64,000 nt of DNA from positions 1 through 64,000 of the forward strand of contig NZ_AP023423.1 of NCBI RefSeq assembly GCF_021654335.1, written 5' to 3'. The notes beneath the pieces are model-generated. The model saw only the letters and a program-made list of their open reading frames with translations. It was not told the DNA's origin and made no database searches. Below are positions 1 through 64,000 of this stretch, piece after piece. A program made the position numbers and the translations under genes. Within the stretch, counting starts at the first letter, position 1. Every line of letters starts with the position of its first letter. The DNA is from Sideroxyarcus emersonii. GTDB lineage: Bacteria > Pseudomonadota > Gammaproteobacteria > Burkholderiales > Gallionellaceae.

Positions 1-1344
1 ATGTCCGCCCAGAGTTTGTCTGGAAGCTGCTTGAGTTTCTTCAAGGAACAGCTACCCTTACAACAATACAATTCATGGATTAAGCCATTGATTTTCGAGA
101 TCGATGGAGAAAAACTCGTTCTTACTGCACCCAACAGTTTTACGCTGCGCATCGTTCAGGAACGTTTTCTGCCTGAAATATCCAAGCGCGCTTTACCGTT
201 TTTTTCATCGCCTCCGCAAATAGAATTACGTATCGAAAAACGCGGATCCAAGGTCACAGTCCCACCGGTACAGCAGACATCCTCCAAACCGATTGCTGCT
301 CCTACAACCAAAGCGGTCAAGAACCCCAATAAGCTTAACGCTTCCCTGGTTTTCGATACCTTTGTCACCGGTAAAGCAAACCAGCTGGCGCACGCAGCCG
401 CTATTCAGGTTGCCGAAACACCAGGTGTTGCTTATAACCCATTGTTTATATATGGCGGGGTTGGCTTGGGCAAGACTCATTTATTGCAAGCGATCGGCAA
501 TCTGGTCAGCAAGCAGAATCCGCAGGCAAGGATTTGCTATATTCATGCAACAAATTATATTTCTGGCGTAGTTCGCGCTTTTCAGACAAAAAATTTCGAT
601 GAATTCAAGCAGTTCTACAATTCATTGGACCTGTTGCTGATCGACGACATTCAGTTCATCGCTGACAAACCAGGTACTCAACAGGAATTCTTTTACACGT
701 TGAATTCACTTATAGATACAAATAAACAAGTGGTTATAACGTGTGATACCTTTCCGAAAGAAATCACGGGGATTGAGCCAAGACTGACTTCGCGCTTCAC
801 ATGCGGGCTTACAGTAGCGATTGAACCGCCAGGACTGGAAATGCGGGTTGCAATTCTGCTGCAAAAATCAGCTGCAAGTGGCTCGCCTATCAGCGAGGAT
901 GTTGCTTTTTTCATAGCAAAGCATGTCCGTTCCAACATTCGGGAACTTGAGGGCGCCCTCAACCGTATAGAAGCCTATGCGCGTTTCCACAAACGCGCGA
1001 TTTCCATCGAACTGGCAAAGGAAGCACTAAAAGACTTATTGGCTGCACAAAACAAGCAGGTTTCCATGGAAAACATTCAGAAAACGGTCGCCGATTTTTA
1101 TCGCATCAAGATTGTGGATCTGCTTTCAAAAAAGCGTACGCGTGTGATTGCCCGCCCTCGCCAGATTGCCATGTGCCTAGCCAGAGAACTCACACAGCTT
1201 AGTTTACCGGAGATAGGCAACGCATTTGGCGGCCGCGATCATTCGACGGTACTGCATGCATGCAAAACCATTGAATCCCTGCGCAATAGCGATTCGGCAT
1301 TGAATGCGGATTTCAATTTACTGAATCAGACGTTGCGTGGATAA
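1..1344 (+). CDS. dnaA: Chromosomal replication initiator DnaA
   Basis: DnaA is the AAA+ ATPase that binds DnaA boxes at oriC, melts the origin and loads DnaB helicase. The 447-residue protein has an N-terminal interaction domain (about 1-85), a short poorly conserved linker rich in P/T/K (about 86-112), then the AAA+ core with Walker A GGVGLGKT at 152-159, Walker B LLIDD at 212-216 and a GIEPRLTSRF box VII segment at about 257. The C-terminal DNA-binding domain carries the GGRDHSTVLHA signature. It is slightly shorter than E. coli DnaA (467 residues), mainly in the linker. The ATG is the first base of the window, so the promoter lies outside. It is followed by a candidate oriC and dnaN, the usual order at a bacterial origin. 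Confidence 0.98.
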   Translation: MSAQSLSGSCLSFFKEQLPLQQYNSWIKPLIFEIDGEKLVLTAPNSFTLRIVQERFLPEISKRALPFFSSPPQIELRIEKRGSKVTVPPVQQTSSKPIAAPTTKAVKNPNKLNASLVFDTFVTGKANQLAHAAAIQVAETPGVAYNPLFIYGGVGLGKTHLLQAIGNLVSKQNPQARICYIHATNYISGVVRAFQTKNFDEFKQFYNSLDLLLIDDIQFIADKPGTQQEFFYTLNSLIDTNKQVVITCDTFPKEITGIEPRLTSRFTCGLTVAIEPPGLEMRVAILLQKSAASGSPISEDVAFFIAKHVRSNIRELEGALNRIEAYARFHKRAISIELAKEALKDLLAAQNKQVSMENIQKTVADFYRIKIVDLLSKKRTRVIARPRQIAMCLARELTQLSLPEIGNAFGGRDHSTVLHACKTIESLRNSDSALNADFNLLNQTLRG

Positions 1345-1544
1345 ACCGGGATAGGTTGTGCACAGTTTGTAGATATACCGGTAAGAATGATGATTTGAAA
1401 AACTTATGCACAAACGATCAACAACATCGAGCATTGTTTTGAACAACAAAATTTTCAATTAACCTTTTGTAAATTAAACAAAAAAATACTTATTCATAAA
1501 TTCGGTACCACTTATTGTGATTATTAGGTTTTTAAAGGATATAT
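1345..1544. other. oriC: Candidate replication origin (oriC) between dnaA and dnaN
   Basis: This 200-bp gene-free stretch is strongly A+T rich, especially about 1425-1535. It holds TTATGCACA at 1404-1412, which fits the DnaA-box consensus TTATNCACA exactly, TTGTGCACA at 1356-1364 (one mismatch) and TTATTCATA at 1490-1498 (one mismatch). A/T runs between 1430 and 1500 could act as the unwinding element. The dnaA-dnaN gap is a common oriC position. The gap also holds the dnaN promoter, which I cannot place with confidence. A second origin segment upstream of dnaA would lie outside the window. Confidence 0.65.
1404..1412 (+). promoter_or_regulatory. DnaA box
   Basis: TTATGCACA matches the DnaA-box consensus TTATNCACA at every position. 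It lies in the dnaA-dnaN gap with two weaker boxes nearby (1356-1364 and 1490-1498). Confidence 0.65.
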
Positions 1545-2648
1545 ATGTTCATTAAGCAGATAGACAGAAATGAATTACTGAAACCGTTGCAAGCTGTCGT
1601 TGGTATCGTAGAACGCAAACAACCTTTACCAATCCTGTCGAACGTACTCATCAAGAAAAATAAAGATGGGGCCCGATTTATCACAACCGATCTGGAAATC
1701 CAGATAGAAGCACAACTCAAATCAGAGCTGGACGGGACTGAAAGCTCGATTACGATTTCTGCTAAAAAATTGCAGGAAATCCTTCGTGCAATACCAGACA
1801 ACAGTACTGTTTCATTGGATAACCAGGATAATCGCTTGCTGGTCAAAGCAAACAAAAGCCGTTTTAGTTTGCAGACATTGCCCGCGCAAGACTTTCCAAT
1901 CTTGGCTGAACAATTGCTTGGAGCAGCCAAAGTAACAATTGAACAAAAGGTATTACGCCGCTTGTTGAGCTCGGTGCAATATTCCATGGCACAACAGGAT
2001 ATTCGTTATTACCTGAATGGTGTATTGCTGGTGATCGATGGGACATCGATCAAACTAATCGCAACCGACGGACACCGGTTGGCTTTCATTAGCGAAGAAC
2101 TGCAAGAAAACCACCAGAAACAGGAAGTCATCCTTTCTCGCAAGACAGTTAATGAACTGCTGAAGTTGTTGGGTGACAGCGAAGACAAAGTCCAACTGGA
2201 GCTGGCAGAAAAGCAGGTTCGTATTTCATTTGCCGATGTCGTGCTGACTTCCAAGGTCATTGATGGCAAGTTTCCTGACTACAACCGCGTTATTCCCAAT
2301 CACACCAATCATCTGACATTGGATCGCCTGACTATTTTGCAGGCCTTGCAGCGTGCAGCCATCTTGTCAAACGAGAAATTCCGCGGGGTTAGATTGCTGC
2401 TGACGGAAAAGAATCTGCGCATTATCAGCAGCAACAGCGAGCAGGAAGAAGCCCAGGAAGACATCGAGAACGATTATTCCGGTGCTTCGCTGGATATTGG
2501 ATTTAACGTGAATTATTTGCTGGATGGTATCAACAACATCAATTCTCAAACAATCACCCTTTCCTTTGGTGATCAGAACAGCAGCTTGCTGATCACCATC
2601 CCGGAAAAGACCGACTACAAATATGTCGTCATGCCGATGCGCATTTAA
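1545..2648 (+). CDS. dnaN: DNA polymerase III beta sliding clamp
   Basis: This is the ring-shaped processivity clamp that tethers DNA polymerase III to DNA and recruits Hda, MutS and ligase. The 367-residue product has the family's usual length (E. coli 366) and its three-domain architecture. The start region MFIKQIDRNELLKPLQ is typical, and the C-terminus ends in VMPMRI, close to the conserved MPMR(L/I) terminus. The ATG follows AAAGGATATAT, a plausible ribosome-binding site. It is probably cotranscribed with gyrB, which begins 35 bp downstream across a parS site. Confidence 0.98.
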   Translation: MFIKQIDRNELLKPLQAVVGIVERKQPLPILSNVLIKKNKDGARFITTDLEIQIEAQLKSELDGTESSITISAKKLQEILRAIPDNSTVSLDNQDNRLLVKANKSRFSLQTLPAQDFPILAEQLLGAAKVTIEQKVLRRLLSSVQYSMAQQDIRYYLNGVLLVIDGTSIKLIATDGHRLAFISEELQENHQKQEVILSRKTVNELLKLLGDSEDKVQLELAEKQVRISFADVVLTSKVIDGKFPDYNRVIPNHTNHLTLDRLTILQALQRAAILSNEKFRGVRLLLTEKNLRIISSNSEQEEAQEDIENDYSGASLDIGFNVNYLLDGINNINSQTITLSFGDQNSSLLITIPEKTDYKYVVMPMRI

Positions 2649-2650
2649 CT

Positions 2651-5113
<2,463 letters not shown>

Positions 5114-5125
5114 ATATGAAGGTTG

Positions 5126-5157
5126 AAACCGCTCCGAAAGGGGCGGTTTTTTATTTT
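5126..5157 (+). terminator. Rho-independent terminator after gyrB
   Basis: The stem AAACCGCTCC / GGGGCGGTTT with a GAAA tetraloop is followed by a T-rich run at 5147-5156. It starts 13 bp after the gyrB stop and ends the dnaN-gyrB transcript before the convergent topA gene. Confidence 0.9.
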
Positions 5158-5274
5158 CAGGGAAAACACCCGCGCAAGCCAATAACCATGGGGAATCCAG
5201 AGCAAGTCCCCCAAAACGCGCCACAAGCGACTTTCACGCTGTCGGTAAGGGGTTGCCTAGGGTTGCCAAAGATA

Positions 5275-7956
5275 TTATTTCTTGGAGGTCTTCTTGCTCG
5301 CCGGTTTCTTTGCAGCAGGCTTGGCAACGACTTTCTTGACTACTGTTTTAGCCGTAGCGGTCTTAACGGTTTTCTTGACCGCAGGCTTTTCAGCGCTCGT
5401 TTTTACCGTGGTTTTCTTCACCGTCGCCTTGGACTTGGTTTCTGCCTTTTCCTTGGTGGTCTTTTTGCCAGCGGTTTTCTTTGCCGCAGGTTTCTTCGCG
5501 GTCTTTGCCTTGCCGCTGCCGCCCTTCGCTGCCTTGGCGGCGATCATTTCCAGCGCCTCCTCCAGCGTCACCGCCTCCGGTGTTACATCCTTCGGCAGGG
5601 TGGCATTGATTTTTCCGTGGCGCACATAGGGTCCGTAGCGACCGCTGCATACTTCGATGAGTGCCTTGTCATCCGGATGTTCGCCCAGGGTGCGCAGTAC
5701 GGTGGCGCCGCCGGTCCTGGCTTGAGCCAGCAGTTCCACAGCACGGTCCAGGCTTATATCGAAGATGCTGTCGGTGCGCGGGATGGATTTGAATTTGCCG
5801 TCGTGGCCGATATAAGGGCCGAAACGGCCGATATTGACGATGACTTTCTTGCCGCTTTCGGGGTGAGTGCCGAGTTCCCTCGGCAGGGAGAGCAGTTTTA
5901 ATGCATGGGCAAGATCGGCCTGTTCCAGGGGTAATTCCTTCGGCCAGGATACACGCTTGGGTTTGGTCTTGGCACCCTCTTCCACTTCGCCGAGTTGTAC
6001 ATACGGGCCATAAGGTCCGCGTAACAGCAGCACAGGCTGATTGGTTTCCGGATGCGTGCCGAGTTCTTTACGCGCTTCGCCGGCATCCTCGTCGCCACCG
6101 AGGCTACGCGTATAGTCACACTCGGGATAGCCGGTGCAACCGATGAAACTGCCGCGTTTGCCAAGACGCTTGGACAGGGGTTTGCCGCATTTCGGGCATT
6201 TCTCTTCCAGCATTTCGGTACCAGGACGTTCGACATCTTTCTTTTCGCCGATGAGCTTGTTGAAACCCTTCCAGAATTCTTCCAGCACCGGGATCCAGTC
6301 GCGCTTGCCCTCGGAAATTTCGTCCAGCTCGTCCTCGAGATTCGCGGTGAACCCATAATCGACATAGCGCGTGAAATGCTCATTGAGGAATTTGATGACC
6401 ACGCGACCGACGTCGGTGGGCATAAAGCGCTTCTTGTCGAGCGTGGCGTACTCGCGCGCCTGCAGCGTGGAGATGATGGTGGCGTACGTGGATGGGCGTC
6501 CGATACCGTGTTCCTCCAGTGTTTTTACCAAGCTGGCTTCGGAGTAGCGCGGGGGTGGCTGGGTGAAGTGTTGTTCGCCGTAAAGTTTTTCAACAGCAAG
6601 AACATCCCCTTCCGCGAGCGGGGGGAGTTTGGCGCTGTCTTCCTCTTCGGCATCGTCCACGTCTTCCATGTACACACCGATGAAACCGGGAAACACCAGA
6701 GTCTGGCCGGAAGCGCGGAACAGGGTATCGTCGCTGCTCAAGCGGATATCAACACTGACAGTATCAAATCGGGCTGGCGCCATTTGCGACGCAAGTGTGC
6801 GCTTCCATATCATCTCGTAAAGGCGCATCTGGTCGATGTTCAGATGAGCGCGCAGACTATCCGGCGTACGCAGAATCGAGGTCGGGCGGATGGCTTCGTG
6901 CGCTTCCTGCGCATTTTTGGATTTGCTCTTGTATACCGGCTGTTTGCTCGGCAAGTAATCGGCAGCGAAATTATCCTTGATGTAGTCGCGTATCTCGGCC
7001 ACCGCTTCATTGGCAAGATTGACCGAATCGGTACGCATGTAGGTAATCAGACCGATGGTTTGCCCGCCGATGTCAACGCCTTCGTATAACGACTGAGCAG
7101 TACGCATGGTGCGATCGGAAGTCATGCCCAGCTTGCGTACGGCTTCCTGTTGCAGCGTGGATGTGGTGAACGGTGCGGCCGGGTTTCGCTGTTTGCCCTT
7201 CTTTTCCACCCGCACGACTTTTGGCGGCAGCTTCGCATCGGCGAGCCTGGCATGGATGGCATCGAATTCCTGCTGGCTGCCGATACTGAGTTGCTCCAGC
7301 TTTTTGCCCTGATACTGGAAAAGCTTTGCACTAAAGGGAATGCTGTTTTTTTGACTGTCCAGATGGATAGTCCAGTATTCCTGGCTCTTGAACTTCTCGA
7401 TTTCCAGCTCACGCTCGACGATCAGTCGCAACGCCGGGCTTTGCACGCGTCCTGCAGACAGACCGGGGCGGATCTTGCGCCACAACAGCGGTGACAGATT
7501 GAAACCGACCAGGTAGTCGAGCGCGCGGCGCGCCTGCTGCGCATTCACCAGCGGAATGGAAATTTCGCGCGGATGTGCAACGGCATCTTTCACGGCGGAT
7601 TGCGTGATCTCGTAGAACACCACGCGCTGCATCTTTTTGCCTTTGAGCGCGCGCTTGCCTTTCAGCAGTTCCGCAATGTGCCAGGCAATGGCTTCACCTT
7701 CCCTGTCCGGGTCGGGTGCGAGAAAGATATGATCGGCTTCAGCAGCAGCCTTCGCGATGGCATCAACGTGCTTGCTGTTGCGCGCGATGGTTTCATACTG
7801 CATGGCGAAGTTATTGTCCGGATCGACTGCCCCGGTCTTGGGCACCAGATCGCGCACGTGACCATACGAGGCCAGAACCTCGAAGTCCTTGCCGAGATAT
7901 TTCTTGAGCGTCTTGGCCTTGGCCGGAGACTCGACGATGAGCAGGTTGGAGGACAT
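5275..7956 (-). CDS. topA: DNA topoisomerase I (type IA), lysine-rich tail
   Basis: Topoisomerase I relaxes negative supercoils and balances gyrase. The 893-residue protein has an N-terminal TOPRIM domain (LLIVESPAKAKTLKKYLG at 5-22, DPDREGEA at 82-89) and the active-site tyrosine in LITYMRTDS (Tyr306). After the type IA core comes one four-cysteine zinc-ribbon segment (CPKCGKP...CTGYPEC, about 585-620), then three topoisomerase C-terminal repeats built on ELGTHP...GPYGPYV-like units. The last roughly 85 residues are almost entirely Lys/Ala/Thr/Val repeats resembling the tails of histone-H1-like proteins. Length and core match the family. Four genes (topA, smg, dprA, LysM protein) run in the same direction and are probably cotranscribed. 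Confidence 0.97.
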   Translation of the reverse strand: MSSNLLIVESPAKAKTLKKYLGKDFEVLASYGHVRDLVPKTGAVDPDNNFAMQYETIARNSKHVDAIAKAAAEADHIFLAPDPDREGEAIAWHIAELLKGKRALKGKKMQRVVFYEITQSAVKDAVAHPREISIPLVNAQQARRALDYLVGFNLSPLLWRKIRPGLSAGRVQSPALRLIVERELEIEKFKSQEYWTIHLDSQKNSIPFSAKLFQYQGKKLEQLSIGSQQEFDAIHARLADAKLPPKVVRVEKKGKQRNPAAPFTTSTLQQEAVRKLGMTSDRTMRTAQSLYEGVDIGGQTIGLITYMRTDSVNLANEAVAEIRDYIKDNFAADYLPSKQPVYKSKSKNAQEAHEAIRPTSILRTPDSLRAHLNIDQMRLYEMIWKRTLASQMAPARFDTVSVDIRLSSDDTLFRASGQTLVFPGFIGVYMEDVDDAEEEDSAKLPPLAEGDVLAVEKLYGEQHFTQPPPRYSEASLVKTLEEHGIGRPSTYATIISTLQAREYATLDKKRFMPTDVGRVVIKFLNEHFTRYVDYGFTANLEDELDEISEGKRDWIPVLEEFWKGFNKLIGEKKDVERPGTEMLEEKCPKCGKPLSKRLGKRGSFIGCTGYPECDYTRSLGGDEDAGEARKELGTHPETNQPVLLLRGPYGPYVQLGEVEEGAKTKPKRVSWPKELPLEQADLAHALKLLSLPRELGTHPESGKKVIVNIGRFGPYIGHDGKFKSIPRTDSIFDISLDRAVELLAQARTGGATVLRTLGEHPDDKALIEVCSGRYGPYVRHGKINATLPKDVTPEAVTLEEALEMIAAKAAKGGSGKAKTAKKPAAKKTAGKKTTKEKAETKSKATVKKTTVKTSAEKPAVKKTVKTATAKTVVKKVVAKPAAKKPASKKTSKK

Positions 7957-7959
7957 GTT

Positions 7960-8415
7960 TTAGTGTAATTGGGCGGAATCGGCCGGGGTCAGCAGGTCTT
8001 CAATGATCATCGGGTCGAGATCTTCATGCTGGCTCCACAGCACCATCAGCACAATGAGCTTGAGCTTGTCGAGGGACAGGTTCTTGCGGCCCAGTGCCAG
8101 CACCCGGTCGATGATCATCTCGCGTTCGATCGGCGTGATGAGCTTGCTGTGTTCCCAGAAAGCCAGGAAGCGCAGGCCTTCCGGACTGATGCGCTGGGAT
8201 TCGAAGTCGGTGTACAGGCGTGTGCCGCTGTGGTTGATATTGTCGGGATACGCGGCCCGGGTGAGCTGCTGCAAGCCGGATAACCAGGTCAACGCCTGAT
8301 TGATGTCGTCTTCCTCGAAGCCGGCGGCGCTCAGCTTGACCGAGAGTTTGTCATGGTCCGGGTAACTGCCGATATCGAAGTAACTTTCAAACAGGTAAAG
8401 CAGGATGTCGAACAT
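7960..8415 (-). CDS. smg: Smg family protein (DUF494)
   Basis: This 151-residue protein belongs to the Smg/DUF494 family, whose members sit next to dprA and topA in many proteobacteria and have no settled function. The chosen start gives MFDILLYLFESYFD, which aligns with the canonical Smg N-terminus; an upstream in-frame ATG at 8487 would add 24 atypical residues and overlap dprA. The C-terminal half contains the typical REMIIDRVLAL and LKLIVLMVLW segments. It begins 14 bp after the dprA stop and ends 3 bp before the topA start codon, so translation is likely coupled. Confidence 0.9.
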   Translation of the reverse strand: MFDILLYLFESYFDIGSYPDHDKLSVKLSAAGFEEDDINQALTWLSGLQQLTRAAYPDNINHSGTRLYTDFESQRISPEGLRFLAFWEHSKLITPIEREMIIDRVLALGRKNLSLDKLKLIVLMVLWSQHEDLDPMIIEDLLTPADSAQLH

Positions 8416-8428
8416 GAAAGAGTGTAGT

Positions 8429-9496
8429 TTAGGTGATGCGTTGATATAAGCCGCCGGGCAAGGATGCAATATGTCCGTCGAGTTCAAGTTGCAACAGGAT
8501 GGCGGATAGCTCGCTTATCGTCAAGCCGCTGCGCTGCACAAGCGTCTCCACGTCGAGCGGGTCGAAGCCGAGATGCGCGAATAGCGGATGCTCCGGGGCG
8601 GCATTCGGAGTTCCAGCCGGCGAACGATAACCCAGTTCCTGCAGGATGTCTTGGGCGCATTCCACCAGTTTGGCGCCTTGTTTGATCAGCGCATGGCATC
8701 CCCTGGATTGCGGAGAATGGATCGAACCCGGTATGGCGAAAACGTCCCTCCCCTGCTCGAGCGCCATGCGGGCAGTGATGAGCGACCCGCTCTGGACAGA
8801 AGCTTCGACCACCAGGCATCCGAGACCCAAACCGCTGATGATGCGATTGCGCCGAGGAAAATTAGCCGCAAGCGGGGGCGTTCCCAGCGGAAATTCGGAG
8901 ACGATGGTTCCGTCTTGTGCCAAACGATGTGCCAGTTCTCGATTGGCAGCCGGGTATACCTTGTCCAGCCCCGTGCCGACTACGGCGATACTGGAACCAG
9001 AACCTTGCAGGCCACCCAGATGTGCCGCCGCGTCGATGCCGAGAGCCATGCCGCTGACGATGCACAGACCAGCATCGGAGATCGAGAGGGAGAATGCTTC
9101 CGCATTGCGCAATCCTTGCGTGGAGGCATTGCGGCTGCCGACGACGGCAAGTGCCGGCACATTCAACAGATCGAGACGCCCTTTTACATACAGCAACAAG
9201 GGCGGGTCGGAGGTATTAAGCAGCGACCGGGGGTATTCGACATCGGCGACAGTAAGGATCCGGTTGAGCGGGTCGTCGAGCCAATTTGCTACCGTAACCA
9301 GATATGCCCCGTCGATTCCTGTCGCAATCGCCTTGGCTACGGCGGGTTTGACGTGATGCACGAGCGAAGAGACCGATGCTTCCAGCACCGCTTCAGGCGA
9401 GCCGAAAGAAAGCAGCAAACGCCGCAGGCTTTCGTTACCCAGGCCGGGGATCTGGCTCAGGGTGATCCACGCTGCAAGCGGAGCGTCCAGCAGCAT
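8429..9496 (-). CDS. dprA: DNA-processing protein DprA
   Basis: DprA binds incoming single-stranded DNA during natural transformation and loads RecA. The 355-residue protein has an N-terminal helix-hairpin-helix-like segment (ITLSQIPGLGNESLRRLL), the Rossmann-like core with VVGSRNAST, SGMALGIDAAAHLGGL and VVGTGLDKVYPAANREL, and the FPLGTPPLAANFPRRNRIISGL segment diagnostic of the family. The C-terminal about 60 residues form a winged-helix-like domain. It follows the LysM gene by 3 bp and precedes smg. Competence genes are not otherwise present in the window, so natural transformation is only a possibility. Confidence 0.95.
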   Translation of the reverse strand: MLLDAPLAAWITLSQIPGLGNESLRRLLLSFGSPEAVLEASVSSLVHHVKPAVAKAIATGIDGAYLVTVANWLDDPLNRILTVADVEYPRSLLNTSDPPLLLYVKGRLDLLNVPALAVVGSRNASTQGLRNAEAFSLSISDAGLCIVSGMALGIDAAAHLGGLQGSGSSIAVVGTGLDKVYPAANRELAHRLAQDGTIVSEFPLGTPPLAANFPRRNRIISGLGLGCLVVEASVQSGSLITARMALEQGRDVFAIPGSIHSPQSRGCHALIKQGAKLVECAQDILQELGYRSPAGTPNAAPEHPLFAHLGFDPLDVETLVQRSGLTISELSAILLQLELDGHIASLPGGLYQRIT

Positions 9497-9499
9497 GCT

Positions 9500-10597
9500 T
9501 TACTCGGGATTGCTGGCGCGATCCAATCTCTGTACGGGTAAACGTGTCTGCATCACGAGCGCATATGAAACTTTGTCGAACACGCGGAATACGAACAGCA
9601 GTCCGTAACGCACATCCGGCAACACAGTATCCGAGGTGAAAATATTATGGCTGGGCACCACTTCGCCCTTCTGGTACAGGGCCAGCACATGCCCGCTTTC
9701 CAGGCCATCGCGACGGCCCTTGTTCAGGGTGACCACGGCATTTTGCCCGGCCTGTTCAACGCCGCCATAGATGGAAATGACCTTGGCATTGATGTTTTTG
9801 TCGGGTTCGTGCGGCAGGAAATTGCTGGCAAAACTGGTGGTGGCCTGGGCCAGACGATCGCCGACGTTGATCTCAAGCACGGCACGGGTGATCTTCAAGG
9901 TACTGAGGTCGCCGAACTTTTCGACGAATGCATCGCCTAGATAAACCACTTCATGTCCCAGCACCTCGCCGGTATCGGGATCCTTGAAGGTGATTCCGGG
10001 CCGATATATTTGCCAGCGCTCGCCTTTATCGCTGGGCAGATTTTTGGCATAGGCAACATTGCCTGTGCCAAGAAGCTCCCGATGGTCGTAAGTCCCGGCC
10101 AGCACGGGGGCTCCATCCAGTTCGTCGTCATCCACGACCAAAGGCTGGGCAAGGAACGGCCCGATATCTTTCAACGAGATTACCGGGATGGCCTGATTCG
10201 TTCCCTTCACTTCTCTGGGCTTGGGTGAAAGTTTGACGACTTCCGATGTGGAAGAAGTCGGTTCACCGGGCGCCACGTCAGCCATGGACACTTCGGCAGG
10301 AGAGACGCCGGAAGCCGGAACCGCTTCTCCCCCGGCAACTTTAAGCGTATGCGTGCTCTGGTCGAGGTAAACCACGTTACCCGGATAAATCCAGTGCGGG
10401 TCCTTGATGGTGTCTTTGTTGTATCCCCAGATCTGTGGCCATTTCCAGGGATCCTTGAAGAATTTGGCCGAGATGTCCCACAGCGTGTCGCCTTTCACCA
10501 CGACATAGTGGTCGGGGGCATTTTCCTGCAATTTAAGCTCATCCGCGCAAACGGCGATGGGCAACAAGAGACAAATCAGCGATATAATCTTGCGCAT
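9500..10597 (-). CDS. LysM domain protein, secreted
   Basis: This 365-residue protein begins with a clear Sec signal peptide (MRKIISLICLLLPIAVCA), after which a LysM domain (HYVVVKGDTLWDISAKFFKDP...) follows at about residues 30-85. LysM domains bind peptidoglycan, so it is probably a periplasmic wall-associated protein. The remaining about 270 residues have no motif I can name; similar LysM proteins are found upstream of dprA in betaproteobacteria. I chose the ATG at 10597 because it gives the signal peptide directly; an upstream in-frame ATG at 10660 would add 21 residues. It is divergent from def, with an 89-bp gap holding both promoters. Confidence 0.85.
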   Translation of the reverse strand: MRKIISLICLLLPIAVCADELKLQENAPDHYVVVKGDTLWDISAKFFKDPWKWPQIWGYNKDTIKDPHWIYPGNVVYLDQSTHTLKVAGGEAVPASGVSPAEVSMADVAPGEPTSSTSEVVKLSPKPREVKGTNQAIPVISLKDIGPFLAQPLVVDDDELDGAPVLAGTYDHRELLGTGNVAYAKNLPSDKGERWQIYRPGITFKDPDTGEVLGHEVVYLGDAFVEKFGDLSTLKITRAVLEINVGDRLAQATTSFASNFLPHEPDKNINAKVISIYGGVEQAGQNAVVTLNKGRRDGLESGHVLALYQKGEVVPSHNIFTSDTVLPDVRYGLLFVFRVFDKVSYALVMQTRLPVQRLDRASNPE

Positions 10598-10686
10598 GGA
10601 AAACCCCAGCAAAGTAAGGAAAAGCGGCGCGATGTTTGCACGGCGGTTTAAATTCTGCATCTAGTCTCTTCAGTTGGCAAGCATTT

Positions 10687-11190
10687 ATGGCAATTCTCCC
10701 TATCATCCAGTACCCTGACGAACGCTTGCACAAGATTGCGAAAAAGGTCGAACAGGTCGACGACTCGATCCGCAAACTGGTGCAGGACATGGCGGAGACC
10801 ATGTATGCGGCTCCCGGAATCGGCCTAGCGGCAACCCAGGTGGATAAGCACATTCGGCTGATCGTGATCGATACATCCGAGACCCGCGACGACCTCAAGG
10901 TATTCATAAATCCGGAACTGCTGGATAACACTGGAGAAAAGGAAAACGAGGAAGGCTGCCTTTCGGTACCGGGAATCTATGAAAAGGTCCGCCGCGCGGA
11001 GTTTGTCACCGTACGTGCCCTCGACGAACATGGCAAAACATTCACGTTAAAAGCAGAAGGCCTGCTGGCAGTATGCATCCAGCACGAGATGGATCATCTG
11101 CAAGGGCGGGTGTTCGTCGAGCACCTGTCGCACCTCAAGCAGACCAGGATCCGCGCCAAGCTGAAAAAGCAACGGCGCGAAACTTTCTAA
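10687..11190 (+). CDS. def: Peptide deformylase
   Basis: Peptide deformylase removes the N-formyl group from nascent proteins. The 167-residue product has the three metal-site motifs of the family: GIGLAATQ at 44-51, EGCLSVP at 89-95 (metal-ligand Cys) and HEMDH at 133-137 (two His ligands and catalytic Glu). The start [14 protein letters not shown] matches the conserved N-terminus; an upstream in-frame ATG at 10636 gives unrelated residues. It is the first gene of a def-fmt-rsmB cluster; fmt makes the formylated initiator tRNA whose mark Def later removes. Confidence 0.97.
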
Positions 11191-11199
11191 GATCGATAC

Positions 11200-12129
11200 G
11201 TGAAGATCATTTTTGCAGGGACACCGCAGTTCGCCGCCGAAGCATTGGCCGCGCTGATGAAAAAACACCAGATCGTTGCGGTGCTTAGCCAGCCGGACCG
11301 ACCTTCGGGACGCGGCATGCACCTTACCCCCAGCCCGGTAAAACAACTGGCATTGCAGCACGGCTTGAAAGTGATGCAGCCAGGCACCCTGAAGATGGAA
11401 GAGGCCCAGCGGTCAATAGCCGAACTTGATGCCGAGGTGATGGTAGTCGCTGCCTATGGCCTGATACTGCCAAAAGCGGTTCTGCAGATTCCCCGCTACG
11501 GCTGCCTCAACATCCATGCTTCGCTGTTGCCGCGCTGGCGCGGGGCCGCACCTATCCAGCGGGCAATCCTGGCCGGCGACGCCGAGACCGGTATTACCGT
11601 CATGCAAATGGACGAAGGCCTCGATACCGGCGACATGCTGCTGAAAAGATCGTGCCCCATCGAACCTGGCGATACGGCGCAGACCCTGCACGACAAACTC
11701 GCCGGGCTTGGCGCACAATGCATCCTTGAGGCCCTGCATCGCCTGGAAAGCGGCCAGCTGCTGCCCGAGCCGCAGGATGCGCAGCAGGCGACCTATGCCG
11801 CCAAGCTGACCAAAATCGAAGCGCAACTGGACTGGCGACTGGATGCTGCGCAACTTGAGCGTGCGATTCGCGGATATTTCCCTTTCCCGGTCGCCACCGC
11901 GCTGTTTGGAGAAACGCCGATCAAGATACTGCGTGCGCACATAGCCGAAGGAAATGGCGCGCCAGCCGGAACCGTCGTTGCAGTGGATAAACAGTATATC
12001 CAGGTCGCATGCGGCGACGGTACGCTGGCGCTGGAAGTTTTGCAAAAACCGGGCGGCAAGGCACTGCCCGTTGCGCAATTCCTGCAAGGTTTTCCCATCA
12101 AGGTCGGCTACCGCTTCAAAGCAGGCTGA
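11200..12129 (+). CDS. fmt: Methionyl-tRNA formyltransferase
   Basis: Fmt formylates methionyl-initiator tRNA using 10-formyltetrahydrofolate. The 309-residue protein starts with GTG (MKIIFAGTPQFAAEAL), the typical N-terminus, 9 bp after def. The catalytic segment LNIHASLLPRWRGAAPIQRAI contains the conserved Asn, His and the SLLPxWRGAAPI signature, with GITVMQMDEGLDTGDML after it. The C-terminal about 100 residues form the tRNA-contacting OB-like domain. Length agrees with E. coli Fmt (315). Confidence 0.97.
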   Translation: MKIIFAGTPQFAAEALAALMKKHQIVAVLSQPDRPSGRGMHLTPSPVKQLALQHGLKVMQPGTLKMEEAQRSIAELDAEVMVVAAYGLILPKAVLQIPRYGCLNIHASLLPRWRGAAPIQRAILAGDAETGITVMQMDEGLDTGDMLLKRSCPIEPGDTAQTLHDKLAGLGAQCILEALHRLESGQLLPEPQDAQQATYAAKLTKIEAQLDWRLDAAQLERAIRGYFPFPVATALFGETPIKILRAHIAEGNGAPAGTVVAVDKQYIQVACGDGTLALEVLQKPGGKALPVAQFLQGFPIKVGYRFKAG

Positions 12130-12131
12130 CC

Positions 12132-13406
12132 ATGCAGCGCATCCAACTCGAAGCGGCAAAAGCGGTGGGCAAGGTAGTACGTGACGGCCGCAACCTTACT
12201 CAGGTGCTGGGCGAGACCCTGCGCAAGCAGTCCAGTCTCAATGCGCAAGAAAAAGGAGCGCTGCAAGACCTGTGCTACGGCACGCTTCGTTATTATGCGC
12301 GCCTGAATTTCATCCTGGATAACCTGCTGCAGCGACGCGTGCAGGAAACCCCCTTGCGCTGCCTGCTGCTGGTTGCGCTCTATCAGCTGCAGCACACCAG
12401 GGCGGGGCAATATGCCATCGTCGACCAGGCAGTGAACGCCGCCAAACTGTTCAATCCGGCAGCCAGCGGACTGGTGAATGCGGTATTGCGCAATTTTCTG
12501 CGCAGGCAACCGGCGTTGCTGGAGGCTGCCGACCAGAACGAGGAAAGCCGCTACGCATATCCGCAGTGGTGGATCGATACGCTCAAACGGCAATATGGCG
12601 AACAGGCCGCGGCCATACTGGCAGCCGGAAACGAACATCCACCCATGACCTTGCGCGTCAATGTGCGCCATACGAACGCAACCGAATATCAATCGCTGCT
12701 TGCCAGCCAAGGCATCGCGGCACAGATCGTCGGCCCGGTCGCACTGAAGCTGGAGCGGCCGATCCCCGTTGAGCGTTTGCCCAACTTCGAAGAGGGGTGG
12801 GTCTCGGTACAGGATGGGGGGGCGCAACAGGCGGCCTACCTGCTGGATGTGCGGGATGGAATGCATGTACTGGACGCCTGCGCGGCGCCCGGCGGCAAGA
12901 CCGCGCACCTGCTGGAATCCGCGGATATCGATCTGGTGGCGTTGGACAAGGAGGAAGAGCGACTGCAGCGCGTGCACCAGAACCTGCAGCGCCTGCATCT
13001 GGATGCCCGGGTGGTTTGCGGCGATGCCGCCACACCGGAAGCATGGTGGGACGGCAGACCGTTCCAGCGGATCCTGGCCGATGTTCCGTGTTCGGCCTCC
13101 GGTGTGGTGCGCCGCCATCCCGACATCAAATGGCTGCGCCGACCGGAGGATATCGAAAGTTTTGCGGCACAGCAGGCACAGATACTGGAATCACTGTGGT
13201 TGCTGCTGGCAGGAGATGGTAAATTGCTCTATGCGACCTGCTCGGTGTTTGCGCGCGAGAACCAGCAGGTGATCGACGCGTTCCTGTCGCGACACGGCGA
13301 GGCAACGCGGATTGCGCTGTCCGCAACAGGCATGACGGACGGGCAGTTATTGCCAAACGAAGAGCATGACGGGTTCTTTTATGCATTGCTGCACAAACAA
13401 GCTTGA
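12132..13406 (+). CDS. rsmB: 16S rRNA m5C967 methyltransferase RsmB
   Basis: RsmB (Sun) methylates cytosine 967 of 16S rRNA. The 424-residue protein has an N-terminal NusB-like RNA-binding domain (about 1-140) and a SAM-dependent Rossmann methyltransferase domain with DACAAPGGKTAHLLE, the PC motif in DVPCSASGVVRRHPDIKWLR and the catalytic-cysteine motif ATCSVF. The start MQRIQLEAAKAVGKVV lies 2 bp after the fmt stop; a longer reading frame upstream overlaps fmt and is not supported. def-fmt-rsmB is a widely conserved order. The 3' end overlaps the DUF4390 gene by 41 bp. Confidence 0.96.
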   Translation: MQRIQLEAAKAVGKVVRDGRNLTQVLGETLRKQSSLNAQEKGALQDLCYGTLRYYARLNFILDNLLQRRVQETPLRCLLLVALYQLQHTRAGQYAIVDQAVNAAKLFNPAASGLVNAVLRNFLRRQPALLEAADQNEESRYAYPQWWIDTLKRQYGEQAAAILAAGNEHPPMTLRVNVRHTNATEYQSLLASQGIAAQIVGPVALKLERPIPVERLPNFEEGWVSVQDGGAQQAAYLLDVRDGMHVLDACAAPGGKTAHLLESADIDLVALDKEEERLQRVHQNLQRLHLDARVVCGDAATPEAWWDGRPFQRILADVPCSASGVVRRHPDIKWLRRPEDIESFAAQQAQILESLWLLLAGDGKLLYATCSVFARENQQVIDAFLSRHGEATRIALSATGMTDGQLLPNEEHDGFFYALLHKQA

Positions 13407-14010
13407 TCGGTTGCATCGTGCGGCCTGGGTGATCTGCCTGTGGCTGTGCGCGGCTGCCGCCAGTGCGGAAGGCATTTCCATCAACAAGGCCGAAGCGCGC
13501 CTGACAGAGGAAGGCTATCAGCTGTCCGCTGACTACGACATCCAGCTTTCCCATACGGTCGAGACCGCGTTGCAGCACGGTGTTACCCTGTATTTCATCA
13601 GCGAACTGTCGATCAATCGCTCGCGCTGGTACTGGCTGGATACCGAAGTGATCCGGGACGAGCAGACGGCCAAGCTTTCATTCAATGCACTTACCCAGCA
13701 ATACCGCATCACGCGCGGTTCGCTGTTCCAAAGTTTCAGCGAGCTGAAAGATGCCCTCACCGTGCTGGGGCACCAGATTGCCCCCCCTGTTCCGGTTGCA
13801 TTGCTGGACAAGAACGGCGGCGGTTATTTTTCGCGGCTGCTGAAAAAGGGAAGCGACTGCTGTTCGGCCGTTGCGCAGATGCGACTGGATGTGACGCAAC
13901 TGCCCAAGCCGCTGCAGGTGAATGCGCTCACCAACGAGGACTGGAACCTGAAATCCGAGCCATACCGCTGGGTTCTGAGTCCCGACGCTGAAAAGGCACT
14001 CCAGCCATGA
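13366..14010 (+). CDS. DUF4390 secreted protein
   Basis: This 214-residue protein matches the betaproteobacterial DUF4390 family found between rsmB and NtrY-type kinases. It has a signal-peptide-like N-terminus (LHRAAWVICLWLCAAAASA) followed by a beta-rich region with YDIQLSHTVETALQHGVTLYF and RYRWVLSPDAEKALQP-like termini, so it is probably periplasmic. An alternative ATG at 13381 would shorten it by five residues. The gene overlaps rsmB at its 5' end and overlaps the kinase by ATGA, which suggests coupled translation and a role linked to the two-component system. No enzymatic motif is visible. Confidence 0.85.
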   Translation: MTGSFMHCCTNKLDRLHRAAWVICLWLCAAAASAEGISINKAEARLTEEGYQLSADYDIQLSHTVETALQHGVTLYFISELSINRSRWYWLDTEVIRDEQTAKLSFNALTQQYRITRGSLFQSFSELKDALTVLGHQIAPPVPVALLDKNGGGYFSRLLKKGSDCCSAVAQMRLDVTQLPKPLQVNALTNEDWNLKSEPYRWVLSPDAEKALQP

Positions 14011-16145
14011 AGTACCTGGTCATTTTCAGCGGGATCGCCGGCGCGGTGCTGCTTTACCTGTTGTCGAGCGCCAGCGCCAACACGGATCTGTTCTCGCACA
14101 ACTATTATTTTCTGCTGGCGATGACGGGGGTGCTGGCACTCGGATTGACCGGGCTGGTGGCATCGCAGATATGGCAGTTGCGCATCAAACTCAAGCAAAA
14201 GATATATGGGGCAAAGCTGACCTTGCGCCTGGTGCTGATTTTTTCCGTGATCGCCATCCTGCCGGGATTCCTGGTCTACGCGGTATCGGTACAGTTCCTC
14301 AGCAAGAGTATCGAGTCATGGTTCGATGTGCGCGTGGAAAAAGCGCTGGAAGGCGGCCTGCATCTGGGCCGCAGCTCGCTGGAAAACGGCCTGGTGGAAC
14401 TGGGCAAGAAAGGGCGCCTGGTCGCCATGATCCTGACCGAGCAGGATTCGCAGAGGCACAACCAGACGTTATCGAAGCTGGTGGAAGAAGGCGGCGCGCA
14501 GGAAGCGGCCGTGTATGGCAGCAAGGGGCAGTTGCTGGCCTACGCGAACAGCCAAAGCAGGAAGGAAACGGAAAGACCGTCGCCGGAGATGTTGCGCGAG
14601 GCGTGGGAAAAAGGCGGCTACAGCATGGTCGAGGTCCTGCCGGACGACCAACTTGCCTTGCGCGTACTGATCCCGATGAAATCGCCGCTTTGGAGGGATG
14701 GTCCGAGGACGCTGCAATTCATGCAGCCGGTCCCCAGGCAGATCGCCGAAGATGCCGAAACGGTGCAGGCGGTATACCGCGACTACCAGGAGCTGTCGTT
14801 GTCCAGGCTTGGGTTGAAACGTTTGTATGGCGTTACGCTTACCTTGTCATTGCTGATAGTCCTGCTCAGTGTCGGTTCGGTGGCGTTCTATCTGAGCGAG
14901 CAGCTCAGCGCCCCGCTGGCTGCCCTGGCCGCAGGGACGCTGGCGGTATCGCAGGGCGATTTCAGCGGCAACTATCCGGTTCAAAGCAGCGACGAGCTGG
15001 GTGCGCTGACCGGGCTGTTCAACCAGATGACCAATTACCTGGCGGACGCAAAGCGGAAGGGCGAGCAGCAGCAATTGCAGGTGGAGAATGCCAAGGTCTA
15101 TCTGGAAAGCGTGCTGGCCCATCTCTCATCGGGTGTTCTGGTGGTGGATGCACGGCATCGGCTGCGGTCCTCCAATCCCAGTGCGAATCAGATACTGGGC
15201 ATACCGCTGCAGGAGATGGAAGGCCACACCCTGCCCGAGATCGCAGCCAGACACGTCTTGCTGCGCTCGTTCATCGATACGGTGATGCAGGGTTTCGAGG
15301 AATCGTCGCAATATGAATGGAGACAGCAGATCGAGCGCATGAGCAAAAGCGGCGACCAGATCCTGCTGCTGCGGGGGACGCGGCTGTCCACCATGGAGGA
15401 GGACAACAGCTTTGTGGTGGTGTTCGACGATATCACCCACCTGCTGCAAGCCGAACGACAGGCGGCCTGGGGCGAGGTAGCGCGGCGGCTGGCGCACGAG
15501 ATCAAAAACCCGCTTACGCCGATACAACTCTCGGCAGAACGCCTCCAGCACAAGCTGCTGGGCAAGCTGGACGACCAGGACACGCAACTCGTGCAACGCG
15601 CTACCCAGACCATCGTCAGCCAGGTCGGGGCGATGAAAAACATGGTCACCGAATTTGCCAACTATGCGCGCGCGCCTGCCGCGCGGATGGTGCAGCTCGA
15701 TATGCACCAGCTGCTGAACGAGGTGATGGGCCTGTACGAAGCCAACAGCAGCCCGATCGCCCTTCGGTTCGGTGCCGAGCGTACCTTGCTGAACGGCGAT
15801 GCCACCCGCCTGCGTCAGGTGATCCACAACCTGCTGCAGAACGCGCACGATGCGTTGCAACAGACCGAGCATCCGCAAATCGTCCTGTCTACGGAGAACA
15901 CCCCCGATAATGCCCTGAAACTGACGGTACGCGACAACGGCAGCGGCATTCCGGAGCACATGCTGGGAAGGCTGTTCGAACCCTACATGACGACCAAACA
16001 GCGAGGAACCGGCCTGGGTCTGGCGATTGTGAAAAAGATCGTGGAAGAGCACGGCGGAAAAATAACCATAGAAAGCCAGCCCGGGGCTGGTACAAGTGTG
16101 AACGTTATCCTGCCCCTGGCGGCAACAGAAACGGAGATGGTGTGA
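14007..16145 (+). CDS. ntrY: NtrY-like membrane sensor histidine kinase
   Basis: This 712-residue kinase has N-terminal hydrophobic segments (about 1-30, 32-55 and 75-100), a periplasmic or extracytoplasmic loop, another membrane segment near 275-300 (LTLSLLIVLLSVGSVAFYL), then a HAMP region, a PAS domain (about 365-480), a HisKA domain with the phosphoacceptor in RRLAHEIKNPLTPIQLSAE, and an ATPase domain with N box (HNLLQNAHDAL), G1 (DNGSGIP) and G2 (GTGLGLAIVKK). This is the NtrY architecture, linked elsewhere to nitrogen or envelope and redox signalling. The stop codon overlaps the start of the response regulator by one base (TGATG). Confidence 0.92.
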   Translation: MKYLVIFSGIAGAVLLYLLSSASANTDLFSHNYYFLLAMTGVLALGLTGLVASQIWQLRIKLKQKIYGAKLTLRLVLIFSVIAILPGFLVYAVSVQFLSKSIESWFDVRVEKALEGGLHLGRSSLENGLVELGKKGRLVAMILTEQDSQRHNQTLSKLVEEGGAQEAAVYGSKGQLLAYANSQSRKETERPSPEMLREAWEKGGYSMVEVLPDDQLALRVLIPMKSPLWRDGPRTLQFMQPVPRQIAEDAETVQAVYRDYQELSLSRLGLKRLYGVTLTLSLLIVLLSVGSVAFYLSEQLSAPLAALAAGTLAVSQGDFSGNYPVQSSDELGALTGLFNQMTNYLADAKRKGEQQQLQVENAKVYLESVLAHLSSGVLVVDARHRLRSSNPSANQILGIPLQEMEGHTLPEIAARHVLLRSFIDTVMQGFEESSQYEWRQQIERMSKSGDQILLLRGTRLSTMEEDNSFVVVFDDITHLLQAERQAAWGEVARRLAHEIKNPLTPIQLSAERLQHKLLGKLDDQDTQLVQRATQTIVSQVGAMKNMVTEFANYARAPAARMVQLDMHQLLNEVMGLYEANSSPIALRFGAERTLLNGDATRLRQVIHNLLQNAHDALQQTEHPQIVLSTENTPDNALKLTVRDNGSGIPEHMLGRLFEPYMTTKQRGTGLGLAIVKKIVEEHGGKITIESQPGAGTSVNVILPLAATETEMV

Positions 16146-16789
16146 TGGCTACAAAAGAGATCCTGGTGGTTGACGATGAGGTGGGCATCCGCGAGTTGCT
16201 CTCCGAAATCCTGTTCGATGAGGGCTACCGCATACATCTGGCGGAGAACGCAGAGCAGGCACGGAAGTTTCGCGCCAACCATGCCCCCGACCTGGTGCTG
16301 CTGGATATCTGGATGCCGGATACCGATGGTCTGACACTGCTCAAGGAATGGGTCGAGCAAAAGCTGCTTACCATGCCGGTGATCATGATGTCCGGACATG
16401 GCACGATCGAGACCGCGATGGAGGCGATGCGCATCGGTGCGTCGGACTTTTTAGAGAAGCCCATCGCCTTGCAGAAATTGCTGGCGACGGTGGCCAAGGC
16501 CATTCAACAAGGCGTTCCCGCCGCAGTGCCAGTCCAGCACCAGCCGGAAGCCGCCCAGGCCGAAAGCAATAAAGACGGTTGCATACAGACATCTTTGCCG
16601 TTAGATTTGCCCTTGCGCGAGGCGAGGGAGCATTTCGACAGCCTGTACTTCAACTATCAGATGAAAAAAGAGAATGGGAACATCTCGCGCATCGCCGAGA
16701 AGGCAGGCATAGAACGCACCCATCTTTACCGAAAACTCAAACAATTGGGGATAAAACCCCTTAAAAAGGGTTCAGGCGAACATCAATAG
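16145..16789 (+). CDS. Short NtrX-like response regulator (REC plus Fis HTH)
   Basis: This 214-residue protein has an N-terminal receiver domain (VVDDEVGIREL acidic pair, phosphoacceptor Asp in LLDIWMPDTDGL, KP in FLEKPIAL) and ends with a Fis-type helix-turn-helix (ISRIAEKAGIERTHLYRKLKQLGI). It has no AAA+ sigma54-interaction domain: there is no Walker A or GAFTGA motif between the two. Canonical NtrX is about 450 residues. It is coupled to the upstream NtrY-like kinase. A GTG at 16142 could add one residue. It probably acts as a conventional DNA-binding regulator rather than a sigma54 activator. Confidence 0.88.
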   Translation: MATKEILVVDDEVGIRELLSEILFDEGYRIHLAENAEQARKFRANHAPDLVLLDIWMPDTDGLTLLKEWVEQKLLTMPVIMMSGHGTIETAMEAMRIGASDFLEKPIALQKLLATVAKAIQQGVPAAVPVQHQPEAAQAESNKDGCIQTSLPLDLPLREAREHFDSLYFNYQMKKENGNISRIAEKAGIERTHLYRKLKQLGIKPLKKGSGEHQ

Positions 16790-16811
16790 TCCGAACGGGC
16801 CTGCGCTTGGG

Positions 16812-16840
16812 GGCTTGCCGTTGTTGCCCAACGGCAAGCC
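16812..16840. terminator. Strong hairpin after the response regulator
   Basis: An 11-bp perfect stem GGCTTGCCGTT / AACGGCAAGCC with a 7-base loop lies 22 bp after the stop codon and before the tkt promoter region. It has no T run, so intrinsic termination is uncertain. Confidence 0.45.
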
Positions 16841-16915
16841 GTTAAGGCATAATCGGCGCCTTTCGTTGCAAAAATAATTCAGTTTTTATTAGGGATGTTT
16901 TTAGGAGGCAGGAAA

Positions 16916-18934
16916 ATGGCTGCGGCACGTAATGTAACCCCCCCGAAATTCAATGACATCACCGGCGCGATCCGCATGCTGGCGGTGGATGCCGTACAAA
17001 AGGCCAATTCCGGTCACCCTGGTGCGCCGATGGGCATGGCAGAAATCGCCGAGGTGCTGTGGAACCATCACCTGCGACACAACCCCGCCAACCCCAAGTG
17101 GGCTGACCGCGACCGTTTTGTGCAATCCAACGGCCACGGTTCGATGCTGATCTATGCATTGTTGCACCTGACCGGCTATGACCTGCCTATCGATGAGCTG
17201 AAGCGTTTCCGCCAGATGCACTCCAAGACACCGGGCCATCCTGAGTATGGCTACACCGTCGGCGTCGAAACGACCACCGGTCCGCTGGGCCAGGGCATCA
17301 CCAACGCAGTCGGCATGGCGATGGCCGAGAAGTTGCTGGCCAACGAGTTCAACAAGCCGGGACATGAGATCGTCAACCACCATACTTATGTATTCATGGG
17401 CGACGGCTGCATGATGGAAGGCATTTCGCACGAAGCTTGCGCACTTGCCGGCACCTGGGGCTTGGGCAAGCTGATCGCCTTCTGGGACGACAACAACATC
17501 TCCATCGACGGCCATATCGACGGCTGGTATACCGACGACACCGCCAAGCGCTTCGAGGCCTACGGCTGGCATGTCATCGCCGACGTGCAGGGTCACGACC
17601 CGGACGAGATCAATAAAGCCATCGTTGCGGCCAAGGCTGTCACCGACAAGCCGACGCTGATCTGCTGCAAGACCATCATCGGTGTCGGTTCCCCGAACAA
17701 GGCCGGCACGCACGACGTGCACGGCGCCGCGCTGGGCGATGCCGAAGTGCAGGCGACCCGCGAGCACATCGGCTGGAAATATCCCCCGTTCGAGATTCCC
17801 AAGCATGTGTACGAGGCATGGGATGCGCGCACCAAGGGCGAAGGCCTGGAAAAGCTGTGGAACAACAAGTTCGCCGAGTACAAGAAGGCCTTCCCGAAGG
17901 AAGCCGCAGAGTTCGAGCGCCGCATGAACGGCGACCTGCCGGCCAACTGGGCCGAACATGCCGCCAAGGCCATCGCCGCAGTGAATGAAAAGGGCGAGAC
18001 CATCGCCACCCGCAAGGCTTCGCAAAACTCGATCAATGCGCTGGTTCCGGCACTGCCAGAGTTTTTGGGCGGCTCCGCCGACCTGACCGGTTCCAACCTG
18101 ACCAACTGGACAGGCGCACATCACGTTTCCGGCAAGAAGCCCGGCAACTACATCAGCTACGGCGTGCGCGAATTCGGCATGTCGCACATCATGAACGGCA
18201 TGTCCCTGCACGGCGGCCTGCTGCCGTTCGGTGGCACCTTCCTGATGTTCTCCGAATATGCACGTAACGCCTTGCGCATGTCGGCCTTGATGAAACAGCG
18301 CGTGATCTACGTGTACACCCACGACTCCATCGGTCTGGGCGAAGACGGCCCGACTCACCAGCCGGTCGAGCAGACCACCACGCTGCGCTACATTCCCAAT
18401 ATGGACACCTGGCGTCCATGCGACACCGTCGAGTCGATGGTTTCCTGGGTAAGCGCGGTCGAGCGCAAGACCGGCCCGTCTTCCTTGATCTTCAGCCGCC
18501 AGAACCTGGCTTTCCAGAAGCGCGACGCGAAGCAGATCGAGAATATCCGCAAGGGTGGCTACATCCTGTCGGAAGCCGCGGGTGGCAAGCCGCAAGCCAT
18601 CATCATTGCAACGGGTTCCGAAGTGGACCTGGCAATGAAGGCCCAGGCCGCACTGGCCGCGGAAGGTATCAATGTGCGCGTGGTGTCGATGCCATCGACC
18701 AATGTGTTCGATCGGCAGGATCAGGCCTACAAGGACAGCGTGTTGCCCAAGGGCATCAAGCGTGTGGCCGTCGAGGCCGGCGTGACCGGTTTCTGGTACA
18801 AATATGTCGGTCTTGAAGGCGCCGTGATCGGCATGGACTGCTTTGGCGAATCCGCACCGGCACCCGAGTTGTTCAAGCACTTCGGCTTCACGGTGGAAAA
18901 CGTCGTTGGTACAGTAAAGAAAGTGATTGGCTAA
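16916..18934 (+). CDS. tkt: Transketolase
   Basis: Transketolase moves two-carbon units in the Calvin cycle and pentose phosphate pathway using thiamine diphosphate. The 672-residue protein has the TPP motif beginning [13 protein letters not shown], the pyrimidine-domain region [16 protein letters not shown] and a C-terminal transketolase domain. The start at 16916 (MAAARN) has AGGAGG at 16903-16908 with a 7-base spacer; an upstream ATG at 16895 lies before that ribosome-binding site and is unlikely. It is the first of five collinear central-carbon genes (tkt-gap-pgk-pyk-fba). Since cbbM follows, the main role is probably ribulose bisphosphate regeneration. Confidence 0.97.
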
Positions 18935-18953
18935 GCGCCAAGACGCGACCTGG

Positions 18954-18988
18954 CTGCCGCGGGACCACCGGGAATGGTCCCGCGGCAG
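18954..18988. terminator. 13-bp perfect hairpin between tkt and gap
   Basis: The stem CTGCCGCGGGACC / GGTCCCGCGGCAG with a 9-base loop starts 20 bp after the tkt stop. No T tract follows on either strand, so it may stabilise the 3' end or attenuate rather than terminate fully. Confidence 0.5.
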
Positions 18989-19000
18989 TTCATGGAATAG

Positions 19001-20050
<1,050 letters not shown>

Positions 20051-20061
20051 TTCGTTTCGAT

Positions 20062-20088
20062 AAAGGGCTGGCGCATGCCAGCCCTTTT
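20062..20088 (+). terminator. Rho-independent terminator after gap
   Basis: The stem AAAGGGCTGGC / GCCAGCCCTTT around GCAT is followed by a short T run. It lies 12 bp after the gap stop and about 30 bp before pgk, so gap may be expressed partly separately from pgk-pyk. Confidence 0.75.
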
Positions 20089-20118
20089 AGCTTTAAGTCT
20101 GCAACCAAGGAAAAAATC

Positions 20119-21300
20119 ATGTCCGTTATCAAAATGACCGACCTGGATCTCAAGGGCAAACGCGTCCTGATCCGCTCCGACCTCAATGTGCCCGTCAAAG
20201 ACGGCAAGGTCACCTCCGATGCACGTATCACCGCATCCATGGCCACCATCAATGCCGCGCTGAAAGCCGGTGCAAAAGTGATGGTGACATCCCACCTCGG
20301 CCGCCCCGAAGAAGGCGTGTTCTCGGAAGAGAACTCGCTCAAGCCGGTGGCCGATACCATCGCCAACAAGCTGGGCAAGCCCGTGCGCCTGATCCGCGAC
20401 TGGACCGATGGCGGTTTCAACGTTGCCGAAGGCGAGCTGGTGCTGCTGGAGAACTGCCGCTTCAACAAGGGCGAGAAGAAGAGCAACGACGAACTGTCGA
20501 AGAAATATGCCGCCCTGTGCGACGTATTCGTGATGGATGCCTTCGGTACCGCGCACCGTGCAGAAGCCTCCACGCACGGCGTGGCTAAGTTCGCACCCGT
20601 TGCAGCTGCAGGCATCCTGCTTACCGAAGAGCTGGAAGCGTTGAGCAAGGCCTTGCTGAATCCGGCCCGTCCGATGGTCGCCATCGTCGGCGGTTCGAAG
20701 GTGTCGACCAAGCTGACCGTGCTCGAATCGCTGTCCGAGAAGTGCGAACAGCTGGTGGTCGGCGGCGGCATTGCCAACACCTTCCTGAAAGCGGTCGGCA
20801 AGAATGTCGGCAAGTCGCTGTGTGAAGACGACCTCGTCCCGACCGCACAGGCGCTGATCGAAAAAATGAAACAACGCGGCGCTAACATCCCCATCGCGGT
20901 GGATGTGGTGGTCGGCAAGAAGTTCGATGCCAACGAACCTGCCGTGCTGAAGGACGCCGGCGATGTGGCTGACGACGACATGATCTTCGACATCGGTCCC
21001 AAGTCCGCACAGGAACTGGCCGACATCATCATGAAGGCGGGCACTGTGGTCTGGAACGGACCGGTCGGGGTATTCGAGTTCGACCAGTTCGGGGAAGGCA
21101 CCAAGGCCATCGCCAAGGCTATCGCCGAAACCAGCGCATTCACCCTGGCCGGCGGCGGCGACACCATTGCGGCGATCCAGAAGTACGACATCTACGACAA
21201 GGTGTCCTACATCTCCACCGCAGGCGGTGCGTTCCTGGAATTCCTCGAAGGCAAGACATTGCCAGCGGTTGAAATTCTGGAGCAACGCGCCAGGCAATAA
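20119..21300 (+). CDS. pgk: Phosphoglycerate kinase
   Basis: Pgk transfers phosphate between 3-phosphoglycerate and ATP; in carbon fixation it works toward 1,3-bisphosphoglycerate. The 393-residue protein has the substrate-binding segments [29 protein letters not shown] and [12 protein letters not shown]-like, the hinge [10 protein letters not shown], and the nucleotide-binding loop [10 protein letters not shown] followed by GGGDT. Length is normal (E. coli 387). It lies 15 bp before pyk, and the two are probably cotranscribed. Confidence 0.97.
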
Positions 21301-21315
21301 CTAACTAGGAATCTC

Positions 21316-22755
21316 ATGCTGCGCAGAACAAAAATAGTAGCAACACTGGGGCCCGCTTCCAGCGACCAGAAGGTACTGGAACAAATGATCCGCGCGGGAG
21401 TGGATGTAGTACGGATGAACTTCTCCCACGGCTCGGCCCAGGATCACATGGATCGTGCCGAGAAGGTACGCGCCGCCGCCAGGGCCGCGGGACGTACCAT
21501 CGGCATCCTGGCAGACCTGCAAGGACCAAAGATCCGCGTGCGCAAATTCGAGAACGACAAGATCACCCTGAACAAGGGCGATAAGTTCATTCTCGATGCA
21601 TCGCTGGACGGCCTGGGCAACCAGGAACGGGTGGGACTGGATTACAAGGAACTCCCCAACGACGTGGATATCGGCACGGTATTGCTGCTCAACGACGGCA
21701 TGCTGGAATTCCATGTCACGGGAGTCAAAGGTACCGAGGTGCATTGCATCGTCGTCCGCGGCGGCGTCCTGTCCAACAACAAGGGCATCAACCGCAAGGG
21801 CGGTGGATTGACGGCTCCTGCGCTGACCGAAAAAGACAAGGAAGACATCAAGACGGCAGCGCTGATCAAGGCGGATTTCCTGGCCGTATCCTTCCCGCGT
21901 TCGGCGGACGACATGAAGCTGGCGCGCGAACTGATGCATGCCGCCGGGGGAAAGAGCCTGCTGGTAGCCAAGATCGAGCGTGCCGAGGCGATCCCGGTAC
22001 TCGGCTCCATCATCGACGCATCCGATGCCATCATGGTGGCGCGCGGCGATCTGGCGGTCGAGGTCGGCGATGCGGCGGTACCCGGCCTGCAAAAGAAGAT
22101 GATCAAGATGGCGCGCGCGAGGAACAAGCTCGTCATCACGGCCACGCAGATGATGGAATCCATGATCACCAATCCGATCCCCACGCGCGCCGAAGTGTCC
22201 GACGTGGCGAACGCGGTACTGGATGGAACCGATGCAGTGATGCTGTCGGCGGAAACGGCAGTGGGCGATTATCCGGTCGAGACCATCGAAGCCATGGCCC
22301 GCATCTGCCTCAACGCGGAAAAGGAGACCGAAGAAAGTGCGATGGATCGCCGCCTGGACCAGAGCAAGTTCACGCGCATCGACCAGTCGATCGCGATGTC
22401 TGCACTGTATGCGGCGTCCCACTTTAAGGTGAAGGCAATCGTTGCGTTGACGCAGTCCGGTTCGACGGCGTTGTGGATGTCGCGCGTCAGCGCCGGCGCG
22501 CCCATTTTCGCGATGACGCCGATGGGGGCGACCCTGAGCAAGGTCACCCTGTTCAGCGGTGTGCATCCGATCGCATTCAAGATCGAAACCCACGATCATT
22601 CCGTGATCCTGCGGCAGGCGGAAGACGAGCTGTCGCGCCTGGGCATGGTGGAAGATGGTGATTTGATCGTGATGACCGTTGGTGAGGCGTTAGGCAAGGC
22701 TGGCCACACCAATACCATGAAGATCGTGCGCGTGGGCGACCACCGCAAGAATTAA
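21316..22755 (+). CDS. pyk: Pyruvate kinase
   Basis: Pyruvate kinase converts phosphoenolpyruvate and ADP to pyruvate and ATP. The 479-residue protein has the N-terminal RRTKIVATLGPAS, MNFSHGSAQDH, the active-site block containing VARGDLAVEVG, and TQMMESMI followed by PTRAEVSDVANAVLDGTDAVML. A C-terminal regulatory domain is present (about 340-479). Its place inside a Calvin-cycle gene run is notable because pyruvate kinase drains carbon from the cycle's products toward pyruvate. A similar pgk-pyk-fba order is common in betaproteobacteria. Confidence 0.96.
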   Translation: MLRRTKIVATLGPASSDQKVLEQMIRAGVDVVRMNFSHGSAQDHMDRAEKVRAAARAAGRTIGILADLQGPKIRVRKFENDKITLNKGDKFILDASLDGLGNQERVGLDYKELPNDVDIGTVLLLNDGMLEFHVTGVKGTEVHCIVVRGGVLSNNKGINRKGGGLTAPALTEKDKEDIKTAALIKADFLAVSFPRSADDMKLARELMHAAGGKSLLVAKIERAEAIPVLGSIIDASDAIMVARGDLAVEVGDAAVPGLQKKMIKMARARNKLVITATQMMESMITNPIPTRAEVSDVANAVLDGTDAVMLSAETAVGDYPVETIEAMARICLNAEKETEESAMDRRLDQSKFTRIDQSIAMSALYAASHFKVKAIVALTQSGSTALWMSRVSAGAPIFAMTPMGATLSKVTLFSGVHPIAFKIETHDHSVILRQAEDELSRLGMVEDGDLIVMTVGEALGKAGHTNTMKIVRVGDHRKN

Positions 22756-22806
22756 GCAGGCATAAAAACACTGCAATCGTTTATGTAATTTATCTAGGAG
22801 AACAAA

Positions 22807-23871
22807 ATGGCACTCGTATCCTTACGTCAACTACTCGATCACGCGGCAGAAAACAGCTACGGCCTGCCCGCGTTCAACGTCAACAACCTGGAGCAGGTCA
22901 AGGCGATCATGGAAGCGGCCGACGAATGCAACAGCCCGGTGATCATGCAGGGCTCCGCAGGCGCCCGCAAATATGCCGGCGAACCGTTCTTGCGCCACCT
23001 GATCGAAGCGGCCGTGGAAATGTATCCGCATATCCCCGTCGTCATGCACCAGGACCACGGCGCCTCGCCCGCAGTCTGTATCAATGCCATCAAATCCGGC
23101 TTCTCCAGCGTGATGATGGACGGTTCGCTGATGACCGACGGCAAGACTCCGTCGACTTTCGATTACAACGTGAACGTCACCCGCCAGGTGGTGGAGATGT
23201 CCCACGCCGTCGGCGTTTCCGTCGAAGGTGAACTGGGTTGTCTGGGTTCCCTGGAATCCGGCCACGGCGAAAAGGAAGACGGCCATGGCGCTGAAGGCAA
23301 GCTGAGCCACGACCAGTTGCTGACCGACCCGAACGAGGCAGCTGCGTTCGTCAAGGCCACGCAAGTCGATGCCTTGGCCATCGCCATCGGCACTTCGCAT
23401 GGCGCCTACAAGTTCACCAAGCCGCCCACAGGCGAGACCCTGGCGATCAGCCGCATCAAGGAAATCCACGCGCGCATTCCCAATACCCATCTGGTGATGC
23501 ATGGTTCTTCTTCCGTGCCGCAGGAATGGCTGGAGATCATCAACAAGTTCGGCGGTGCGATGCCGCAGACTTATGGCGTGCCGGTTGCAGAGATCGTCGA
23601 AGGCATCAAGCATGGCGTGCGCAAGGTGAACATCGATACCGACCTGCGCATGGCATCGACCGGCGCCACCCGCCGCTTCTTGGCCGAGAATCCGAAGGAT
23701 TTCGACCCGCGCAAGTTCCTGGCCGAGACGACCAAGGCGATGAAGGCGATCTGCAAGGCACGCTACGAAGCGTTCGGTTCCGCCGGCCAGGCCGCCAAGA
23801 TCAAGCCGATCTCGCTGGATTCTATGGCTACTCGCTACAGCAAGGGTGAGCTCAACGCGATCATCAAGTAA
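22807..23871 (+). CDS. fba: Class II fructose-bisphosphate aldolase (CbbA-type)
   Basis: The zinc-dependent aldolase condenses triose phosphates to fructose-1,6-bisphosphate (and erythrose-4-phosphate with DHAP to sedoheptulose bisphosphate) in the Calvin cycle. The 354-residue protein has the class II metal-site segment [19 protein letters not shown], and the glycine-rich [10 protein letters not shown] region with [15 protein letters not shown]. Long inserts after EGELG ([14 protein letters not shown]) are typical of CbbA/Fba in autotrophs. AGGAG precedes the ATG. A strong terminator follows the gene. Confidence 0.96.
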
Positions 23872-23894
23872 TCGCTGCAACTCGCTTCAAACAG

Positions 23895-23918
23895 AAAGCG
23901 GCCTCCGGGCCGCTTTTT
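23895..23918 (+). terminator. Rho-independent terminator after fba
   Basis: The 9-bp stem AAAGCGGCC / GGCCGCTTT with a TCCG loop runs into a T5 tract. It lies 24 bp after the fba stop and separates this transcript from the convergent cbbR. Confidence 0.88.
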
Positions 23919-23949
23919 GTTTGTCCAACGCATTCGGCGGAACCTGTCG

Positions 23950-24888
23950 TCAAGCTCCGCTGCGGGAAGCCCTGCTGGCAGCGGCAGGGTTGGCCAGCCG
24001 TTCCGCTTCGGCCAGCAGGAACTTCAGGAATGCATTCGCCGCGGTGGACAAGCGCTTGTTCCTGCGCTGCACGATATGCCAGTTGCGCACAATGGGAAAG
24101 CCGTCGACATCGAGGATGCACAATCGATGGGTTTCCAGCTCCAGCTCGATTGCAGGGCGGGAAATGATGCCGATGCCGATGCGGGCATGGACGGATTGCT
24201 TGATGGCTTCATTGGTATCCATTTCCATATGTGCAGGCAACGGCAGGCGATGGCTGGCGAAGAAGCGCTCGACCACGCCGCGGGTACCGGAGCCGATCTC
24301 GCGCAACAGAAAAGTCTCACTCGACAGCTGGCGTGGCTGGATCCTTGTTTGCGTCGCCAGCGGATGATCCGGCGCGGCGATGACCACAAGCGGGTTCTGC
24401 ATGAATGCCTGCGACACCATGTCCGTCCCCTCCGGCGGTTGTCCCATGATGGCCAGGTCGGCGACGTTATCGGACAGCTGTTTGAGTACGGCGTCGCGAT
24501 TGGCCACGGAAAGACTGACGTTGATGCTGGGGTGGAGCTGGATGAATTTGGCGAGCAACTGCGGCATGAAATAGTTGGCTGTGCTGACTACGGAGATATT
24601 CAGGTGACCATGCTCCAGCCCTTTCATTTCGGCAAACACGGATTCCATGTCCTGCATCGTCTGCAATATGGAGCGGGCATGGTGCAGCAACTCCCGTCCA
24701 GCCTCAGTAAGAAACAGCTTCTTGCCGACCTGGTCGAACAAGGGCAGGCCGATTGCATGCTCGGTTTGCTTGATCTGCATCGATACTGCCGGCTGTGACA
24801 GATACAGTTCGGCCGCGGCCCGCGAATGGTTCAGATGGCGGGCGACGCATTCGAAAACCTGCAATTGGCGCAAAGAAATAGGCAGCAT
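23950..24888 (-). CDS. cbbR: LysR-type regulator CbbR
   Basis: This 312-residue LysR-family regulator has an N-terminal winged helix-turn-helix (SRAAAELYLSQPAVSMQIKQ, about 20-40) and a substrate-binding domain. It is divergent from cbbM with a 128-bp intergenic region that contains a perfect inverted repeat, the classical arrangement of CbbR, which activates the RuBisCO operon in response to metabolites such as RuBP, PEP or NADPH. The assignment as CbbR rests on position plus family resemblance. The start MLPISLRQLQVFECVA is typical of the family. Confidence 0.92.
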   Translation of the reverse strand: MLPISLRQLQVFECVARHLNHSRAAAELYLSQPAVSMQIKQTEHAIGLPLFDQVGKKLFLTEAGRELLHHARSILQTMQDMESVFAEMKGLEHGHLNISVVSTANYFMPQLLAKFIQLHPSINVSLSVANRDAVLKQLSDNVADLAIMGQPPEGTDMVSQAFMQNPLVVIAAPDHPLATQTRIQPRQLSSETFLLREIGSGTRGVVERFFASHRLPLPAHMEMDTNEAIKQSVHARIGIGIISRPAIELELETHRLCILDVDGFPIVRNWHIVQRRNKRLSTAANAFLKFLLAEAERLANPAAASRASRSGA

Positions 24889-24899
24889 GGGAGATTTAT

Positions 24900-24920
24900 A
24901 CCATAAGCTTTACTTATGGT
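24900..24920. promoter_or_regulatory. Probable CbbR operator in the cbbR-cbbM divergent region
   Basis: A perfect 8-bp inverted repeat ACCATAAG / CTTATGGT with a 5-base spacer lies 11 bp upstream of the cbbR start. A second, weaker pair CATAAA...TTTATG (about 24923-24950) lies nearer cbbM, resembling the paired recognition and activation sites of LysR regulators. Near cbbM there is also TTGACT (24935-24940) and TATAGT (24962-24967) at a 21-base spacing, longer than ideal, as expected for an activator-dependent promoter. Confidence 0.65.
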
Positions 24921-25016
24921 TCACATAAAAACAATTGACTGTTATTTATGATTCTCGGCGGTATAGTTCGCTCCGCAGTTTCAGAGAACGAATTCAATAC
25001 CAACGAGGAGAAGTAA

Positions 25017-26396
25017 ATGGATCAGTCCAATCGTTATTCCAACCTTGATCTCAAGGAAGCAGACCTGATCAAGGGTGGCAAGCACATCCTGGTCGCCTAC
25101 AAGATGAAGCCCAAGGACGGGCACGGATATCTGGAAGCGGCAGCGCACTTTGCCGCCGAGTCCTCCACCGGAACCAACGTGGAAGTTTCCACCACCGACG
25201 ATTTCACCAAGGGCGTTGACGCGCTGGTGTACTACATCGACGAAGCCACCGAAGATATGCGCATCGCCTATCCGCTGGAACTGTTCGACCGCAACGTCAC
25301 CGATGGCCGCTTCATGCTGGTCTCGTTCCTGACGCTGGCGATTGGCAACAACCAGGGCATGGGCGACATCGAGCATGCCAAGATGATCGACTTCTATATG
25401 CCAGAGCGCGCAATCCAGATGTTCGACGGTCCTGCCACCGACATCTCCAACCTGTGGCGTATCCTGGGTCGTCCGATCAAGGACGGCGGCTACATCTCCG
25501 GCACCATCATCAAGCCGAAGCTGGGCCTGCGTCCCGAGCCGTTCGCCAAGGCTGCCTACCAGTTCTGGCTGGGTGGCGATTTCATCAAGAACGACGAGCC
25601 GCAAGGCAACCAGACTTTCTGCCCGCTGAAGAAAGTACTGCCGCTGGTATACGACGCACTCAAGCGTGCCCAGGACGAAACCGGCCAGGCCAAGCTGTTC
25701 TCGATGAACATCACCGCCGACGACCACTATGAAATGTGCGCTCGCGCAGACTACGCGCTGGAAGTGTTCGGTCCGGATGCGGACAAGCTGGCTTTCCTGG
25801 TCGACGGTTACGTCGGCGGCCCCGGCATGGTGACCACCGCTCGCCGCCAGTACCCCGGCCAATACCTGCACTATCACCGCGCCGGCCACGGCGCCGTGAC
25901 CTCGCCTTCGGCCAAGCGCGGCTACACCGCCTTTGTGCTGGCGAAGATGAGCCGTCTGCAAGGTGCATCCGGCATCCACGTCGGCACCATGGGTTACGGC
26001 AAGATGGAAGGCGAGGGCGACGACCGCAACATCGCCTACATGATCGAGCGCGACGAGTGCCAAGGCCCAGTCTACTTCCAGAAGTGGTATGGCATGAAGC
26101 CGACCACGCCGATCATCTCCGGCGGCATGAACGCGCTGCGCCTGCCAGGCTTCTTCCAGAACCTGGGCCACGGCAACGTGATCAACACGGCCGGCGGCGG
26201 TTCCTACGGCCACATCGACAGCCCCGCAGCGGGTGCGATCTCCCTGCGCCAGGCTTACGAGTGCTGGAAATCGGGCGCCGATCCGATCCAGTACGCGAAG
26301 CAGCACAAGGAATTCGCCCGTGCGTTCGAGTCTTTCCCCAAAGATGCGGACAAGCTGTATCCGGGCTGGCGCGAAAAGCTGGGCGTACACAAGTAA
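25017..26396 (+). CDS. cbbM: Form II RuBisCO large subunit
   Basis: Form II ribulose-1,5-bisphosphate carboxylase fixes CO2 without small subunits. The 459-residue protein closely resembles Rhodospirillum rubrum CbbM (466). The catalytic KPKLG lysines are at 166 and 168, and the carbamylated lysine is K191 in GGDFIKNDE with metal ligands D193 and E194. Loop-6 region [12 protein letters not shown] and the phosphate-binding [11 protein letters not shown] are intact. The form II enzyme has low CO2/O2 specificity and suits high-CO2, low-O2 settings. AGGAG precedes the ATG. No cbbL/cbbS occurs in the window. cbbQ and cbbO follow after a terminator. Confidence 0.98.
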
Positions 26397-26421
26397 GCTC
26401 GGCAGGAAAGCAGCAAAAATG

Positions 26422-26449
26422 CGCCCCCACACGATGGGGGCGTTTTTTT
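26422..26449 (+). terminator. Rho-independent terminator between cbbM and cbbQ
   Basis: The 8-bp stem CGCCCCCA / TGGGGGCG with a 5-base loop is followed by seven T. It begins 25 bp after the cbbM stop, 55 bp before cbbQ. Readthrough past it would give cbbQO at lower level than cbbM. Confidence 0.92.
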
Positions 26450-26504
26450 CCAGAACCCGATCCCGTGCAGACTGAACGGAATAGGGCCGAACAAAGGAGT
26501 CGCA

Positions 26505-27308
26505 ATGGATAACAAGGAACAGTACAAAGTCCGCAAGGAACCGTTCTACCAGGCACAGCGCAACGAAGTCGCGCTGTATGAAGCCGCGTATGCCGCGCGC
26601 CTGCCGGTGATGGTGAAAGGCCCGACGGGTTGCGGCAAATCGCGCTTCATCGAATACATGGCGTGGAAGCTGAACAAGCCGCTGATCACCGTGGCTTGCA
26701 ACGAGGATATGACCGCAAGCGACCTGGTGGGGAGATACCTGCTCGATGCCGGCGGAACGCGCTGGCTGGACGGTCCGTTGACCACCGCAGCGCGCATCGG
26801 CGCGATCTGCTACCTGGACGAAGTGGTCGAGGCACGCCAGGACACCACGGTGGTAATCCATCCGCTGACTGACCACCGCCGCACCCTGCCGCTGGACAAG
26901 AAGGGCGAACTGATCGAAGCGCACCCCGATTTCCAGCTGGTGATCTCCTACAACCCGGGCTACCAGAGCCTGATGAAGGACCTGAAGCAATCGACCAAGC
27001 AGCGTTTCACGGCCTTCGAGTTCGATTATCCGGAGGCGAGTGTCGAAGCCGGCATATTGAGCAAGGAGGCGGATATCGATCCGGCGCTGGCCACACGACT
27101 GGTGAAGATCGGCCAGGCCGCGCGCAACCTCAAGGGACATGGTCTGGACGAGGGCATCTCCACACGCCTGCTGGTATATGCGGCCACCCTGATCAAGGGC
27201 GGCGTCGAGGCCAAGGATGCGTGCCGCATGGCACTGGTGCGCCCGATCACCGACGATGCGGATATCCGCGACACGCTGGACCACGCCATCGACACCGTCT
27301 TTGCCTGA
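26505..27308 (+). CDS. cbbQ: RuBisCO activase CbbQ (MoxR AAA+ ATPase)
   Basis: CbbQ is the AAA+ subunit of the CbbQO activase that removes inhibitory sugar phosphates from RuBisCO. The 267-residue protein has Walker A GPTGCGKS at 39-46 and Walker B AICYLDEV near 103-110, a sensor segment VISYNPGYQ and arginine-rich C-terminal helices. Length is typical. It is immediately followed by cbbO (4-bp gap), its functional partner. This is the CbbQ2/CbbO2-type pairing seen with form II enzymes, inferred from linkage to cbbM. Confidence 0.95.
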   Translation: MDNKEQYKVRKEPFYQAQRNEVALYEAAYAARLPVMVKGPTGCGKSRFIEYMAWKLNKPLITVACNEDMTASDLVGRYLLDAGGTRWLDGPLTTAARIGAICYLDEVVEARQDTTVVIHPLTDHRRTLPLDKKGELIEAHPDFQLVISYNPGYQSLMKDLKQSTKQRFTAFEFDYPEASVEAGILSKEADIDPALATRLVKIGQAARNLKGHGLDEGISTRLLVYAATLIKGGVEAKDACRMALVRPITDDADIRDTLDHAIDTVFA

Positions 27309-27312
27309 TGCC

Positions 27313-29577
27313 ATGAGCGTGCAAGCGACCGAAATAGCGGAAGAGTTGCAGCCCTACTGGAAGGAGCTCGCCTGCGGATTTCCGCGGGTGGCGGAAGTGT
27401 TTGCCGACCACATGCAGGCAGCCCTGGCGACCCTCTCCGGCTCAGGCATAACCGCCTATATCGAACAGGCACGCTTTCTCGGCAGGATGGGGCGCGGCGC
27501 GGAACCGATCCTGATCTTTCTTGAAGAGTGGCCCGAAATAGCGGCCATCGTCGGGGAAGAGGCTTTGCCCGACATCATCACGTTCATCCGCAAGATGTGG
27601 AAATCGCCGAACGGCACGGCCATCGTGCCGTTCCTGCAATCGCTGCCCGCGACCGCACGGCGTTTGCAGACGCGGGAGCTGCTGGCCGAATACCTTGCGA
27701 TCGCGCTGGACCTGATGGAGCGCACCACCGGATCGGTGCACGGCATCCACCAGACCTTTCCCAGCCCCGGCCTGCCGGAGCTGTTCAAGCAGGCCCCGGC
27801 ATTGCTGGCACAACTGTCGCTGGCTGGCCTCAGGAACTGGGTGGATTACGGCATCCGCTATTACGAAGATCATCCCGAGCGGCAGAAAGACTATTTCAGC
27901 CTGCAATCGGCCGACAGCCGCGCAGTGCTGCAACGCGAGCGGCACGGCACGCTGCTGGTGGATAACGAACGCAAACTGAGCCTGTACCTGCGCGGGTTGT
28001 GGCAGGACGACGACATGCTGATCCCCTATTCCAGCATGTACGACGAGTTGCGCAAGCCCGTTCCCTACTACGACAAACTGGGCATCCGACTGCCCGATGT
28101 GTACGACGATGTGCCGGGCGTCACCGGGCTGGATCGTTACCGTGCCACGCTGGCCCACATCGCAGGGCACCGGCGCTGGACCACCGCCATCATTGCGGAC
28201 AACCTGAGCCCGTTCCAGCGCATGGCGGCTGAATTCCTCGAAGACAGCCGGGTGGAATACCTGGCGATGCGCGAATTTCCGGGCTTGCGCCGCATCTTCA
28301 AGGCCTTGCACCCGGTTCCCCAGGAACAGGCGTGCGACGCGGAAAAGGAATCGACGGTGCGTCACCGCTTGGCGATGCTGTCGCGGGCCATCCTCGATCC
28401 GCAACACGCATACCGGAATGCCGCCACCATCGAATTTGTGCAGCGCTTCCATGCGCTGCTGGAAGGCGGCGAGTCGTCCACCCAGGAAATGGCCAACCTT
28501 GGGGTTTCCTTCATCGCGAAGACGCGCCTGAAAAGCGATAACTTCGCCAACACGCATTTCAAGGACACGGTGATCGATTACCGCGACGACAACCGCCAGA
28601 TGTGGAAATTCATCGAGGAAGGCGACGAGGAAGAGGCCTTCGACGAGCCGCGCAAGGTCGAGCCTGGCGAAGAACTCAAAGGCCTGCCGCCGCGCCACTA
28701 CCACGAATGGGACTACCATAATCAGAGCTATCGTCCCGACTGGGTCAGCGTCTATGAGGGATTGCATCCGCAAGGGAATCCCGCAGACATCGATCGCCTG
28801 CTCGAAAAGCACGCAGGGTTGGCCAAGCGCCTGAAGAAGATGCTCGACCTGCTGAAACCGCAGGACAAGGTGCGCATCCGCTACCAGGAAGAAGGCAGCG
28901 AGCTCGACCTGGATGTGGCGATCCGCTCGCTCATCGACTACAAGAGCGGCGCGCAGCCCGATCCGCGCATCAACATGAGCCACCGTAACGACGGGCGCAG
29001 CATCGCGGTGATGCTGTTGCTCGATCTGTCGGAATCGCTGAACGAGCAAGCAGCGGGCAGCGACCAGACGATCCTGGAATTGAGCCAGGAGGCGGTGTCG
29101 TTGCTGGGCTGGGCGGTGGAAAAGCTCGGAGACCCGTTCGCCATTGCCGGCTTCCATTCCAATACGCGGCACGACGTGCGCTTCCTGCACATTAAGGGCT
29201 ACAGCGAGAAGTGGGACGACACGGTGAAGAGCCGCCTGGCGGCAATGGAGGCAAGCTATTCCACGCGCATGGGCGCAGCGATGCGGCACGCCGCGCATTA
29301 CCTCGAAAAGCAGCAGGCGGACAAGAAACTCATGCTGATCCTCACCGATGGCCAGCCCGCGGACGTGGATAGCAAGGACGGCGAGCTGCTGATCGCCGAT
29401 ACCCGACAAGCTGTCAAGGAATTGGACCAGCAGGGAATTTACAGCTACTGCATCAATCTTGACCCCAAAGCCGATGAATATGTGGCGGATATCTTCGGCA
29501 GGCAATACACCATCATCGACAAGGTGGCGCAGCTGCCGGAGAAATTGCCGGAGCTGTTCATTTCCTTGACCAAATAG
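27313..29577 (+). CDS. cbbO: RuBisCO activase adaptor CbbO (vWA domain)
   Basis: CbbO is the adaptor that bridges the CbbQ hexamer to RuBisCO. The 754-residue protein has a long alpha-helical N-terminal region and a C-terminal von Willebrand A domain with the MIDAS motif DLSES (about 571-575), plus downstream FHSNTRHDVRF and ILTDGQPADVDSKDG. The start MSVQATEIAEELQPYW lies 4 bp after cbbQ; a longer frame from 27217 overlaps cbbQ and is rejected. An internal acidic segment (EEGDEEEAFDEPRKVEPGEE) separates the two parts. fbp follows 67 bp downstream. Confidence 0.95.
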   Translation: MSVQATEIAEELQPYWKELACGFPRVAEVFADHMQAALATLSGSGITAYIEQARFLGRMGRGAEPILIFLEEWPEIAAIVGEEALPDIITFIRKMWKSPNGTAIVPFLQSLPATARRLQTRELLAEYLAIALDLMERTTGSVHGIHQTFPSPGLPELFKQAPALLAQLSLAGLRNWVDYGIRYYEDHPERQKDYFSLQSADSRAVLQRERHGTLLVDNERKLSLYLRGLWQDDDMLIPYSSMYDELRKPVPYYDKLGIRLPDVYDDVPGVTGLDRYRATLAHIAGHRRWTTAIIADNLSPFQRMAAEFLEDSRVEYLAMREFPGLRRIFKALHPVPQEQACDAEKESTVRHRLAMLSRAILDPQHAYRNAATIEFVQRFHALLEGGESSTQEMANLGVSFIAKTRLKSDNFANTHFKDTVIDYRDDNRQMWKFIEEGDEEEAFDEPRKVEPGEELKGLPPRHYHEWDYHNQSYRPDWVSVYEGLHPQGNPADIDRLLEKHAGLAKRLKKMLDLLKPQDKVRIRYQEEGSELDLDVAIRSLIDYKSGAQPDPRINMSHRNDGRSIAVMLLLDLSESLNEQAAGSDQTILELSQEAVSLLGWAVEKLGDPFAIAGFHSNTRHDVRFLHIKGYSEKWDDTVKSRLAAMEASYSTRMGAAMRHAAHYLEKQQADKKLMLILTDGQPADVDSKDGELLIADTRQAVKELDQQGIYSYCINLDPKADEYVADIFGRQYTIIDKVAQLPEKLPELFISLTK

Positions 29578-29644
29578 CCGTAGAGCGCGCTGCGCAAAAC
29601 CTGTAAAATCGGCAAGTTGAAAATTCAATCAGAGGAGAGCAGTA

Positions 29645-30646
29645 ATGAGCAAGAGTTTGATCCAGTTCATCATCGAAGAACAGCGCCAGATACCCAATGC
29701 CAGCGGCGATTTCACCGGACTGCTGAGCGACGTGATTTCCGCCTGCAAGCAGATCGCGCATGACGTGAACAAGGGCGCGCTGATCGGCGTGCTGGGTAGC
29801 GCGGGCAGCGAGAACGTGCAAGGCGAGACGCAGAAGAAACTGGACGTTATCACCAACGAAGTGTTCATCAAGGCCAACGAGTGGAGCGGCCACCTGGCTG
29901 CGATGGCGTCGGAAGAGATGGACGATATCTACCCGATCCCGGCCAAGTATCCCAAGGGCAAGTACCTGATCACCTTCGACCCGCTGGACGGTTCCTCCAA
30001 CATCGACGTGAACATCTCCGTCGGCACCATCTTCTCCATCCTGCGTTGCCCGGAAGGCGTGACCAACCCGACCGCAGCCGATTTCATGCAGCCGGGCACC
30101 AAGCAGATCTGCGCCGGTTATGCGCTGTATGGCCCGAATACCATGATCGTGCTGACCACCGGCCACGGCGTGAACGGCTTCACGCTGGACCGCGATGTGG
30201 GCGATTTCTTCCTGACCCACCCGAACATGACCATCCCGGCCGATACGGCGGAGTTCGCCATCAACATGTCCAACCAGCGTTTCTGGGAAAAGCCGGTGCA
30301 GCGCTACGTCGAGGAGTGCGTGAAGGGCAAGGACGGCGGCCGCGAGAAGAACTTCAACATGCGCTGGGTTGCCTCCATGGTTGCGGAAGTGCACCGCATT
30401 CTGACCCGCGGCGGCATCTTCATGTATCCGTTCGATACCAAGGATCCGACCAAGCCCGGCAAGCTGCGCCTGATGTACGAAGCCAACCCGATGTCGTTCA
30501 TCGTCGAGCAGGCAGGCGGCGCCAGCTCTACCGGCCGCCAGCGCATCATGGAAATCCAGCCGACCGGCCTGCACCAGCGCGTGCCGGTGATCCTGGGTTC
30601 GAAGAACGAAGTCGAACGCGTGGTGGGCTACCACAAGGGCATGTAA
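29645..30646 (+). CDS. fbp: Fructose-1,6-bisphosphatase, class I
   Basis: FBPase removes the 1-phosphate of fructose bisphosphate in carbon fixation and gluconeogenesis; in many autotrophs the same type also acts on sedoheptulose bisphosphate. The 333-residue class I enzyme has the metal-binding core [17 protein letters not shown] and the GMPMIFI-like segments [13 protein letters not shown] and [21 protein letters not shown] precedes the ATG. Position directly after cbbQO marks it as part of the CO2-fixation gene set. Confidence 0.97.
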
Positions 30647-30705
30647 ATGCCGGGCGGCGCCACCGGCAACGGATATGGCGCCGCTGCTGCGCGAGCAAAG
30701 GAAAT

Positions 30706-31203
30706 ATGATGGGCAAACCCCTGGTTTCGATTGTGATGGGCAGTGCGAATGACTGGGAAATCATGCAGCAGGCCGCACGCGCATTGCAGGACTTTGGCGT
30801 GGCTTTCGATGCGCGCGTGATCTCGGCGCATCGCTCGCCCGATCTGCTGTTCGACTACATCAAGGACATGAGCGCGCAAGGCGTGCAATGCTTCATCGCC
30901 GGCGCCGGCGGTGCGGCACACCTGGCCGGCGTGATCGCCGGCAAGACCACGCTGCCGGTGCTGGGCGTGCCCATTCCTTCGAAATACCTGAAAGGGATGG
31001 ACTCGCTGTTGTCCATCGTACAGATGCCGAAAGGGATACCGGTCGCCACCTTCGCCATCGGCGAAGCGGGCGCGGCGAACGCCGGATTGTTCGCTGTCTC
31101 CATGCTGGCAGCGCAAGACGGACAGATCGCGCAGAAACTGGCCGACTATCGCAAGAAGCAAGCCGAACAGATCGCCGCAACCACATTACCTACGTTGAGC
31201 TGA
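30706..31203 (+). CDS. purE: N5-CAIR mutase PurE
   Basis: PurE moves the carboxyl group in N5-CAIR to form CAIR in purine synthesis. The 165-residue protein has the class I signature: [44 protein letters not shown] and [17 protein letters not shown]. The start could be either of two adjacent ATGs (30706 or 30709). It lies 59 bp after fbp and 2 bp before purC. Class I PurE needs PurK to supply N5-CAIR, but purK is not next to it and is absent from the window. Confidence 0.95.
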
Positions 31204-31205
31204 AA

Positions 31206-32090
31206 ATGAGCGTACTACACGAATCCAATCTGACCAGCCTGAAATTCCTGCATCGCGGCAAAGTTCGCGACCTGTATGAAGTCGACGCCGATCATTTGCT
31301 GATCGTGCAGACCGATCGACTTTCCGCATTCGATGTGATCCTGCCTACGCCGATCCCCGGCAAGGGCGAGGTGTTGACCGCGGTGTCGAATTTCTGGTTC
31401 AAGAAACTGGCCCATGTCATCCCCAACCACCTGTCCGGCATCGATCCGGAGTCGGTGGTGAAGACCGAGGCGGAAAAAGCGCAAGTGCGCGGTCGCGCCT
31501 TTGTCACCAAGAAGCTCAAGCCCCTGCCGATCGAAGCGATCGTCCGTGGCTACCTGGTGGGTTCCGGCTGGAAGGACTACAAGAAGACCGGCGCCGTGTG
31601 CGGCATCCAGTTGCCGGCGGGATTGCAGGAAGCGCAGAAGCTGCCGCAACCCTTGTTCACACCTTCGACCAAGGCTGCGGTAGGCGAACACGACGAGAAC
31701 ATCTCGTTCGAGGAAGCCAGGAAGCTGCTGGGTGCGGAGATGGCCGAACAGGTGAAGAATGCCACCCTGGCGCTGTATACCCAGGCGGCGGACTACGCGT
31801 TGACCAAGGGCATCATCATCGCCGACACCAAGTTCGAATTCGGTACCGATGCCGCAGGCAAGCTGTATCTGATCGACGAGGCGCTGACGCCCGATTCCTC
31901 GCGCTTCTGGCCAGCCGACCAGTACAAGGTCGGCAGCAATCCTCCGAGCTTCGACAAGCAGTTCGTGCGCGACTGGCTGGAATCCTCCGGCTGGAACAAG
32001 CAACCGCCCGCACCGCAGGTCCCCGCGGACGTGCTGCAAAAGACCGCGGACAAATACCGCGAAGCACAACGCCTGCTGACCGGTGCATGA
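31206..32090 (+). CDS. purC: SAICAR synthase PurC
   Basis: PurC couples CAIR with aspartate to form SAICAR. The 294-residue protein is the longer form (about 290-300, versus 237 in E. coli), with [38 protein letters not shown], the nucleotide-binding KFEFGTD and [16 protein letters not shown]. It starts 2 bp after purE and overlaps the carbonic anhydrase start by ATGA, so the three genes are translationally linked. The C-terminal [17 protein letters not shown] segment is typical of this form. Confidence 0.96.
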
Positions 32091-32722
32091 ATACGATCCC
32101 GAGCAAACTGATCGAGGGCTTCCGGCGTTTTCGGGAACGGCATTTCGAGCGCAACGACAGCTTTTACCAGCAGCTGGTTGCCAAAGGCCAGACGCCCAAG
32201 ACGCTGGTCGTTGCATGCTGCGATTCGCGGGTGGACCCTGCGCTGGTGCTGGATTGCGAGCCGGGTGACCTGTTCGTCGTCCGCAACGTTGCCAACCTCG
32301 TCCCGCCGCTCGAAAGCCGCGCCGGGCATCACGGAACCACCGCGGCCATCGAATACGGCGTGCGCACCTTGGGTGTCGGCCACATCATCGTGTTCGGGCA
32401 TGCACACTGCGGCGGCATCGGCGCCCTGGTCCGGAACGGCGGGGTGAGCGATCCCAATTCGTTCATCGACGACTGGATGTGCCTGGTGGAAAGCGCCCGC
32501 AGCAGCGTGATGGCAGAGATGCCCAACGCCACACTGGAAGAGCAGACGCGCGCCTGCGAACAGCGCGCCATCCTGGTCTCGCTGGATAACCTGATGACCT
32601 TCTCCTGGGTGCGGGAACGCGTCGAGGCAGGACAGCTCATCCTGCACGGCTGGTACTTCGATATCGAACGCGGAGAGTTGCTGCGTTACGATGCAGCGCG
32701 GCGCGCGTTTGCCGCGCTGTGA
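32087..32722 (+). CDS. can: Beta-class carbonic anhydrase
   Basis: This enzyme interconverts CO2 and bicarbonate. The 211-residue protein has the beta-class zinc ligands Cys44 (in CCDSR), His105 and Cys108 (GHAHCGG), with the Asp46-Arg48 dyad. Length is typical of the proteobacterial Can/CynT type. It is coupled to purC by a 4-bp overlap. Bicarbonate is needed by PurK, phosphoenolpyruvate carboxylase and others, while CO2 is the RuBisCO substrate, so its place downstream of cbbM-cbbQ-cbbO-fbp-purE-purC makes sense for inorganic carbon supply. Confidence 0.95.
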
Positions 32723-33340
32723 TTACTTGCCGGTGCCGGAACTGCCGCCGGACAAACCCTTGAGCTCGCGATAGCGCTGCTTGTCGGCTTCGTAACGCGC
32801 TTTTACGGCATCCATTTCCTTCTGGTTCACATCGATGTTTTTCTGCAGGTCGGCGACGCGCACTTCGGCAGCAGCCAGGTCGTCGGTCAACGATTGCGGG
32901 ATCTTCCAGCCCTTCTTGGTCCGGCTGTCGGCTTCCTGATGCAACCCATCCAGCGTGGACTGGGCGGATTTGAGCATGGTGGTGTAACTGTTCAGGCGCG
33001 CCTCGATCTGCAACAGGTTGCGGTCGCGCGCAAGGTCGATCTCCTTCTCGTTGCTGTAGCTGTTCAGCAACGCCTGGTCGTGGCGGCTGGCTTCGATGGC
33101 CGCCTTGTCAACCACCGATTCCTGCTTGGATGACTTGAGCTTGTCGTCGAAGGTTTCGCTGCGGTCGGTCACCCGCCCATGATCGAGCTCCTTGGTATCC
33201 CGATCCGCGTACTCCGGAGGAATGGTCTCGCCGTAATGCGTGGTACCGTCCTTGTCCACCCATTTATACAGCTTGGCTTCCGCATTGAGGCTGAAGACGA
33301 TGCACAGGGCGGAAACGGCAAGCAGACTGGATTTTTTCAT
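32723..33340 (-). CDS. DUF4124 secreted protein with coiled coil
   Basis: This 205-residue protein begins with a signal peptide ([22 protein letters not shown]). A DUF4124 domain follows at about 22-55 ([22 protein letters not shown]), a small beta motif common in betaproteobacterial and gammaproteobacterial periplasmic proteins. The rest is charged and helical with coiled-coil character ([40 protein letters not shown]). Function is unknown. It overlaps the 3' end of pyrE by 4 bp, which suggests cotranscription with pyrE. An upstream in-frame start at 33700 lies within pyrE and is rejected. Confidence 0.85.
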
Positions 33341-33981
33341 TCTTTCACTCCGTAACGGTCGCGATAGGATTGGACCGCGTGCAGATTCTGCACCAACTGG
33401 GCTTGCCCCTGCAAATAGTCGAGCAGATCGTCCAGCGCGGCGATGGAAATGACCGGCAGGCCGAAATCGCGCCGCACTTCCTGCACCGCCGACAATTCGC
33501 CCTGCCCGCGTTCCATGCGGTCCAGCGCGATCACCACGCCGCAAGGGGTGGCGCCGGACGCGCGGATCAGTTCGATCGATTCGCGCACCGAAGTCCCGGC
33601 CGAGATGACATCGTCGATGATCAGCACCCTGCCCTGCAGCTTTGCCCCCACGGTGGTTCCGCCCTCGCCGTGGTCTTTCGCTTCCTTGCGGTTGAAGCAA
33701 TACGGCACGTTGCGCCCCTGCTCGGCCAGCGCGATGGAAGTGCCCGCTACGAGCGGAATGCCCTTATAAGCAGGGCCGAACAGCATGTCGAACTCGACGT
33801 TGGAGGCCAGGATGGCTTGTGCGTAGAACTGGCACAGCTCGCGCAGCGCAGCGCCGTCCTGGAACAGGCCGGAATTGAAGAAATAGGGCGAAAGACGTCC
33901 GGCCTTGGTCTGGAACTCGCCGAAGCGCAACACGTTCTGCGCGACGGCGAAGCGGATGAAATCCTGGCGGTAAGCGTGCAT
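33337..33981 (-). CDS. pyrE: Orotate phosphoribosyltransferase
   Basis: PyrE makes orotidine monophosphate from orotate and PRPP. The 214-residue protein has [16 protein letters not shown], the substrate segment [13 protein letters not shown] and the PRPP-binding motif [13 protein letters not shown]. The start [11 protein letters not shown] at 33981 matches the usual N-terminus; an in-frame ATG at 34017 would add 12 residues and overlap the divergent xth promoter. It is transcribed divergently from xth and overlaps the DUF4124 gene at its 3' end. Confidence 0.96.
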
Positions 33982-33995
33982 GGATAGCTTTGCAG

Positions 33996-34023
33996 TTGGA
34001 TTGAACAGAGCCGCCATTATAAT
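33996..34023 (+). promoter_or_regulatory. Probable sigma70 promoter for xth
   Basis: TTGGAT at 33996-34001 and a perfect -10 TATAAT at 34018-34023 are 16 bases apart and point to xth, 28 bp downstream. Confidence 0.55.
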
Positions 34024-34050
34024 GCGCGGACTTATCCAGCGAGAGACTTC

Positions 34051-34827
34051 ATGCGCATCATCACCCTAAACCTGAACGGGATCCGTTCGGCTTACAACAA
34101 AGGCCTGCTGGAATGGTTCGGCAAGCAGGATGCCGACATTCTGTGCGTACAGGAACTCAAGGCCCAGGCCGACGACATGACCTCCGACATGCTCGCCCCG
34201 TTCGGCTACCACGGCTATTTCCACTATGCCGAGAAGAAGGGCTACAGCGGCGTCGGCATCTACTCCAGGCGCAAGCCGGACAACGTCATCGTCGGTCTGG
34301 GCATCCCCGAATTCGATGCCGAAGGACGCTACATCGAGGCGCAGTTCGGCAATCTCAGCGTGGTGTCGCTGTACCTGCCCTCCGGTTCCAGCGGTGAAGA
34401 GAGACAGGCCGTGAAGTTCAAATTTCTGGAAGCCTTCATGCCGCATCTTGTGGAACTTCGGCACAGTGGCCGCGACGTCATCGTCTGCGGCGACTGGAAC
34501 ATCGCCCATACCGAGAAGGACCTGAAGAACTGGCGCGGCAACAAGAAGAACTCCGGCTTCCTGCCGGAAGAGCGCGCTTGGCTCACCGAGCTGTTCGACG
34601 AAGTCGGTTTCGTCGACGTGTTCCGCAAGCTGCATCCCGAACTGGAAGCGTATACCTGGTGGTCGAACCGCGGCCAGGCCTGGGCCAAGGATGTCGGCTG
34701 GCGCATCGACTACCAGATCGCCACCCCCGGCATCGCCGCGAAGGCCGTCACGACGGGCATCTACAAGGAGCAGCGCTTCAGCGACCATGCACCGCTGATG
34801 GTGGATTACGAGAAGGATCTGGCCTAG
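34051..34827 (+). CDS. xth: Exodeoxyribonuclease III
   Basis: This is an ExoIII-family AP endonuclease and 3' exonuclease for base-excision repair. The 258-residue protein has the metal and catalytic signatures [12 protein letters not shown], the catalytic-Glu motif [42 protein letters not shown] and C-terminal FSDHAPL. Length is typical (E. coli 268). It has its own likely promoter with a perfect TATAAT. Its stop overlaps the end of the convergent small membrane-protein gene by 4 bp. Confidence 0.96.
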
Positions 34828-35081
34828 CGGGCGGGAGTGTCGGACGGTGGGCCGGCCGGGGCAGCGTCGCTGGTCGCCGTACTTGCGGGAACGAGCTCGG
34901 CCGCCCCGGCCGCAACGGGCTCGGAAGCGGGCACCTGCCGTTCGGCAACGGCGCGCTTCTTCTCCCGGGAGGCAGTGCCCAGCGAGGTGATGGTCTGGGT
35001 CAGCAGGTATTTGGCTATCATGATGACGACGATAGCCACCAGCAACATTACCGCCAGACGTTTGATCTTGCGCTCATCCAT
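34824..35081 (-). CDS. Small single-pass membrane protein
   Basis: This 85-residue protein has a basic start (MDERKIKR), one transmembrane helix (about 9-27, LAVMLLVAIVVIMIAKYLL) and a low-complexity Ala/Pro/Ser-rich C-terminal tail (about 45-85). No family is recognised. It is convergent with xth (4-bp overlap) and divergent from the DUF2238 gene. It could be a genuine small membrane protein; the tail composition gives little functional clue. Confidence 0.65.
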   Translation of the reverse strand: MDERKIKRLAVMLLVAIVVIMIAKYLLTQTITSLGTASREKKRAVAERQVPASEPVAAGAAELVPASTATSDAAPAGPPSDTPAR

Positions 35082-35138
35082 GCGGCCAGTTTAGCAATGA
35101 CTTGAACCGGTGCGCAAACCGGTATTGCAAGGAACAAA

Positions 35139-35747
35139 ATGAAAACAGCCAACGAACCATCGCTGCTCCTGATCGCCGGCAGCATCCTGCTCGCGATCAC
35201 CGCCATCCACCCGCACGACTACCTGACCTGGTGGATGGAGACGGCGCCCATTTTCATCGCCGTGCCCATCTTCGTTGCCACCTATAAGCGTTACACCTTA
35301 ACGCCGCTGGTCTATCGTCTGTTGTTCCTGCATGCGCTGATCCTGATGGTCGGCGGGCACTACACCTATGCCGAAGTGCCGCTGGGATACTGGATGGAGC
35401 ACTGGTTCGGCTTCCTGCGCAACGACTACGACAAGATCGGCCACTTCGCGCAGGGCTTCGTGCCGGCTCTGCTGTTCCGCGAACTGCTGCTGCGCAGCTC
35501 GCCGTTGCAACGCGGCAAACTGCTGTTCACGCTGGTCACCGCCAGCTGCCTTGCCGTCAGTGCCTGTTACGAACTCATCGAGTGGGCAGCCGCCGTGACG
35601 ATGGGGCAAGGCGCGGATGCCTTCCTCGGCACGCAGGGCGATCCATGGGATACGCAGACGGATATGTTGATGGCATTGATCGGGGCGGTTTGTGCGCAGG
35701 TGGTGTTGGGGAAGGTGCAGGATGGGCAGTTAGTTCGTCGGGCCTGA
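35139..35747 (+). CDS. DUF2238 inner-membrane protein
   Basis: This 202-residue polytopic protein matches the DUF2238 (YjdJ/YjdF-like) family, with about five to six hydrophobic segments (about 8-25, 32-48, 55-75, 105-120, 128-150, 170-190). The conserved region GFLRNDYDKIGHFAQGFVPALLFREL with acidic and histidine residues and FLGTQGDPWDTQTDMLMALIGA are the family hallmarks. Function is unknown. It starts 57 bp from the divergent small membrane protein and is followed by a 372-bp gene-free stretch of repeats. Confidence 0.88.
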   Translation: MKTANEPSLLLIAGSILLAITAIHPHDYLTWWMETAPIFIAVPIFVATYKRYTLTPLVYRLLFLHALILMVGGHYTYAEVPLGYWMEHWFGFLRNDYDKIGHFAQGFVPALLFRELLLRSSPLQRGKLLFTLVTASCLAVSACYELIEWAAAVTMGQGADAFLGTQGDPWDTQTDMLMALIGAVCAQVVLGKVQDGQLVRRA

Positions 35748-35769
35748 GCAAGCGGAGCCTCCAACAGTT

Positions 35770-35802
35770 CCCTCTCCCTCCGGGGGAGGGTTAGGGTGGG
35801 GG
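35770..35802. repeat. REP-like element CCCTCTCCCTCCGGGGGAGG-type
   Basis: The sequence resembles a C-rich/G-rich repeat found between genes in many proteobacteria, with a short CTCCC/GGGAG stem and the trailing GGTTAGGGTGGGGG motif. Only one copy is seen in this window. Confidence 0.6.
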
Positions 35803-35840
35803 AACGCTCGTTGCATGTTCTCTTCTTTCAAAACCAATAC

Positions 35841-36118
35841 AGTCGGGGGTAGCCCGACAGCTAGTCACTTTTCTCGTCTTGCCGAGAAAAGTAACCAAAA
35901 GAGGGCGCCCCCGGTTTGCCGCCCACTGCATGGGTTCCCTGCGTTGCTCGAACAGTCAGGCGGCTGCGGAACTCGCGCTACGCGCTCAGACAGTCCTCGC
36001 CGACTACCCCTGACTGTTCTCCGCTACTCGGCGGCGCACAGGGGAAGGAAAAGCAAAATCAGAGACCACACCGTGTGGGCACTTCGCGCCCACACCCGCA
36101 CGCTTCACTTGATGTACT
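35841..36118. repeat. Long dispersed repeat with ACTTTTCTCG hairpin
   Basis: The unit begins AGTCGGGGGTAGCCCGACAG, continues with the hairpin at 35867-35892 (10-bp stem, 6-base loop), AACCAAAAGAGGGCGCCC, and ends near CCGCACGCTTCACTTGATG. Similar strings recur in betaproteobacterial and gammaproteobacterial genomes to my knowledge. I can only show one copy here. Confidence 0.55.
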
Positions 36119-36119
36119 G

Positions 36120-36839
36120 TTAGGAGCGCTTATTTGATTCCAAGTAGCCGTGAAAAAACTTTCCATCGCCGCCAAACATGACAATTTGAAGCGAAATGTC
36201 ATAGTTTGTCGAGTGGCGCTTTCCCCCAATATCAAGAAAATCAATTTGAGCGCTTAAAATGGGGGTGACTGGGAAATCTGCTCTGTCTTTGTCTTTTGCA
36301 GCGAGATACAAGAGAGCGGAACAGAGCTGGACAAATACTAATGGCAACCTTATGACACTGGAATCCTTTTGAATAGATACGGGCAGTAAATAGTCCAGCG
36401 ATTCTTCCTGTTGATTTCTCCATATTGAGGCACCGTTGCCAAGAGTATCTGATTTGATAGTCAGCACTCCATTTTCCAAATCAAAATAAACCGGGGTTAA
36501 TGTTCGCTGAGCGAGCTGATTTACTTGAGCGACCATCTCTTCGATAGGAAATGACCACCTGATTAACAAATTCTTTGCAGTGCCAAGGCCAACATTAACT
36601 AGAGGCATCGAAAAAAATGGAAATCCTTCCCCCGCTGCTTGAGTGCTTAGCTTTGGAACCCAATGAGATGGTATGACGGGATCCTGAGAACCTTCGAAGT
36701 GTGTTCGGGAAATTACAAGTTCGGGTCGATAGGAGGCAACTCTTTGCTGAACCATTTGACGAACAGTCAAGAACGTTGCTATGGCAGCTAGAAATGCACC
36801 AACACTGGCAGAAAGTGCGATGATTTGGTCGATGGTCAT
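36120..36839 (-). CDS. Hypothetical membrane-anchored protein, A+T-rich
   Basis: This 239-residue protein has an N-terminal helix (about 5-24, IIALSASVGAFLAAIATFLT) followed by a basic stretch, then a predicted soluble domain with LVNVGLGTAKNLLIRWSF and DIGGKRHSTNYDISLQIV. I recognise no family; it resembles generic single-pass proteins annotated as hypothetical. Base composition is clearly A+T richer than its neighbours and it abuts the dispersed repeats, which hints at acquisition by transfer. It is 24 bp downstream of the AmpG-like gene on the same strand. The stop lies at the repeat edge. Confidence 0.7.
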   Translation of the reverse strand: MTIDQIIALSASVGAFLAAIATFLTVRQMVQQRVASYRPELVISRTHFEGSQDPVIPSHWVPKLSTQAAGEGFPFFSMPLVNVGLGTAKNLLIRWSFPIEEMVAQVNQLAQRTLTPVYFDLENGVLTIKSDTLGNGASIWRNQQEESLDYLLPVSIQKDSSVIRLPLVFVQLCSALLYLAAKDKDRADFPVTPILSAQIDFLDIGGKRHSTNYDISLQIVMFGGDGKFFHGYLESNKRS

Positions 36840-36863
36840 GAGCGAAACAGTTATGTGGAAGAT

Positions 36864-38120
36864 TCAGAAGTCATTCTGTGGCATCTGTCTCCACGGCGCA
36901 ACCTTAAGCAACAACAACATCCCCGGCACCGCCAGCACTGCACACAAGAAAAAGAAGTTCGTCCATCCCATCGTCTCCACCAGCCACCCCGTCGCCGCAT
37001 TGGCGAAGGTGCGCGGCATCGCCATCAGGCTGGTGAACAGTGCAAGCTGGGTGGCGGTATAGGCCGGGTGGGTGGTATGCGCCATGAAGGCGACGTAAGC
37101 CACGGTGCCTAGCCCGACGCCCAATGCTTCCAGGCCGATGACCAGCGCCAGCTGGGTGCGCTCGATCGCGGTGATCTCGGCGTGATGGCCGACCGAGGCC
37201 AGCCAGGCGAAGCCGAAGATGGAGACGATCTGCACCACGCCGAACAGCCACAACGCGCGGTTGATGCCGATCCTGATCATCCACAAGCCGCCGAGCAAAC
37301 CGCCGACGATGGAGGGCCACAGCCCGGCGTTCTTGGCGATGAGGCCGATGTCGGATTTGGAGAAACCCATGTCGAGGTAAAACGGCGTGGCCAGCGCGGT
37401 GCACATGCTGTCGCCGAGTTTGTAGAACAGCAGGAAGGCGAGGATCAGCAGCGCGCTCTTCCAGCCCTGGCGCGTGATGAATTCATGGAACGGCTCGACC
37501 ACGGCTTCGCGCAGCGTCTTGGGCGGCGACGCGCGGTGCGGCTCGCTCACTATCAGCGTCATCGCCATGCCGGGCAGCATGAACAGCGCGGTGACGATGA
37601 ACACCCAGTTCCACGCCATGTGGTCAGCCAGGATGAGCGACAGCGAACCGGGTACCAGTCCCGCGATGCGGTAGGCGTTGACGTGGATAGCGTTGCCCAG
37701 CCCCAGTTCGCTGTCGCTCAGCAGTTCGCGCCGATAGGCGTCGAGCGCGATGTCCTGGGTGGCGGAGAGGAAGGCAAGCAGGGTGCAGAACAGCACGATG
37801 GAGGACATCCCGGTTTGCGGAGAGAAGCCGCCGAGCATGGCGATCACCAGCAACAGGCCGGCCTGGGACAGCAGCATCCAGCCGCGGCGGCGCCCCAGTG
37901 CCGGAAGGACAAAGCGGTCCAGCAGCGGCGACCAGACGAATTTCCAGGTGTAGGGGAACTGGATCAGCGCGAACAGGCCGATGGTCTTGAGGTCGACCTG
38001 CTCGCTGCGCAGCCAGGCAGGAACCAGGTTGAACAGCAGGAACAGCGGCAGGCCGGAAGAAAAGCCCGTGAACACGCAGATGAGCATGCGTTTGGTGAAA
38101 AGCTGCTCCCAGACCGTCAT
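36864..38120 (-). CDS. AmpG-like MFS transporter
   Basis: This 418-residue major facilitator protein has about 12 hydrophobic segments. Its start (MLICVFTGFSSGLPLFLLFNLVPAWLR) and the WSPLLDRFVLPALGRRRGW loop resemble the AmpG/muropeptide permease family, which imports GlcNAc-anhydromuropeptides for wall recycling. AmgK, MurU and Mpl in the same window make such a role plausible, but substrate cannot be read from the sequence. It starts 3 bp downstream of the metW stop, so it may be cotranscribed with metX-metW. Confidence 0.8.
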   Translation of the reverse strand: MTVWEQLFTKRMLICVFTGFSSGLPLFLLFNLVPAWLRSEQVDLKTIGLFALIQFPYTWKFVWSPLLDRFVLPALGRRRGWMLLSQAGLLLVIAMLGGFSPQTGMSSIVLFCTLLAFLSATQDIALDAYRRELLSDSELGLGNAIHVNAYRIAGLVPGSLSLILADHMAWNWVFIVTALFMLPGMAMTLIVSEPHRASPPKTLREAVVEPFHEFITRQGWKSALLILAFLLFYKLGDSMCTALATPFYLDMGFSKSDIGLIAKNAGLWPSIVGGLLGGLWMIRIGINRALWLFGVVQIVSIFGFAWLASVGHHAEITAIERTQLALVIGLEALGVGLGTVAYVAFMAHTTHPAYTATQLALFTSLMAMPRTFANAATGWLVETMGWTNFFFLCAVLAVPGMLLLLKVAPWRQMPQNDF

Positions 38121-38123
38121 GGA

Positions 38124-38726
38124 TCAGGCATCGCGCCGGAAGCGATAGACGGCGGTAGTGCCGCGCAGGCTGGGCAATACATGCACGTCGCGACCATCGG
38201 CCATCACATGCCGCCCGAGGATGCGTATCTGCAGGTGAGCGCAGAGGATCTCGAAATCGTTCAGCGTGCACAGGTGCACGTTCGGCGTGTCGTACCACTG
38301 GTATGGCAATTCGTCCGAGACCGGCATGTTGCCGCGCAGGACCTGCAGGCGATTTTTCCAGTAGCCGAAATTGGGAAAGCTGACGATGCCTTCGTGGCCG
38401 ACGCGCACGATCTCGTTCATCAGCGCTTCGGTATGGTGGGTCGCCTGCAGCGTTTGCGACAGGATGACGAAATCGAAGGATCCATCTTCGAAATCCGCGA
38501 TGCCGGATTCGAGATCGCTCTGGATCACATTCACGTTATTGACGATGCAGGCGGCGATGTTGGCGTCGCTGATCTCCACGCCGTAGCCGCGCACGGCACG
38601 GGTTTCGCGCAGGTAGCGCAGCAGGCTGCCGTCGCCGCAGCCGAGATCGAGTACCGAGGAGCCCTGCGGTATCCAGGCGGCGATGGCGGCGAAATCGGGC
38701 CGCGACAGGATGATGGACGAATTCAT
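38124..38726 (-). CDS. metW: Methionine biosynthesis protein MetW
   Basis: MetW is a methyltransferase-fold protein that pairs with MetX in proteobacteria that make methionine via O-acylhomoserine; it is needed for full MetX activity in some species. The 200-residue product has the SAM-binding motif [15 protein letters not shown] and the [20 protein letters not shown] segment typical of MetW. Its start overlaps the metX stop by 4 bp. No further catalytic features stand out. Confidence 0.93.
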
Positions 38727-39859
38727 GGCGAGGTCCCTTCTGCTGCCACGCGATCCAGGTAATTGCGCATCACGGCGAAATACTGCTCATCCTGCATCAG
38801 GAACGAGTCATGGCCGTGCTGGGAAGAGATTTCGGCATAGCTCACGTCCAGCTTGTTGTGCAGCAGGGCGTGCACGATCTCGCGCGAACGCTGCGGCGAG
38901 AAGCGCCAGTCGGTGGTGAACGAAACGACGAGGAACTTCGCCCTGGCGGCAGCGAATGCGCGGTTCAGGTCGCCGTCGAGCTCGCGCGCCGGGTCGAAAT
39001 AATCCAGTGCCTTGGTCATCAGCAGGTAGGTATTGGCGTCGAAATAGGCTGCGAACTTGTCGCCCTGGTAACGCAAATAGGACTCGATCTGGAATTCGAT
39101 GTCGTAGCTGAAGTTCAGCTTGCCATGGCGCAGTTCGCGTCCGAACTTGTCCGCCATCGCATCGTCGGAGAGATAGGTGATGTGGCCCAGCATGCGCGCC
39201 AGGCGCAGGCCGCGCGTCGGTACCACGCCGTGCTGGTAGAAATCGCCGCCGTGGAAATCCGGGTCGGTCAGGATGGCACTGCGCGCCACGTCGTTGAAGG
39301 CGATGTTCTGGGCAGTGAGATGCGGGGCGGTGGCGATGGCCAGCACATGCCGCACGCGATCGGGATAGGCCAGCGCCCACTGCATGGCCTGCATGCCGCC
39401 CAGGCTGCCGCCGACCACGGCGGCGAAGCAGCGTATGCCAAGATGGTCGGCGAGGCGCGCCTGCGTTTCCACCCAGTCTTCCACGGTCACCACCGGAAAG
39501 CTTGCACCATAGGGTTTGCCGGTGCGCGGGTCTTTGCTGGAGGGGCCGGTGGAGCCATGACAGCCGCCCAGGTTGTTCAGGCCGACGACAAAGAACCGGT
39601 TCGTGTCGATGGGTTTGCCCGGCCCCACCATGTTGTCCCACCAGCCGACATTCCTGGCATCGTCCGCATAATGGCCGGCCACATGGTGGTGACCGGATAA
39701 CGCGTGGCAGATCAGGATGGCATTCGACTTGTCGGCGTTCAGGGTGCCATAGGTCTCGTACATCAATTCATAGTGCGGCAGCACCGCGCCGCTCCTGAAA
39801 GTGAGAGGCGTGTCGAAAATGGCGCGCTGTGCGCTGACGATGCCAACTGAAGCGTTCAA
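38723..39859 (-). CDS. metX: Homoserine O-acyltransferase MetX, TTG start
   Basis: MetX acylates homoserine, the first step of methionine synthesis. The 378-residue alpha/beta-hydrolase protein has the oxyanion and substrate motif [19 protein letters not shown], the nucleophile elbow [10 protein letters not shown] (Ser152 with this start), and the C-terminal His in SQHGHDSF. I chose a TTG start at 39859 because GGAG lies 5 bases upstream and the family length fits. A longer frame to 39943 runs into the riboswitch terminator, which makes it unlikely. In the MetX/MetW-type pathway the acyl donor may be succinyl-CoA or acetyl-CoA; this cannot be settled here. A SAM-II riboswitch lies upstream. 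Confidence 0.92.
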
Positions 39860-39871
39860 AGGGACTCCAAA

Positions 39872-39905
39872 GAAAAACCCGCACAGCTTGGTGGCTAGAG
39901 CGGGT
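39872..39905 (-). terminator. Terminator hairpin inside the metX leader
   Basis: On the minus strand ACCCGC (39905-39900) and GCGGGT (39882-39877) form a stem with a 17-base loop, followed by T5-C-T3. It lies between the SAM-II aptamer and the metX start codon, only 12 bp from it, and could act as the expression platform by transcription attenuation. Confidence 0.75.
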
Positions 39906-39908
39906 CTT

Positions 39909-39965
39909 CTCGCTTTAGCTGGTATGTTTAACGTGCCCCGCAAGCTGAACTCAAATCGGCACCGG
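39909..39965 (-). promoter_or_regulatory. SAM-II riboswitch upstream of metX
   Basis: On the minus strand the leader has the SAM-II layout: P1 stem GTGCC / GGCAC enclosing GATTTGA and AGCTTGCGG, followed by GTTAAACATACCAGCTAAAG with the conserved GCTAAA that forms the pseudoknot. This matches the SAM-II core (P1, GAUUUG, GCUUGCNG, GUUAAA, GCUAAA) as I recall it for Agrobacterium metA/metX leaders. It lies upstream of metX, the expected target. Confidence 0.9.
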
Positions 39966-39992
39966 ACGAAGTTTCTGTGTTTTGGCGGATCG

Positions 39993-39998
39993 TGTCAA
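39993..39998 (-). promoter_or_regulatory. Probable -35 element for the metX leader
   Basis: TTGACA on the minus strand is a perfect -35 consensus. At 17-base spacing the -10 would be GAAACT (39975-39970), which is weak. The expected transcription start is about 39963, right at the first base of the SAM-II aptamer. Confidence 0.5.
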
Positions 39999-40025
39999 CC
40001 CTGAAGGCCTTGCCGCCTTCAGGGT
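39998..40025 (-). terminator. Hairpin between hemB and the metX promoter
   Basis: An 11-bp perfect stem (ACCCTGAAGGC / GCCTTCAGGGT) with a 6-base loop lies 26 bp after the hemB stop. There is no T tract, so it may be a weak or factor-assisted terminator of hemB. Confidence 0.5.
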
Positions 40026-40050
40026 GGCGAATCGATCCGGTGTTGCGTTC

Positions 40051-41067
<1,017 letters not shown>

Positions 41068-41100
41068 TTATCAAATTACCGGAACTATTTTCGCATAGTC

Positions 41101-41217
41101 CCCTCAGAGTCAGTGAGCGGCGTAAGTTGCTTCCCGTTTCTCCTCCCTGAGCGGGTGTCTTTACCCTGTAAAGACCTTCTGCCCCTGACCTCCCCCTTTG
41201 GTTCAGGGGCTTTTTTT
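41101..41217 (+). ncRNA. Candidate C-rich small RNA between hemB and engB
   Basis: This gene-free stretch has three hairpins in a row on the plus strand. Hairpin A is CCCG...CGGG (41133-41155) with a 15-base loop containing CTCCTCC. Hairpin B is an 8-bp perfect stem GTCTTTAC-CCT-GTAAAGAC (41157-41175). Hairpin C is GCCCCTGA...TCAGGGGC (41181-41210), loop CCTCCCCCTTTG, followed by T7 (41211-41217), a rho-independent terminator. Both flanking genes run on the minus strand, so no gene would need this terminator. The C-rich loops (CTCCTCC, CCTCCCC) are complementary to Shine-Dalgarno sequences, a feature of trans-acting small RNAs. The transcription start is not fixed; about 41100-41106 fits a CATAGT -10 at 41094-41099. 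Confidence 0.7.
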
Positions 41218-41260
41218 ATCCATGATATCCGAAGGTGAGCCGAAATCGGGTGTGCAGGCC

Positions 41261-41860
41261 TTAATCCTGGGCGGCGAACCAGCTCGCGATCACCGCTTCA
41301 GCTTCATCCATCCCCAGTTTTTTCAGGCTGGAAAAAAGTTGCACCGTACATTGCGGGAAGTGTTCGGCTAGGAACTCCCTGACTTCGCGCAGCGTCCTGG
41401 TCGATTCCTGCCTGCTCAACTTGTCCGACTTGGTAAGCAGGATGTGGATAGGTTTCCCGGTGGGTGCGAACCAGTCCAGCATGCCTTGATCGCGCTCGGT
41501 AAGCGGATGGCGGGCATCCATGATGACCACCAGGCCACACAGTTCTTCGCGCGTCTGCAGATACTCGCTCAACAGTTGTTCCCAGTGCGCCTGAACATCC
41601 GGCGGCACCTTGGCATAACCATAGCCGGGCAAGTCCACCAGGTATCTATGGTCGCCGAGATCGAAATAGTTCAAGTGCTGGGTGCGTCCCGGCGTCTTGC
41701 TGGTGAAAGCCAGTCGCGTGTGGTTGGCCAGCGTATTGATGGCGCTCGACTTGCCGGCGTTGGAGCGGCCGACGAAGGCGACCTCCCTGCCGCCGTGCAG
41801 CGGCAGGTCGCGCATGTGGTTGACCGTGGTGTAGAAGGTCGCTTTGGAGAAGAGTCCCAC
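41261..41860 (-). CDS. engB: GTP-binding protein EngB (YsxC/YihA)
   Basis: EngB is an essential GTPase for 50S ribosome assembly and cell-division timing. The 199-residue protein has G1 GRSNAGKS, G3 DLPGYGYA, G4 TKSD and G5 SSLKK, with the characteristic [14 protein letters not shown] switch I segment. I chose GTG at 41860 because it overlaps the hemL stop by one base (TAGTG) and gives the usual distance to G1. A much longer open frame upstream lies within hemL and is spurious. Confidence 0.95.
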
Positions 41861-43143
41861 TACTGCCAGACCGAGAATATCTTGTCTGCTGCCGCGACGG
41901 TCGCTGCGATATCCGCTTCCGTATGCGCTGCCGAGACAAAGCCGGCCTCGAATGCCGACGGCGCCAGATAGTGGCCGGCATCCAGCATGGCATGGAAGAA
42001 GCGGTTGAACGCTTCCTTGTCGCATTTCATCACCTCGGCATAGCTGGTCGGCAATGTCTTGCTGAAATACAGGCCGAACATGCCGCCGACCGATTGCGCG
42101 CAGAAGTCGATGTTGTGTTTCTTCGCCGCAGCGGTAAGGCCCTCGGTGAGCTGTTTCGCCAGCTTGGCGAGGTTGTCGTAGAAGCCGGGCGCCTGTACCA
42201 GCTGCAGCGTGGTCAAACCTGCAGCCACTGCCACCGGATTGCCGGACAGCGTGCCGGCCTGGTAAACCGCACCGAGCGGAGCCAGGCAGTTCATGATGTC
42301 GCGGCGGCCACCGAACGCAGCGGCGGGCAGGCCACCGCCCATCACCTTGCCCAGCGTGACGAGGTCGGGCTTGATGCCATAGTAGCCCTGCGCGCCTTGC
42401 AGGCTGACGCGGAAGCCGGTCATCACTTCGTCGAGGATCAGCACCGCGCCGTGCTTGGTGCACAGGTTGCGCAACGCATCGAGGAACTCGCGCTTGGGCG
42501 CGACCAGGTTCATGTTGCCGGCCACCGGCTCGACGATGACCGCGGCGATCTCCTTGCCCATGTCGGCAAAGGTTTTTTCCAGGCCGGCCGCATCGTTGTA
42601 GTCCAGCACGGTGGTCAGCGCGGCGATCTCGGCAGGCACGCCGGAAGAGCTGGGCTGGCCGAACGTCAACGCGCCGGAACCGGCCTTCACCAGCAGGCCG
42701 TCGGAGTGGCCGTGGTAGCAGCCTTCGAACTTGACGATGCGCGAACGCCCGGTGAAGCCGCGTGCCAAGCGGATCGCGCTCATGGTTGCTTCGGTGCCGG
42801 AACTGACCAGGCGCACCATTTCCAGGCTGGGCAGGATCTTGCACAGCAGATTCGCCAGCTCCAGTTCGCTTGCGGTCGGCGCGCCGAAACCGAGTCCCTG
42901 CGCCGCCGCATCCTGCACCGCCTTCACCACTTGCGGGTGGCAGTGACCGACGATCATCGGTCCCCATGAGCCGACGTAATCAGTATATTTTTTTCCATCC
43001 GCATCCCATACATAAGCGCCCTGCCCGCGCTGGAAAAACAGCGGCGTACCGCCGACAGAGCGGAAAGCGCGCACCGGCGAATTGACGCCGCCGGGGATGA
43101 CCTTCTGGGATTGTTCGAAGAGGGATTCGTTTTTGGAAGTCAT
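41860..43143 (-). CDS. hemL: Glutamate-1-semialdehyde aminomutase
   Basis: HemL converts glutamate-1-semialdehyde to ALA using PLP, the C5 pathway step before HemB. The 427-residue protein has [20 protein letters not shown]-like [44 protein letters not shown] and the Schiff-base lysine segment [18 protein letters not shown]. Length matches the family (E. coli 426). It overlaps thiE by 4 bp and engB by 1 bp, so it is in a transcription unit with them. hemA is not in the window. Confidence 0.97.
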
Positions 43144-43769
43144 TGCCTAGTCCTGCTGAAAAGTGTTGAAAATCCTTGTGCGCTTGCTTCGATGTCCGGG
43201 GCGGCCCAAAGTGCCGTAATCACTGCCAGCGCATCTGCGCCTGCAGCAATCAGCGCAGCACCGTTCTGCTGCGTGATGCCGCCGATGGCGACGATGGGTA
43301 CGTCCAGTTCGCTTCGGGCCGCCGTGAGCATCTGCACGTTCGCCTGCACCGCATCCGGTTTGACGCTTGAAGGGAAGAATGCGCCGAACGCAACGTAATC
43401 CGCGCCTTGCCGCACCGCCTCATGCGCCAGCGCGACGCGATTATAGCAAGATACGCCGACGATCCTTGCATTGCCCAGCAGCGCGCGCGCCGCCGCCACG
43501 CTGCCATCCTCGCCTCCCAGGTGAACGCCGTCGGCATCAACCTGCGCGGCCAGTTGCGCATCGTCGTTTACGATGAAGGTGGCGCCGAATTCACGGGTCA
43601 GCTCGCGCAGGGCCCGCGCGTGCTGCAACCTCAGCCCGGCCGCAGCGGTCTTGTTGCGATACTGCAGTATGCTGGCGCCACCCTGCAAAGCCAGACGTAC
43701 GAGCCGGGATAATTCGGCGGTATCGGCTACATCGGGTGTGATTGCGTACAAGCCGTGAATCGGATTCAC
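43140..43769 (-). CDS. thiE: Thiamine-phosphate synthase
   Basis: ThiE joins HMP-PP and thiazole phosphate to make thiamine phosphate. The 209-residue TIM-barrel protein has [13 protein letters not shown], the phosphate-binding [26 protein letters not shown] and [11 protein letters not shown]-like [11 protein letters not shown] motifs. It overlaps hemL and lies 75 bp after thiD on the same strand. No TPP riboswitch signature is seen upstream. Confidence 0.95.
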
Positions 43770-43844
43770 GGCTTCCCCTTCCTCAACCGTCCCCTGCGAA
43801 CGGGAAAGGTAGCAATCGAGAAAGACAATCCTGAAATTCTGCCG

Positions 43845-44684
43845 TCAATGACGGGTCGTACTTTCATCTTCCGCATCTTCGTCGCGCGCCCAGAACAGGC
43901 GATCCGGGATGTGTTGTCCCATGCCGGGACGGAAACCGTATTTCAGCGCTTCCCAGGTGTATTCCTGGGCTTCATGCACGGCATCTTCCATCGACAGTCC
44001 GTTCGCCAGCAGCGCGGCGATCGCCGCCGCCAGCGTGCAGCCGGAGCCGTGATAGATGCCGGGCAGGCGTGGCCAGTTGTCGCTGCGGACCAGGCCGCGT
44101 TCGCCATACAGGTTGTTGACGACCTTGGGCGTGTGCTCGTGCGTGCCGGTGATCAGTACGTATTCGCAGCCCAGCCGCAGGATGCGCTTGGCGCATTCGG
44201 CAAGCTCGGGATCGTCCTGCTCGTTGTCCTCGTCCTGCACCAGCCGCCTGGCTTCCATGCTGTTCGGGGTCAGGATGGTCGTCTGTGGCAGCAACAGTTC
44301 GCGCATCGCGTCCAGCATGTCTTCATTCGCCAATTCGTCACCGCGGCCGGAAGCCAGCACCGGATCGAACACCAGCGGGATATCGGGGTAATCCGAGATT
44401 ACTTCGGCGATGACCGCGATATTCTCCACGCTGCCCAGCAGGCCGATCTTGAACGCGGCAACGGGCATGTCTTCCAGCACCGTACGCGCCTGGTCGGCCA
44501 CCCAGTCGGCATCTATCGGCTGCACATCGTCTACGCCGCTGGTGTCCTGCACGGTGATGGCCGTGATCACCGACAGCGGATGGCAACCCATGCTGGCGAT
44601 GGTCAGGATATCGGCCTGGATTCCGGCTCCGCAACTCGGGTCGGCTGCAGCAAAGGTCAGAACAATGGGTGGGACGTCGGACAT
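43845..44684 (-). CDS. thiD: Hydroxymethylpyrimidine/phosphomethylpyrimidine kinase
   Basis: ThiD phosphorylates HMP and HMP-P in thiamine synthesis. The 279-residue ribokinase-fold protein has the N-terminal TFAAADPSCGAGIQADILT, DTSGVDDVQPID, LTPNSMEARRLV and anion-hole HGSGCTLAAAIAA motifs. It is collinear with thiE. A separate thiamine salvage or thiazole set is not in the window. Confidence 0.95.
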   Translation of the reverse strand: MSDVPPIVLTFAAADPSCGAGIQADILTIASMGCHPLSVITAITVQDTSGVDDVQPIDADWVADQARTVLEDMPVAAFKIGLLGSVENIAVIAEVISDYPDIPLVFDPVLASGRGDELANEDMLDAMRELLLPQTTILTPNSMEARRLVQDEDNEQDDPELAECAKRILRLGCEYVLITGTHEHTPKVVNNLYGERGLVRSDNWPRLPGIYHGSGCTLAAAIAALLANGLSMEDAVHEAQEYTWEALKYGFRPGMGQHIPDRLFWARDEDAEDESTTRH

Positions 44685-44818
44685 GTTGTCATCTCGATCA
44701 ATTCAAAATTTGGGCGCACCGTGCGTTGCACGATGCTTGCGCCACGCCTTGTCGCCTGGACCGTTGCCGGATTGCCATTGATGCGCAAGATGCCAGCAGC
44801 GACCGGGGAGTCGTGATT

Positions 44819-45607
44819 CTAACTGAAACCGGGTCGGTGCGCGTTAGCCAGGCGATTGGCGATACGCGCGAATTCCGTCACGCCCAGGTTCTCGGCACGC
44901 AACTGTGCATCGATGCCGAGTTCGGCGAAATCGCCTTCCTGCAGATAGTCCCTGAGCGTGTTGCGCAAGGTTTTGCGCCGCTGTCCGAAGGCCGCCGCCA
45001 CGATCTGGGCAAACAATGCCTCGTCCTGCACGGCGATCTGGTCGGGCGGGATCGGGATCAGGCGCACGATGGCGGAGTCGACCTTGGGTGCGGGGCGGAA
45101 CGATTGCGGCGGCACGTCGAGCAGCTTTTCCATGTGGAAGCGGTATTGCAGCATAACCGACAGCCGCCCGTAGGCAGGAGTGGAAGGCGCGGCCACCATG
45201 CGTTCGACCACTTCGTTCTGCAGCATGAAGTGCATGTCGGTGATGCGCGCAGCATATCCGGCAAAATGGAACAGCAGCGGCGAAGAGATGTTGTAGGGCA
45301 GATTGCCGACGATGCGCAATGGTACCGGCAGCGTGGCGAAATCGAACTTCAGCGCGTCGCCTTCGTGGATGACGATCCGGTCCTGCGGATAATCGGTCTT
45401 CAGCCGCGCGATGATGTCGCGGTCGATCTCGATCACATGCAGGAGATTCAGCGTCTGCAGCAAGGGGCGCGTTAATGCACCCAGGCCGGGACCGATTTCC
45501 ACCATGTTGTCGCCGGCTTCGGGGCGGATTGCGCGCACGATGTCGGCGATGATGTTCTGGTCGATGAGGAAGTTCTGGCCAAAACGCTTTTTGGCTTCAT
45601 GACCCAT
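44819..45607 (-). CDS. rsmA: 16S rRNA dimethyladenosine transferase
   Basis: RsmA (KsgA) dimethylates A1518 and A1519 of 16S rRNA late in 30S assembly. The 262-residue protein has [11 protein letters not shown], the SAM motif [11 protein letters not shown], and the catalytic [13 protein letters not shown] chose the ATG at 45607 ([11 protein letters not shown]); an in-frame TTG at 45613 would add two residues. It follows pdxA with a 77-bp gap in the classic lptD-surA-pdxA-rsmA order. Confidence 0.96.
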
Positions 45608-45684
45608 AATCAAAATTCCCCCAAGCGTATCGGTGGAGGCTCATGCGTGCAGTGCGTGACGCCGCAGCCAACAGGCCCTCATTA

Positions 45685-46725
45685 CTATGCCCGCTCATGC
45701 TGCACCATCTCCGCGGCAACCTTGATTGCTTCCAGCATGCTGCCGACATCGGCCTTGCCGCTACCCGCCAGTTCGAGCGCGGTGCCGTGATCGACCGAGG
45801 TGCGGATGATGGGCATGCCCAGCGTGATGTTCACGCCCTCGCCGAAGCTGGCGTGCTTCAATACCGGCAGCCCCTGATCGTGATACATCGCCAGCACCGC
45901 ATCGCATTCGCGCAAACGGTGTACGGCGAACAGGGTGTCCGCGGGCAGCGGTGCGCTCACGTTGTAACCCTCGGCACGCAGCCTGTCGAGCACGGGGATC
46001 ATCACCTCGATCTCCTCGTGCCCCAGATGGCCGTCTTCGCCGGCATGCGGATTGAGGCCGGCGACCAGGATGCGCGGCCGGGCGATGCCGAAACGGCGCT
46101 GCAGGTCGCGCTGCAGGATGCGCAGCACGTCTTCCAGCAGCGGCGCAGTGATGGCGTCGGCCACTTCGCGCAGGGGCAGGTGGGTCGTTGCCAGTGCCAC
46201 GCGCAGCATGAATTCGGCGGTGCCGGAATCCGCGATCCCCGTTGCGGACGGAGTTCGGTGCACAGGCGCATGCCGGACCATTCCGATCAGCATCATCACC
46301 ACCAGCGGCGTTTCCGTCAGTTCGGCCAGGAATTCGGTATGTCCGGTAAACGGGATGCCGGCATCGTTGATGATGCCCTTGTGCACCGGGGCGGTCACCA
46401 TGCCCGAGAATTCGCCTGCCAGGCAACCCCTGACCGCGCGGCGCAAGGTTTCCAGCACGTAAGGACTGTTTGAAGGATCCAGTTTTCCGGCTTGTACAGG
46501 TTGCGCCAGCGGAACATGCAGCACGTTCAGGCTGCCGGGTTTCAGGGGTGCGGCGGCGCTGTAATCGTGCAGTTGTATGGCTATGCCGAGCTGGGTCGCG
46601 CGTTGCAGCAGCAGCGACCTGTCGGCGATCACCACCAGCGGATGTTCATGGCTGACAAGCTGCAGGCAGAGATCGGGGCCGATTCCGGCGGGCTCGCCTG
46701 CAGTGATGGCGAGTGGCTGCCGCAT
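45685..46725 (-). CDS. pdxA: 4-hydroxythreonine-4-phosphate dehydrogenase
   Basis: PdxA oxidises 4-phosphohydroxythreonine in the DXP-dependent pyridoxal phosphate pathway. The 346-residue protein has [17 protein letters not shown], the metal-ligand histidine in [13 protein letters not shown] and [12 protein letters not shown], and the C-terminal [20 protein letters not shown] with the conserved His. It overlaps the surA stop by one base. Length fits the family. Confidence 0.96.
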
Positions 46726-48029
46726 TATTTCGGTTCGTTGCGATACTCGACGAAGGCGCGGTCACGCAGCTGGCGCAGCCAGTCCTGGAATGCCTCGTCC
46801 GATTTGAAGGTGCGGATGGCATTGCGGGCGCGCTGACGTTTCTGATCCACGCTCACGTCGGTATTGCGGCGATCCAGCACCTGGATCAGGTGCCAGCCGA
46901 AACCGGTCTGCACCAGGCCGCTGACCTGGCCGATCTTCAGCGCATTCATCGGCCCCTCGAATTCGGGTACGGTCTCGCCCGGCGACAGCCAACCCAGGTC
47001 GCCGCCTTGCGGTGCGCTGCCGTCCTCGGAATGCAAACGTGCCTCTTCGGCGAAATCCGCCCCCTTGTCGATGCGCTGCTTGATCTCCTGCAGGCGGCTC
47101 TTGGCCTCGTTCTCGGAGACCAGTTCGCTGGTCTTGATCAGGATATGGCGCGCGTGCGTCTGGGTGATCACCACCGGCGTATCCTTAGTGCGGCGGTCGA
47201 GCAATTTGATGATGTGGAAACCGCTCGGGCTGCGCAGCACATCGCTGACATCACCCGGTTTCATTTTCTGCAGCGCTTCGGAAAACAGCGGGGGAAGCCG
47301 GTCCGCCGGCCGCCAGCCGATCTCGCCACCCTTGAGTGCATCCTGCGCATCGGAATAGCCGGCCGCCACCTGGGCGAACGAGGCGCCGCCGCGCAGCTTG
47401 GCCAGCGCCTGTTCGGCCCGGCTGCGGTAGGACTGGATCTTGTCCGCGCTGGCCTGCTCCGGCACCACCACCAGGATGTGGGCAAGCTGCAGTTCTTCGC
47501 CCTTGCCTTCCTGGCGTTCCTGGTTGCTCAGGTAGTTGTCCACGTCGTTCTCGCTGATGACCAGTTTGCTGTCCACCTCGCGTTCGCGCAGGCGGGCCGA
47601 GATGATCTCGTTGCGTATCTCCTCACGGAATTCGTTGTAGTCGGTGCCATCATGCTCCAGCTTGGCGCGGAATGCGGCCACCGAGTCGAATTTGTTCTGT
47701 TGCGCGATGCGCAGGATGGTCTTGTCCAGCTGTACATCGTCGATGCGCAAGCCGGTCTCCTTGGCGAACTGTGCCAGCAGCATCTCGGTGATCATGCGCT
47801 CGAGCACCTGTCTTTCCAGGATGCTCCGGTCCGGCAGCGCGGTATTCTGTCGTTGCAGCATTTTCGACACGCTGGTGACGCGCTTTTCCAGTTCGTTGTG
47901 CGTGATTACGTCGTCGTTCACGATGACTTCGACCCGATCGATGGGCGTTGCCTGTTTTTGCGGCTCAGCCGCTGCCGCGACGGTTGCAAAACCCAGCAGG
48001 ACGAGGGTGAGTATCTTTTGGCTCAGCAT
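46725..48029 (-). CDS. surA: Periplasmic chaperone and peptidyl-prolyl isomerase SurA
   Basis: SurA escorts outer-membrane proteins across the periplasm to BAM. The 434-residue protein has a signal peptide ([21 protein letters not shown]), an N-terminal chaperone region (about 25-175), and two parvulin domains (about 180-275 and 290-385), visible as paired segments [16 protein letters not shown] and [16 protein letters not shown]. Length is typical of the family. It lies between lptD (its client) and pdxA. Confidence 0.95.
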
Positions 48030-48053
48030 GTTCTCTTTCAGTTTTCGCTTAAA

Positions 48054-50309
48054 TCAATTCAGGCCTTGGGCGGGTTGCCCAGGCAGGCTGTTTATCTTGG
48101 TGTAACCGGGCACGTTGAGGCGCAGGGCTTCCATCGGATCGAAGCCGATTGCACCCATCCCGTTCAATTCCAGTTGCAGGAATATTCCGGAAGAACGAAC
48201 GTTGGTTGCGATGGTGAAGGTTTGTGCTACGAATCGCATCGTCCAGCAGGACTGATTATACTCAACCCCCGCCAGCGCCTCCACGGCATTTTTATCCAGC
48301 AAGGAATAGCTCAGGCTGCCTACGCCGAGCCAGTGGCCGAACAGCGGCCATTGGGTTGAAACGTCGGTCTGGTGCAGGATGCCGCGTTCCAGCCGGTAGC
48401 CAAGATTGACCAGCTTGCCCGGTTCGGGCTTGTAAGTGGTCGAAAAGCTGTACATGTCGGTCTGAGCCAGACTGGGGTTGTATTGGATCAGGCTGTCCAT
48501 GGACAGCGTATTGGAGAGCTTGCCGCCAAGGCCGAGCAGGATGTCGGAGCGGTTGCTGTTGCTTACCGGGGTGAGGTAGGTGTTGGGCGGGTAAGTGTTG
48601 CTTGCCGGGTTGAACATGTCTACCTTGGGTGCCGTGAAACTGAAACGCTCGCCCAGCATCATGCGGAAGCGTTCCACCCCGTCCCGGTCGTCGATCACGC
48701 GCGAGGTCAGCGCCATCGTCGCCATGTTGGCATCGCCGATACGGTCGCTGCCGAAGAAACGGTTCTCGGAAAATATCTGGGCAAAAGTGAAAGGTGCCGG
48801 TGCGGAGTCGAAAATCGGCAGCATGCTTTGGTCCCGGTACGGGATATATACATAGTACAGCCGCGGCTCCAGTGTCTGCGTATAACTTCCGCCGAGGAAC
48901 GACGGCATATCGCGCTCGAATTGCATGCCGCTGTCCACGCTGAAGATGGGCAGGGTGCGTGTCGCATCGGGGATGCCCGTCGTGTTGTTCGAGCCCATCC
49001 GGTATTGCGTGTAATGCACGCCGAGCTTGGGCGTGACGTAATAGCCTAGGTCACTCAGCAGCGGATAGCTTACCGAAGGATTGATCACCATCCGTTCGGC
49101 ATTGACCAGGGTGTTGTGGCGAAAATCGACGTACTGATTGGCAAAATTGAACGTGGCATCGCCCAGCGTTTCCTGTCCGTTCAATGTAATGTTCGGCTGG
49201 CTGCGGTAGGGGGCCACGATGGGGTTAAGCGGATCTTGCAGGGTCTGGAAGTTTTGCACTTCCACCGAGCCATTCCATGATCCGACTCCATAGGAGAGCG
49301 AGCCATCGCGCAACAGATAGACCTGCGAGGTACCGCTGATCAGGCTGGACAGGTCGCGGAAATAGGCATCGTCGGATGCGCGATTTACATTCAGCCCCAG
49401 GCCCACGCCGCCGCCCAGGTTCTGCGCGTGCTGCAAGGACATGAACGAGCGCGTGCTGTTGGTCAGGTGATCGCCGGGCAGCACTTCGTAGCGGGCCGTT
49501 CCCGAATAGCCTGGCTCCAGATAGCGGAACTCATTGTTGAGTTGAATGCCGCGTTTGGCGATCTCGCGCGGGGCGATGGTGGCATCATAGTTGGGGGCGA
49601 TATTCCAGTAATACGGCAGGGTGAATTCCGTACCGCCGGTGCTGGTCGAGCCATAGCTCGGGCTCAGGAAGCCGGAGCGCCGGTTGCTGTTCAAAGCAAA
49701 GTCCATCCACGGCGTATAAAGTATCGGCACGCCTTTGAAATCGACGGTTGCTCCGTGTGCCACACCGACCTGGGTTGTGCGATCCAGGTCGAGGCGGTCG
49801 GCCTGCAACATCCAGTCGTCGTTTCCCGCAGGGCAGGTGGTGAAAGTCGTATTGTCGAAAGAATAGATCGTTTTGCCGGCGATGTGCATCGTTTCGGCGG
49901 CGCCGCGCGCGTGGCTCTCCGTCAATTCAAACTGCGGCTGGGCCATTTCGCCGACGTTGGTGTCCAGATTCAGCTTCAGGACTGGCCCGGTGACAACGAT
50001 GCCGGATTGTTCCAGCCGTACTCCGCCCTCGGCCAGCACATCCTTGCTTTCCTGACCGTACAGCAGGTGACCGGCAGAGATCACCTGCCCGCTTTGACGC
50101 AATTCCACATCGCCGCTGGCTTCCAGCTGGTCGTTCTTTTTGGCTTCCACATGTTGCGCATTGATGAACGCAGCAGATCCCTCCGACGACCCGGACGGTC
50201 TCTTGAGCATGCGATCCAGCTTCAACGGCAACGGCGCGTCTTCGGCCTGAGCGAGCATTGGAAACATTCCAAGTATCAGGATCGCAACAGGGGAAAGGCG
50301 AAAAGGCAT
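48054..50309 (-). CDS. lptD: LPS-assembly outer-membrane protein LptD
   Basis: LptD forms the beta-barrel that inserts lipopolysaccharide into the outer leaflet together with LptE. The 751-residue protein has a signal peptide (MPFRLSPVAILILGMFPMLAQA), an N-terminal OstA/LptA-like jellyroll domain (about 50-190) and a large C-terminal beta-barrel with the GIPILYTPWMDFALN-like GVPILYTPWMDF segment and RRSGFLSPSYGST. Length is typical. It starts 61 bp from the divergent amgK. surA lies downstream. Confidence 0.95.
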   Translation of the reverse strand: MPFRLSPVAILILGMFPMLAQAEDAPLPLKLDRMLKRPSGSSEGSAAFINAQHVEAKKNDQLEASGDVELRQSGQVISAGHLLYGQESKDVLAEGGVRLEQSGIVVTGPVLKLNLDTNVGEMAQPQFELTESHARGAAETMHIAGKTIYSFDNTTFTTCPAGNDDWMLQADRLDLDRTTQVGVAHGATVDFKGVPILYTPWMDFALNSNRRSGFLSPSYGSTSTGGTEFTLPYYWNIAPNYDATIAPREIAKRGIQLNNEFRYLEPGYSGTARYEVLPGDHLTNSTRSFMSLQHAQNLGGGVGLGLNVNRASDDAYFRDLSSLISGTSQVYLLRDGSLSYGVGSWNGSVEVQNFQTLQDPLNPIVAPYRSQPNITLNGQETLGDATFNFANQYVDFRHNTLVNAERMVINPSVSYPLLSDLGYYVTPKLGVHYTQYRMGSNNTTGIPDATRTLPIFSVDSGMQFERDMPSFLGGSYTQTLEPRLYYVYIPYRDQSMLPIFDSAPAPFTFAQIFSENRFFGSDRIGDANMATMALTSRVIDDRDGVERFRMMLGERFSFTAPKVDMFNPASNTYPPNTYLTPVSNSNRSDILLGLGGKLSNTLSMDSLIQYNPSLAQTDMYSFSTTYKPEPGKLVNLGYRLERGILHQTDVSTQWPLFGHWLGVGSLSYSLLDKNAVEALAGVEYNQSCWTMRFVAQTFTIATNVRSSGIFLQLELNGMGAIGFDPMEALRLNVPGYTKINSLPGQPAQGLN

Positions 50310-50370
50310 GGTGCGGGGGTAAATAAATTAAGGTGCTAAAATCGCACAAATCCCTCATTAAGGCAATCAA

Positions 50371-51366
50371 ATGCAACGTCAAAAGCAGCTTGCGGACTGG
50401 CTTTCCGGCCTGTTTCCAAACGAGACCTTCACCATCGCCCCCGCTTCCGCCGATGCCAGCTTCCGTCGCTATTTCCGCGCCACTTTCGCCGACGGCAGCA
50501 CGAAAGTGATCATGGATGCGCCGCCGCAGCATGAAGATTGCCGGCCATTCCTGCATATCGGCAAGTTGTTCGAGGAAGCCGGCACGCATGTGCCGCATGT
50601 GTATGCGCAAGACCTGGCGCAGGGTTTCCTGCTGCTGTCCGATCTCGGCAATACCACCTATCTGCAAGCACTGACCGATGCCAGCGCCCCAAAACTATAC
50701 GCAGAAGCGACCGATGCGCTGATCAGGATCCAGCTTGCCTCGAAAAAAGACGAACTGCCGCCTTATGACGAACCCTTGTTGCGGCGCGAATTGAACCTGT
50801 TTCCCGAATGGTATATCGCGAAACACCTGGGCGTGACGCTCAGCGAAAAACAGCAAGCCAAGCTGGAAGAAGTGTTTGAGCGCATCCTGGCCAACAACCT
50901 GGCGCAACCGCGCGTATACGTGCATCGCGACTACCATTCGCGCAACCTCATGCTCGCCGACCCGAATCCTGGAATATTGGACTTCCAGGATGCCGTGTAC
51001 GGTCCCATCACCTACGATCTCGCATCCTTGTTCAAAGACGCCTACATCAAGTGGGAAGAGGAAGCGATCATGGACTGGCTCATCCGCTACTGGGAAAAAG
51101 CGCGCAAGGCCGGCTTGCCGGTGCGCGAGGATTTCGGCGAGTTCTACCGCGATTACGAGATGATGGGCGTGCAGCGCCACATCAAGGTGCTGGGCATCTT
51201 CGCGCGGCTGTACCACCGTGACGGCAAGGACGGCTACCTGAAGGACATGCCGCTGGTGATGGATTACTTGCGCCGCGCCTGCGAGCGCTACATCGACTTG
51301 AAGCCGTTGCTGGTCCTGCTGATGGAACTGGAACAGAAAACCCAACGCACCGGAGCATCGATTTGA
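50371..51366 (+). CDS. amgK: Cell-wall amino-sugar kinase AmgK (aminoglycoside phosphotransferase fold)
   Basis: AmgK phosphorylates N-acetylmuramate and GlcNAc at the anomeric position in the MurU peptidoglycan-recycling pathway. The 331-residue protein has a kinase-like fold with the catalytic loop YVHRDYHSRNLML and the metal-binding GILDFQDAVYGPITYD. Its place beside murU and opposite lptD is the conserved betaproteobacterial and pseudomonad arrangement. It is divergent from lptD with a 61-bp gap. Confidence 0.92.
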   Translation: MQRQKQLADWLSGLFPNETFTIAPASADASFRRYFRATFADGSTKVIMDAPPQHEDCRPFLHIGKLFEEAGTHVPHVYAQDLAQGFLLLSDLGNTTYLQALTDASAPKLYAEATDALIRIQLASKKDELPPYDEPLLRRELNLFPEWYIAKHLGVTLSEKQQAKLEEVFERILANNLAQPRVYVHRDYHSRNLMLADPNPGILDFQDAVYGPITYDLASLFKDAYIKWEEEAIMDWLIRYWEKARKAGLPVREDFGEFYRDYEMMGVQRHIKVLGIFARLYHRDGKDGYLKDMPLVMDYLRRACERYIDLKPLLVLLMELEQKTQRTGASI

Positions 51367-51421
51367 GCATGCTGGGCATGTTTCCTCTGGCCAGGCCCGC
51401 AGGCGGGCAAGCCGCTGGTGA

Positions 51422-53463
<2,042 letters not shown>

Positions 53464-53471
<8 letters not shown>

Positions 53472-54624
53472 GAACAGCTGCGACATCGCCATCGTCGGCG
53501 GCGGCCCGGTCGGTGCCGCGCTGGCGATCGCGCTGCAGGGCAACGATTTGAACGTGGTACTGCTCGAGGCGCGCGAATCGGACAGCAATACCACCGACCC
53601 GCGTGCCCTGGCGCTGTCCTACGGTACGCGCCTGCTGCTGCAGCGCCTGGGGGCATGGGAGAAGATACAGAACGTCAGCGGCATCAGGACCATCGAGGTC
53701 ACGCAAAAGGATTCCAGCGGCAGCACGACCCTGCGCGCCGAAGAACTGAAGGTGGCCGAGATGGGTTACGTATTGCCCTACACCACCCTGCACGCCGCGC
53801 TGCAGCAGGTGCTGCGCCAGAGCGACATCACCTGCCTGTACGGTGCGGCGGTCAGCGACCTGCGCAGCTCCGGCGAAGGGGCCACCCTCACCTATCAATA
53901 TCAGGGCAAGCCGCATACCCTCACGGCGCGCCTCGCCGTCGTTGCCGAAGGCGGCAAGCTGCTCGAAGCGTCGCATCCGCCGCAGGTACAGGATTACGGG
54001 CAAAGCGGCATCATCGCCCATGTCACCTGCACGCAGCCGCGCGCTGGGGTGGCGTTCGAACACTTCACTGTACAGGGGCCGATGGCGCTGCTGCCGTACC
54101 TGGATGGTTACGAACTGGTGCTGACCGCACCGCACGATGCCGCGCAAGCCATGCTGCAATGGGATGACGCCGCCTTCCTGCACAACCTGCAGCAGCATTT
54201 CGGCGACCGGGTGGGCATCTTCACCAGCGTCGGCAAGCGCAGCTGCTATCCATTGCGCCTGAAGCGAGCGCCCGATATCACCTTCCCGGGCACGGTGCTG
54301 ATCGGCAATGCCGCGCAGACCTTGCATCCGGTCGCCGGCCAGGGATTCAACATGGGCATCCGCGATGCATGGGAACTGGCACAGGTCATCCTCGACAGCG
54401 TCCCGGAGGGCATCGGCTCGGCAGCAATGTGCGCAGCCTACCGCAAGTCGCGCCGTATCGACCGCAACGCCGGCATCCGTTTCACCGACGGTCTTGTACG
54501 CCTGTTCTCCAACGACCTGCCGCTGTTCGGCCGGGTGCGCTCCGCCGCACTCACCCTGCTGGACTGCTTGCCGCCGGCGAAGAAATTCGTGGCAAAGCGC
54601 ATGATGTTCGGGGCGAACGGATGA
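53464..54624 (+). CDS. ubiH: UbiH-family FAD-dependent hydroxylase
   Basis: This 386-residue flavoprotein monooxygenase belongs to the UbiH/UbiF/VisC family, which hydroxylates the ubiquinone ring. It has the N-terminal dinucleotide motif IVGGGPVGAALAIAL, the GD/P-loop motif GNAAQTLHPVAGQGFNMGIRDA, and the start MNENSCDIA overlapping pepP. The usual second FAD motif (GADG) reads AVVAEGG here, a variation of the D/G pair. Which ring position it modifies cannot be told from sequence alone; the label UbiH rests on the pepP-ubiH context. Confidence 0.82.
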
Positions 54625-54683
54625 TGCGGGATATGGCCAAGCGCAGCAGGACGGATATCGATTTATTTCCTTGAGGAGGGAAC

Positions 54684-55145
54684 ATGAGCATGACAACAAG
54701 AGCAATGCTGGCGGGTGCAATACTGTGCGCATCGTCTTTCAGCGGCGCTGCCATTGCCGATACGGCACCGTCGGCAGATATGCAGGCAGTCAACACGGCC
54801 TGCCGGGCAGACGCGGAAATGGCCGGGTGCGGGCAGGAGGTCGTCGGCAAGGGAATGCTGAAATGCATGGGCAGCTACAAGAAGGCACACCAGGATTTCA
54901 AGTTCTCTCCGGCTTGCCGCGGCGCGCTGAAGCAAATGAAAGCGGAAATTTCCGCCGATGCCCAGGACGTCAACAGCGCCTGCCGGGCTGATGCGGAAGT
55001 TACCGGGTGCGGGCAGGAAGTGGTCGGTGGCGGCCTGCTGAAATGCATGGGCAGCTATAAGCGGGCGCACAGGGAATTCAGATTCTCGGCAGCATGCCGT
55101 GACGCAATGAAGCAAATGAAGCAGGACAGGAATGCCGGCAGGTAA
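54684..55145 (+). CDS. Cysteine-rich secreted protein with two tandem repeats
   Basis: This 153-residue protein has a signal peptide (about 1-25, ending GAAIADT) and two tandem repeats of a 4-cysteine unit. Both units share ACRADAE and GCGQEVVG, and the third cysteine lies in KCMGSYK. Repeat 1 begins near 54790 and repeat 2 near 54970, an exact 180-bp (60-residue) offset with high DNA similarity, which suggests recent duplication. The spacing resembles cysteine-rich GLG1-type repeats. No function is known to me; an extracytoplasmic structural or binding role is possible. AGGAGG lies just before the ATG. Confidence 0.82.
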   Translation: MSMTTRAMLAGAILCASSFSGAAIADTAPSADMQAVNTACRADAEMAGCGQEVVGKGMLKCMGSYKKAHQDFKFSPACRGALKQMKAEISADAQDVNSACRADAEVTGCGQEVVGGGLLKCMGSYKRAHREFRFSAACRDAMKQMKQDRNAGR

Positions 55146-55274
55146 GGTTTGAAGCGTTCGGCAAGCCGGAACACGGATTGCAGCGGAAGGACAACGTTTT
55201 TGCCGGAGCAGTACAGGATGTGGTCGTATGCGGTTGGTCGTAACTCTTTACTTCAAATCATTAAGGAGCCCATC

Positions 55275-55934
55275 ATGTCGAGGAATCATTTGTTGGTCTG
55301 TCTGTTAGCCAGCGCAGTTCTGGTTACCGGTTGTGCCACCAGTCGCAGCGAGGTCAAGCTTGGGGATTCTGGCACGGCCACTTATGCCGTCACCAAATCC
55401 AAAGTCGTCCTGATCGGTTCGGTCACCGACGAGCGAGTATTCGAACAGGATCCCAACGAGCCCGGCACGCCATCCCTGGGGGGCGAGGGCGCAACCCTTG
55501 CATCGGCGGATACCAAGGCCCGAGCCATCGGGCGCAAGCGTGGCGGTTTCGGCAAGGCACTCGGCGATGTGTTGCTTGAGAATGGACAGACCGTGGCTGG
55601 TGTCGTGCGCGAGAACCTGACGAATGCCTTGAAACAGGCGGGTTACCGTACGACGAGCAACGCGGCGGAAGCGGGTCCCGATCCTGTGATAATCGACGTA
55701 CGGATCAAGCAGTTCTGGGCATGGTTACAACCGGGTTTCTGGGCGATTACCCTGCATACCGATATAGCCACCAATCTTGAGATAAGCGGCAAGGCAACGC
55801 CGGCAACGGTGGAGGTGCACGCCCAGGATTCCCGTCAGGTGGTGACCGACAGTGCCTGGATAGAGATAGTGGACCAGGCCCTGAAGGACTATCGTCAGCA
55901 AGCTGCTGCAAAATCCGCTGTGCTGCCGCAATAA
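55275..55934 (+). CDS. YajG-like lipoprotein
   Basis: This 219-residue protein has a lipoprotein signal peptide with lipobox LVTGC (cleavage before about Cys20). The mature region has alternating segments (VVLIGSVTDERVFEQDP, GKALGDVLLENGQTVAGVV, ENLTNALKQAGYRTT) and a C-terminal stretch ending KSAVLPQ. It resembles uncharacterised YajG-type lipoproteins. The start at 55275 follows AAGGAG; an upstream ATG at 55149 would add 42 residues ahead of the signal peptide. It is 129 bp after the cysteine-rich gene. Confidence 0.8.
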   Translation: MSRNHLLVCLLASAVLVTGCATSRSEVKLGDSGTATYAVTKSKVVLIGSVTDERVFEQDPNEPGTPSLGGEGATLASADTKARAIGRKRGGFGKALGDVLLENGQTVAGVVRENLTNALKQAGYRTTSNAAEAGPDPVIIDVRIKQFWAWLQPGFWAITLHTDIATNLEISGKATPATVEVHAQDSRQVVTDSAWIEIVDQALKDYRQQAAAKSAVLPQ

Positions 55935-56020
55935 GAAACTTCGACACAACGCCAGCCATTGCGCAGCGAACTGCTGCTGCGCGGTGGCTGTGTCGCCGGA
56001 TTTGCAGATTGCAGGCCCTG

Positions 56021-56872
56021 TCAGATGCTGATCTGGCCGCTTCCCAGATCGCTTACCAGGCCGGCAACATGAATCACTCCCCCAGCTTCTACCCGCAAGC
56101 CCAGTAACGACGGGCGTCCCACGGCATCGCCCTGGTGGATCGCGCGCTGCAGGGGCAACATAGCACCATTGGCAACGAACCAGCCGCCGAGATTGGCGCA
56201 GGCCGAGCCGGTGGCCGGATCCTCGGCGATCGAACCCGTCTTGGGAAAGAAGAAACGCGAGACGATCCCGCCGGCCTCGTCCTGTGCCCACACGTAGGCC
56301 ATGCTGGCGCCGCGGGTTGGCGAGAATGCGTGCTGCGCCATCAGTTTGATATCCGGAGAAGCGCGCTCCACGGCGGCGACAGAACGCAGCGGGATGACCA
56401 GCTGTTCGCTGCCGGTATCGACCCACAATGGCCGTTCGCCGATATCTGTGACATCGAGCCCCAGCATCTGGGCCAGTTCGGCATGCGTGGCCTCGATGGG
56501 GCGTGTCCTGGCTGTGTTGGCCTGCAGTTCCCAGCGGTTGCCCTGGGCTGCGACCGGGATGATGCCCGCCTTCATCTCCAGCGTGAGCCTGTCGCCGGCA
56601 GGGGCGAGCGAACGCACGACATGCGCCGTGCCCAGCGTGGGGTGCCCGGCGAACGGCATTTCGAAGGAAGGGGTGTAGATGCGGACACGTGCACTGGCGC
56701 ACTCGCTGGGAAAGATGAACGTCGTTTCCGACAGGTTCATCTGTCGCGCGATTACCTGCATCTGTTCGTCGCTCAGGCCGCGGGCATCTTCAAAAACCGC
56801 CAGCGGGTTGCCGGAGAAGGGATCGCCGGCGATGGCAAATACATTGAGCAGGCGGAACGCGTACGTATTCAC
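56021..56872 (-). CDS. PhzF-family epimerase-like protein
   Basis: This 283-residue protein belongs to the PhzF family (two-domain diaminopimelate-epimerase fold), whose members include isomerases and phenazine-pathway enzymes; most have unknown substrates. It has the conserved VFAIAGDPFSGNPLAVFEDA start, the SETTFIFP segment with the proposed catalytic Glu, FAGHPTLGTAHVV and DPATGSACANLGGWF. I chose a GTG start at 56872 because it overlaps the mpl stop by 4 bp (GTGA). No phenazine genes are nearby, so the name reflects family only. Confidence 0.88.
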   Translation of the reverse strand: MNTYAFRLLNVFAIAGDPFSGNPLAVFEDARGLSDEQMQVIARQMNLSETTFIFPSECASARVRIYTPSFEMPFAGHPTLGTAHVVRSLAPAGDRLTLEMKAGIIPVAAQGNRWELQANTARTRPIEATHAELAQMLGLDVTDIGERPLWVDTGSEQLVIPLRSVAAVERASPDIKLMAQHAFSPTRGASMAYVWAQDEAGGIVSRFFFPKTGSIAEDPATGSACANLGGWFVANGAMLPLQRAIHQGDAVGRPSLLGLRVEAGGVIHVAGLVSDLGSGQISI

Positions 56873-58212
56873 TGCGCCAGTCGTTGCAACAGCTTTTCGT
56901 GTATCCCGCCGAAGCCGCCGTTGCTCATCACCAGGACATGGTCGCCCGACTTCGCTTTGGCGGCGATGGCTTCGATGAGTTCGTTCAGATCGTCCTTCAC
57001 CACCGCCTTGTCGCCCAGCGGGGCGAGCGCACCACGCGCATCCCAGCCCAGGTTCCCGGCATAACAAAAGGTCAGGTCGGCATCCTTCAGGCTGCCGGGC
57101 AGCGCGTCCTTCATCACGCCCAGCTTCATGGTGTTGGAGCGTGGCTCCAGCACCGCGAGGATGCGCGCCTTGCCCACCTTGCGGCGCAGCCCGGCCACGG
57201 TGGTGTCGATCGCGGTGGGGTGGTGCGCGAAGTCGTCGTACACTGTGATGCCGTTGACCGTGCCGCGCACCTCCATGCGGCGCTTCACGTTCTTGAATTC
57301 ACTGAGCGCAGCCAGGCCCTGTGCGACCGGCACGCCGGCATGACGCGCGGCGGCCAGCGCGGCCAGTGCGTTCATGCGGTTGTGTTCGCCGAGCAAGTCC
57401 CACTGCAGGGTGCCTTGCGCCTTGCCGCTGAGCGACACCTGCTCGTTGGCATCGATGTTCCAGCCGTCATCCGAGCCGAACTTCTCCACCGGCGTCCAGC
57501 AGCCGCGCTTGATCACGCGTGCCAAAGATTCCTCGCGCCCGTTGCATACCACCAGCCCGTTGCCCGGCACCGTGCGCACCAGATGGTGGAACTGCGTTTC
57601 GATGGCGGCCAGGTCGGGGAAGATATCGGCGTGGTCGAACTCGAGGTTGTTCAGGATCGCGGTGCGCGGATGGTAGTGCACGAACTTGGAGCGCTTGTCG
57701 AAAAAGGCGGTGTCGTATTCGTCCGCCTCGATCACGAAGAACGGCGTCTCGGTGATGCGCGCCGAGATGCCGAAGTTCTGCGGCACGCCGCCGATCAGGA
57801 AGCCGGGGTTCAGCCCTGCATGTTCCAGTATCCAGGCCAGCATGGACGTGGTGGTGGTCTTGCCGTGCGTGCCCGCCACACCCAGTACCCACTTGTCGCG
57901 CAACAAGGTATCGGCCAGCCATTGCGGGCCGGAGGCATACGGCAGGTTGCGGTTCAGGATCTCTTCCATCAGCGGATTGCCGCGCGACACCACGTTGCCG
58001 ATGACGAACACATCCGGCTTCAGTTCCAGCTGCTCCACGCCCCAGCCTTCGATCAGCTCGATGCCCTGCTCTTCCAGTTGCGTGCTCATCGGCGGATAGA
58101 CGTTGGCATCGCAGCCGGTGACGCGATAGCCTGCCTGTTTGGCGATGGCGGCGATGCCGCCCATGAAGGTGCCGCAGATGCCGAGGATGTGGATGTGTTT
58201 CATTTGGCTCAT
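56869..58212 (-). CDS. mpl: Mpl ligase (UDP-MurNAc tripeptide ligase)
   Basis: Mpl reattaches recycled tripeptide to UDP-MurNAc. The 447-residue Mur ligase has the N-terminal HIHILGICGTFMGGIAAI, ATP P-loop VAGTHGKTTTTSML, and Mpl-type FAHHPTAIDTTVAGLRRK. The start MSQMKHIHIL has GGA upstream; in-frame ATGs at 58203 and 58233 are alternatives, the latter inside an inverted repeat. Together with AmgK/MurU and an AmpG-like transporter this gives most of a muropeptide recycling route. Confidence 0.95.
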   Translation of the reverse strand: MSQMKHIHILGICGTFMGGIAAIAKQAGYRVTGCDANVYPPMSTQLEEQGIELIEGWGVEQLELKPDVFVIGNVVSRGNPLMEEILNRNLPYASGPQWLADTLLRDKWVLGVAGTHGKTTTTSMLAWILEHAGLNPGFLIGGVPQNFGISARITETPFFVIEADEYDTAFFDKRSKFVHYHPRTAILNNLEFDHADIFPDLAAIETQFHHLVRTVPGNGLVVCNGREESLARVIKRGCWTPVEKFGSDDGWNIDANEQVSLSGKAQGTLQWDLLGEHNRMNALAALAAARHAGVPVAQGLAALSEFKNVKRRMEVRGTVNGITVYDDFAHHPTAIDTTVAGLRRKVGKARILAVLEPRSNTMKLGVMKDALPGSLKDADLTFCYAGNLGWDARGALAPLGDKAVVKDDLNELIEAIAAKAKSGDHVLVMSNGGFGGIHEKLLQRLAQ

Positions 58213-58227
58213 TGTTAATTCCAATTT

Positions 58228-58339
58228 CGTCATTCCGGCGCAGGCCGGAATCCAGTGCAGTTATCAAAAATGCTGTTGGGTCTTGTTCCGCTTCGCTGAA
58301 TTATTGACTAGCTGGATTCCGGCCTGCGCCGGAATGACG
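58228..58339. repeat. Perfect 28-bp inverted repeat pair flanking 56 bp
   Basis: Two 28-bp arms at 58228-58255 and 58312-58339 are perfect reverse complements (cores GTCATTCCGGCGCAGG / CCTGCGCCGGAATGAC) with a 56-bp spacer. This resembles the widespread GTCATTCCGG-type intergenic repeats. It lies between the DMT-family gene stop and the mpl start and could fold into a long RNA hairpin. The mpl start codon region is only 16 bp from one arm. Confidence 0.88.
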
Positions 58340-58341
58340 GC

Positions 58342-58695
58342 TTAGGTTCTAAAAATAAAATACACCGCACCCAGCAGGCACAGCCCCGCATACAAATAGT
58401 CCATCTTCAGCGGCTGGTTCATGTACAGCACCGCGAACGGCACGAAGATGGTCAGCGTGATGACCTCCTGCATGATCTTCAGCTGCCCCAGGCTGAGCTG
58501 GGTGTAGCCGATGCGGTTGGCCGGAACCTGGATCAGGTACTCGAACAGCGCGATGCCCCAGCTCGCCAGCGCCGCCACATACCAGGGCGAGTGGGCGAAA
58601 TTCTTCAGGTGCCCGTACCATGCAAAGGTCATGAACAGGTTGGATACCGCCAGCATCAGTGCCGTGACCAGCAATGGATTAGAGATCAGGTTCAT
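58342..58695 (-). CDS. DMT-family/DUF486 membrane protein
   Basis: This 117-residue protein is almost entirely hydrophobic, with about four transmembrane segments (about 7-26, 38-55, 70-92, 98-116). It matches the DMT-superfamily DUF486 type with the YTQLSLGQLKIMQEVITL segment. Function is unknown. Its start codon abuts the stop of the upstream 55-residue gene with no gap. Confidence 0.85.
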   Translation of the reverse strand: MNLISNPLLVTALMLAVSNLFMTFAWYGHLKNFAHSPWYVAALASWGIALFEYLIQVPANRIGYTQLSLGQLKIMQEVITLTIFVPFAVLYMNQPLKMDYLYAGLCLLGAVYFIFRT

Positions 58696-58863
58696 CTATG
58701 GTTTCGACGCGGGTTTTTTCTTGCTTACTTTTGCCAGACGCAGGAAATTTGCCAGTTCTTCCACCCAGCGCAATCGCTGTTCCGGCGTGAGCGCCTTGAA
58801 AGCGCGCAACCGTTCGTCGCTTACATAGTAAGTGCGGTCGCCAGGACTGAACGGTTGCTTCAT
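58696..58863 (-). CDS. Small basic protein paired with a nucleotidyltransferase
   Basis: This 55-residue protein (MKQPFSPGDRTYYVSDERL... ending KKKPASKP) is basic with an amphipathic helical middle (ALTPEQRLRWVEELANFLRL). Its start overlaps the stop of the upstream nucleotidyltransferase gene by 4 bp (ATGA), and its stop directly precedes the next gene. No family name is certain, but a small partner coupled to an AbiEii/DUF6036-type nucleotidyltransferase suggests a functional pair, possibly a toxin-antitoxin module. Confidence 0.75.
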   Translation of the reverse strand: MKQPFSPGDRTYYVSDERLRAFKALTPEQRLRWVEELANFLRLAKVSKKKPASKP

Positions 58864-59345
58864 GCAGATCTGATCCTTTGCAGATGTTCAACATCCGAGA
58901 TGTCGACAGGCCGCCCGACAGCGCTCTTGAGCGCGATCAGGTCGTCGATGGAAACTACCTTGATCGCCGTTCCGGCAACATCGAACTCCACCGCTCTTTG
59001 CTGCATGCCGGAAAAATCCACCGGCGGGAATAGCAACACATCTATGGTTACTCCGGCCAGTTCCGGCGTACGCAGTGCAAAAGCTTCAAGGTGGCGCTGT
59101 GCATGCCAATCGCGCAGCAACTCGATATTGCTTAACGACTCCAGCGGTACCGGAAGCACTGGCATGAGCTTCAGCTCCTTCGCAGTATCGATCAGCGCTA
59201 TCAGGTTGGCAGGATTCATCGCCACCGTGATGTCCACATCCATCGTGGCACGTTCCACACCATGCAACGAGACCGCCAACCCGCCAATCAGCAGGTAATC
59301 CACCTTGTGGCGATCCAGCGCAGCGAAGAGTTCGAGATAGAACAT
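58860..59345 (-). CDS. Nucleotidyltransferase of the AbiEii/DUF6036 type
   Basis: This 161-residue protein has the nucleotidyltransferase-fold pattern GGLAVSLHG followed by the acidic pair in ATMDVDITV, then a region with KVVSIDDLIALKSAVGRPVD, resembling AbiEii-like and DUF6036 proteins. In known AbiE systems, the AbiEii enzyme is a toxin with an AbiEi antitoxin; here the partner is a different 55-residue protein. A direct toxin role is inference. It precedes the small protein with a 4-bp overlap. Confidence 0.82.
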   Translation of the reverse strand: MFYLELFAALDRHKVDYLLIGGLAVSLHGVERATMDVDITVAMNPANLIALIDTAKELKLMPVLPVPLESLSNIELLRDWHAQRHLEAFALRTPELAGVTIDVLLFPPVDFSGMQQRAVEFDVAGTAIKVVSIDDLIALKSAVGRPVDISDVEHLQRIRSA

Positions 59346-59367
59346 GGAAGCAGTCTAACAGCGCGCC

Positions 59368-60054
59368 TCAGTTGATTCCAAGCAACTCAACCTCAAACAC
59401 CAGTGTCGCATTCGGCGGGATCACGCCGCCCGCGCCCTGCCTGCCGTAGCCCATTTCCGGGGGAATCACCAGCGTGCGCTGCCCGCCCACCTTCATGCCT
59501 TGCACGCCGATGTCCCAGCCCTGGATCACATGGCCCTGGCCCAGCGGAAAATCGAACGGCTCGTCGCGGTCGCGCGAGCTGTCGAACTTTGTGCCCTTGT
59601 TTTCCGGCGCGTTCTTGTCGAACAGCCAGCCGGTGTAATGCACGGTGACGTGCTGCCCTTCCTGCGCTTCCGCACCCTCGCCCACCTTGGTGTCGACCAT
59701 GTCGGTCTTGATCACCTTGAGCAGCTTCACATCGAACACCAGCGTCGCATTCGGCGGGATCACCCCACCCGCACCGCGTGGTCCGTAGCCCATCTCCGGC
59801 GGGATGACCAGTGTGCGCGAGCCGCCTTCTTTCATGCCCTGCACGCCAATATCCCAGCCCTTGATCACGCGTCCTCCGCCAAGCGGAAAACTGAAAGGGT
59901 CGTTGCGGTCGAGCGAGCTGTCGAACTTCTTGCCCTTGTTTTCGGGCGCGGCCTCGTCATGCAGCCAGCCCGTGTAATGCACAATCACGGTCTGACCGGC
60001 TTGTGCTTCTGCGCCTTCGCCCAGTTTGGTGTCGGTTTTGGTGAGGGTAATCAT
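59368..60054 (-). CDS. Tandem FKBP-type peptidyl-prolyl isomerase
   Basis: FKBP domains isomerise proline bonds. The 228-residue protein has two nearly identical FKBP domains (about 1-113 and 114-228), each with [34 protein letters not shown] and the motif IPPNATLVF. The two copies are offset by 339 bp (113 residues). It has no signal peptide, so it is probably cytoplasmic. It is 23 bp upstream of the nucleotidyltransferase gene. Confidence 0.92.
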
Positions 60055-60103
60055 GCCTGTTTCCTTTTTTCGTTGAATATTGCTTGCTGTACCGCTTAAT
60101 CCG

Positions 60104-63823
<3,720 letters not shown>

Positions 63824-63897
63824 GGTGCGTAAGTCGATAAAAGGGCGCGGATTTTAGCATGCCGCCGGACACGACTTGATGCGGCCAAGATTAAACA

Positions 63898-63910
63898 ATA
63901 CCATTGGTAT
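63898..63910. promoter_or_regulatory. Operator-like palindrome upstream of metH
   Basis: ATACCA and TGGTAT flank one T, a perfect 6-bp inverted repeat in the region between metH and the plus-strand gene that begins at the window edge. It could be a regulator site for either divergent gene. Confidence 0.3.
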
Positions 63911-63977
63911 GGTTATTGTGCAGGTCGCGCCAATAATGGATTGAGGGGTATGCCGCGTAATGACGTCAGGAGGATGA

Positions 63978-64000
63978 ATGGCCAAATTTATATGGACTGA
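63978..64000 (+). CDS. Start of an unidentified gene (truncated by window end)
   Basis: An ATG at 63978 follows AGGAGGATGA, a strong ribosome-binding site with a short spacer, and opens a frame MAKFIWT that runs off the window. Seven codons are too few to identify it. It is divergent from metH, with a 154-bp gap containing the palindrome at 63898-63910. Confidence 0.45.

Follow-up and report, generated by a model that had tools for sequence, protein, structure and literature searches.

The window (the whole 64,000-nucleotide stretch of Sideroxyarcus emersonii DNA that was analysed) contains a putative small RNA gene in the gap between hemB, an open reading frame at 40051-41052, and engB, which encodes a YihA/YsxC GTPase recognised from its translation at 41261-41863. 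Both genes lie on the minus strand and the RNA on the plus strand, with hemB diverging from it and engB converging on it. The putative transcript spans 41114-41217 (104 nt, its start placed from the promoter described below) and consists of three hairpins and an intrinsic terminator: hairpin 1 (41115-41132; arms GAGCGGC and GTTGCTT), hairpin 2 (41133-41155), whose anti-Shine-Dalgarno loop TCTCCTCCCTG occupies 41139-41149, hairpin 3 (41157-41175; arms GTCTTTAC and GTAAAGAC), and the terminator (41181-41217), recognised from sequence and folding, with a second C-rich loop, CCTCCCCCTTT, and then T7. Folding of 41101-41219 gives three hairpins plus the terminator hairpin at -41.8 kcal/mol; shuffled versions average -29.2 (sd 3.3), which corresponds to a z of -3.8, and none of 200 was as low. 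A sequence-only reading of the same DNA had described hairpins and a terminator on the plus strand of this gap, two minus-strand neighbours with no plus-strand gene ahead, and loops with the motifs CTCCTCC and CCTCCCCC. Sequence and fold bear out the first of these, the open reading frames bear out the second, and direct reading places the motifs at 41140-41146 and 41189-41196. The range that it gave, 41101-41217, does hold the RNA, but 41101-41113 belongs to the promoter and the -35 box (41081) lies outside.

Since no plus-strand gene lies upstream, the terminator belongs to the RNA of the hemB-engB gap. It could be argued that a hairpin situated between two genes is a mere terminator, accompanied by repeat-like hairpins of the flanking genes, and that there is no functional RNA. 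This is hardly credible: the U-run is of use to the plus strand only and both neighbours are on the opposite strand, the loop and the promoter are conserved (see below), and a homologue has been seen by Northern blot and dRNA-seq (PMC5688073), so that the idea is already contradicted.

The RNA belongs to a named family. In a cmscan search with Rfam 15, RF02837 (anti-hemB) matches 41131-41219 of the plus strand with 61.5 bits against a gathering cut-off of 49.5 (E 6.4e-12 for the whole window), and this is the single above-cut-off match in the entire window. The sequence-only reading had held that no named family could be assigned; the covariance comparison with Rfam that it recommended proves this wrong, because the score exceeds the cut-off. 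The position, in the hemB-engB gap and on the opposite strand, is likewise that of anti-hemB. The anti-hemB RNA of Burkholderia cenocepacia, ncS04, is expressed as a 105 nt RNA according to dRNA-seq and Northern blot, with reported Hfq binding (PMC5688073), and the family is also known from Burkholderia pseudomallei (PMC3521395). The window RNA, with a predicted length of 104 nt, resembles ncS04 and its family in its full-model covariance match, its hemB-engB position and the loop TCTCCTCCCTG. The open-access literature records no function for the family. Hairpin 2 is where the Rfam model starts; the present analysis adds hairpin 1 and, ahead of it, the sigma-E-type promoter, and R1, a covariance model trained on anti-hemB-type RNAs with the window locus among them, matches the transcript span 41114-41217 at 90.4 bits. 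The locus is a true, well-conserved sRNA of an already catalogued family, and for the S. emersonii lineage its anti-hemB RNA is without prior description in the open-access literature found.

At E 0.001, the anti-hemB model has matches in 94 of 100 family genomes, 154 of 200 order genomes and 168 of 369 class genomes. When 53 diverse homologues are aligned from hairpin 1 to the terminator, 22 of the 27 base pairs have changes on both sides, and the covariation score is 0.449 versus 0.235 after shuffling (0 of 500 shuffles as high), dropping to about 0.1 once the partners are slid by one column. Both-side changes affect all seven pairs of hairpin 1, which lies outside the Rfam model, and all eight pairs of hairpin 3, and the stem of hairpin 2 covaries as well; the support for hairpin 1 is equal to that of the other hairpins. 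The CCTCCCT in the loop of hairpin 2 is invariant (53/53), a count somewhat favoured by the choice of homologues partly by a CCTCCCT-like core; this requirement dropped only 3 of 90 loci, and the core was no condition of the model search. CCCC in the terminator loop is found in 36 of the 53. A constant loop carried on varying stems is what would be predicted for a loop that pairs, and both the hairpins and the CCTCCCT loop are kept across Beta- and Gammaproteobacteria. The sequence-only reading had proposed a trans-acting type of sRNA with anti-Shine-Dalgarno loops; with hairpins and loops conserved in relatives, that proposal survives and is well supported by conservation across classes.

The Rfam name suggests a different role, that of a cis-antisense RNA which controls hemB by base-pairing, either to the hemB leader or to a transcript reading through from engB into hemB. 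The RNA is on the strand opposite hemB, and its start is 62 nt away from the start codon of that gene. In both the family and the order the RNA is placed between hemB and engB: of the loci checked, 30 of 31 and 25 of 29, respectively, have hemB next to it. In addition, a review lists hemB as a predicted target of the Hfq-bound Bc7 of B. cenocepacia (PMC6321483). However, the RNA does not overlap the hemB coding sequence, and its conserved parts are loops and covarying stems, with no hemB-complementary stretch. The same RNA also stands without hemB in distant Gammaproteobacteria, where polA is upstream and engB still convergent; engB is thus the neighbour retained beyond Betaproteobacteria. S. 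emersonii itself has a second copy that adjoins parE: it lies at C1:2347483-2347588 on the minus strand, flanked by parE and a gene for an EamA-type transporter, behind its own GGAACT promoter element, and scores 47.3 bits with RF02837 (just below the cut-off) and 75.2 bits with R1, whose training set includes it. Control of hemB in cis therefore seems quite improbable, and because the RNA occurs without hemB, the name anti-hemB should not be taken as a function. Two or more copies of the RNA are found in many family relatives, and some Gammaproteobacteria have two to four tandem copies, a few hundred nt apart, at the same locus. In many distant Gammaproteobacteria the polA-sRNA-engB locus has a di-haem cytochrome c gene (c4-like) close by (seven instances noted). 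On the other side of hemB in the window, a sub-threshold match to the SAM-II riboswitch (SAM_alpha, RF00521; 39898-39972, minus strand; 32 versus 36 bits) adjoins the 5' end of a metX-like gene (38723-39943, minus strand).

Ahead of the RNA, on the plus strand, is a sigma-E-type -35 box, GGAACT (41081-41086), which is conserved among homologues, and after a 17-nt spacer a -10 box, TCAGA (41104-41108), one base off the TCTGA-like consensus of 77 homologous loci. This arrangement, GGAACT-N17-TCAGA, looks like the sigma-E promoter consensus, GGAACTTTT / GTCAAA (PMC1804206). The element GAACY-N15-18-TC occurs upstream in 77 of 87 homologous loci versus 60 of 4464 control windows (1.3%), and its distance is nearly fixed, almost always 58-62 nt ahead of the RNA core. 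An independent scan for the -35 box together with the RNA core, using one genome per species for 84,980 species, gave at least 80 loci; in all 80 matches listed a TC follows 16-18 nt after GAACT, though the pattern did not require it, and 77 of these 80 adjoin hemB, engB or polA. S. emersonii has a single rpoE, followed by open reading frames read as rseA and rseB, and upstream of rpoE is GAACTT-N16-TCTGC, in the same layout as the sRNA promoter element. A strict pattern with TCTNA is found in only two places in the genome, and it misses the window copy because the -10 box there is TCAGA. From these sequences we infer that RpoE would use the promoter at 41081-41108. The element as defined is lacking in 10 of the 87 homologues, so a different sigma factor may serve in some lineages. 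Among six homologues without GAACT, its place is taken in some by AT-rich or TTGACA-like sequence, which suggests a change of sigma factor in those lineages. In B. cenocepacia, none of the tabulated conditions changed ncS04 significantly, and hardly any sRNA was induced by 20 min of SDS (PMC5688073).

The sequence-only reading had also likened the RNA to the alphaproteobacterial cuckoo RNAs, a comparison that stands as a way of working and falls as a family assignment. Cuckoo RNA is characterised by a CCUCCUCCC-type anti-Shine-Dalgarno motif, and hairpin 2 has CTCCTCCCT; because of this motif in its loop, the window RNA may work like cuckoo RNA while lying outside the family. The alphaproteobacterial models stay below their cut-offs, with 17.5 versus 58.8 bits for cuckoo/ar14 (NfeR1, RF02344) and 22.5 versus 41 bits for suhB/mmgR. 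The Betaproteobacteria toxic sRNA model, RF02278, reaches 18.3 versus 50 bits in the window and has no match above cut-off in the S. emersonii genome. Cuckoo/ar14 and RF02278 RNAs share CCTCCTCCC-type anti-Shine-Dalgarno loops with the window RNA but have gene neighbourhoods other than hemB-engB.

These likenesses bear on the choice of sigma factor, in that the RNA could be an anti-Shine-Dalgarno RNA driven by housekeeping sigma-70, akin to cuckoo or to the double-hairpin type (RF02278), that adjusts the uptake of nutrients when growth stops, with GAACT not a sigma-E element at all. The loop motif is common to RF02278, cuckoo and S17 RNAs, Bordetella S17L has a sigma-A promoter start and S17 represses transporters (PMC11722255), and GAACT is absent from the ten loci mentioned above. 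Yet 77 of 87 loci have GAACT-N-TC at a fixed distance, the same layout precedes rpoE, a simple scan of 39000-43000 for sigma-70 promoters found no site at the RNA locus, and the RF02278 score is below its cut-off. We consider a sigma-70-driven RNA of this kind unlikely.

The nearest experimentally studied relative of the window RNA appears to be ErsA, which the sequence-only reading did not name. ErsA of Pseudomonas is sigma-22 dependent, is encoded in the polA-engB gap, and represses algC at its ribosome-binding site with Hfq (PMC8575079, PMC6321483). ErsA (Pseudomon-1, RF01719) and the window RNA have in common a promoter element of sigma-E type (GAACTT...GTCATA in ErsA, whose gene follows polA), stem-loops bearing C-rich loops, and engB as a neighbour; the promoter of the Pseudomonas-type ErsA gene is the same in form and position as that of anti-hemB RNA. 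ErsA differs in being without the CTCCTCCCT core and in having polA at its side, where hemB stands in Betaproteobacteria. RF01719 is found in 25 genomes of the class, at least 13 of which have it at the same place as an RF02837 match (intermediate genomes), and R1 matches the Pseudomonas-type ErsA gene weakly (21.2 bits, E 0.002). A search of the S. emersonii genome with RF01719 gave no match at E 0.01, and for this reason the window RNA is filed only as a probable relative of ErsA, not as ErsA itself. Common descent of anti-hemB and ErsA at an ancient engB-linked locus is, judging from sequence, likely though not proven.

Two other RNAs share features of this locus. Spot 42 (spf) of E. coli, which is controlled by CRP-cAMP, has the gene order polA, sRNA, convergent engB (yihA), but its pairing regions differ; R1 gives only 14.6 bits on spf, a kinship could not be shown from sequence, and RF00021 (Spot 42) is absent from the window matches. 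In Xanthomonadaceae, sX13 (RF02232) is encoded downstream of polA and has three stems, and with its C-rich loops it represses mRNAs that carry G-rich sites close to their start (PMC3771888). The polA-side locus, the three stems and the C-rich loops make it similar to the RNA described here, but the window scores 16.2 versus 50 bits and sX13 is reported as Hfq-independent. The authors of the sX13 study asked whether the polA loci of other bacteria encode related sRNAs too (PMC3771888); for many Gammaproteobacteria the answer is yes, and Betaproteobacteria are linked through engB.

The reading that we favour, and hold to be probable, is that this is a sigma-E-dependent anti-hemB RNA that represses translation through its anti-Shine-Dalgarno loops in the manner of ErsA, with which it likely shares its origin. 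Envelope stress would free RpoE (sigma-E) from the anti-sigma factor RseA, RpoE would start transcription of the RNA at the 41081-41108 promoter, and transcription would end at the intrinsic terminator, at about 41217. The C/U-rich loops UCUCCUCCCUG (hairpin 2) and UCCCCCUUU (terminator) would then base-pair with the purine-rich ribosome-binding sites that target mRNAs carry, and this pairing, probably with Hfq, would lower their translation. Loops that cover ribosome-binding sites are known from ErsA, sX13, NcS27 and S17 (PMC6321483, PMC3771888, PMC5688073, PMC11722255), and by analogy those of the window RNA probably do the same. Within the sigma-E response the RNA would be the arm that represses, a role that ErsA has in Pseudomonas. 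Computation has established family membership, structure, loop conservation, the promoter-like element and synteny; Hfq use in S. emersonii, repression and targets are what we infer.

With somewhat less confidence, we lean towards a broader interpretation in which anti-hemB, ErsA and related RNAs belong to a single ancient sRNA lineage tied to engB. In most Betaproteobacteria and many Gammaproteobacteria its transcription would depend on sigma-E, and it would repress translation with its conserved anti-Shine-Dalgarno loops. This lineage would supply the missing RNA arm of the betaproteobacterial sigma-E response. What appears to be new is the regulatory and evolutionary side, namely a promoter of sigma-E type and a connection with the ErsA locus; in the open-access literature, no paper linking anti-hemB to sigma-E or ErsA was found. 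With this promoter and the shared engB locus, an Rfam family so far lacking an assigned function gains a role open to testing and a relative that has been studied, and an ErsA-like locus with a stress-type promoter suggests a purpose for the widespread anti-hemB family.

A search of the S. emersonii genome for targets with one pattern (AGGGAGGAGAAA, one mismatch allowed) gave 13 places, two of which are the RNA genes themselves. Several others fall at start codons, including those of a 63-aa protein with UCAGGGAGGAG before its ATG, a 219-aa membrane protein and a lipoprotein-like protein; these start-codon matches are too few to count as evidence and are no excess over what any anti-Shine-Dalgarno sequence would give. 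Elsewhere in the genome, from C1:1189794 onward, two tandem hydrophobic open reading frames of about 36 aa follow a sigma-E-like promoter (GGAACTTTTATCAACTACTACGGTCTTA), and the second is also preceded by GGGAACTTCC. Their products begin MKKAYQEAAKFVRWVV and MKRTYEDVTEFIRWGI, and from their sequences they are possible unannotated small membrane proteins of envelope stress.
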